Source of the DNA: a virus
Virus record (IMG/VR): IMGVR_UViG_3300043466_001193
Span: 1 to 31,705 of that record
Reading direction: 5' to 3' (one strand)
Length of the DNA stretch: 31,705 bases
Translations under genes and position numbers: made by a program
Shown: piece after piece, positions 1 to 31,705 of the stretch
Numbering within the stretch: position 1 is the first letter of the stretch
How the letters are laid out: each line of letters starts with the position of its first letter
Notes under the pieces: generated by a model
The model's database searches: none
What the model saw: only the letters and a program-made list of their open reading frames with translations
Told to the model about the DNA's origin: nothing

Positions 1-114
1 GGAACAGCTAATAATAGAATAGCCATTTTTAACTCCTCATTAGGTAGAGTAACCTTTGATGCGAATATACCATTTAATCCGGGCGAGACTGTCTGGTGTA
101 TGTGGAAAAACTAA
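1..114 (+). CDS. 3' end of distal tail protein (partial; same gene as 30991-31692)
   Basis: This is the last 37 codons plus stop of the 233-residue tail protein that is complete at 30991-31692, cut by the arbitrary contig start. The reading frame ends in MWKN and TAA at 112-114. It contains the 'IPFNPGETV' segment that is echoed in the next gene. It is not a separate gene. Confidence 0.95.
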   Translation, partial: GTANNRIAIFNSSLGRVTFDANIPFNPGETVWCMWKN

Positions 115-127
115 TGACAACAGAAAA
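1..127. repeat. Direct terminal repeat, left copy
   Basis: These 127 bases are identical to positions 31579-31705, as checked base by base. The repeat cuts through the 3' end of a tail gene and the start of the next gene, and has no inverted ends or mobile-element content. A 127-base overlap is what a de Bruijn assembler with k=127 leaves on a circular contig, so I read it as an assembly join on a circularly permuted genome of 31,578 bp. It could in principle be a true short terminal repeat, but falling inside coding sequence argues against that. Confidence 0.95.
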
Positions 128-365
128 GACATATTATCCAACTGCTGGCACTCATGTTGTAATTGATGCCAGTATCGCCTATATTAAACCTTTAATGGTT
201 AGTCGATCTGGGATGGTGCATAACTTGACTACTAATAGTGGCCTAGTAAATAGTAATGATAACTTTTATTCATATACTAGTGCTACTGGTACATTGACTT
301 TTAATGTAAATTATCCATTTAATCCTGACGAAAGTGTAAATATAATATATGAAACAAATCCTTAA
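114..365 (+). CDS. Small tail-associated protein, paralogue of the upstream protein's C-terminal domain
   Basis: An 83-residue protein starting at ATG 114, which overlaps the upstream stop (TAATG); a GTG at 96 in the same frame would only read into the upstream gene. Its sequence parallels the last ~75 residues of the upstream 233-residue tail protein. Both end in a strand-rich stretch with an N-x-x-(I/Y)PFNP(G/D)E(T/S)V motif, and 11 bases (CCATTTAATCC) are shared at DNA level. I infer a duplicated small beta domain, possibly an adaptor between distal tail and fibre. It overlaps the fibre gene by 17 bases, suggesting translational coupling. I recognise no named family. Confidence 0.8.
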   Translation: MTTEKTYYPTAGTHVVIDASIAYIKPLMVSRSGMVHNLTTNSGLVNSNDNFYSYTSATGTLTFNVNYPFNPDESVNIIYETNP

Positions 366-3300
366 ATTAGTCCTTTTGCTTGTTTTTAGCCAAGTGGCTA
401 TGGCGCAAGCTCCAAGTAATTACACTAATATCAATGGTAGATACCGATGGATAGCTGGTATGTTTGACTCTACGTTCCACATTCCTAAAGGTACAAGTGC
501 AAGTCTTAGAACAGGTGGTTCAACCAATGCCGGTGCATTGTTTTACAATACTACCGACTCTACTGTCTATACTTATACAGGTACGCAGTGGATTAAACTG
601 AGGGGGGTGGTTATTGATACCACTAGTCTAAGTAATCGTATAAACTTAAAGCTCAATATTAGCGACACAGCTTCTATGCTAGCACCGTATTTAAGAAAGG
701 TAGATACTGCTTCATTAAGTAATAGAATTAATCTAAAGCTAAATATCTCTGACACAGCCACTATGTTAGGTAATTACCTTAATAATGTTGGTTATGGTTT
801 GATAAAGGCTGGGCAGATTGTAACAGCCGACTCAGCGACTTTAGCTACTTACTTTCTACGCAGAAAGGATAGTTTAACCACTACAAATCCTTTAGGGTAT
901 GTTACTCGTAAGATTTTAGCCGATACTGCTGCCGCTATTAGATCGGCTGATGCTGGGGGTACAGTAACATCGGTAGGTCTTACCATGCCAGTGGCTTTTA
1001 ATGTCTCTAATAGCCCTGTAACTAGCTCTGGAACCATTGCGGTAACTGGAGCTGGGTTAGCTTCACAATATGTTAGAGGAGATGGTACTTTAGGGGATTT
1101 GCCAACTGGTGGTGGGGGTGGAGCCTCCGTTTCTTATTATATGAATGGCTCTGTCAATCAGGGAACTTTTGGAGGTAATATTTATTACGAATTAAATAAA
1201 AATCCCATCATTGGTGCTGGTACTGATTTTACTATAAATGCTAATGGATATATTGCTCAGTTTTTAACTGATGCAAATGACCCCGCTTTGTTAAATATAC
1301 CCGGTGGTAATTGGAACTTAGAGCTTTATTTCAGTGCATCATCTGGTGGTGGTACACCTTCGTTTTATGTAGAACTTTATAAGTATAATGGTACAACTTT
1401 TACTCTATTAGCATCTAACTCTGGTAGCCCTGAAATAATTACTGGCGGTACTGCCATTGATGCATATTTTACCTCTTTGGCAGTTCCTACTACAACTTTA
1501 GCTTTGACTGATCGCTTAGCTATAAGAGTTTATGTAACTCACGCAGGTCGAACAATTACGCTACACACTGAAAATAGCCATCTTTGCCAAGTAATAACTA
1601 CTTTTACAACTGGCTTAACTGCCTTAAATGGATTGACTGAGCAAGTTCAGTTCTTTACAACTGGAACTACTGGCACAGATTTTAACATATCCTCATCCAT
1701 AGCTACCCATACATTTAACTTACCTACTGCTTCGGCTACAAATAGAGGGGCTTTATCGAGTGCTGATTGGACCACGTTTAACAATAAACTAAATATCTCT
1801 GACACAGCTAATATGCTACTGCCTTATTTGCGTAAGGTAGATACAGCCTCTTTGAGCAATCGCATAAACACTAAGCTAAATATCTCAGACACTTCTACAA
1901 TGCTAGGCAACTACGTTAACAACGTAGGCTATGGCTTGTCTAAGGTTAGCCAAGTGGTAAGTGCTGACTCTGCTACCTTAGCATCCTACTTTTTGAGGAG
2001 AAAGGATAGCTTGACTGCTACCAACTTACTAGGCTATGTAACTGGAAAGATACTGGCTGACACTGCTGCTGCTGTGAGGGCTGCTGCTGGTACGATTGGT
2101 GGGTCAGGAACTACCAACAGAGTGTCTAAATTTACCGCATCAGGAACTATTGGAAATTCCTCTATTGAGGACTCTAGTGTTGTAGGAGTGGCTATGACTA
2201 TATCAAGTTTTGCAAATGTTGGAATAGGTACAGCTACTCCATCATCTAAACTAGAAGTTTCTGGTAATGCAACCATTAAAACAAATTTTGCATCCTTAAA
2301 TTTAGATAATACCACTTCCACTAGTCCTGTTTGGATGAAAATAAACAATGGTGGAGGCAATTACTTAATAGGTGCTGCTAGTAATGTTGGAAGCAGTATC
2401 ATAACCAGCACTTCCCCTTATGCCCTTGTTATCAATGCAGAAAGCTCAAGAGATGTAGTTATAGGAACCAATAATATAGAACGAGTTAGATTTGACTCTA
2501 CTGGTAAGGTAGGGATCGGAACAACGACCATAGATTCAATGCTAACTGTTGCTGAAGGGGCTAGATTCCAAAGAGGTGTTAGAATGTCAGGACTTCCCTC
2601 GGCACCCGGAACTAGAGCTTTAAGAATAGATGCTAACGGTACTATATCAGTAGCCGATACTACTACTGGAGGTGGTGGAGGTATTGGAGGTTCTGGTACA
2701 ATCAATAGACTAGCCAAGTTCACAGCTTCGGGAACGATAGGAAACTCATCTATTGCTGACTCTAGCTCTAGTGTGGCAATGACTATATCTAGCGGGGGAA
2801 ATGTTGGTATAGGTACGACTTCCCCTAGTAGTAAATTTGATTTAGTTAGTTCAACTAATGGTAACGTATTTAGCATTACAGGGTTAGGTGGTACGTTAGC
2901 AAATTTTATAGTACAAGGAAATGGAGAACAAACGATGCGATTTTATAATAATGCATCTACTGGTTCAGCTCGCACATCTATAAAGTTTGCAAATAGATTA
3001 AATACGGATTGGAATTGGATAATGTATAATGATGCTAGTGAGACTGGTGCTAATAATTTCACATTACAGAATCATACAAATGGGGTTGCTTATCATATAA
3101 ATACAAGTAATCAAATAGGAATTGGAACTTTAACTGTCGGTAGCCGCTTCCAAGTCAACGGAAACGCAGCTATCGGATACTCTGCCTCTACTGCTGCTCC
3201 TACAAATGGATTAGCGGTATCTGGTACCTTTTTAGTTGGAACAACTGATGCCACAAATACAGATAAAGCAAGAATAAATAATGATGGAACAAGTGTTTAT

Positions 3301-4890
3301 TCAACAATACGAATGAGTAATGCAAACTCTACTGCCAATATGTATGTTGGTGTAGGGGGTTCAGCAGTTTCAAACACAGCCTTGAGAAACAATGCTTATG
3401 TATGGAATGCAGCAGCGACTGCATTAGCATTTGGAACAAGTGATGTTGAGGCAATGCGCATCACAAGTGGTGGAGCATCTGCCAGCGTTGGAATTGGAAC
3501 ATCTACAATAGGCTCTAAACTCCAAGTCAACGGAAACGCAGCCATAGGATATTCAGCAAGTACCGCAGCACCTACGAATGGTTTAATGGTAGCAGGAAAC
3601 GTAGGAGTGAATGTTACTCCTTCTGCTTGGGCATCTGGTTTTAGAGCGATACAAATCGGAGCAAGAACTGCACTATTTAATAGCGATATAAATATCACAA
3701 CATTAGGAAACAATATTTTCTATGATGGAGTATCCTATAAATATATTACTTCTGCTGCTGGTTCTTCTATTGACTTAGGTGGTAATTATATGACATTTGG
3801 TACGTTAGCAAGTGGAACTGCTGGTGCAACTGCTACGGGAGTTGAAAGAGCAAGAATACATACTGATGGAATATTTTATATTGGTAATGGCGATGTCGCA
3901 GGTTCTCCAAACAATGGTATAGTAAGTGCAACAGGAGGCTCTGGTACAAACGTAGCAGGAGCAGAGTTCCGTATTAGAGGTGGTGCTTCAACAGGTAGTG
4001 GTAATGGTGGTGCAATAACATTTTACACTTCTACTGCTGGAGCATCTGGAACAACTGTAAGAGCGGGAACTGAAAAAATGAGAATAACAAGCGATGGGCA
4101 AGTAACTCTTGCCACAGGTGCTAACGTATCTGCCATTGCTCAAACAGGTTATTCTCTTACAGGCTCAAACGCATCCTCTCTTATAGACCTTGCTGGAACT
4201 TGGAATACCACAGGAAACCCTACTGCTATAAAGTTAAACATCACTAATACGGCTTCGGGTGCAAATTCTTTGCTGATGGATTTGCAGGTCGGGGGAACTC
4301 CTGAGTTTAGAGTTACAAGAACAGGTAATGTAGTCGTTAATGGTTCTACTTCTACTTATCAAATGCACGTTGTAGGAACAGGCTCGTTGCTTGCTTTGGG
4401 TGAGGAGTCATTTACCACAGGCCGCCAGATGCTTTTTGGAATTGATGGTTCTGGTAATGGCGAAATTCAATCCGTTCATCAGGGCACTTCTTACCGCAAT
4501 TTAGCTTTAAATCCATTAGGAGGAAATGTAGGTATCGCCACATCTTCCCCTACTTCAACCTTAAGCGTAAACGGTTCGGTCGCCAAGGCTATAACCACAA
4601 AGACGGCCACTTACACCTTGACCTCTAGCGACCATACTGTTATCTTTAATTTGAATGGTAACGCAACCGCAAACCTGCCAGATGCTACAACTTGCACAGG
4701 TAGAATTTATATGATTAAGATAAACAGAACCAATACTACTGATACGTTGACTATCGATCCTAATGGCACACAAACAATAGATGGGTTTACCACCTATGCC
4801 CTGCAATGTCAATATGCGGTAACAATCCAAAGTGACGGCTCAAATTGGCAAATTGTAGGAGACTTCGGAGCTGGCTTAAATTGTCTTTAA
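349..4890 (+). CDS. Tail fibre / receptor-binding protein with N-terminal Sec signal peptide
   Basis: A 1513-residue repetitive fibre. Residues 1-19 form a classical Sec signal (Lys near the start, hydrophobic LVLLLVF core, AMA before Gln20), which is unexpected for a virion protein. A short 'ALFYNTTDSTVYTYTGTQW' module follows, then two copies of a 100-residue repeat (649-948 and 1786-2085). Between them is a Gly-rich linker and a beta-rich domain (about residues 255-420) that could bind glycan. From about residue 620 come modules marked (V/I)GI(G/A)T at 2218, 2509, 2803, 3115, 3487 and 4528, typical of Bacteroidota fibre and surface proteins. The C-terminus is a beta-rich cap ending SNWQIVG; no S74 intramolecular chaperone is visible. 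It follows the distal tail genes and precedes lysis, the usual fibre position. Host attachment is inferred. Confidence 0.88.
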   Translation: MKQILKLVLLLVFSQVAMAQAPSNYTNINGRYRWIAGMFDSTFHIPKGTSASLRTGGSTNAGALFYNTTDSTVYTYTGTQWIKLRGVVIDTTSLSNRINLKLNISDTASMLAPYLRKVDTASLSNRINLKLNISDTATMLGNYLNNVGYGLIKAGQIVTADSATLATYFLRRKDSLTTTNPLGYVTRKILADTAAAIRSADAGGTVTSVGLTMPVAFNVSNSPVTSSGTIAVTGAGLASQYVRGDGTLGDLPTGGGGGASVSYYMNGSVNQGTFGGNIYYELNKNPIIGAGTDFTINANGYIAQFLTDANDPALLNIPGGNWNLELYFSASSGGGTPSFYVELYKYNGTTFTLLASNSGSPEIITGGTAIDAYFTSLAVPTTTLALTDRLAIRVYVTHAGRTITLHTENSHLCQVITTFTTGLTALNGLTEQVQFFTTGTTGTDFNISSSIATHTFNLPTASATNRGALSSADWTTFNNKLNISDTANMLLPYLRKVDTASLSNRINTKLNISDTSTMLGNYVNNVGYGLSKVSQVVSADSATLASYFLRRKDSLTATNLLGYVTGKILADTAAAVRAAAGTIGGSGTTNRVSKFTASGTIGNSSIEDSSVVGVAMTISSFANVGIGTATPSSKLEVSGNATIKTNFASLNLDNTTSTSPVWMKINNGGGNYLIGAASNVGSSIITSTSPYALVINAESSRDVVIGTNNIERVRFDSTGKVGIGTTTIDSMLTVAEGARFQRGVRMSGLPSAPGTRALRIDANGTISVADTTTGGGGGIGGSGTINRLAKFTASGTIGNSSIADSSSSVAMTISSGGNVGIGTTSPSSKFDLVSSTNGNVFSITGLGGTLANFIVQGNGEQTMRFYNNASTGSARTSIKFANRLNTDWNWIMYNDASETGANNFTLQNHTNGVAYHINTSNQIGIGTLTVGSRFQVNGNAAIGYSASTAAPTNGLAVSGTFLVGTTDATNTDKARINNDGTSVYSTIRMSNANSTANMYVGVGGSAVSNTALRNNAYVWNAAATALAFGTSDVEAMRITSGGASASVGIGTSTIGSKLQVNGNAAIGYSASTAAPTNGLMVAGNVGVNVTPSAWASGFRAIQIGARTALFNSDINITTLGNNIFYDGVSYKYITSAAGSSIDLGGNYMTFGTLASGTAGATATGVERARIHTDGIFYIGNGDVAGSPNNGIVSATGGSGTNVAGAEFRIRGGASTGSGNGGAITFYTSTAGASGTTVRAGTEKMRITSDGQVTLATGANVSAIAQTGYSLTGSNASSLIDLAGTWNTTGNPTAIKLNITNTASGANSLLMDLQVGGTPEFRVTRTGNVVVNGSTSTYQMHVVGTGSLLALGEESFTTGRQMLFGIDGSGNGEIQSVHQGTSYRNLALNPLGGNVGIATSSPTSTLSVNGSVAKAITTKTATYTLTSSDHTVIFNLNGNATANLPDATTCTGRIYMIKINRTNTTDTLTIDPNGTQTIDGFTTYALQCQYAVTIQSDGSNWQIVGDFGAGLNCL
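649..948 (+). repeat. Fibre internal repeat, copy 1 (100 codons)
   Basis: This encodes a block beginning KLNISDTASML and ending around AAAIRSA. By my count it matches copy 2 (1786-2085) at 84 of 100 residues, but many shared residues use different codons. Each copy holds two KLNISDT half-motifs, so the block is itself internally repeated. It probably forms a repeated shaft segment. Confidence 0.85.
1786..2085 (+). repeat. Fibre internal repeat, copy 2 (100 codons)
   Basis: Second copy of the 100-residue fibre block, in the same frame as copy 1 at 649-948 and ending AAAVRAA. Most of the 16 substitutions are conservative (L/V, I/V, T/S, S/A). Silent changes are frequent, indicating an old duplication kept by selection on protein sequence. 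Confidence 0.85.
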
Positions 4891-4909
4891 TAATTAAATA
4901 AAATATAAA

Positions 4910-5293
4910 ATGAAAAAACTACTCCTAATTCTGGCTATCGTTACTTCCCTTACATCCTACAGCCAAATCTCTGCTGGCACCGCAAGCCCCACAAACGACA
5001 CCTTAGTTGTGGTACCTTATGCAATCTTGATTCAGCCTATCCTAATCAATGCCTTGACTAAGGACACAGCCTTTCAAGTGATGTGGAATGTGCAAAGCAT
5101 TACAAGGGATACTGCTCAGGGAAGTCCTTGCAATGTAACTTTTTACAATCGCCAAGGGAATGGTATTTACACAGCTTATTGCTTTATACCAAAGGAAATC
5201 ATTAAAAACTGGGGTACCAGCGATGAGATTATTGATTTGTATATCATAAATTACTTTAATTTAGTACCCATAAACTACAATAAGAAAAAATGA
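4910..5293 (+). CDS. Small exported protein of unknown function
   Basis: A 127-residue protein with a Sec signal: MKK, hydrophobic LLLILAIV core, and a Bacteroidota-style SYSQ cleavage region near residues 17-19. The mature part (~108 residues) is beta-rich with two cysteines (in SPCNV and AYCF) that could form a disulfide after export, and it ends in NKKK. It starts 19 bases after the fibre in an A/T-rich leader without Shine-Dalgarno and overlaps the next ORF by four bases (ATGA). I do not recognise a family. Being exported and next to the fibre, it may act at the cell surface (for example in superinfection exclusion) or join the virion; both ideas are inference. Confidence 0.75.
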   Translation: MKKLLLILAIVTSLTSYSQISAGTASPTNDTLVVVPYAILIQPILINALTKDTAFQVMWNVQSITRDTAQGSPCNVTFYNRQGNGIYTAYCFIPKEIIKNWGTSDEIIDLYIINYFNLVPINYNKKK

Positions 5294-5493
5294 AAAAACT
5301 ACTTCTAATTGCAGCAATTGCTCTTTTGTCCTTTACGACCCAAGAGCCTAAGACAGTAACATTAACATTAACCGTAGATGAGGTAAATCTTATTTACATG
5401 GGCTTAGGTGAGCTACCAGCCAAAGCTAGTGAGCAACTCAGATACAAGATTGCCACAGAGGCTCAAAAGCAACTTAACCCAGAAAAAAAGTAA
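5290..5493 (+). CDS. Small exported protein with LPAK-type phage motif
   Basis: A 67-residue protein. Residues 1-17 are a hydrophobic signal or anchor segment (MKKLLLIAAIALLSF). The rest reads as a beta strand (TVTLTLTVDEV), then 'LGELPAKASEQLRYKI' and a helix ending QLNPEKK. The strand plus LPAK-helix pattern recalls a short domain common in tailed-phage hypothetical proteins, where no signal is normally attached. It starts in the ATGA overlap with the upstream gene and ends one base before the next ATG, so it belongs to the lysis-side operon. Function unknown. Confidence 0.72.
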   Translation: MKKLLLIAAIALLSFTTQEPKTVTLTLTVDEVNLIYMGLGELPAKASEQLRYKIATEAQKQLNPEKK

Positions 5494-5715
5494 ATGATGA
5501 CACAGAGCTGGATAATATTTATAGTCGGGCAAGCAGCCGCCTTTGCAATAGCCCTAATTAAAATCTGGAATGACACAGAGGTTAAAATGGCTAGAATGGA
5601 TGAGAAGCTAAAGGTTGCTGAGGATAAGGATGAAATCTTATTTAAAAAGCTCGATCACATATCAGTCCAGCTAACTGAGTTGTCTATTCAATTATCAAAT
5701 AAACAAGACAAATGA
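5494..5715 (+). CDS. Small membrane protein with coiled coil, lysis cassette
   Basis: A 73-residue protein with one N-terminal membrane segment (about residues 5-24, WIIFIVGQAAAFAIALIKIW) followed by a charged coiled-coil helix to the C-terminus (MDEKLKVAEDKDEILFKKLDH and on). A second ATG at 5497 would lose only one residue. The overlap with the holin-like gene and the nearby endolysin point to a lysis accessory role, comparable in plan to small XhlA-type proteins although with the order of membrane segment and coiled coil reversed. It could also be a holin modulator. Confidence 0.7.
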   Translation: MMTQSWIIFIVGQAAAFAIALIKIWNDTEVKMARMDEKLKVAEDKDEILFKKLDHISVQLTELSIQLSNKQDK

Positions 5716-5936
5716 GTAACTTTTTGAACCTTGACTTACAAGACCTGACTAAAGGTTTTGTAGTCGCTTTCTTTAGTGCATCTTTGACTGGCATCGTAGC
5801 TATCTTAGAGACTAGCCAACTGCCACAAATCAGTGATCTAAAGGCCGCTGCCATTGTGGGTCTTACTGCTGGTCTATCCTATTTGTTAAAGAATATCCTG
5901 ACTAACTCTCAGGGCGAACTCTTAAAGAAAGACTGA
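5712..5936 (+). CDS. Putative holin
   Basis: A 74-residue protein with two predicted membrane helices (about residues 14-33 and 45-62), a short polar turn (ETSQLPQISDLK) and a charged tail ending LLKKD. Size, two-helix plan and position immediately before the spanin and endolysin genes fit a small class II-like holin, which would make inner-membrane lesions that release or activate the endolysin. It overlaps the upstream gene by four bases and shares one base with the downstream start (TGATG). Assignment rests on topology and context, not on a diagnostic motif. Confidence 0.7.
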   Translation: MSNFLNLDLQDLTKGFVVAFFSASLTGIVAILETSQLPQISDLKAAAIVGLTAGLSYLLKNILTNSQGELLKKD

Positions 5937-6433
5937 TGCGTGTTTTTGTGTTGGCTGGTTTATTGCTCATGAGTTGCAATCCGGGTAAGAAACTATCAAA
6001 GGCAGAGGCAAGGCTGGCTCAGGCTGGCCGCCTCCCAGCTATTTGTGCCGAGAGGTTTCCTAAAAAGGACACCACTTTTATCAAAGACACCATCACCCAA
6101 ATCGACACTTTTCTATCTGGTGAATATATTTTCGACACAGCCCGAATCAATGACACCTTATATGAGGTTAAGTATAAACCCGTAGTTGTTTATAAGACTA
6201 AATACATAACCAAAGTGGAAAGGGTTGAAGATGTAGCCAAGATAGAGGCTTTGCGTGCCTCTGTGAGCCAATTAGAGGCTAATAGAGCCGCTTTATTGGT
6301 TGAGGTAGGACAATGGAAGGACAAGGCTAAAACCCGCCTAAATTGGCTTATTTTGGCTTTGTGTGTAGCCTTTGGATTTGCTATTCGTAAACCAGTCATG
6401 GCCTTAATAAATTATCGCATCGGAAAATGGTAA
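5936..6433 (+). CDS. Candidate unimolecular spanin (lipoprotein with C-terminal membrane anchor)
   Basis: A 165-residue protein with a lipoprotein signal: MRVFVLAGLLLMSC, lipobox LMSC with lipidation Cys at residue 14. A periplasmic region of ~120 residues follows, with beta-like and then coiled-coil character (IEALRASVSQLEANRAALLVE). A single C-terminal membrane helix (about residues 134-151, LNWLILALCVAFGFAI) and a basic cytoplasmic tail end it. An outer-membrane lipid anchor and an inner-membrane anchor in one chain is the defining plan of u-spanins such as phage T1 gp11, which fuse the two membranes in the last step of lysis. It lies between the holin-like and endolysin genes. No Rz/Rz1 pair is present elsewhere. 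Confidence 0.72.
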   Translation: MRVFVLAGLLLMSCNPGKKLSKAEARLAQAGRLPAICAERFPKKDTTFIKDTITQIDTFLSGEYIFDTARINDTLYEVKYKPVVVYKTKYITKVERVEDVAKIEALRASVSQLEANRAALLVEVGQWKDKAKTRLNWLILALCVAFGFAIRKPVMALINYRIGKW

Positions 6434-6846
6434 CATCAGCCCAAGCACTAAAGAAATACGGAGAGCCTACTCCTAACAATCCACACTTGACTTTATGGGA
6501 TGTGCCTGCTCATTTAGAGATAGGGGTAATCCCAAAGAGACTATATTGCAATAAGGATTTAATCGGTCCTTTATCAGCCGCTTTTAAGGCCCTTATAGAC
6601 ACTGGGTGTGTAAAGGAGCTAAAGACTTGGGATGGCTGCTTTAACATTCGTAAGAAAAGAGGCCTTAGCTCTATGAGCCTGCATTCTTGGGGTATAGCAA
6701 TAGATGTTAATGCTTTTGAGAATGGTCTAGGTCAGCCTGCCAAACTTAGTGCTGGCTTTGTCAAGTGCTTTACCGATAACGGATTTGACTGGGGTGGTAC
6801 TTGGACCCGGAAAGATGGGATGCATTTCCAATTAACCGAGATTTAA
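6427..6846 (+). CDS. Endolysin, peptidase M15 family
   Basis: A 139-residue zinc peptidase of the VanY/Ply500-like M15 type, which cuts peptidoglycan stem peptides or cross-links. The signature SMSLHSWGIAIDVN supplies zinc ligands His86 and Asp93; DGMHFQ near the C-terminus supplies His133 and a probable catalytic acid Asp130. The spacing matches single-domain phage M15 endolysins. There is no signal peptide, so release through a holin is expected. The start overlaps the spanin gene by seven bases. It ends the main late operon; a new promoter follows in the next 45 bases. Confidence 0.92.
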   Translation: MVTSAQALKKYGEPTPNNPHLTLWDVPAHLEIGVIPKRLYCNKDLIGPLSAAFKALIDTGCVKELKTWDGCFNIRKKRGLSSMSLHSWGIAIDVNAFENGLGQPAKLSAGFVKCFTDNGFDWGGTWTRKDGMHFQLTEI

Positions 6847-6878
6847 TTGGCTATCTCGATATTTTGGTTTTAATTTTG
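6847..6878 (+). promoter_or_regulatory. Bacteroidota-type promoter
   Basis: TTG at 6847-6849, a 21-base spacer, and TAATTTTG at 6871-6878, matching the Bacteroidota TTG/TTTG - 19 to 21 - TAnnTTTG pattern. The expected start of transcription (~6885) is only about eight bases before the ATG at 6893. It would give the phosphoesterase group expression independent of lysis genes. Confidence 0.6.
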
Positions 6879-6892
6879 TTAAACCCTTTAAC

Positions 6893-7864
6893 ATGACTAA
6901 AATCTCTGTGGTTAGACAGTATCGGGATAAATATCCTGACTTTCCTAATCTCAAACTGGCTCGGATTATCTATGCCGAGAACAAAGAATTATTTACAACA
7001 GTAGAAACAATAAGAGGTTACATTAGAGAAATTCAAGGGCAAAAAGGCAATGGAGACAGAACAAAGCAGACACACAAACAAGGACCTAGACCTCTCAATC
7101 CCTATAAGCTACCTGAGTCTGATGAGTCAACTTTCGAGCCTTACAATGTCAAGGCCAAGCGAATTCTTGGACTATTCGACATCCATGCCCCCTATCATTC
7201 CATTCCGGCACTAACAGCCGCTCTGGATTATGCGAAGAAAGAAAAGCCCGATGCGGTTATTCTGGGGGGTGATCTATTCGACTTTCATGGCCTTTCTCGT
7301 TTCCTAAAAGACCCACGCAAAAAGAATTTCGCTACCGAGCTATCAATAGGCTGCCAAGTTATTGAGGTTATTCAAAAGACTTTAGATTGCCAGATATACT
7401 TTAAGTTCGGCAACCATGATGAGAGATACCAACATTATCTCTGGCAAAAGCTAGGGGAGCTGCAAGGGGTAGAGGACTTTGAACTAGAGAACCTAATTAA
7501 GAAAAGGGTCTCAGGGGTTAAATTTATTACTGACAAAAGAATCATAAAGGCTAATGAGCTGAATATTGTGCATGGCCACGAATTTGCCAGCTCTATTATC
7601 AGCCCGGTAAACATAGCTAGAGGATTGTATCTTAGGGCTAAAGCCAATACTATATGCGGCCATCACCACAGGTCATCCGAGCACACTGAACAGAATATAG
7701 AGGGTAAGATAGTAACAACTTGGTCGGTGGGTTGTTTATCTGAGTTACATCCCCAATATATGCCGATAAATAGTTGGAATCATGGCTTTATTTTGATAGA
7801 TTTACATGGCACTAAAGAATTTGAGGTAAGAAACAAAAGAATCTGGAAAGGTCAAGTATTATGA
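6893..7864 (+). CDS. Calcineurin-like metallophosphoesterase
   Basis: A 323-residue protein. Residues 1-50 look like a small helical, HTH-like domain, then a polar linker (about 50-85) rich in K, Q and P. The rest carries the metallophosphoesterase motifs in order: D96-x-H98, GGD127, GNHD (N174, H175, D176), HGH (H227, H229) and GHHH (257-259). These ligate two metals for phosphomonoester or diester hydrolysis. The substrate cannot be read from sequence; possibilities include nucleic acid ends or a nucleotide. The DNA-binding-like N-terminus favours nucleic acid, an inference. It leads a short operon after its own promoter and overlaps the next gene by four bases. Confidence 0.85.
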   Translation: MTKISVVRQYRDKYPDFPNLKLARIIYAENKELFTTVETIRGYIREIQGQKGNGDRTKQTHKQGPRPLNPYKLPESDESTFEPYNVKAKRILGLFDIHAPYHSIPALTAALDYAKKEKPDAVILGGDLFDFHGLSRFLKDPRKKNFATELSIGCQVIEVIQKTLDCQIYFKFGNHDERYQHYLWQKLGELQGVEDFELENLIKKRVSGVKFITDKRIIKANELNIVHGHEFASSIISPVNIARGLYLRAKANTICGHHHRSSEHTEQNIEGKIVTTWSVGCLSELHPQYMPINSWNHGFILIDLHGTKEFEVRNKRIWKGQVL

Positions 7865-8055
7865 CACACAAAAACGCACCCATCATCAAAAAGCAAGTCC
7901 AAGAGTTATTAAAGCAACTGCCTCCGATTGAGAGGTTAAATATACTAGAGCCTTTATGCGAAAAATACAGGGCTGACAGTAGAAAGGAAATAGAAAAGGA
8001 TGTAACCCAATGGAGCCGCAAGAAAGGAATACCACGAATCAAGACGGACTATTAA
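7861..8055 (+). CDS. Small helical protein of unknown function
   Basis: A 64-residue basic, mainly helical protein (PIIKKQVQELLKQLPPIERL, then a charged helix) ending IPRIKTDY. Its start overlaps the phosphoesterase stop by four bases (ATGA), the usual sign of a coupled real gene here, and its 3' end overlaps the next ORF by 46 bases. No family recognised. Its pairing with the phosphoesterase suggests a partner or DNA-associated role, but nothing in the sequence proves this. Confidence 0.65.
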   Translation: MTHKNAPIIKKQVQELLKQLPPIERLNILEPLCEKYRADSRKEIEKDVTQWSRKKGIPRIKTDY

Positions 8056-8243
8056 CCTTTGATCCAACCCCTCATGATGATATCCAGGCTTGTGCTCAAG
8101 CTATGGGTGTCATAGAGGACATGGATTTAGCCTTATTATCTGATGATGAGGCCACCATGATTAGGCATATCCGTAAGCTGGCCTTACATATTACCCATCA
8201 GGCACTTTACGAAATTTACGAAGGGGGCTGCTATGGCTCCTAA
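8010..8243 (+). CDS. Small acidic protein of unknown function
   Basis: A 77-residue acidic protein (DPTPHDDIQACAQAM, EDMDLALLSDDEATMI, then a His-rich helix HIRKLALHITHQALYEIYEGG). The ATG at 8010 is the only ATG that keeps the whole conserved-looking region, though it overlaps the previous gene by 46 bases. The 3' end overlaps the HExxH gene by 11 bases. No family recognised. The compact overlaps support a real gene in the phosphoesterase operon. Confidence 0.6.
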   Translation: MEPQERNTTNQDGLLTFDPTPHDDIQACAQAMGVIEDMDLALLSDDEATMIRHIRKLALHITHQALYEIYEGGCYGS

Positions 8244-8493
8244 GATAACTAACCCACATAAGGTAGAGCATCGTAAGTTAGGCAGAGAGCAGGCCTGGGG
8301 GATTGCATGGATGGCCGATAATAAGATTAGCATTGACCCGACTTTAACTGGATACAGATATCTGCTTTATTTACTACATGAGCACTTTCACCTAAAACAC
8401 CCTAACTGGTCAGAGACCAAAGTCCGAAAGGAGTCATCTAAGACTGCCCGATTCTTATGGCAGATGGGGTTCAGATTGGTGGAGCTGAAATAG
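8233..8493 (+). CDS. Minimal HExxH putative zinc metalloprotein
   Basis: An 86-residue protein with LLHEHFHLKHP at residues 47-57: His49-Glu50-His53 form an HExxH zinc-peptidase motif, with Glu61 or Glu67 as possible third ligand (gluzincin style). The preceding 'ISIDPTLTGYRYLLYLL' resembles the strand and helix before the active site of ImmA/IrrE- and SprT-like proteins, but the protein is much smaller than those families. It could be a protease acting on a host regulator or a non-catalytic zinc protein. It is the last rightward gene before the convergent leftward operon; its final 39 bases overlap the opposing gene. Confidence 0.65.
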   Translation: MAPKITNPHKVEHRKLGREQAWGIAWMADNKISIDPTLTGYRYLLYLLHEHFHLKHPNWSETKVRKESSKTARFLWQMGFRLVELK

Positions 8494-8754
8494 GTTGCCC
8501 AGAATATAAATGTAAAGGCATTTGTCCTTTAGTTCCTCTCTAGTGGCATTAGGCCACTTTTCTTTTGCATAGTTCCAAAGGTCTAGCTTCTCTGACTTAG
8601 GCAAGTCCTCTAGCCTTGTAAGACCCAAATAGCAGTCTAATAGACACTCATTAATAACTCGGCTAGTGGTGCCTAGATTAATCAAGGCTTCAAAGGTTGT
8701 CTCAGATTCTTTAGCAGCTTTTAGGGCTGGTTGTAGAACCTCAAAGGCAATCAT
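8455..8754 (-). CDS. Unknown helical protein, end of leftward operon
   Basis: A 99-residue helical protein starting MIAFEVLQPALKAAK and ending QLHQSEPHLP. Longer in-frame starts exist at 8772 and 8790 (up to 111 residues), but they lie deeper inside the 39-residue membrane ORF at 8741-8860; the start at 8754 overlaps it by only 14 bases. No motif or family recognised. It is the last leftward gene, and its 3' end overlaps the opposing HExxH gene by 39 bases with no terminator between. Confidence 0.6.
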   Translation of the reverse strand: MIAFEVLQPALKAAKESETTFEALINLGTTSRVINECLLDCYLGLTRLEDLPKSEKLDLWNYAKEKWPNATREELKDKCLYIYILGNLFQLHQSEPHLP

Positions 8755-8860
8755 CTTCCGTATATCGTACATAGGCGACTGCATAGCCAATGATTATGCC
8801 TGAGATAAAGGCGGTTAATACTAAGAGTCCAGATTCTATCATAGTTGTGATTTTAGCCAT
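8741..8860 (-). CDS. 39-residue single-pass membrane peptide
   Basis: This short ORF runs from ATG at 8860 to TGA at 8741-8743. It reads MAKITTMIESG, then a hydrophobic stretch (LLVLTAFISGIIIGYAVAYV), then RYTEDDCL. The membrane helix is clear, with a short polar N-terminus and an acidic tail. The start overlaps the upstream replication-type gene by 22 bases and the end overlaps the downstream gene, the compact arrangement seen for real genes here. Small early phage membrane peptides often target host envelope functions; no function can be assigned. Confidence 0.5.
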   Translation of the reverse strand: MAKITTMIESGLLVLTAFISGIIIGYAVAYVRYTEDDCL

Positions 8861-9357
8861 GTAAAGTTTCTGCCTTGCATAATCATCCAGTCAAATGTCC
8901 ATTGCACACAGGCACAACGGCACTTTTGGTTATCATCCCCATAGGCAGCTCTAAGGATATCAATATCATCCTTGCCAAATCGTTTGAGCATCTTATTTGA
9001 CTTTAGATAGTCGTACCACTTATCCATTTGGTTAAAGGGTACTTTCTCAAAGTTTAACTTATACATCATTAAGTCATAGTCTAACTTCTCTAAGTCTGTC
9101 TCTGGTACTTTAGCCTCTTGGATTGGTCTGTAACCAGTTGGGGTCTTTTGTAGGTTATGCCTATCCTTGTTATTATTAGCCCATCTAGCCAGTCTCCTAC
9201 CAAGGTCCCAGGTTGTCTCTTGCTCAAACCTCATTTTAGTATTCGACTTATTTGGCTCTGACCAATAATCGTAAAACTCTTGCTTCATTTGCTCTGTAAA
9301 GGCAAAGGGTTGTAAGTCTCTCTTAAAGTCTGCTGCTCTTGCTTCTATACTTTTCAT
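8839..9357 (-). CDS. Probable phage replication-associated protein (DUF7833-like)
   Basis: A 172-residue protein with a conserved-looking N-terminus: FAFTEQMKQEFYDYWSEPNK, then KMRFEQETTWDLGRRLARW. This 'FY.YW.EP....KMRFE...TWD...RL..W' pattern is one I associate with Bacteroidota phage and mobile-element replication proteins (replisome-organiser C-terminal or DUF7833 type); this is from memory, not a search. The C-terminal half has CRCACVQW, a possible metal site (three Cys within five residues). It is the first gene after the structured intergenic stretch and may act with the DnaA-like protein at a nearby origin. Confidence 0.55.
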   Translation of the reverse strand: MKSIEARAADFKRDLQPFAFTEQMKQEFYDYWSEPNKSNTKMRFEQETTWDLGRRLARWANNNKDRHNLQKTPTGYRPIQEAKVPETDLEKLDYDLMMYKLNFEKVPFNQMDKWYDYLKSNKMLKRFGKDDIDILRAAYGDDNQKCRCACVQWTFDWMIMQGRNFTWLKSQL

Positions 9358-9688
9358 AGATTATTTACTTAAACGAAAAGACATAATATACCCTATAAGG
9401 GTGTTATTCCTTTTTTTATTTTAATAATTCATTTCAGTATTGTAGTCGTTCGGATTATGCCAATCCTATCGCAATCTTAATGAACCCACAATCGGGCGGA
9501 CCCCCTGTATTATCTGCACCACTTTGGCAAGATGCAGTCGGACACTCTCTCTTTAATCACTAAGCCAATACCTTATAGAACTATTATTTTTGCAACTATC
9601 GGGGACAATCTCAGCTCTATTTGAACCTACCAACCCGACTTCTGGACCACTATCTACCTACAAGGCCATCATGGTCGTTAATGTTGCT
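9358..9688 (-). other. Structured non-coding region; candidate origin or leader
   Basis: About 330 bases without a credible gene, between the 98-nt RNA unit and the replication-type gene. It holds several foldbacks: ACCCT-ATA-AGGGT at 9390-9402, GGATT-ATGCC-AATCC at 9452-9466, CTGCA/TGCAG arms at 9514-9518 and 9533-9537 enclosing CCA-CTT-TGG, and a near-palindrome GGCCAT-C-ATGGTC at 9664-9676. A homopolymer-rich A/T tract lies at 9411-9428. No leftward TAnnTTTG is visible, so the downstream gene probably depends on readthrough from upstream. Lying next to a DnaA domain IV gene, it is the best origin candidate in the genome; a long structured 5' UTR is the alternative. Confidence 0.5.
9390..9402. 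promoter_or_regulatory. Inverted repeat, possible operator
   Basis: ACCCT-ATA-AGGGT, a perfect 5-base inverted repeat with a 3-base centre, 33 bases upstream of the leftward replication-type gene. The position suits a protein-binding site; the HTH or DnaA-like proteins nearby are possible ligands. No second copy was noticed. Confidence 0.35.
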
Positions 9689-9739
9689 AAATAAAAAACC
9701 CACTGAGGATTGGCAGAGACAGCCGCACCCCAATGGGTT
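9689..9739 (-). terminator. Intrinsic terminator or attenuator of the leftward transcript
   Basis: The arms 9728-9739 and 9697-9708 pair over 12 bp when read on the minus strand, with two G-U wobbles that would be C-A mismatches on the plus strand, so the RNA is leftward. A small GGC/GCC stem sits inside the loop. The stem is followed by six U, A, three U. It ends the short transcript started by the promoter at 9792-9823 and may attenuate the genes beyond. Confidence 0.8.
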
Positions 9740-9787
9740 AGTAAATCTTTATAAAAACAAAGCAGCATAAGCTGGTCTCTCTTTGTT
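9690..9787 (-). ncRNA. Candidate 98-nt structured phage small RNA
   Basis: A transcript starting at the expected start of the upstream promoter (about 9785-9787) would open directly with a hairpin. AACAAAG pairs with CTTTGTT (plus coordinates 9781-9787 and 9756-9762), and an inner CAGC-UUAU-GCUG stem sits at 9763-9774. A 6-base bulge AGAGAC lies at 9775-9780. After a 16-base linker comes the terminator hairpin, whose loop contains GUCUCU (9715-9720), an exact complement of the bulge, so a kissing or pseudoknot contact can form. There is no ORF inside. It may be an independent small RNA, or an attenuating leader for the genes downstream. I cannot match it to a named family. Confidence 0.6.
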
Positions 9788-9791
9788 AATA

Positions 9792-9823
9792 CAAATATAC
9801 GAAAAAAATATCAAACTGCCAAA
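9792..9823 (-). promoter_or_regulatory. Strong Bacteroidota-type promoter, leftward
   Basis: Read on the minus strand: TTTG (9820-9823), a spacer of exactly 20 bases, then TATATTTG (9792-9799). This is a full match to the Bacteroidota -33/-7 consensus and the best promoter in the window. The -33 element lies in the last codons of the DnaA-like gene. Transcription should begin near 9785-9787, at the first base of the hairpin RNA. Confidence 0.8.
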
Positions 9824-10236
9824 TTTATTTTGCCTAAATGGTCTAAAAATAGTATTTCCTTATAAGATTTGACTCTGGTCATCCGCATAGAAATCTCCAA
9901 ATCAGAGGCTAAGTCTATGACTTTCAAATAATAAGGAAAGAATCTGGGGTCCTCGGTCTGGATGTAAAACTCAATCTTTGATCTATAAATACTCATGGTA
10001 GAGTGGTCCTTATATCCGACTAAAGGGGCTATCTCGGTAAGTCTTAAAGGGCAGTGGCGGTAGATAAAGTAGGATAAGGCCATACGAATTTCAGAGAGCC
10101 TAATTACCTCTCCTTTGTCATTTTTGATAACCTTCCAGTGATTCCTTCGCTTTATCTCTTGTAGCTGCTCTAAGGTTATACCATAGTAATCACAGACTGC
10201 TTGTACTAAGTTAAAGGCTTGTTCTTTTGTGTTCAT
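9811..10236 (-). CDS. Stand-alone DnaA domain IV-like protein, putative replication initiator
   Basis: A 141-residue protein whose core, about residues 48-88, resembles the DNA-binding domain IV of DnaA: 'RMALSYFIYRHCPLRLTEIA' then GYKDHSTMSIYRSKI, with the DHST signature at 77-80 corresponding to DnaA's DHTTV. The N-terminal helix (EQAFNLVQAVCDYYGI) fits the start of that domain. No AAA+ ATPase region is present, so it can bind DNA but not unwind it. I infer an origin-marking or competitor protein that directs host replication machinery. It overlaps the HTH gene by four bases and lies just before the hairpin RNA and structured intergenic region. Confidence 0.78.
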   Translation of the reverse strand: MNTKEQAFNLVQAVCDYYGITLEQLQEIKRRNHWKVIKNDKGEVIRLSEIRMALSYFIYRHCPLRLTEIAPLVGYKDHSTMSIYRSKIEFYIQTEDPRFFPYYLKVIDLASDLEISMRMTRVKSYKEILFLDHLGKINLAV

Positions 10237-10427
10237 TTACTAAGTTTATAGGCTGCAAAAGTCTTGTTGTCTTTAGTGATGTAATTAGTCCAGATAGTAT
10301 GCCCCTGACTTCTTAGATCAGAGATTCTGGCAGCTAATCTAAAGCAGCCGAACTTTTTTAAGGCATCTAATGGTGTTAAAGATTTACCAGTCTTTAGGTA
10401 AATGAGGATGCGTTGTGCCTGTGTCAT
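10233..10427 (-). CDS. Small winged-helix/HTH protein (HTH_39-like)
   Basis: A 64-residue protein: MTQAQRILIYLKTGKSLTP, then LDALKKFGCFRLAARISDLRSQGH, then a wing-like ITKDNKTFAAYKLSK. The pattern of a start helix, 'SLTPLDAL..FGCFRLAARI.DLR..GH' and a terminal beta wing matches the short winged-helix domain known from many phages (Pfam HTH_39 type). Both ends overlap neighbours by four bases. DNA binding is probable; whether it regulates the early promoters or assists the DnaA-like protein cannot be told. Confidence 0.75.
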   Translation of the reverse strand: MTQAQRILIYLKTGKSLTPLDALKKFGCFRLAARISDLRSQGHTIWTNYITKDNKTFAAYKLSK

Positions 10428-10645
10428 CGGTGTTGTTTTAAAGGGTTATAAAGATGGGTTAATTTCTCATAGGTAAAGTCAAATCCATGTCTTTGTAGCT
10501 TATCACATACCCAAGCAAAGTCCTCCTCTGTGTGGTGGATAGCATGCTGTGGGAATATGGTGGTTCTGATTGTGGGGTTGGTTTTACTTAGTATTCCTAT
10601 AAACTGATTGCCCCACTTAAAACGGTAGGTTGTTACTACTTCCAT
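10424..10645 (-). CDS. Small conserved-looking protein of unknown function
   Basis: A 73-residue protein from ATG 10645: MEVVTTYRFKWGNQFIGILSK at the N-terminus, then a TIFPQHAIHHTEEDFAWVCD region and a helix ending LYNPLKQHR. The frame stays open upstream to 10756, but that extension is only the out-of-frame reading of the NinG gene, so I use the internal ATG, leaving a 29-base overlap. It overlaps the HTH gene by four bases. Function unknown. Confidence 0.65.
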   Translation of the reverse strand: MEVVTTYRFKWGNQFIGILSKTNPTIRTTIFPQHAIHHTEEDFAWVCDKLQRHGFDFTYEKLTHLYNPLKQHR

Positions 10646-11045
10646 TTGATTTAGATTTAGTAGAATATTGGGTAATGATGTCCTCCAATTCTGATCTATC
10701 CCATTTATGGACTCTATTGCGGTTATCTTCAAGCCATTGGACCCTCTTTTTGCCAATCTTTAAGGTCAGGTGCTTTTTGTAGCCTATCAAATGAAACTCA
10801 TCAAATCCGTTACACCTTTGACATTCGCCATTGACATTGTCCTCATGAAACCTGAGAAAAGACCCTCCCTTGACTGGCACGTAGTGCCCAGCATTCATAG
10901 ACTCAATTGGCAAAGTCTTAAAACATGAGATGCAAGTAAAGTAACCATCTTTAGAGTCTCTATTCCTAATCCAAGTATTAAAGACCTTCTGGGCTTTCTC
11001 GGTCAATTTGGGTAGAGTTACTGCTCTCTTTGCTTTTTTTCTCAT
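10617..11045 (-). CDS. ninG: NinG/Rap-like recombination nuclease
   Basis: A 142-residue protein matching lambda NinG (Rap), a structure-specific nuclease that helps resolve recombination intermediates. Visible features are a basic N-terminus, FNTWIRNRD, a zinc-site pair C38-x2-C41 and C75-x2-C78, and the conserved 'MNAGHYVPVKGGSFLRFHED' followed by NVNGECQRCNG. His54 in AGHY is a likely ligand or catalytic residue. The C-terminus ends SSNNLPF, resembling the tip of an SSB tail. It overlaps the upstream gene by four bases, in a block with a probable annealing protein and an SSB-like protein. Confidence 0.88.
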   Translation of the reverse strand: MRKKAKRAVTLPKLTEKAQKVFNTWIRNRDSKDGYFTCISCFKTLPIESMNAGHYVPVKGGSFLRFHEDNVNGECQRCNGFDEFHLIGYKKHLTLKIGKKRVQWLEDNRNRVHKWDRSELEDIITQYSTKSKSNGSSNNLPF

Positions 11046-11377
11046 AAGTTAAGTTCGGCTTTCTTATAGCTTACAATAGACCTAATAGCATCCAACTGAT
11101 GGGTAGCAGAAGCATTGATCCTATCAGCCCAGTTAACTAAGTAGTTAATCTCTTTAGCATTGGAGCTAACGAACTTAGTAATTAGGGATGGGCTGAGCTT
11201 TTTATCTAATCCATCCTCCATAGCTTGTAGGAGTCCAGCATTGATTAAGCCATCTTGCTGAAATTTAGCCTCTGCCAATAGCTGACCAGACTTGGCAACC
11301 ATTATCATTAAAAACTCTATCCTCTCTAAAAGCTCGGCTGGCTCTTGACCAACCGGGCTTTCAAGATAGGCTTGCAT
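11042..11377 (-). CDS. Helical protein of unknown function in recombination block
   Basis: A 111-residue, largely helical protein beginning MQAYLESPVGQEPAELLERI and ending SYKKAELNL. I chose ATG 11377 because it comes one base after the upstream stop (TAA-A-ATG); in-frame starts at 11407 (121 residues) and 11437 are possible but overlap the SSB-like gene. It overlaps ninG by four bases. The regular helices suggest a scaffold or adaptor; no family is recognised. Confidence 0.65.
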   Translation of the reverse strand: MQAYLESPVGQEPAELLERIEFLMIMVAKSGQLLAEAKFQQDGLINAGLLQAMEDGLDKKLSPSLITKFVSSNAKEINYLVNWADRINASATHQLDAIRSIVSYKKAELNL

Positions 11378-11378
11378 T

Positions 11379-11636
11379 TTACCAAGGGAGGTCTTTATCG
11401 TTGTCATTCTTAGGTTTGTAAGTGTCAACAGATACATTCAGTCCAGTGCCATCTTTTCTCTCTAGCAAGGTCAGCCTAAGCTGCTTAATGCCTTTGTAGT
11501 CATTTAGAAGGTCTGGGTTAGCCTTTAGCCAATCAAATAGCTCACTAGGAGTGATAATGATTTGACCTTTTACAAAACTTGGTGCATTTTCTTTGGGTCC
11601 AAATACTCGGACACCTTTTGGGTAGATTGTCATCAT
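11379..11636 (-). CDS. SSB-tail-bearing protein, possible phage SSB analogue
   Basis: An 85-residue protein with alternating beta segments (YPKGVRVFGP, FVKGQIIITP, IKQLRLTLLER, LNVSVDTYKP) around one helix, followed by an acidic tail KNDNDKDLPW. Tails of the D-D-x-(I/L)-P-F kind are the protein-interaction tips of single-stranded DNA-binding proteins; here the last residue is Trp instead of Phe. Strand order and tail suggest a small OB-like ssDNA-binding protein, which would fit between the probable annealing protein and NinG. It is shorter than normal SSB (over 100 residues) and I have no family match. Confidence 0.5.
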   Translation of the reverse strand: MMTIYPKGVRVFGPKENAPSFVKGQIIITPSELFDWLKANPDLLNDYKGIKQLRLTLLERKDGTGLNVSVDTYKPKNDNDKDLPW

Positions 11637-12103
11637 TTTAGATTTACGGTTATAGATGTTGTTGATGTCTTAACTGGGGGATAAAGGACAATGACCTCAT
11701 CCTCTATCAAAAGCTCTGTGCCGGGCTGTACTGCTTTTAGAAAGGCTTGTCGATCCTTAACTTTCTTTTCTAATTCTGCCAGCTCCTCTGCCAATCTGTT
11801 ATAGATAGGGTCTCCGCAATTAGAGTAGTCATATTTGACCCCCATCTCTTTGACCTCAAACTTGGCATTGTAATGCTCAAAGGACTTGCCATACTTAGCA
11901 GCCTCATCCAAGGCCATGTCTTTATATTCTGGGTGGCTAGTTAATTGTTTTATAAAATCCTCCATACATTTCACTTGTAAATGCACCTTTAAGGGATCAG
12001 AATGCCCCTCTTTTAGACCTAATATTATACTATCTACAAATACTTGTCTGTCTGCTTTGGTGGTCTCAAATAGACTCAAAAAACTTGTTGCAGGTACTTT
12101 CAT
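11633..12103 (-). CDS. Coiled-coil phage protein of unknown function, next to recombination gene
   Basis: A 156-residue protein. The N-terminus MKVPATSFLSLFETTKADRQ leads into helices; residues ~90-125 form a coiled coil (YNRLAEELAELEKKVKDRQAF), and the end is beta-like (ELLIEDEVIVLYPPV, then SITVNLK). It overlaps both neighbours by four bases, so it is translated with the recombination protein upstream and the SSB-like protein downstream. Proteins of this plan recur beside recombination genes in phages, but I recall no assigned function. Confidence 0.65.
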   Translation of the reverse strand: MKVPATSFLSLFETTKADRQVFVDSIILGLKEGHSDPLKVHLQVKCMEDFIKQLTSHPEYKDMALDEAAKYGKSFEHYNAKFEVKEMGVKYDYSNCGDPIYNRLAEELAELEKKVKDRQAFLKAVQPGTELLIEDEVIVLYPPVKTSTTSITVNLK

Positions 12104-12783
12104 TTTACTGACTTTTTAAGATGTTTATTTATGTCTTTTTGTGATGGGTTGACTATCTGATCTATGGGCTTTTTACGAGCCTCTAATCGATAAAGGATTT
12201 TCTGGTAGGTCTTATAGTCATTGCAAGAATTGATAGCATCGGTAGCCATTTGTGCCTCTGAATCGGTCATGTCTGTTTGCCCGATAAGAGCAAGCAGTAA
12301 CAGCTTCTCCTCTTGAGTTGGTGCATCCTCTATTGGTTTACTAAAGTCCATCTCCTCGGCAGGTGTAGCCTCAAAGCCAGCAGCCTTCATAAGCCAAGAG
12401 ATTAGGTTCCTAAAAGCCTTGCCGGTAGCTCTTGTCTGAGCCATAGATAGGATGGCATACTCATCCCATTGCCTCTTATTGCCCTCTTTGTTAGAGCAGA
12501 TAGCCACTCCCTTAGAGATGACTTCATGCGTGCCCCATTTACAAATACTAACCTCTGCTAAGTATTTAACTTCGGTTTCGGTAGAGTGATTAGAGATGTA
12601 ATTAAGCTGGGGGTAAAGACCGAGCTGGGCTCCAGCCCACTGCCAAGACTCGACTAAGGGATATTCTTTGCCCTTAATGTTAACAGTAAGTTTTTGCTCT
12701 TTTACAAATCTTTTAAGTTCGGAGGCTAATTGCAGCGACTGGGCTGGCTTAGCCAAATCATAGATAATTAAATCGGTTGACAT
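12100..12783 (-). CDS. Putative single-strand annealing/recombination protein
   Basis: A 227-residue protein. Its core 'GKEYPLVESWQWAGAQLGLY' followed by a strand-rich middle and SMAQTRATGKAFRNLISWLM resembles the layout of Rad52/ERF-type phage annealing proteins, where an aromatic G-rich segment precedes an (A/S)xTRAxxxAxR helix. Residues ~140-215 are a charged helical tail. It is preceded by a short gap and followed by the coiled-coil protein, an SSB-like protein and NinG, a typical recombination block. No exonuclease partner is visible. The assignment is by motif memory and context. Confidence 0.55.
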   Translation of the reverse strand: MSTDLIIYDLAKPAQSLQLASELKRFVKEQKLTVNIKGKEYPLVESWQWAGAQLGLYPQLNYISNHSTETEVKYLAEVSICKWGTHEVISKGVAICSNKEGNKRQWDEYAILSMAQTRATGKAFRNLISWLMKAAGFEATPAEEMDFSKPIEDAPTQEEKLLLLALIGQTDMTDSEAQMATDAINSCNDYKTYQKILYRLEARKKPIDQIVNPSQKDINKHLKKSVK

Positions 12784-12802
12784 GATGTGGTTTTTTATAA
12801 AG

Positions 12803-13084
12803 TTAAATCGTTTCTGATAACATTGAGCCTAATCCATTAGGATTTTCTTCATTCTTATTAACGAACAAAGGGAGAGGGAACTTGCGTTCAAACTCCTTAG
12901 CTGGTATTTTCTCATCATCTACAATGTAGTAAGCATTGCCATCTGGTTCGATACGGAAAGGAGTAAACTGTCTGATATACTTATTGCGGACATACTCTGC
13001 TGCTGTCATTCTAAAATAATTGTGTACTGCTGTGATCCATTCGTTGTAATCACGCATTGGGTGTGTGGGATAAGTGGTTTTCAT
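12803..13084 (-). CDS. Unknown early protein
   Basis: A 93-residue protein: N-terminal helix with Tyr and Trp (MRDYNEWITAVHNYFRMTAAEYVRNKY as two helices), a small beta hairpin (AYYIVDDEKIPAKEF) and a polar tail. The start at 13084 lies 20 bases beyond an intrinsic terminator hairpin, so expression would need readthrough. A second in-frame ATG gives a protein nine residues shorter. No family recognised. Confidence 0.6.
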   Translation of the reverse strand: MKTTYPTHPMRDYNEWITAVHNYFRMTAAEYVRNKYIRQFTPFRIEPDGNAYYIVDDEKIPAKEFERKFPLPLFVNKNEENPNGLGSMLSETI

Positions 13085-13103
13085 GTGGTGAATTTAAGGG
13101 TAG

Positions 13104-13136
13104 TAAAAAAATGCCCCCAATGTAGAAACATCGGGG
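13104..13136 (-). terminator. Intrinsic terminator within the leftward early operon
   Basis: On the minus strand, CCCCGATGT (13128-13136) pairs with ACATTGGGG (13115-13123) around a 4-base loop, nine pairs with one G-U wobble; the plus strand would have an A-C mismatch. A run of seven U follows after GCA. It separates the first two early genes from the recombination/replication genes and points to attenuation or antitermination. Confidence 0.75.
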
Positions 13137-13154
13137 TTAACCTATTGCTTGCCA

Positions 13155-13439
13155 TCAATCATGGGTAAGCCCCATAACATCGTCAATCTTTTTTTTAGTA
13201 GGTGTATAGCTAGGGTTGTAAAGTCTAATTCCATCTGTAAGGCCATAGCTTACTCCAGTATGAAACATAAGTAAGGCAATGGCTTCGGCATCCATCCATT
13301 CTGGAAATGTCAAACGCACTCCAGTTTGGTCTGAATACATTTTGTCGGTAGGTTCAAATAGTTCTGCTTGGTAGTAGCCTTGCCCAGATTCAAAGATGTG
13401 GATGGCTCTGTTTTTTGATGTGATTAGGGTAATTGTCAT
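13155..13439 (-). CDS. Unknown early protein
   Basis: A 94-residue protein with a beta-rich N-terminus (MTITLITSKNRAIHIFESGQ), an aromatic centre (YYQAELFEPTDKMYSDQTG), a helix containing WMDAEAIALLMFHTGVSYG and a basic tail. It is among the first leftward genes after the divergent promoter region and ends 19 bases before the terminator hairpin. First-expressed phage genes of this size often interfere with host functions, but no motif supports a specific role. Confidence 0.6.
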   Translation of the reverse strand: MTITLITSKNRAIHIFESGQGYYQAELFEPTDKMYSDQTGVRLTFPEWMDAEAIALLMFHTGVSYGLTDGIRLYNPSYTPTKKKIDDVMGLTHD

Positions 13440-13454
13440 GGTAAAGGGTTTTGA

Positions 13455-13538
13455 TTATTGGCAAATAATGTCTTGTAAAAGGCCTATAACATAGGCAACT
13501 GCTAGTAGAGCAAGTAGGAGTTTGATTGGTGCTTTCAT
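13455..13538 (-). CDS. 27-residue membrane peptide
   Basis: A short ORF from ATG 13538 to TAA 13455-13457 encoding MKAPIKLLLALLAVAYVIGL and a further LQDIICQ. It is almost entirely one hydrophobic helix with a basic start. It lies between the leftward promoter element and the 94-residue early gene, so it would be the first leftward gene. Because it is so short, chance occurrence cannot be excluded; the position and clean membrane profile favour a real peptide. Confidence 0.42.
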   Translation of the reverse strand: MKAPIKLLLALLAVAYVIGLLQDIICQ

Positions 13539-13570
13539 GGTTTAATCATTTGGTTATGGATGCAAGATAA

Positions 13571-13633
13571 TACACTTTTACACATTAACCAAAAATATTT
13601 TTAATTTATTTTTATTGCACTATATTTGTGTAA
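13571..13633. promoter_or_regulatory. Divergent promoter/operator region
   Basis: This very A/T-rich stretch carries two opposed -7 elements: TATTTTTG on the minus strand (13590-13597) and TATATTTG on the plus strand (13621-13628). Neither has a clear -33 TTTG at 19-21 bases. An inverted pair TTACACA (13578-13584) and TGTGTAA (13627-13633) brackets both, and TACAC repeats at 13571 and 13579. The rightward transcript would begin at about the ATG at 13633, giving a nearly leaderless mRNA. The brackets could be operator half-sites. Confidence 0.55.
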
Positions 13634-13863
13634 TGGAAAAGCAGAAAAGAGGTAGAAAACCAAAGCCTGCACATCTGAAAGTGCAAATGGTTACAGCCTA
13701 CATTACAAAAGAGCAGAAAGACCTGATAAACAAAGAGTTCGGTAACCTTACTAATGCTGTAAAAATTCACATTTTAAGCAAATTCAATGGACATCGTGAT
13801 AGCTTTGGGCACTGGCAGCCGGTGGATGGACAACGAGCTGAGGTATGCCCTAAGATCGATTGA
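13633..13863 (+). CDS. Small AT-hook-like DNA-binding protein, putative regulator
   Basis: A 76-residue basic protein starting MEKQKRGRKPKPAHLK. KRGRKPK is an AT-hook-like minor-groove-binding motif. It is followed by 'MVTAYITKEQKDLINKEFGN', a strand-helix pattern reminiscent of ribbon-helix-helix regulators. ATG 13633 is preferred over the upstream TTG at 13615 because the -7 promoter element lies between them. The last 25 residues are encoded in the 77 bases that overlap the next gene. Its position at the divergent promoter and its A/T-binding motif suggest an early/late switch or autoregulator; this is inference. Confidence 0.65.
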   Translation: MEKQKRGRKPKPAHLKVQMVTAYITKEQKDLINKEFGNLTNAVKIHILSKFNGHRDSFGHWQPVDGQRAEVCPKID

Positions 13864-14476
13864 ATCGTATCTTAAAGGGCACTCCGGCCGCATTCTACTA
13901 ATAGGCGAAAAGCCTAAATGGATAAAGAATGTGGACTACTACGACATCCCAGATAAGCCGGGCCGCAAGAACTTTAGCATCTTTCAAAAGATACTGACTG
14001 GATGCGAGATGTGTAATGGGGATGACTTTATTTTTTGGAATGATGACCACTTCTTACTTAAAGACCTAAAAGTTACAGATTTTAAGTATTGGTATGATGG
14101 CACTACGGTACAATACTTTCAAAAGGCTGTCGGACTTTATAAAAAGGCTGTTGCAAACACAATGGCTCTGCCTAAAGTCAATGACCTTTATACAGATATT
14201 CATGTGCCCATCGTTTACAATAAGCATGAATTTAGCAAGCTCTTAAATATAGACTGGTCAAAAGAGTACGTTATTAAAACTGCCTATACTCGGACTCAGG
14301 ATGGTGGCTTTGAGTACATGGCAGACCTAAAACTCAATCAGCAGTACAGCCTAAATCAATGGTATGGCAAGCTCCATGCCCGGACATTCTTTAGTATCGG
14401 CTCTTATGCGGTCAATGCTGACTTTAAGATACTCATGGAAAAACTATACCCTAGAAAATCACAATACGAAAAATGA
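13787..14476 (+). CDS. Stealth-like sugar-phosphate transferase / glycosyltransferase
   Basis: A 229-residue protein with the layout of the Stealth family (hexose-1-phosphate transferases of capsule synthesis): DIVIALGTGSRW (CR1-like), DNELRYALRSIESYL leading to EKPKWI, then FIFWNDDHFLL with NDD at 85-87 (CR2-like), and IHVPIVYNKHEF (CR3-like). It is shorter than usual Stealth proteins and lacks an obvious CR4. Expected activity is transfer of a sugar or sugar phosphate to a glycan in the cytoplasm; donor and acceptor are unknown. It starts inside the regulator gene and overlaps the next gene by four bases, opening a six-gene glycan cassette. Confidence 0.68.
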   Translation: MDIVIALGTGSRWMDNELRYALRSIESYLKGHSGRILLIGEKPKWIKNVDYYDIPDKPGRKNFSIFQKILTGCEMCNGDDFIFWNDDHFLLKDLKVTDFKYWYDGTTVQYFQKAVGLYKKAVANTMALPKVNDLYTDIHVPIVYNKHEFSKLLNIDWSKEYVIKTAYTRTQDGGFEYMADLKLNQQYSLNQWYGKLHARTFFSIGSYAVNADFKILMEKLYPRKSQYEK

Positions 14477-15444
14477 GAATCTTTATCCAAAGCCCAAACA
14501 TCAATAGCCGACATGGAGGCATCAGAGTCATCAATGAGTGGGCTAACAGGTTAGAAGGCTTTGGGCATAAGGTCATCCTTTACAACCAAGCCGGTCCAGT
14601 AAGATGCGACTGGATGACTATAACTTGTAAGATTGTAAATACTACTAATCTATTGGCAAATTCTGATCTGCTAATAGTAACCAGCCCACATGGGGCAAGC
14701 CTATTAAGTAAAGACAAGCCTTATAAGAAAGTAGTCTTTTTGCAGATGTTGGAGCATCTCTTTAACATAACTAACAAGGCCTTTTTTGATAGTTGCTTTA
14801 CTCTATACTCTACCAAATATCCTCTTATCTCTATAAGCCAGTGGAATATTAGGATTTTACAAAACACATACAAAAGAACAGGACCGACATTTTATGTAGG
14901 TAATGGAGTTAATCTTAATGATTTCCCGATAAGCAACAAGTCAAAAGATGGTAAAGTAGCCTTATTGGAATCTCCAGAGCCAACTAACATGGCAAAAGAC
15001 ACAGAAAAAATAGCGGTACAAGTAGCCAAGAATCTAAAAGAAAAGGGATGGATAATAAAAGGCTTTGGCTTACATAAAGCAAAAGACAATATTTATACTG
15101 AGTATGTAGTCAAACCAGACCTTGCCACAATGAATCGGCTCTATGAGGAGGCCACAATAATGATAAAGGCCACAAAGTATGATGCGAGGTCCACAGCTCC
15201 TTTAGAGGCTGGCACAAAGGGCACTGTAACAATTAGAGGGATTATAGAGGGAGATGATGACCTAAACGAGACTAATAGCTTTAAGACTGGCTATTCTTAT
15301 GACAAATTATTTGACTCGACCATGTTTGCTTTACACCATCCCGATCAATTACAAGAAAAAGCAGACAATATTCGTAAATATGTCCAAACTTACACTTGGG
15401 ATTATTGGATGACTAAAATCAATGACATTTTATGCAACTTATAG
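14473..15444 (+). CDS. GT-B glycosyltransferase, family 4-like
   Basis: A 323-residue protein. The N-terminus MRIFIQSPNINSRHGGIRVI followed by NEWANRLEGFGHKV is the typical GT4 acceptor-side opening (Gly-Gly loop, then helix and HKV strand). A mid-protein FYVGNGVNLNDF matches the V.NGVD..F linker of GT4 enzymes. The C-terminal half has a donor-site-like segment (ARSTAPLEAGTKGT, with an E in the EX7E position). Both overlaps (4 and 13 bases) tie it to the cassette. Donor and acceptor cannot be deduced. Confidence 0.78.
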   Translation: MRIFIQSPNINSRHGGIRVINEWANRLEGFGHKVILYNQAGPVRCDWMTITCKIVNTTNLLANSDLLIVTSPHGASLLSKDKPYKKVVFLQMLEHLFNITNKAFFDSCFTLYSTKYPLISISQWNIRILQNTYKRTGPTFYVGNGVNLNDFPISNKSKDGKVALLESPEPTNMAKDTEKIAVQVAKNLKEKGWIIKGFGLHKAKDNIYTEYVVKPDLATMNRLYEEATIMIKATKYDARSTAPLEAGTKGTVTIRGIIEGDDDLNETNSFKTGYSYDKLFDSTMFALHHPDQLQEKADNIRKYVQTYTWDYWMTKINDILCNL

Positions 15445-15872
15445 TAGGATGCGGTCCGAACTGGCCTAAAAGAGAGAATGACATTTTCTTAGATTGTCGC
15501 AAGTTTGACAATGTAGATGTAGTGCATGACCTAAATATCACACCTTGGCCATTCAAAAATGACCAGATGACTGAGATAGCAGCTATTCATGTGGTAGAGC
15601 ATCTTAATAGTTTATTGGACTTTATGAATGAGAGCTGGAGAATATTAAAAAAAGGGGGAGCCTTATACATAGAAACTCCCGAAGCCGGGGCAAATGTTGA
15701 CCTCCAATTTGCTGATCCTACACACATAAGATGTTATCGGAAGCATACCTTTATAAATTACTTTACTTTATCTGAGGCTCCTAAATTTGGTTACACAGAC
15801 AAATATTGGGCTATAATGCACTTAGAGACTAAAGATGGCAATATAATCGCACACCTAACACCATTAAAATGA
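15432..15872 (+). CDS. SAM-dependent methyltransferase-like protein
   Basis: A 146-residue short class I methyltransferase-type protein: LIVGCGPNWP (motif I, shortened), DIFLDCRKF, VHDLNITPWPF, AIHVVEHL (post-II) and RILKKGGALYIETPE (post-III). This 'VGCG...LD....V.HDLN..PWPF...E....HV.EHL' series recurs in sugar or small-molecule methyltransferases of polysaccharide clusters. The fold lacks full-length N- and C-terminal parts, so it may be a minimal enzyme or need a partner. It overlaps both neighbours. Confidence 0.72.
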   Translation: MQLIVGCGPNWPKRENDIFLDCRKFDNVDVVHDLNITPWPFKNDQMTEIAAIHVVEHLNSLLDFMNESWRILKKGGALYIETPEAGANVDLQFADPTHIRCYRKHTFINYFTLSEAPKFGYTDKYWAIMHLETKDGNIIAHLTPLK

Positions 15873-16477
15873 GAATACTAATAGTTGTATTAGAATACTT
15901 AGAGCCGGATTGGTTGCAGACCTTAAAGTGTGTGCAAGACACTGGCCTACCTTATGAGATTGTCAGCCGGGATGGAGTAGGCAATATGTCGAGGGCTTAC
16001 AATTCTATCATAAATAAAGAGGCCGACTATTACTGGTTTGTCTCAAATGTTACTTTCAGCCCTCAGATGCCTTATATGCTGGCAATGGCTTGCGAGGAGA
16101 GGGGCTGGGCTGGCATCCATCCGGCAATGCGGTCATCAGATCACAAATTCCAATGGCCTAATGGTAACGAACCTAAAGAGACCCCATTTATCGAATGGAC
16201 TGCTCCTATGGTTAATGCAGAGATATTTAGGGATAATCTCTTAGATGAGATGCTACCATACTACTACATGGACTTGGATTGGTGTCATAGGGTCAAGCCT
16301 AATAAGGTAGGGGTGCATCATGGTCAGGTAGTAGAGCATACTTATTTAAGAAACAAGCAAGAGCATCCCATCGGGCAACTAAGAAAGCAACTAAGGAACT
16401 ACTGGACCCCTATCAGTCAAAGACATATGATCCAGAAATACGGAAAGGATTGGCAACAAAAACTATGGCCTAAATAA
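15869..16477 (+). CDS. GT-A glycosyltransferase, family 2-like
   Basis: A 202-residue protein with GT2-type features: MRILIVVLEYLEPDWLQTLK strand-helix, SRDGVGNMSRAYNSII (nucleotide-side helix), YYWFVSNVTFSP (DxD-like position replaced by SN), and PYYYMDLDWCHRV, matching the acceptor-side ED(V/L)D(W/L)C.R segment of rhamnosyltransferase-like enzymes. The missing classical DxD may mean altered metal use or that Asp residues elsewhere serve. It overlaps the methyltransferase by four bases. Confidence 0.68.
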   Translation: MRILIVVLEYLEPDWLQTLKCVQDTGLPYEIVSRDGVGNMSRAYNSIINKEADYYWFVSNVTFSPQMPYMLAMACEERGWAGIHPAMRSSDHKFQWPNGNEPKETPFIEWTAPMVNAEIFRDNLLDEMLPYYYMDLDWCHRVKPNKVGVHHGQVVEHTYLRNKQEHPIGQLRKQLRNYWTPISQRHMIQKYGKDWQQKLWPK

Positions 16478-16482
16478 AAACT

Positions 16483-17103
16483 ATGACAACTTTAGAACTA
16501 CATGGAATTTACCATGAATTAAACTTCTGGCAAGGCTTTGTAAAAACCGACCGATTCTTAAAGGGTTGGGTAGGTAAGGGCAAGACCCCAGAATTAAACC
16601 AAGAGGTAGCAGACTTTATCAAAAGTGTTCCACATGAATCCGTTTTGGATGTGGGATCAGGGGTTTGCTCAATTCTTAATGGATTAGTCAATGTAACCCC
16701 TTGCGATCCATTGGGAGACCTCTACAAGCTCGTTTTTGACTTTGAGAGACATAAACTAAAAGCCCCACTACCAATACCAGCCGAGGAGTTAAACTTTAAG
16801 AATGAGTTTGACATAGTACATATCTCAAATGCTCTGGATCATACCCAAGAACCAAGAAAGGCCTTAGACTACCTTTTACAAGCGGTCAAGCCCGGTGGGT
16901 ATCTAATAGTCCAAGGTTTTTTTAATGAGGCCACACATGAGAACTGGCAAGGCTTCCATCAATGGGATATCTCTTTAGATGATGATGGTTGCATGGTTAT
17001 CTTAGGCAAGAAGTCAAAGACAATAATTGCATGGCCTCCACATAAGTTTGCAACAGTCAATTTATTAGGTCGGGATTGGTATTATTGGATAATAAAAAAG
17101 TAA
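16483..17103 (+). CDS. SAM-dependent methyltransferase
   Basis: A 206-residue class I methyltransferase: VLDVGSGVCSILNG is motif I, then PLGDLYKLVFD, FDIVHISNALDHTQEP (motif II/post-II with an 'alDH' helix start) and AVKPGGYLIVQGFFNE (post-III). The pattern resembles methyltransferases of O-antigen or capsule loci. It is six bases downstream of the GT2-like gene, with an A-rich leader and no Shine-Dalgarno. With the second methyltransferase it suggests a methylated glycan. Confidence 0.8.
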   Translation: MTTLELHGIYHELNFWQGFVKTDRFLKGWVGKGKTPELNQEVADFIKSVPHESVLDVGSGVCSILNGLVNVTPCDPLGDLYKLVFDFERHKLKAPLPIPAEELNFKNEFDIVHISNALDHTQEPRKALDYLLQAVKPGGYLIVQGFFNEATHENWQGFHQWDISLDDDGCMVILGKKSKTIIAWPPHKFATVNLLGRDWYYWIIKK

Positions 17104-17105
17104 AC

Positions 17106-17543
17106 ATGGTAATCTGCTGTGATATAGATGGCTGCTTAACAGATGGCAAAATCTGGGTTGACCATCAAGGAAACATCATCAAGTCGTTTAATAACAAAGA
17201 CATCGGAGCCATCAAAGAGCTAATCTCTATGGGCTTTCAAGTCCACTTAGTAACCGCAAGCAGTTGGCCAGGTGCAGAGCAATACCTACGGAGGTCTGGG
17301 GCTCAGTTGCACATAATACGGAATAAAGAGACTATCCCCTTTGACTATCAAATAGCCATTGGAGACTCGGCATGGGATATACCTATGCTATGTAAGGCAA
17401 AACACTTATTTTGTCCGGCAGATGCCTCTTTAGAGGTCAAGTGCTTAGATGGGGTACATCCACTAAAATCACTCGGTGGTCAAGGAATCATGCTTGAATT
17501 GGTCCGCATACTTAGTCAATGGAATAGTGATGTTGATAAGTAG
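17106..17543 (+). CDS. KdsC-like HAD phosphatase
   Basis: A 145-residue HAD phosphatase starting MVICCDIDGCLTDGKIWVD: D6 and D8 of motif I, T50 of motif II (HLVTAS), K74 of motif III, and motif IV GDSAWDIPML (D87, D91). The SFNNKDIGAIK segment parallels SFN.RDG.GI(K/R) of KDO-8-phosphate phosphatase and related acylneuraminate enzymes, which are cap-less tetramers of similar size. It would dephosphorylate a sugar acid or sugar phosphate feeding the cassette. I start at 17106, two bases after the previous stop, instead of the overlapping 17076. It is the last cassette gene before a terminator. Confidence 0.85.
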   Translation: MVICCDIDGCLTDGKIWVDHQGNIIKSFNNKDIGAIKELISMGFQVHLVTASSWPGAEQYLRRSGAQLHIIRNKETIPFDYQIAIGDSAWDIPMLCKAKHLFCPADASLEVKCLDGVHPLKSLGGQGIMLELVRILSQWNSDVDK

Positions 17544-17550
17544 TACTATT

Positions 17551-17558
17551 TATATTTG
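17551..17558 (+). promoter_or_regulatory. Promoter -7 element before the packaging operon
   Basis: TATATTTG, a full match to TAnnTTTG, eight bases after the phosphatase gene. No TTTG lies at the proper distance (a TTG at 17533 is 15 bases upstream, too close), so activator help may be needed. A transcript from ~17564 would meet the terminator at 17615-17647 after about 80 nt. Confidence 0.5.
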
Positions 17559-17614
17559 GTAGATTGAAAAATTTTTAGTATATTAGGGGGTGAATAAAGG
17601 GTAAAAAATCAACG

Positions 17615-17647
17615 AGCCTTCAGTCCTTCGGGGTTGAGGGCTTTTTT
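17615..17647 (+). terminator. Intrinsic terminator with UUCG tetraloop
   Basis: AGCCTTCAGTCC pairs with GGGTTGAGGGCT over 12 positions (three G-U wobbles) around a TTCG tetraloop, followed by six T (17642-17647, the first also in the stem). It ends the regulator/glycan operon. It also sits downstream of the TATATTTG at 17551, so it could attenuate the head operon that begins five bases later. Confidence 0.88.
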
Positions 17648-17651
17648 ACTT

Positions 17652-17783
17652 ATGCCGTACAAATCAAGAGCCCAAGCAGCCTACTTTAACCTAAACAAGA
17701 AAAAACTTGAGAAGCAAGGGGTTAATGTAGATGAATGGAATAAAAAGAGCAAAGGCAAGAAATTACCCAAGAAGAAAAAATAA
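17652..17783 (+). CDS. 43-residue basic phage protein upstream of terminase
   Basis: A short ORF from ATG 17652 to TAA 17781-17783: MPYKSRAQAAYFNLNKKKLE then KQGVNVDEWNKKSKGKK and a Lys-rich end. The start MPYKS(R/K)AQ..YF is a recurrent small phage protein that sits beside terminase or structural genes. Strong net positive charge suggests binding to nucleic acid or packaged DNA. Its function is unknown. It is five bases after the terminator and four before TerS. Confidence 0.75.
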   Translation: MPYKSRAQAAYFNLNKKKLEKQGVNVDEWNKKSKGKKLPKKKK

Positions 17784-17786
17784 CCA

Positions 17787-18137
17787 TTGTCAAGACCACA
17801 AGCCGATATCAACTGGGATATAGTTGCTGAATACTTAGAAGCAGGCTGCACTGGAACGGAGATAGCTGCCATGCTAGGTATCTCAGCACCAACACTTTAC
17901 GACAGATGCCAATCAGATAATGGTGTTCTGTTTTCAGAGTTTTCCCAAGAAAAAAAACAAAAGGGAGACCTTATTCTGAAAAAAGTTCAGTTTGAGGCTG
18001 CCATAAAAGATAAAGACCGAACCATGTTAGTCTGGTTAGGCAAGCAAAGGTTGGGTCAGAAAGAAAAGGCAGAGCAAGATATTAAGGTTGATGGTGGCAT
18101 TAACATAATATTTAAGCCTGTCAATGAAACAAGTTGA
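17787..18137 (+). CDS. terS: Terminase small subunit
   Basis: A 116-residue protein with an N-terminal helix-turn-helix (about residues 9-38: WDIVAEYLEAGCTGTEIAAM then LGISAPTLYDRC), an FSEFSQEKKQKGD helix and 'AAIKDKDRTMLVWLGKQRLG', the standard layout of phage TerS. It would recognise packaging sites and regulate TerL. The start is TTG (17787); no ATG precedes the HTH, and TTG gives the expected MSRP beginning. It overlaps TerL by 14 bases. Confidence 0.88.
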   Translation: MSRPQADINWDIVAEYLEAGCTGTEIAAMLGISAPTLYDRCQSDNGVLFSEFSQEKKQKGDLILKKVQFEAAIKDKDRTMLVWLGKQRLGQKEKAEQDIKVDGGINIIFKPVNETS

Positions 18138-19287
18138 GATACGATATACTAGTGTCTTTGAAAGAAACTTGCTAGCCTATCAGGCAAAAAAGTATAGGGT
18201 GATAGCCAACCAAGGCTCTACCCGATCCGGCAAGACCTATTCAATATCTCAGCTTCTAGCTCTTTTCATACCGCACAAGGAAAAAGTAACGATTTCGGTG
18301 GTTAGTCCATCCTTACCCCATCTAAAAAGGGGTGCTAGGCGGGATATCTTAAAGATACTCGAGGATGCTGGCATCTATTCAGATGAGCAGTTTAACAAGA
18401 CTGACAATGTCTACCACTACCCCAATGGCTCATATATTGAGTTTTTTGGGGCAGAGGATTCGGGCAAGGTTAGAGGACCAGGGCGAGATATACTGTACAT
18501 TAACGAGGCAAATCTATTGCCTCACTCGATTTACCAGCAGTTAGCCCTTAGAACCAAGCAGACCATCTTTTTAGACTTTAACCCAGTCGATGAGATGAGC
18601 TGGGTGTACGATGTCGCTGACAGAGAAACTAACCTCTTAATCCACTCAACCTACAAAGACAACCCATTCCTGCCAAGTGAGCAGGTAGCGGAGATTGAAA
18701 GTCTGAAAGATGCAGATGAGAATCTATGGAAGGTCTTTGGGTTGGGAGAGAGGGGTAAGTCCTCAGAGATTATCTACACCCATTGGAGACAGGGTCAGTT
18801 CCCGGATGAATGCGAAACGGTTTATGGCTTAGACTTTGGCTATTCAGTTCCAACTGCTTTAGTCAAGGTGGGGTTTCACGAAAAACAGACCTTTGTAAAG
18901 GAGATGCTTTACGAAACTAAGCTAACGACCACCGATTTAATAGAAAGGCTTAAGGTCTTAAACATCAAGAGGTCCGATGAGATTTACTGTGATGCTGCCG
19001 AGCCTAAGACTATTGAGGAACTGGTCAGAGCTGGGTACAATGCCAAGCCAGCAGAGAAAGATGTCTATGCAGGCATCCAGAAAGTCAAAAGCCAGCCTTT
19101 AGTCGTTACATCTGACAGCACGAACCTAATTAAGGAGATTAGGTCCTACAAGTGGAAAGTCGATAAAGATGGCAAGGTCCATTCAGACGAGCAGCCAGTC
19201 AAGATGTGGGATCACCTGTGCGATGCGATGCGGTATGCAATTTACACGAAACTAAACAAGCCCCGATTTGAGGTGATGGCTTGGTAA
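18124..19287 (+). CDS. terL: Terminase large subunit (Terminase_3/PBSX type)
   Basis: A 387-residue packaging motor and nuclease. Walker A is QGSTRSGKT at 30-38; Walker B is DILYINEAN with catalytic Glu128; the coupling-type 'DFNPVDEMSWVYD' lies at 151-163. The nuclease domain shows YGLDFGY (Asp237), YCDAAEP (Asp290) and MWDHLCDAMRY (Asp363 or 367) as metal ligands. Length is slightly short but complete for Terminase_3. Enzymes of this group often package headfuls, which agrees with the circularly permuted assembly; the packaging mode is inferred. Confidence 0.95.
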   Translation: MKQVEIRYTSVFERNLLAYQAKKYRVIANQGSTRSGKTYSISQLLALFIPHKEKVTISVVSPSLPHLKRGARRDILKILEDAGIYSDEQFNKTDNVYHYPNGSYIEFFGAEDSGKVRGPGRDILYINEANLLPHSIYQQLALRTKQTIFLDFNPVDEMSWVYDVADRETNLLIHSTYKDNPFLPSEQVAEIESLKDADENLWKVFGLGERGKSSEIIYTHWRQGQFPDECETVYGLDFGYSVPTALVKVGFHEKQTFVKEMLYETKLTTTDLIERLKVLNIKRSDEIYCDAAEPKTIEELVRAGYNAKPAEKDVYAGIQKVKSQPLVVTSDSTNLIKEIRSYKWKVDKDGKVHSDEQPVKMWDHLCDAMRYAIYTKLNKPRFEVMAW

Positions 19288-19297
19288 AATAAAGAAA

Positions 19298-21040
19298 GTG
19301 GGTAGAATAAAAGATGCGTGGGATGCGTTAACAAAGAAAGCGGTGCCGATGATGCCGATAGGGCAGCCTTTTGCTTCCTATCAGGTAACTGGGGGCACTT
19401 TTGTTGGCATCAGCGATAACAGAACTAACTACATAAGAGACGGATATCAAGTTAATGATATCCTCTACTCGACAATAACCCTGATTACAGACAAAGTAAA
19501 GCTGCCAGATTGGACTACCTACAAGGTTGTCGATGAGGCCGCATTTAAGTCGTATCAGGGCTTAATGAGAAAAAAGGACATCTCTACTGAGGACTTTCAA
19601 AAGGCAATGGGCTATAAGAAAAAAGCCTTAGAGCCTATTTATGTTGATAGACTTACTGAGCTTTTACGATACCCTAACGACTACGAGACCTTTCAGGACC
19701 TAGTCGCAAATTCTACTGGATATAAGCTGATAACTGGTGGCCGCTGTGTTTGGGCTCAGATGCTAGACATGGGAGCCAATCAGGGCAAGCCTTATCAGTT
19801 GCATAATCTACCCTACCAAGAGGTAAATATCATTGCTTCGACTAATATGTTCCCCATCGTTGAAGAGGGGTATATGATACCGGTCCTTTCAGATGCTTTA
19901 TTCACAAAACAGCAAGTCTTACACGATAAGTATCAAAACTACGACTGGGATATAAATGGTTCCCACCTTTACGGCATGAGTCCGCTAAAAGCTGCCTTAC
20001 GCAGATTAAGCAGGTCTAACTCGGCTATCAAAGCTAGTGCGGCTATGCTCGAAAATCAGGGTGTAAAGGGTGTACTTTATGTTGATGACCCAAGAGTCAT
20101 GAATGGCGGGGTAGATGTTGCCGATACAAGAAAGCAAGTAGAGGCTATTAAGAGTAAACTCGTAGGTAAAGGCGAATGGGTAGGATCAGAGAACTGGGGC
20201 CGCATTGGTGTCTCTGGTTACAAGATGGGATGGCAGTCTGTTGGGCTTAACCCAGTAGAACTATCTATCATTGACTCTGAAAAATGGGACCTCAAGCGGT
20301 TTAGCTCGGTTTATGGTGTGCCTAGTCAGTTGGTGGGTGATTCTGAATCTAGCACATATAACAATGTCAGAGAGGCTGAAAAGGCCCTTACAACTCGTTG
20401 TGCGATGCCAGCCTTAGTATCATTCCGTAACCACTTTAATAGAAAGCTACAAACAGACTGGGGATACAAAGGCCAGAATGTTTATATAGACTTTGACCAT
20501 ACAGTCTTTACAGAATTGCAAGAGGATGTGGTTGAAAAGTCAGGCTGGATTAAAGACCTCAAAGCCCTTAGCCCTAACGAGCAAAGGATGCTATTGGGAT
20601 TAGAAAGAATTGAGAACCCCATTTTTGATGAGCCTTGGATTACTACGCAAGATGGTATGCCATTCAGCGAGTACGAAGCTCCAAACATGGACTTAAATAT
20701 AACTGATAGTCCTAAGTTTTACAAATCAGAGGGCGAAAAGGTATCTTTTGATTATGATGGTGTTTTAAGCACTGCCAAAGGCAAAGAAAAGGCCGCAGAG
20801 GAGATTGCGGAGGGTTCAATCGTTTATATCATCTCAGCTAGATCAGATAAAGAGGGTATGCTTAAAACTGCTAAAGATTTAGGCATCCCAGCCTCAAGAG
20901 TATATGCTACTGGCTCAAATAAAGCCAAGATTCAGAAGATTAAAGATTTAGGAATCTATAAGCATTATGACAATAACCAAGATGTAATCGATGGTTTAGA
21001 TGACAGCGATACAGAGGGGGAAATGTTTGATGACGATTGA
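19298..21040 (+). CDS. Portal protein with C-terminal HAD-like domain
   Basis: A 580-residue protein. Residues 1-~430 are an HK97-type portal (about GSHLYGMSPLKAAL, VKGVLYVDD, SSVYGVPSQLVGD and TTRCAMPALVSFRNHFNRKL), the dodecameric ring for DNA entry and tail joining. Residues ~480-567 form a separate HAD-like phosphatase domain: FDYDGVLST (D485, D487), YIISAR (S513), a Lys-rich SNKAKIQKIK (K542 onward) and HYDNNQDVI (D558, D562). All four HAD motifs are present, so activity is possible. The end is highly acidic. Start is GTG at 19298, ten bases after terL; there is no ATG before residue 18. Confidence 0.88.
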   Translation: MGRIKDAWDALTKKAVPMMPIGQPFASYQVTGGTFVGISDNRTNYIRDGYQVNDILYSTITLITDKVKLPDWTTYKVVDEAAFKSYQGLMRKKDISTEDFQKAMGYKKKALEPIYVDRLTELLRYPNDYETFQDLVANSTGYKLITGGRCVWAQMLDMGANQGKPYQLHNLPYQEVNIIASTNMFPIVEEGYMIPVLSDALFTKQQVLHDKYQNYDWDINGSHLYGMSPLKAALRRLSRSNSAIKASAAMLENQGVKGVLYVDDPRVMNGGVDVADTRKQVEAIKSKLVGKGEWVGSENWGRIGVSGYKMGWQSVGLNPVELSIIDSEKWDLKRFSSVYGVPSQLVGDSESSTYNNVREAEKALTTRCAMPALVSFRNHFNRKLQTDWGYKGQNVYIDFDHTVFTELQEDVVEKSGWIKDLKALSPNEQRMLLGLERIENPIFDEPWITTQDGMPFSEYEAPNMDLNITDSPKFYKSEGEKVSFDYDGVLSTAKGKEKAAEEIAEGSIVYIISARSDKEGMLKTAKDLGIPASRVYATGSNKAKIQKIKDLGIYKHYDNNQDVIDGLDDSDTEGEMFDDD

Positions 21041-21227
21041 TGATGAGATAAAACGGACTTATCCCGTAACAAAAAGGGAAAAGTGCTGTGCGTTATACAA
21101 GGCAAAAATGGATGCCAAGCGATTGGCTCTAAAAAATAGATTGATGGATGACCGACAAAGAGAGAAAAGAGTATGCGGAGAACTTCTCGAGAACCAATCG
21201 GAAGTTTGCAAAGACGCACTTTCCTAA
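21030..21227 (+). CDS. Small Cys/Lys-rich ORF between portal and MuF genes
   Basis: A 65-residue ORF from ATG 21030, overlapping the portal stop by 11 bases and the MuF-like gene by 80 bases. The N-terminal 45 residues (MTIDDEIKRTYPVTKREKCC and a long basic helix, LYKAKMDAKRLALKNRL) look like real protein. The last part is forced by overlap with the next gene. It fills the 107 bases otherwise empty between two densely packed genes. Function unknown; a head assembly accessory is conceivable. Confidence 0.5.
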   Translation: MTIDDEIKRTYPVTKREKCCALYKAKMDAKRLALKNRLMDDRQREKRVCGELLENQSEVCKDALS

Positions 21228-21966
21228 GGTCAAAAGACAACTAGATAAAGTTGTCAGTTCTTTGATAGGTACAATAAAGAAAGTAGGAGCCAGACAAGCC
21301 CAAAGCAGACTGAGGACCACACTTTACAACGATGAGCTTTATAAACCAATAGAGGCCATCTACAAGCAAGTTGGGGTCTATCATGCCAATCAGATGTACA
21401 AGTTAATCAGAAGGGAGGCAAATCAGAAAGGCATAGGCAGAGATGAGCAGTGGACTAATTTTATCATCGATGAGTTAGAGAGGACCTTATTGCAATATGC
21501 AGTGGTCAAGACCTCAGAGACACTTAGGAACCATTTACTACTCGTTTTACAGAATGCCATCATAAAAGAGCAGACTGTGGATGAGATTGTCAAGACCTTA
21601 CAGCAGTCCGGCTTTACAGCCATGCAAGCCGAAAGGATTGTGAGGACTGAGGTAGGTCGGGCGGCTAACACTGGAATAAAGGCAGCAGCCGAGTCTTTCA
21701 ATTACGAGATGGTTAAAGAGTGGATTGCCTTTAGAGATTCCAGAACCAGAGGATTTAAACCTGAGCAACCTAAAGACCACTTTCACATGGATGGCCAAGT
21801 AATTGGCTTTTATGAGAACTTTGTGGACCCAAGGAGTGGCGAGAACATAGAATATCCCTTGGCTCCCGGTGGATCGGCAGCAATGGTTATAAATTGTAGA
21901 TGTTCTTACATTGTTGTACCTAAAAGAGATAGCAGAGGGAGATTAATAAATATGGGAGGTGCTTAA
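21148..21966 (+). CDS. Minor head protein, Mu gpF-like (head morphogenesis)
   Basis: A 272-residue protein of the MuF/SPP1 gp7 family, a few copies of which sit inside the head near the portal. The C-terminal domain shows ERIVRTEVGRAANTG (about 163-177), EWIAFRDSRTR, DHFHMDGQ (about 209-216) and the terminal INCRCSYIVVP. The N-terminal 150 residues are helical and basic. Position between portal and protease is canonical. No toxin or other C-terminal extension is fused. Confidence 0.88.
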   Translation: MTDKERKEYAENFSRTNRKFAKTHFPKVKRQLDKVVSSLIGTIKKVGARQAQSRLRTTLYNDELYKPIEAIYKQVGVYHANQMYKLIRREANQKGIGRDEQWTNFIIDELERTLLQYAVVKTSETLRNHLLLVLQNAIIKEQTVDEIVKTLQQSGFTAMQAERIVRTEVGRAANTGIKAAAESFNYEMVKEWIAFRDSRTRGFKPEQPKDHFHMDGQVIGFYENFVDPRSGENIEYPLAPGGSAAMVINCRCSYIVVPKRDSRGRLINMGGA

Positions 21967-22033
21967 GGGGCTACGGCCAATACTGCGGAATAATGAAACA
22001 ACAACCAGCCTTAACCCTCCCCAAATATTGAAT

Positions 22034-22801
22034 ATGAAAAGATATTTTGAACAAAAGACAGTCAGCAACTCAGTGCAAGATGTTAGCACTACTACCAGAA
22101 AGGTAAAGGTTGCAATTAGCCAGATGGGCTCTAAAGACCTTGACAATGATGTCATCGACTTTAATGCCTACAACAAGACTATGGCAGAAAGAGGTCCTAA
22201 AGGTGCTAACCTTATTTGGCACTTAACAGACCATAACCCAAGCCTAAAGTCAGCCATTGGCAAGTTCTCTGAGCTGTATGTAGAAAAGGACTATCTGGTA
22301 GGAATTACCGATGTTCCCAACACTACATGGGGCAATGATGTCTTAGAGTTCTATAAGTCTGGTCATATTAACCAGCATTCTGTTGGCTTTAGGACTATCA
22401 AAGCCGAAAATCAAAAAAGTGCCGAAGGGGAGTATAACCTTATCAAAGAGATTCTCCTTTTTGAAGGTTCAGCGGTCCTTTGGGGTGCTAATCCCAACAC
22501 ACCTACTATCGAAGTAGGTAAGTCAACCGAGGAGGTAATGAGCCAGCATGAGAAACTGTCTAAGGAGCTTAGCCTGCTCTTAAAGTCATTGAAAGATGGC
22601 CGCTTTTCTGATGAGGCTTTCGAATTTATCGAGATCAGAGTAGCACAAATTAACGAGGCAATTAAATCCCTTATTTCTGTTGAATCCACTCCAAAAGTAG
22701 AGCAACCCGCTATTGCAGTTGTAGAAACCAAGGAGCCGGAGATAGACCTAAGTGGATTGAAGCATAATTTAACAAATCTATTAACTAAATTAAATTCCTA
22801 A
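22034..22801 (+). CDS. Prohead protease (HK97/U35-type)
   Basis: A 255-residue protein with the HK97 prohead-protease layout. The catalytic His candidate is in WHLTDHNPS (His67, or His63) and the Ser in GHINQHSVGF (Ser116), followed by IKEILLFEGSAVLWGANPNT, the usual end of the fold. The last ~80 residues form a helical, charged tail that could act as scaffold. I use ATG 22034; an upstream ATG at 21959 would add 25 low-complexity residues unlike the family start. It ends two bases before the capsid gene. Confidence 0.85.
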   Translation: MKRYFEQKTVSNSVQDVSTTTRKVKVAISQMGSKDLDNDVIDFNAYNKTMAERGPKGANLIWHLTDHNPSLKSAIGKFSELYVEKDYLVGITDVPNTTWGNDVLEFYKSGHINQHSVGFRTIKAENQKSAEGEYNLIKEILLFEGSAVLWGANPNTPTIEVGKSTEEVMSQHEKLSKELSLLLKSLKDGRFSDEAFEFIEIRVAQINEAIKSLISVESTPKVEQPAIAVVETKEPEIDLSGLKHNLTNLLTKLNS

Positions 22802-22802
22802 C

Positions 22803-23951
22803 ATGGAAGAATTAAAAAGCATCGAGACTGCGGTAAAATCAGCTACCGAGTCAGTAGAAAAGATGAAGGCTGCCAATGAGGCTGCCATTGCTGATGTAAA
22901 AAGCCAAGTAGCTGAAGTAAAGGCTGCTGTGGTAACTATGGATGAGGCTTCTAAGAAAAACCAAGCTGCTCTTGACCAGCTGATTGCTGAGAAGTCAGCT
23001 AAAAAAGTTGACAACAAGAACAAGTCTTTCGGTGAGGCTTACAATGAGGCTATTGCCGAGGCTTTCGAAGCTAAGCAGGCTGAGTTAAAAGACTTCCAAA
23101 AGAACAAGAATGCAAAGTTGACTATCGACCTTAAGGCTGTGGGCACAATGACCCTCGGTAACAATCTTTCTGGTGATGGTGTTGCTTCTTACAACCAACG
23201 TCAAGGTTTGGTTCCTGCTCAGAAAATCAACATGCGTGACCTGATCCCAACTGCTGTATCTCCCACTGGTCTTTATGTGACCTATCGTGAGACTGGAACA
23301 GAAGGTTCAATCGGCATCCAGTCTGAAGGTAACCTGAAGTCTCAAATCGACTACGACCTGACTGAAGTAAAAGTAGTATCTGACTACATTGCCGGCTTTG
23401 CTCGTTTCTCAAAGCAGATGATGTTCCAACTGCCTTTCTTGCAGAACACTCTCCAGCGCATGCTGTTGCGTGATTTCTACAAGAAGGAGAATGCAACTTT
23501 CTTTAACACTGTAAGTCTGGCTGCTACTGGTTCAACTACTACCTCATCAACTGTTGATGCTGAGCAACTGGTTGACTGGATTGCTAACCAACTGGCTGCT
23601 GACTTCGATGCATCATTTGCTTTGGTATCTTACCAGCAGTGGGCTCGCTTGCTCAAAACTAAGCCTACTGATTACTCTGTACCCGGTGGTGTTGTAATTG
23701 ACCCCCAAGGTAATGTCCGTATCGCTGGTGTGCCTGTAATTGGTGCTTCTTGGGTAACTGATGACAAAGCCCTAATCATCGACTCTAACTATGTAGAAAG
23801 AGTTGAGACTGAGGGCTTGCGTGTTGAGTTCTCTTATGAGGATAGCGACAACTTCCAGAGAAACTTGGTAACTGCTCGTGTTGAGTGCTTCGAGGACATT
23901 AACCTCCTCCGCACTGATGCTGTTATCTATGCTGACTTTGGTAATGTCTAA
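22803..23951 (+). CDS. Major capsid protein, HK97 fold
   Basis: A 382-residue capsid protein. Residues 1-~70 are an Ala/Lys/Glu-rich coiled coil, the scaffolding delta domain that the adjacent protease should remove. The mature part has 'GLVPAQKINMRDLIPTAVSP', an E-loop-like segment, helices around FARFSKQMMFQLPFLQNTL, and a P-domain/A-domain end (RIAGVPVIGASWV, DNFQRNLVTARVECF). Arg codons are mostly CGT or CGC here, unlike the AGA/AGG of neighbouring genes, consistent with very high expression. A terminator follows directly. Confidence 0.93.
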   Translation: MEELKSIETAVKSATESVEKMKAANEAAIADVKSQVAEVKAAVVTMDEASKKNQAALDQLIAEKSAKKVDNKNKSFGEAYNEAIAEAFEAKQAELKDFQKNKNAKLTIDLKAVGTMTLGNNLSGDGVASYNQRQGLVPAQKINMRDLIPTAVSPTGLYVTYRETGTEGSIGIQSEGNLKSQIDYDLTEVKVVSDYIAGFARFSKQMMFQLPFLQNTLQRMLLRDFYKKENATFFNTVSLAATGSTTTSSTVDAEQLVDWIANQLAADFDASFALVSYQQWARLLKTKPTDYSVPGGVVIDPQGNVRIAGVPVIGASWVTDDKALIIDSNYVERVETEGLRVEFSYEDSDNFQRNLVTARVECFEDINLLRTDAVIYADFGNV

Positions 23952-23976
23952 TATAGGTGCTGTGGTTTGATGTGGT

Positions 23977-24005
23977 GGGGCCGGTTTCGGCTGGCCCCTT
24001 TTTTT
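23977..24005 (+). terminator. Intrinsic terminator after the capsid gene
   Basis: GGGGCC (23977-23982) pairs with GGCCCC (23993-23998), with a partly pairing 10-base loop, followed by seven T. It lies 25 bases after the capsid stop and before the connector genes. It probably lowers expression of downstream head-tail genes relative to capsid, not a full stop, as no new promoter is visible before 24017. Confidence 0.85.
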
Positions 24006-24016
24006 AATAAATATCT

Positions 24017-24583
24017 ATGCTTTACAATCTACTTATAGACTGGGAGGACCAGACCAATGAATCGGGGATAGTCGAGCCTCTGACAGTAAATGAGGTTAAG
24101 AACTACCTGAGATTGGAAGGGTTCATAGACAGCTCAGATAGCATCCCATCTGACTATGATGATGACGATGCTCTGATTGCTGATCTGATTACCTCTGCCA
24201 GAGAAAGGATTGAGGAGTTTACTGGCCTGAGCTTAATCCCTAAAACATGGGAGATTGAGTTCACTAACTTGGCTGGTGGCTTTGAGATTCCCTTTGGTCC
24301 GGTAACTACTATCCTAAATGTCAAAGATGATGAGGGAGATAGTATAAGCACAGATGACTTTGATGTGTCCTTAAATGGCCGCATCCTAAAATGGCCTAAA
24401 TATGAAAATATGACCATGCTTTACGAGGCTGGTTATATTGATCTACCAAAAGGGCTAAAGGATGCCATGTATAAAGAGGTCGCTTATCGATATATCAATA
24501 GAGGGGATGAGAATAAGGAAGGCATGAGTAAAGAAGCCATAAATCTGGCAAGTAGATATAAAACAGTCAACTGGTTAGGATGA
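24017..24583 (+). CDS. Head-tail connector (gp6-like)
   Basis: A 188-residue protein with the gp6-like signature: LTVNEVKNYLRLEG followed by DDDDALIADLITSARERIEE and FTGLSLI, the helix pair of HK97 gp6-type adaptors that stack under the portal. The C-terminal half is a beta-sandwich-like stretch (IPFGPVTTILNVKDDEG) and a final helix. It starts after the capsid terminator and overlaps the next gene by four bases. Confidence 0.85.
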   Translation: MLYNLLIDWEDQTNESGIVEPLTVNEVKNYLRLEGFIDSSDSIPSDYDDDDALIADLITSARERIEEFTGLSLIPKTWEIEFTNLAGGFEIPFGPVTTILNVKDDEGDSISTDDFDVSLNGRILKWPKYENMTMLYEAGYIDLPKGLKDAMYKEVAYRYINRGDENKEGMSKEAINLASRYKTVNWLG

Positions 24584-24897
24584 TAGGCAACCTCAAACCG
24601 ATAAAGCTCCTAAAATACACTAACACTATCGATGCCGATGGGGATGCTACCGATACGGTGGCAGTAACCTATAAGATGTGGGCTGAGATTAGTGATGAGG
24701 GAGGTGGTAGAACTCAGGCTGATGGTCGGACAGATATGTCAGATACTAAGACCTTTAAGCTACCATTCAGAGGCTACAATATCACACCTGACTACAAGAT
24801 AGAATATTTCGGCCAGACTTATTCTATTAGTGCTGTGCGAAGGATTGATGAGAAACGATTTTATTGGGAAGTAACCGCATTTACCATCTTTGGTTAA
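24580..24897 (+). CDS. Head closure / head-tail joining protein (SPP1 gp16-like)
   Basis: A 105-residue, all-beta protein. The TYKMWAEISDEGG segment, TKTFKLPFRG and the ending 'YFGQTYSISAVRRIDEKRFY' are typical of the head-tail joining family (SPP1 gp16, HK97 gp7 position), which plugs the connector until ejection. Length and place, between connector and neck genes, fit. It overlaps both neighbours. Confidence 0.82.
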   Translation: MIGNLKPIKLLKYTNTIDADGDATDTVAVTYKMWAEISDEGGGRTQADGRTDMSDTKTFKLPFRGYNITPDYKIEYFGQTYSISAVRRIDEKRFYWEVTAFTIFG

Positions 24898-25423
24898 AGT
24901 TAATGTCATAGGATTAGAGAGCTTAAAAAGCCGCATAGACTCGGCCAGTAAGGAATTAAAGGCCGATGTAGATGCAGAGCTTCAAGCCGCTGCCTTTGAC
25001 TTTGTGGCTTTAGCTAAGAGAGATGTAGCCAGTCAAGGGGGAGATAGAGGTACTTTATTAAGGTCGATAACACAAAGCAAGGAAGGGGATATGTCCTATG
25101 TGGTTTCGGCTAATGTCTTTTATGCTCCATTCATTGAGTTTGGCACAAAGACTAAGTTCAACCCATACCCCGGCACCGAGGAGTATGCCAGCCAGTTTAA
25201 GGGGGCAAAGGGGTCGGGTACTTTGAAGCTGATAGATGCTATCAAAGGATGGGTAAAGAGAAAAGGAATTGCAAAGGGTAAAGAGGCAGACAGAGCAGCC
25301 TTTTTGATTGCTCGGTCTATCTACAAGAAAGGAATAAGCCCCAAGCCATTCTTTTTTAAGCAAGTACCGATTGTGAGAGAGAAATTGTTAACTAATGTTA
25401 CAAGAGTACTAAATGGCATTTAA
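24890..25423 (+). CDS. HK97 gp10-like neck/tail completion protein
   Basis: A 177-residue protein with the gp10-family centre APFIEFGTKTKFNPYPGTEE and terminal GISPKPFFFKQVPIVREKL, preceded by a helical LKADVDAELQAAAFDFVAL segment. The family sits at the head-tail interface. Start is TTG at 24890, overlapping the previous stop by eight bases; no ATG occurs near the conserved N-terminus. It overlaps the next gene by 11 bases. Confidence 0.85.
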   Translation: MVKVNVIGLESLKSRIDSASKELKADVDAELQAAAFDFVALAKRDVASQGGDRGTLLRSITQSKEGDMSYVVSANVFYAPFIEFGTKTKFNPYPGTEEYASQFKGAKGSGTLKLIDAIKGWVKRKGIAKGKEADRAAFLIARSIYKKGISPKPFFFKQVPIVREKLLTNVTRVLNGI

Positions 25424-25838
25424 GACTGCACTTTACGACCTAAAGACTGAATGGTACAAAACCCTTGATGGGGTTATTAGTGTACCAGTCTATAAAGATG
25501 CTGTGCCTTTGAGTCAGAATGGCAACTATGTACTAATAAGGTCGGAGGGTAGTGCCCAGACAGACCTAAACAACTCTGCATTTTTTCAGTCTGCTATTAT
25601 TGTGGTAGATATATTAACTAAATTTGCTACCATAGGAAATAGTAAGACTGCTTACGATATAGCCCAAGAGATTTACGATGAGATAATACTCGGACCTAAC
25701 TCTTTTGGCATAACCATACCAGACCACCAGATTACACAAATAACGATTCAATCAGAGACCGAGCTTTACGAAGATGATGGCTCTGAGAAACTATTTAGAC
25801 TTTTGCTTAGATACGAACATATTATAAATCAAAATTAA
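25413..25838 (+). CDS. Tail terminator / tail completion protein
   Basis: A 141-residue protein with a helical start (ALYDLKTEWYKTLDG), VPVYKDAVPLSQNGNYVLIR and strand-rich 'FFQSAIIVVDILTKFATIG', ending in a beta pair (KLFRLLLRYEHII). This alpha/beta layout and the position between the neck and tube genes match gpU/gp17-type tail terminators that cap the tail and join it to the head. No motif is diagnostic; context carries most of the weight. Confidence 0.78.
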   Translation: MAFKTALYDLKTEWYKTLDGVISVPVYKDAVPLSQNGNYVLIRSEGSAQTDLNNSAFFQSAIIVVDILTKFATIGNSKTAYDIAQEIYDEIILGPNSFGITIPDHQITQITIQSETELYEDDGSEKLFRLLLRYEHIINQN

Positions 25839-25848
25839 ATAAAAACAA

Positions 25849-26274
25849 ATGGCAGATGCTACAACAATCTCTGGCAGTGTGATGTTCATTGAATATTCAG
25901 ACACTCCGAGTAGTGCAAGAAAGTCGGCTGTTTGCCAGAGTGAGGGATCATTCGATGGCAGCCGCAACGTAGTTAGTGATGAGACTAACTGTGGAACTTT
26001 GAAAGTATTAGGACCTCAAAACAACCGTTTCACTTTGAATGCGGTAGTTGACACTGTACCTGATGCTAACGAGGCCTCGTTCAATGATTTCCAAACTCTG
26101 TATGCCAACAACACTAAAAAGTACTGGCATCTGACAGATTCAGCCGAGACTATCTATCATGGTGGTTATGGTTGGATTTCAGCTCTCGGTCAGCAGAATG
26201 TTAGCGGTCAGACTGCTAAGTTCACAATGACTATCGAGATTGAGGGAGACATTGATACTGAACCAGCAAGCTAA
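25849..26274 (+). CDS. Major tail protein (tail tube)
   Basis: A 141-residue, mainly beta protein (MADATTISGSVMFIEYSDTP; RFTLNAVVDTVPDAN; TAKFTMTIEIEGDID). Size, beta content and place between tail terminator and chaperones identify the tube subunit of a long flexible tail. An A-rich leader (AAATTAAATAAAAACAA) without Shine-Dalgarno precedes it, the form expected for strongly translated Bacteroidota genes. Confidence 0.85.
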   Translation: MADATTISGSVMFIEYSDTPSSARKSAVCQSEGSFDGSRNVVSDETNCGTLKVLGPQNNRFTLNAVVDTVPDANEASFNDFQTLYANNTKKYWHLTDSAETIYHGGYGWISALGQQNVSGQTAKFTMTIEIEGDIDTEPAS

Positions 26275-26280
26275 TAACAC

Positions 26281-26628
26281 ATGAAACAAATCACACACAC
26301 AATCGGAGGTAAAGAGGTTACATTGGATGTCGGCAAGATGTGGTTCTCAAAGTTTTACGGAGAGGCTACATCTTCCGATCCTTTGTTAATGTCTGAACTT
26401 CTAAGCAAGCCCGACAAGCAATTTGATTTTATCTGTGGCCTCGTTTATGGTGGGTTAAACTGCTTTAACAAGGTCAATGGCATTAAGGAGTTTATCTCTA
26501 TCGAGCAGGTCCAAGACTGGGTCGGTGCGATGGATGAGTCCGATGCCGCTAGTTTAATCAATAAGTTTGTAGAGGCTAATAAACCTAAAGAACAGGGGGA
26601 AGCCCCAGCCCAAGTGGCAAATCCTTAA
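26281..26628 (+). CDS. Tail assembly chaperone, gpG-like
   Basis: A 115-residue, helical, acidic protein (KQITHTIGGKEVTLDVGKMW, then FDFICGLVYGGLN, ending KPKEQGEAPAQVANP). It occupies the lambda gpG position between tube and tape measure. The Pro/Ala/Gly-rich C-terminus contains a run of five G (26595-26599), at which a -1 shift would join it to the next ORF, as with lambda G-T. Confidence 0.82.
   Translation: MKQITHTIGGKEVTLDVGKMWFSKFYGEATSSDPLLMSELLSKPDKQFDFICGLVYGGLNCFNKVNGIKEFISIEQVQDWVGAMDESDAASLINKFVEANKPKEQGEAPAQVANP
26593..26601 (+). promoter_or_regulatory. Probable -1 ribosomal frameshift site
   Basis: In the gpG-like frame the codons are CAG-GGG-GAA, including a GGGGG run. The P-site Gly codon can slip back one base with full pairing (GGG to GGG); the A-site match is poorer. 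The -1 frame is open from 26589 and carries SLTWDEMRSEAFGQ into the next ORF, so the gpT-like domain begins upstream of its only ATG. Confidence 0.55.
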
Positions 26629-26639
26629 CTTGGGATGAG

Positions 26640-26942
26640 ATGAGGTCGGAAGCCTTTGGCCAGATTGGTCTGCTTCCGGTGGAATTTTATGGTTTAGAGG
26701 TCGAGGAGTACCTGCTTTTGAGAAAGGGGTATATCGAAAAGGTAAAGAATGAGTCTGTCTTGTTAAGGTTTCAGACAGCCTTAATATGTGAGGCTCTGAT
26801 AGGTAAGGGTAATGGGGCGAGGTTTGTCATGGATAGCTGGCAGCTCGAATCTAAGGCCGAACTAGACCGAGATCAAGTACGGAATCTACTAAAGGCTAAG
26901 AGAGAGAAAGAGGCACTAAAAAGGATAAAGCAGAATGGCTGA
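26640..26942 (+). CDS. Tail assembly chaperone, gpT-like (expressed by frameshift)
   Basis: A 100-residue ORF from ATG 26640 (MRSEAFGQIGLLPVEFYGLE and on), but the conserved 'W(D/E)E...AFG.LGL.P..F' motif of this family begins with TWDE encoded at 26628-26639, upstream of the ATG and open in frame. The functional product is therefore probably a fusion with the gpG-like protein through a -1 shift near 26596. The C-terminus is a basic helix (LLKAKREKEALKRIKQNG). Such G-T fusions recruit the tape measure. It overlaps the tape measure gene by eight bases. Confidence 0.8.
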   Translation: MRSEAFGQIGLLPVEFYGLEVEEYLLLRKGYIEKVKNESVLLRFQTALICEALIGKGNGARFVMDSWQLESKAELDRDQVRNLLKAKREKEALKRIKQNG

Positions 26943-28647
26943 AATGCAGATAAAGATAGCGGCTGATGTCAGTAGTGCGGTTAGCGGTCTTGACAAACTA
27001 AACAAGGAGCTAGACCAAACTGCTAAAGATGCTGTCCAGTTAGGCAATGCGGTCGAGAATGCTGGTCAAAAGATTCGGACCTTACCAAATGTAACAGGTC
27101 AGGCCACATCTACCTTAACTAACTTTAGCCGAGTGGTGCAAGATGCGCCATTTGGTCTTATTGGTATAGCCAATAACATTGACCCTTTAATCAGTTCCTT
27201 TCAACAACTAAAAGCTACCACAGGCACTACTGGTGGGGCATTAAAGGCCTTAGTCGGCCAGTTAGCTGGTCCGGCTGGTGTTGCTCTTGCTGTTTCTACT
27301 GTTACATCATTGCTTATCACTTTTGGCGATAGGCTTTTTAGTTCTAGTCAATCAGCTAAACAATTAGCAGAGGAGAGTAAAAAAGTAGCTGATGAGCAAA
27401 AAGCTATTTTTGAAGGTATAGCAAGAGAAAGGGTTGAGATTGACAAGTTAATTATTGCCCTAAATTCAGAGAACACAACGAGAGGCCAGAAAGAGGCTAT
27501 TCTCAAAAAGCTAAGAGCTATCAATCCTCAATACTTTGGGGATTTGAAAAATGAGGAAGGTCTTGTAAATGCTTTAACTCTAGCTTACCAAAAATATACT
27601 GCTAGCTTAGTTGCTAGATCAGAGGTAGCAATACTTACAAAAGAATTAGAAGATATCAGCACCGAAATTCTAAAATTAGAAAAGGCAGGTGCAACTACAC
27701 AAATAATCGATTTAGGTCTTAAAAGAGGCTTAGATGGAAGGATACAAGCTGCCAGATTACTTACTAAAGAAGAACGTACTCAGCTTGATTTAAATACACA
27801 ATTATCACAAAGATTAAGAGAGAGAGATGCTGTATTAAAAAATATAACAACTAGAGAAGCTGCCTTAGTTGATGATATAAATATACAGGTTAAAGAGGCT
27901 AAAATAAAGCCAGAGAAAGTTAAAATTGATGTACCTAAGATTGTTAACTTAGGTACAGAAGTATTAGATATACCACCTATAACGCAAGAGGTGGTAGTGC
28001 CCTTAAGTAATGTACAGTTTGAATTTATTGATTTAGCTAAGACAAAACAATTAGCACAACTCAGAGCAGAATTTGAATCATTAGGTTTACAATTACCTCC
28101 CATAAATGTACAGGCCATAATTCAAAACCCTGAGATTTTAGAATATTTAAATGAGCAATTAGACCAGACATATCAAAAATTTAATCAAGTAGCTGGATTA
28201 GTTGGCAATACATTTGCTCCAGCCTTTGATAGTTTGTTTAATTCAATAGAAAAGGGTGGAGATGCTATTGGTGGATTCTTTCAGGGGTTATCAGAAGGTA
28301 TTAAAGATTTAGTACAAGCTTTAATACAAACAGCAGCAATAGCAGGATTAGTATCTTTAATTACTGGAACTCCATTTGCTACTAGTTTTAAGTTGCTTGC
28401 TGGTGTTACATTACCGGGTAGGGCTACTGGAGGTCCTGTAAGTGGTGGTAACCCATATATGGTTGGAGAAAGAGGTCCTGAGATATTTGTACCTTCTGTA
28501 AGTGGTTCTATTGTACCAAATAATGCAGTAGGTTCATTTATGTCAGGCAGACAAAGTGGAGGTTCTGGAATGTCAGTGCTTAGAGGGCAAGATATTATTT
28601 TAGCATACGCAAGAACACAAAGGAGTCAACTCAGAGTAAATGGCTAA
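26935..28647 (+). CDS. Tail tape measure protein
   Basis: A 570-residue protein starting MAEMQIKIAADVSSAVSGLD. It has a helical, Gln/Lys/Ala-rich body, a hydrophobic stretch near residues 110-135 (GPAGVALAVSTVTSLLITFG) and another near 465-485 (LIQTAAIAGLVSLITG). The terminal PGRATGGPVSGGNPYMVGER with GPEIFVPSVSG is a hallmark of tape measure C-termini. Taking the family rule of about 0.15 nm per residue, tail length would be near 85 nm. Bases after ~27350 are visibly more A/T-rich at third positions than before, hinting at mosaic origin. Confidence 0.9.
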   Translation: MAEMQIKIAADVSSAVSGLDKLNKELDQTAKDAVQLGNAVENAGQKIRTLPNVTGQATSTLTNFSRVVQDAPFGLIGIANNIDPLISSFQQLKATTGTTGGALKALVGQLAGPAGVALAVSTVTSLLITFGDRLFSSSQSAKQLAEESKKVADEQKAIFEGIARERVEIDKLIIALNSENTTRGQKEAILKKLRAINPQYFGDLKNEEGLVNALTLAYQKYTASLVARSEVAILTKELEDISTEILKLEKAGATTQIIDLGLKRGLDGRIQAARLLTKEERTQLDLNTQLSQRLRERDAVLKNITTREAALVDDINIQVKEAKIKPEKVKIDVPKIVNLGTEVLDIPPITQEVVVPLSNVQFEFIDLAKTKQLAQLRAEFESLGLQLPPINVQAIIQNPEILEYLNEQLDQTYQKFNQVAGLVGNTFAPAFDSLFNSIEKGGDAIGGFFQGLSEGIKDLVQALIQTAAIAGLVSLITGTPFATSFKLLAGVTLPGRATGGPVSGGNPYMVGERGPEIFVPSVSGSIVPNNAVGSFMSGRQSGGSGMSVLRGQDIILAYARTQRSQLRVNG

Positions 28648-30994
28648 TTTTTACAAAGGTAGTTTTGTTAATACGCAAGTTAACTATTCGGACAATAGCC
28701 CGAATGAGCAGACTATCTATGTAACCATAACTAACACAGCCGAGAATGACCAATCTGAGGTTTTATTAGAGACAGCAGATGCTCCAGTCGTATTCCAAAC
28801 CGTTGACAATTCAGAGGATAAGTTTACTGCTATAAAAAGTAAAAGCTGCACACTAAGAGTATTCACTAATGATGAGGTCAATGCGATGACCTTTTCTGAG
28901 GGTGGTGATCAGCAATACAAGGTAGAGATTGCAGTAGGCAATGAAAATGAGATAATTTTTACTGGGTGGTTATCAATATCCGATTTAGGACAGACTTTCC
29001 AGCCTGATCCTAATGTGTTAATCTTAACTGCCTCAGATGGCATTGCCTTTTTAAGAGATATTGAATTGTCAGATAATGAGGGCAGGTATTTAACTGGACC
29101 TCATCAGATAATAAAGTATATTGCTTGGTCATTACAAAAGACAGGCTTAGAATTGCCTATTTGGGTAGAAATGAATCTTTTAGAAGTATCTGCTACTTAT
29201 GATGCTGCTGCTGACCATTTCTATAATATGCTCTATCTAAATGCCCAAACATTTGAGACTAGCATTGGTGAATCAGAGAATTCCTTTAGTGTCTTAGAGA
29301 AAATATTTAAGGAGTTCTGCGATTTAAGCCAGCAAAACAATGTCTGGTTTATCCGTTCTACCGATGAGGCTGGCTATGCTATAAAAAGAGTCTGTAAGTT
29401 CACTTACGAGGGTGAGCCTATTGGCTATTCTGCGCCAACTCTTGTCAAAGATATTGGAGCGGCCTATGATATGGCCTTCATGAACGATGATGCAAGGTTG
29501 AGCCTCCAAAGGCCTTATAAAGCGGTTAAGCACACATTTGATTATAACTATCCATCAGAGATAGTCCAGAATATAGATTTTGAGAGAGGTACAGAGACAA
29601 CTGCCCCTGATCCCACACTTCCTAGCTCTACTGGTATATACAGACCAGAGGGATGGACTTTGGCAAGAGCTGGGGATGGAACTGGAGGAGTCTGGTTAGA
29701 CCTATATCAACAAGCCGGAGCCAGAGGTGAGATTGTTAAAGAGTTTGAGTATGGCTACGAAAAAGAGAGATATTTAGTAGTCGAACATCAGGATGTAACT
29801 GGTACTGATTTTATACACTATGTAAAATCTACTCCTTTTTATGTTCAAAAGGGAGATAGATTGCAGATTTCAGTAGATGTCGGACAAGATGTTAATTTAA
29901 ACATCATTAACCCGGTTCATGTGTGGTTAGAGGCTGACACCAACTATTATACTTGGCAATATGATAACACTAGCCCATCGGCAATTATAAATCAATGGGT
30001 TAGTAAACCAAAGCCACTTACTGCTGCAATAGCTGACAACCCTTTCACTCAAATGTGGAGGACCACTTTAGACAACTCTTTAGACCCAACAGATGAGCTG
30101 CCTAAATATACAAACATAAGCTCAGAGCTAGAAGTGCCAGCGGATGGTCGCATTTGGATTAGGCTAGCAGTCAATTTTAACATTTTTGCCCCTATATTCT
30201 TTAATAATTTGAGTATTACCTTAACTCCTAGAGTTAATGGTAGTTACCAAAAATATAAAGGGCAACAACATATATCCGAGCAGCAAGTAGATAACATGGC
30301 TGTCAGGGATGAGGGTGTTTTTATGTCTGATGCTCCTAGGATTGAAATGAAGGGAGCTTTACTACTGACTGAGTTAGGCGAGACTTTATACAATGGCAAT
30401 GCAATCTTTGCTGCTGGCAATGGGGTAAACTTAGATGGATTTTATACTCCTTACTTTAACATTAACGACTATGTAGATGTCAGCTTTACAAGCCTTAACA
30501 ATGGCAAGTATAGAATTGTAGCGGTAGAATATTCCTTAATCCCTAACAAGACAATCTTAACCTTTGCCGAGCCTACGCAAAGCGAAACAGTCGGAGCTGC
30601 ACAGATAAAAGCCTATGACTATACCTTGTCGGGTAACTTTTATGACTCAATAGAGTTCCAAGGTAGCCCTCCCCAAGAGGATCAGCTACCCTATGGCCAA
30701 CACCAGAACCAAGCGGTCTGGAACCAATATAACCGAGTATTTACTGCTTTTGAGGCTACGGTAGATGGATTAGATACAGATAAGATTTATGACAATGCTC
30801 CAAATCTACCTGATTTATGGCATGCTTATAGACAAAGAGATACACATCCAGCCACTACAAATAAGATTTTTAAGCTGCTACATTACGAACAAGATACCGA
30901 TAACTGCGAATGGGGTCTTTATATGATTGAGGTAGTCGATTCGACTATTCCTAAAACTTATGAGGGTCATTCGTTCAAATATATCCAAGAATGA
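28640..30994 (+). CDS. Large distal tail / baseplate hub protein
   Basis: A 784-residue, beta-rich protein. The first ~120 residues (GSFVNTQVNYSDNSPNEQTI through IIFTGWLSISDLGQ) look like a distal-tail barrel. Residues 120-320 carry a hub-like domain (LILTASDGIAFLRDIELSD and TGPHQIIKYIAWSLQKTG). A middle domain (about 320-540) resembles a beta-sandwich carbohydrate-binding fold (ENIDFERG..., WTLARAGDG, WIRLAVNF). It sits where Dit and Tal genes lie in siphoviruses and may fuse both. No peptidase or lytic motif is seen. Confidence 0.75.
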   Translation: MANFYKGSFVNTQVNYSDNSPNEQTIYVTITNTAENDQSEVLLETADAPVVFQTVDNSEDKFTAIKSKSCTLRVFTNDEVNAMTFSEGGDQQYKVEIAVGNENEIIFTGWLSISDLGQTFQPDPNVLILTASDGIAFLRDIELSDNEGRYLTGPHQIIKYIAWSLQKTGLELPIWVEMNLLEVSATYDAAADHFYNMLYLNAQTFETSIGESENSFSVLEKIFKEFCDLSQQNNVWFIRSTDEAGYAIKRVCKFTYEGEPIGYSAPTLVKDIGAAYDMAFMNDDARLSLQRPYKAVKHTFDYNYPSEIVQNIDFERGTETTAPDPTLPSSTGIYRPEGWTLARAGDGTGGVWLDLYQQAGARGEIVKEFEYGYEKERYLVVEHQDVTGTDFIHYVKSTPFYVQKGDRLQISVDVGQDVNLNIINPVHVWLEADTNYYTWQYDNTSPSAIINQWVSKPKPLTAAIADNPFTQMWRTTLDNSLDPTDELPKYTNISSELEVPADGRIWIRLAVNFNIFAPIFFNNLSITLTPRVNGSYQKYKGQQHISEQQVDNMAVRDEGVFMSDAPRIEMKGALLLTELGETLYNGNAIFAAGNGVNLDGFYTPYFNINDYVDVSFTSLNNGKYRIVAVEYSLIPNKTILTFAEPTQSETVGAAQIKAYDYTLSGNFYDSIEFQGSPPQEDQLPYGQHQNQAVWNQYNRVFTAFEATVDGLDTDKIYDNAPNLPDLWHAYRQRDTHPATTNKIFKLLHYEQDTDNCEWGLYMIEVVDSTIPKTYEGHSFKYIQE

Positions 30995-31692
30995 ACGATG
31001 GAAAAGTAGTCAGGGGCTCTAATATGATTGCCTCAATATTGGTAAATAGTGTTTATTACCCAGTATTTTGTGCTAAATCTTGCTCGTTTGAGTTGACCAA
31101 TGAAATTATTTTGAGGACAAGTGTCAATGATGGCCTATTCCCAAAACGCAGAATAAGGAGGACTGATTGGTCCGGGTCTGCCTCTGGTGTCTTAGTTACA
31201 GACAATGATATAGACAGATATAGCCCATTTTACTTATTGCAAGAATCTGTTAGGAGAACGGAATTGGATTGGCAGTTTGAATTTACTAACTTAGATGGAG
31301 AAATTAAGACCATTGAGGGTCCAGCTTTAATTGAAAATCTACCTATTTCTGGAGATGTTCAGTCCTTTGTACAATGTACGGTAAATATTATTGGTACTGG
31401 TGCCTTTACAATAGATCAGAGTCCTCCGGCTGGTGGCGAAGATGTTGATAGTGATTATTGGGATACTACTGTTGGAGAAAATACAATTATTGGCCTTTCT
31501 GTAAATAATAAAAGCATGATTGGCAAAACGATATTAGCAATAGCTAGAGAGGGTGTTGTTTATGACCCAGAGACTGCTGGAACAGCTAATAATAGAATAG
31601 CCATTTTTAACTCCTCATTAGGTAGAGTAACCTTTGATGCGAATATACCATTTAATCCGGGCGAGACTGTCTGGTGTATGTGGAAAAACTAA
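30991..31692 (+). CDS. Distal tail protein preceding the fibre
   Basis: A 233-residue beta-rich protein: ASILVNSVYYPVFCAKSCSF, a tube-like middle (ILRTSVNDGLFPKRRIRRTD), then a Gly/Asp linker at about 150-160 and a C-terminal small beta domain ending IPFNPGETVWCMWKN. That final domain recurs as the 83-residue protein encoded next. Overlap with the upstream gene (four bases) and downstream gene (TAATG at the junction) place it in one operon leading to the fibre. A distal adaptor role is inferred. Its last 114 bases are repeated at the contig start. Confidence 0.72.
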   Translation: MNDGKVVRGSNMIASILVNSVYYPVFCAKSCSFELTNEIILRTSVNDGLFPKRRIRRTDWSGSASGVLVTDNDIDRYSPFYLLQESVRRTELDWQFEFTNLDGEIKTIEGPALIENLPISGDVQSFVQCTVNIIGTGAFTIDQSPPAGGEDVDSDYWDTTVGENTIIGLSVNNKSMIGKTILAIAREGVVYDPETAGTANNRIAIFNSSLGRVTFDANIPFNPGETVWCMWKN

Positions 31693-31705
31693 TGACAACA
31701 GAAAA
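31579..31705. repeat. Direct terminal repeat, right copy
   Basis: Identical to positions 1-127. It includes the end of the distal tail gene (stop at 31690-31692) and the first bases of the following 83-residue gene. It closes the contig into a circle. Confidence 0.95.

Follow-up and report, generated by a model that had tools for sequence, protein, structure and literature searches.

A predicted small RNA with a covarying bulge-loop contact next to a DnaA-like gene in uncultured phages

Layout and genetic environment of the RNA1 locus

The window, i.e. the whole 31,705-nt stretch of viral DNA under analysis, harbours on its minus strand a gene coding for a 141-residue protein (9811..10236) with a helix-turn-helix like that of the C-terminal domain IV of DnaA (Pfam Bac_DnaA_C, E=6e-7, just under the curated cutoff). 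This phage protein corresponds to the DNA-binding part only, and at least four diverged subfamilies keep its GY.DHS/T signature. It is a possible origin-binding protein. Downstream on the same strand lies a phrog_19415 gene (8839..9357), the product of which has an N-terminal part common to proteins whose genes, in other phages, neighbour those of helicases or helicase loaders. Between the two genes is a predicted small RNA of ~98 nt that we call RNA1 (9690..9787, minus strand), composed of a hairpin, a linker, a terminator hairpin and a U tract. Elsewhere in the window, methyltransferase, HAD-hydrolase-like and Stealth-like genes (13787-17543) are found between the replication and head modules and are possibly devoted to sugar or surface modification.

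The promoter of RNA1 consists of a -33 element, TTTG (9820..9823), and a -7 element, TATATTTG (9792..9799), both on the minus strand and separated by N20. The latter fits the Bacteroidota consensus, TAnnTTTG with TTTG near -33 (PMC7366714). In the window, the -33 TTTG sits within the 3' end of the upstream gene. Four nucleotides, TATT, separate TATATTTG from the first base of hairpin 1 at 9787, the predicted transcription start.

Hairpin 1 (9756..9787, minus strand) comprises 11 bp, formed by AACAAAG (9787-9781) with CUUUGUU (9762-9756) and by CAGC with GCUG. Its elements follow each other in the order AACAAAG, the 6-nt bulge AGAGAC (9775..9780), CAGC, UUAU, GCUG and CUUUGUU. An A/U-rich linker of 16 nt (9740..9755) leads to the terminator hairpin (9697..9739), the stem of which, AACCCAUUGGGG (9739-9728)/CCUCAGUGGGUU (9708-9697), has 12 pairs including two G-U pairs. 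It is topped by a 3x3 internal loop UGC/AAU, a 3-bp stem GGC/GCC and the 7-nt loop UGUCUCU, and it is followed by the U tract UUUUAUUU (9689..9696), as read from the sequence. The bulge and the GUCUCU of the terminator loop (9715..9720) are the 5' and 3' arms, respectively, of a hypervariable contact helix that we named K. The RNA1 strand folds with a z-score of -3.8 (1/200 shuffles equally good), and the opposite strand with a z-score of -2.8.

These elements had been noticed in a first-pass annotation of the sequence, the coordinates of which (9690-9823) were correct on rereading. The promoter with its start near 9787, the 11-bp hairpin with a 6-base bulge and a 16-base linker, and the 12-bp terminator stem with two strand-specific G-U pairs and a U tract are all present as described. 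Its observation that the terminator loop complements the bulge stands for GUCUCU (9720-9715), with the refinement that the 'loop' is made up of the internal loop, the 3-bp stem and the 7-nt loop.

RNA1 is followed by a conserved noncoding block of ~300 nt and then by the phrog_19415 gene. At least three types of the block, unrelated to each other in sequence, were distinguished (A, B and C, with examples at window 9360-9690, L004:3549-3860 and L031:11771-12107), and they are swapped independently of the RNA1 allele. No Rfam match was found for these block types, and their fold z-scores range from -1.0 to -2.8. Motifs such as CAATGGCAACAAGGACAACCGTAACTT are conserved in type C and suggest another structured RNA or an origin. 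In another relative (L012:3854-4252), the type A block continues into a reading frame that encodes a DUF559-like nuclease (Pfam, 22.5 bits) and is probably that of a mobile endonuclease. Of this nuclease ORF, the window retains the start alone, at about 9359-9382 (minus strand), with a stop after seven codons (MSFRLSK*). Two relatives, L209 and L214, harbour another gene instead of phrog_19415, with no detectable similarity in the pair compared (L214 with the window; L209 was assessed by reading).

Conservation and distribution of RNA1

Relatives were gathered via the upstream gene (9811-10236), then with patterns of the RNA core and then via the downstream gene. We thus collected 21 distinct RNA1 sequences, window included, from contigs of uncultured phages; the relatives are metagenomic records throughout, many of them fragmentary. 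A covariance model recovered all 21 sequences at E<=6e-11, 15 of which had served to build it. RNA1 is single-copy, with one strong match per record in the 20 phage records that were searched whole. Wherever the upstream side was examined, a gene coding for a DnaA-domain-IV-like protein of ~140 residues directly precedes RNA1.

The two promoter elements are exactly 20 nt apart in all 21 sequences (TTTG in 19, TTAG in two), and 3-5 nt, mostly 4, separate the TATATTTG-type element from the first hairpin base. In L022, the upstream gene stops well before the promoter and the -33 TTTG is intergenic, so promoter conservation is no by-product of coding. The basal stem of hairpin 1 (ACAAAG/CUUUGU) is invariant, as is most of the terminator stem; the distal stem-loop is variable, and the linker ranges from 12 to 16 nt. 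In diverged members, the terminator internal loop is GGA/AAA or GAA instead of UGC/AAU. The U-G and G-U pairs of the terminator stem are invariant in 21/21 sequences, which marks the minus strand as RNA. That both a promoter and a terminator of its own are conserved among homologues argues for an independent small-RNA gene.

The first-pass annotation had suggested an Rfam scan. No family of Rfam 15 matched the window or the homologous loci at the gathering threshold, and relaxed thresholds gave chance-level matches with no family for RNA1. Searches for similar DNA in named phages and plasmids returned chance matches or none. A loose core pattern, GGGTGCG..CAATCCT, had >120 matches, but the terminator is present in none of the newly fetched ones, and a match in a bacterial genome (L020) turned out to be unrelated sequence. 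The covariance model detected no RNA1 at more distant DnaA-domain-IV-like loci (L221-L238, L255-L258, L266, L267), and a descriptor scan of 15 of those yielded a single match (L222), which we read as chance. A descriptor scan of named phages that share the N-terminus of the downstream gene product likewise revealed no RNA1. Based on Rfam 15 and on these searches, RNA1 is a new family of predicted structured phage RNAs with its own promoter and terminator. The promoter type and weak protein relatives, found mostly in Flavobacterium, Riemerella and Bacteroides phages, suggest that the hosts of the carrier phages are probably Bacteroidota.

Covariation and turnover of helix K

The 21 RNAs harbour 14 different bulge/loop alleles, each with a matching loop: AGAGAC, AATCGC, GTCAGC, TAGGAC, GTTCGC, GAGAGC, CTGGAC, ACTCGC, GATCGC, GGCTAC, GCTCAC, GGCCAC, GACGAC and GTTCCC (bulge side). 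All 126 bulge-loop positions of the 21 sequences can pair, 125 of them as Watson-Crick pairs and one as G-U. When loops were shuffled among the 14 alleles, 50 +/- 4 pairs (maximum 67) of 84 formed, compared with 84 observed; the pairing is therefore not due to chance. The covariation score of K is 0.418, against 0.125 +/- 0.012 for shuffled and <=0.056 for slid pairings. The bulge has 6 nt, except in L022 and L181 (7 nt), which have an additional, unpaired A; the model misplaces this insertion, which accounts for the unpaired K cells in its alignment. Identical alleles occur on diverged backbones (AGAGAC in the window and L012, TAGGAC in L009 and L016).

The first-pass annotation had proposed a small RNA with a bulge-to-loop contact and held that a lack of compensatory changes in homologues would speak against it. 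Such changes were found throughout, decisively so, and conservation extends to promoter, hairpin and terminator together. By the measure of covariation, the six base pairs of K are real. The sequences thus show K pairing along with the promoter, both hairpins, the strand, the single copy and the linkage to the DnaA-domain-IV-like gene.

To what extent the parts of RNA1 differ between close relatives varies widely, bearing in mind that the phage pairs are not independent and that these figures are descriptive rather than P values. The four outer positions of K differ in ~75-82% of cases, i.e. like random letters, the distal loop in 53%, the distal stem in 45%, the linker in 30%, and the basal and terminator stems in 3-4%. 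Four-fold codon sites of the two flanking genes differ in ~20%. Three relatives, L014, L015 and L016, share a near-identical linker and terminator and have three different K pairs. Between the near-identical RNAs of L015 and L016, two K pairs have changed in both arms (CTGGAC/GTCCAG and TAGGAC/GTCCTA), the hairpin being the same, which offers a clean case for a study of the joint mutation of paired positions. K is thus replaced faster than neighbouring neutral sites, which might be driven by diversifying selection, allele recombination or template switching. Among 10 alleles tested, 11 heterologous combinations have >=5 in-register pairs, compared with 11.1 for random hexamers. The alleles are no more orthogonal than random, an argument against strong selection to prevent cross-pairing.

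We also searched for further partners of K. When 12 phage genomes carrying different alleles were aligned in pairs, the hexamers were exchanged at the bulge and the loop only (116 exchange matches, all within RNA1), and no third site covarying with K was found in the flanks and these genomes. A third covarying partner encoded by the phage is thus unlikely in the aligned parts; a host-encoded partner may exist.

Possible roles of RNA1 and comparison with known RNAs

The best explanation, to which we attach about an even chance, is that RNA1 is a free-standing, structured phage small RNA in which K is probably intramolecular. RNA1 would be made from a dedicated Bacteroidota-type promoter, with a start at about 9787, and its own intrinsic terminator would end it at about 9690. 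The hairpin-1 bulge would pair with the terminator loop into the 6-bp helix K, most likely within one molecule, yielding a compact pseudoknot with the two hairpins side by side and the 12-16-nt linker bridging them. Geometrically, a linker of at least 12 nt should allow the hairpins to meet within one molecule. The invariant basal stem and the conserved terminator internal loop would then serve as a contact surface, presumably for a protein, in the early or replication phase. We infer a replication-phase role, as a weak probability, from the location of RNA1 and its conserved surfaces.

An ordinary intramolecular helix does not account for the variability of K, which exceeds that of the purely structural distal stem and of four-fold codon sites. 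In the main rival reading, which we regard as doubtful, K would form between RNA1 copies, the bulge of one pairing with the loop of the next to give dimers or rings. The variable letters would then be a self-recognition code keeping the RNAs of co-infecting phages apart. The topology, an internal bulge loop with an apical loop, is that of the phi29 pRNA contact, and in pRNA, ROOL B4 and GOLLD B7, published covarying contacts of this type proved to be between molecules. The ~75-82% of differences at the outer K positions, against ~20% at four-fold sites, and the recurrence of alleles on diverged backbones are also as expected of a specificity locus. Nevertheless, mutual orthogonality among the 10 tested alleles does not exceed that of random hexamers, and with an ordinary TerL that includes a nuclease domain, the phage has no need of a pRNA-type packaging ring. 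The stronger proposal that diversifying selection acts on the letters of an intermolecular K because they tell self from non-self among co-infecting phages is improbable in our estimation; if true, RNA-RNA identity would control replication, copy-number sensing or superinfection compatibility. The same variability might arise without specificity, if K is just a structural helix and complementarity of its arms is maintained by the way they mutate, either when replication switches template between short inverted repeats or when recombination exchanges RNA1 alleles. We consider this tentative, at somewhat below an even chance. It would account for the single G-U intermediate among 126 pairs, the two pairs changed between L015 and L016 with the hairpin unchanged, the recurrence of alleles across backbones and an orthogonality equal to random expectation, and template switching has been documented to produce compensatory changes of several bases (PMC8794818). 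However, arms of 6 nt at a distance of ~54 nt make a weak substrate, and in the same close pairs variation is clearly lower in the distal stem (0.45) than in K (0.82). The mutational mechanism bears on tempo alone and is compatible with an intramolecular pseudoknot.

The first-pass annotation had also raised the possibility of an attenuator, with RNA1 as the leader of the downstream replication gene and a terminator regulated by a ligand or a protein. RNA1 does precede the phrog_19415 gene in the same orientation, and its terminator would also block read-through from the upstream operon. We nevertheless hold this role to be very unlikely. No antiterminator alternative was found in single-state folds or in the consensus pairing, K forms in addition to the terminator hairpin and does not compete with its stem, and no riboswitch or leader family of Rfam matched. 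RNA1 is kept where unrelated sequence has taken the place of the 300 nt that follow it and even of the next gene, and the downstream gene of L214, and by reading that of L209, is unrelated to the one in the window. RNA1 thus has no stable link to any one downstream gene, an argument against attenuation. That the locus acts as DNA, with hairpins of an origin, is the least probable reading, with hardly any chance of being correct. The adjoining DnaA-domain-IV-like gene and the ability of single-stranded DNA to form hairpins are in its favour, but the invariant G-U pairs favour a minus-strand RNA, and a conserved promoter and a U tract frame it.

RNA1 represents an unusually clean tertiary contact, in which the letters vary freely and the pairing is near-exceptionless, in an otherwise nearly invariant RNA. 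It raises the questions of whether short phage RNAs oligomerise via covarying loops, like pRNA, ROOL and GOLLD, and of what makes a pairing helix outpace codon third positions. Given the variable K in a near-invariant RNA, both are directly testable, and with ~98 nt and 14 natural alleles RNA1 is easily made and swapped in vitro.

Short variable loops also set pairing specificity in plasmid antisense or kissing RNAs of the ColE1 RNA I/II type, the partner being a second RNA from the opposite strand. Unlike in those, both arms of K are in one RNA, with no third covarying site. The trpB motif (RF04312) resembles RNA1 in having a hairpin followed by a terminator. We discarded it, as its gathering score of 59 is far above the chance-level match of RNA1 (18.9 bits, E 2.6), and its model has no K contact. 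RNA1 was likewise rejected as a phi29 pRNA (RF00044), with no model match (unlisted by cmscan of 9600-9900 at E<=10), no three-way junction and an ordinary phage TerL. The RH and LH loops of phi29 pRNA are short variable sequences that always match (PMC12670572), and ROOL and GOLLD are phage or prophage RNAs with covarying loop-to-joining-region kissing contacts (PMC12286853); in all three, these contacts are intermolecular (PMC12670572, PMC12286853). ROOL and GOLLD have several hundred nucleotides and form nanocages, unlike the ~98-nt RNA1, which is unrelated in sequence. Like RNA1, phi29 pRNA comes from a phage, measures ~100 nt and has an internal bulge loop and an apical loop that covary and match. 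Nevertheless, the 21 RNA1 sequences have two linked hairpins without a three-way junction, helix A or any 5'-3' closing helix, and RNA1 differs from pRNA by a contact of 6 bp rather than 3-4, a terminator of its own and a location in the replication region.
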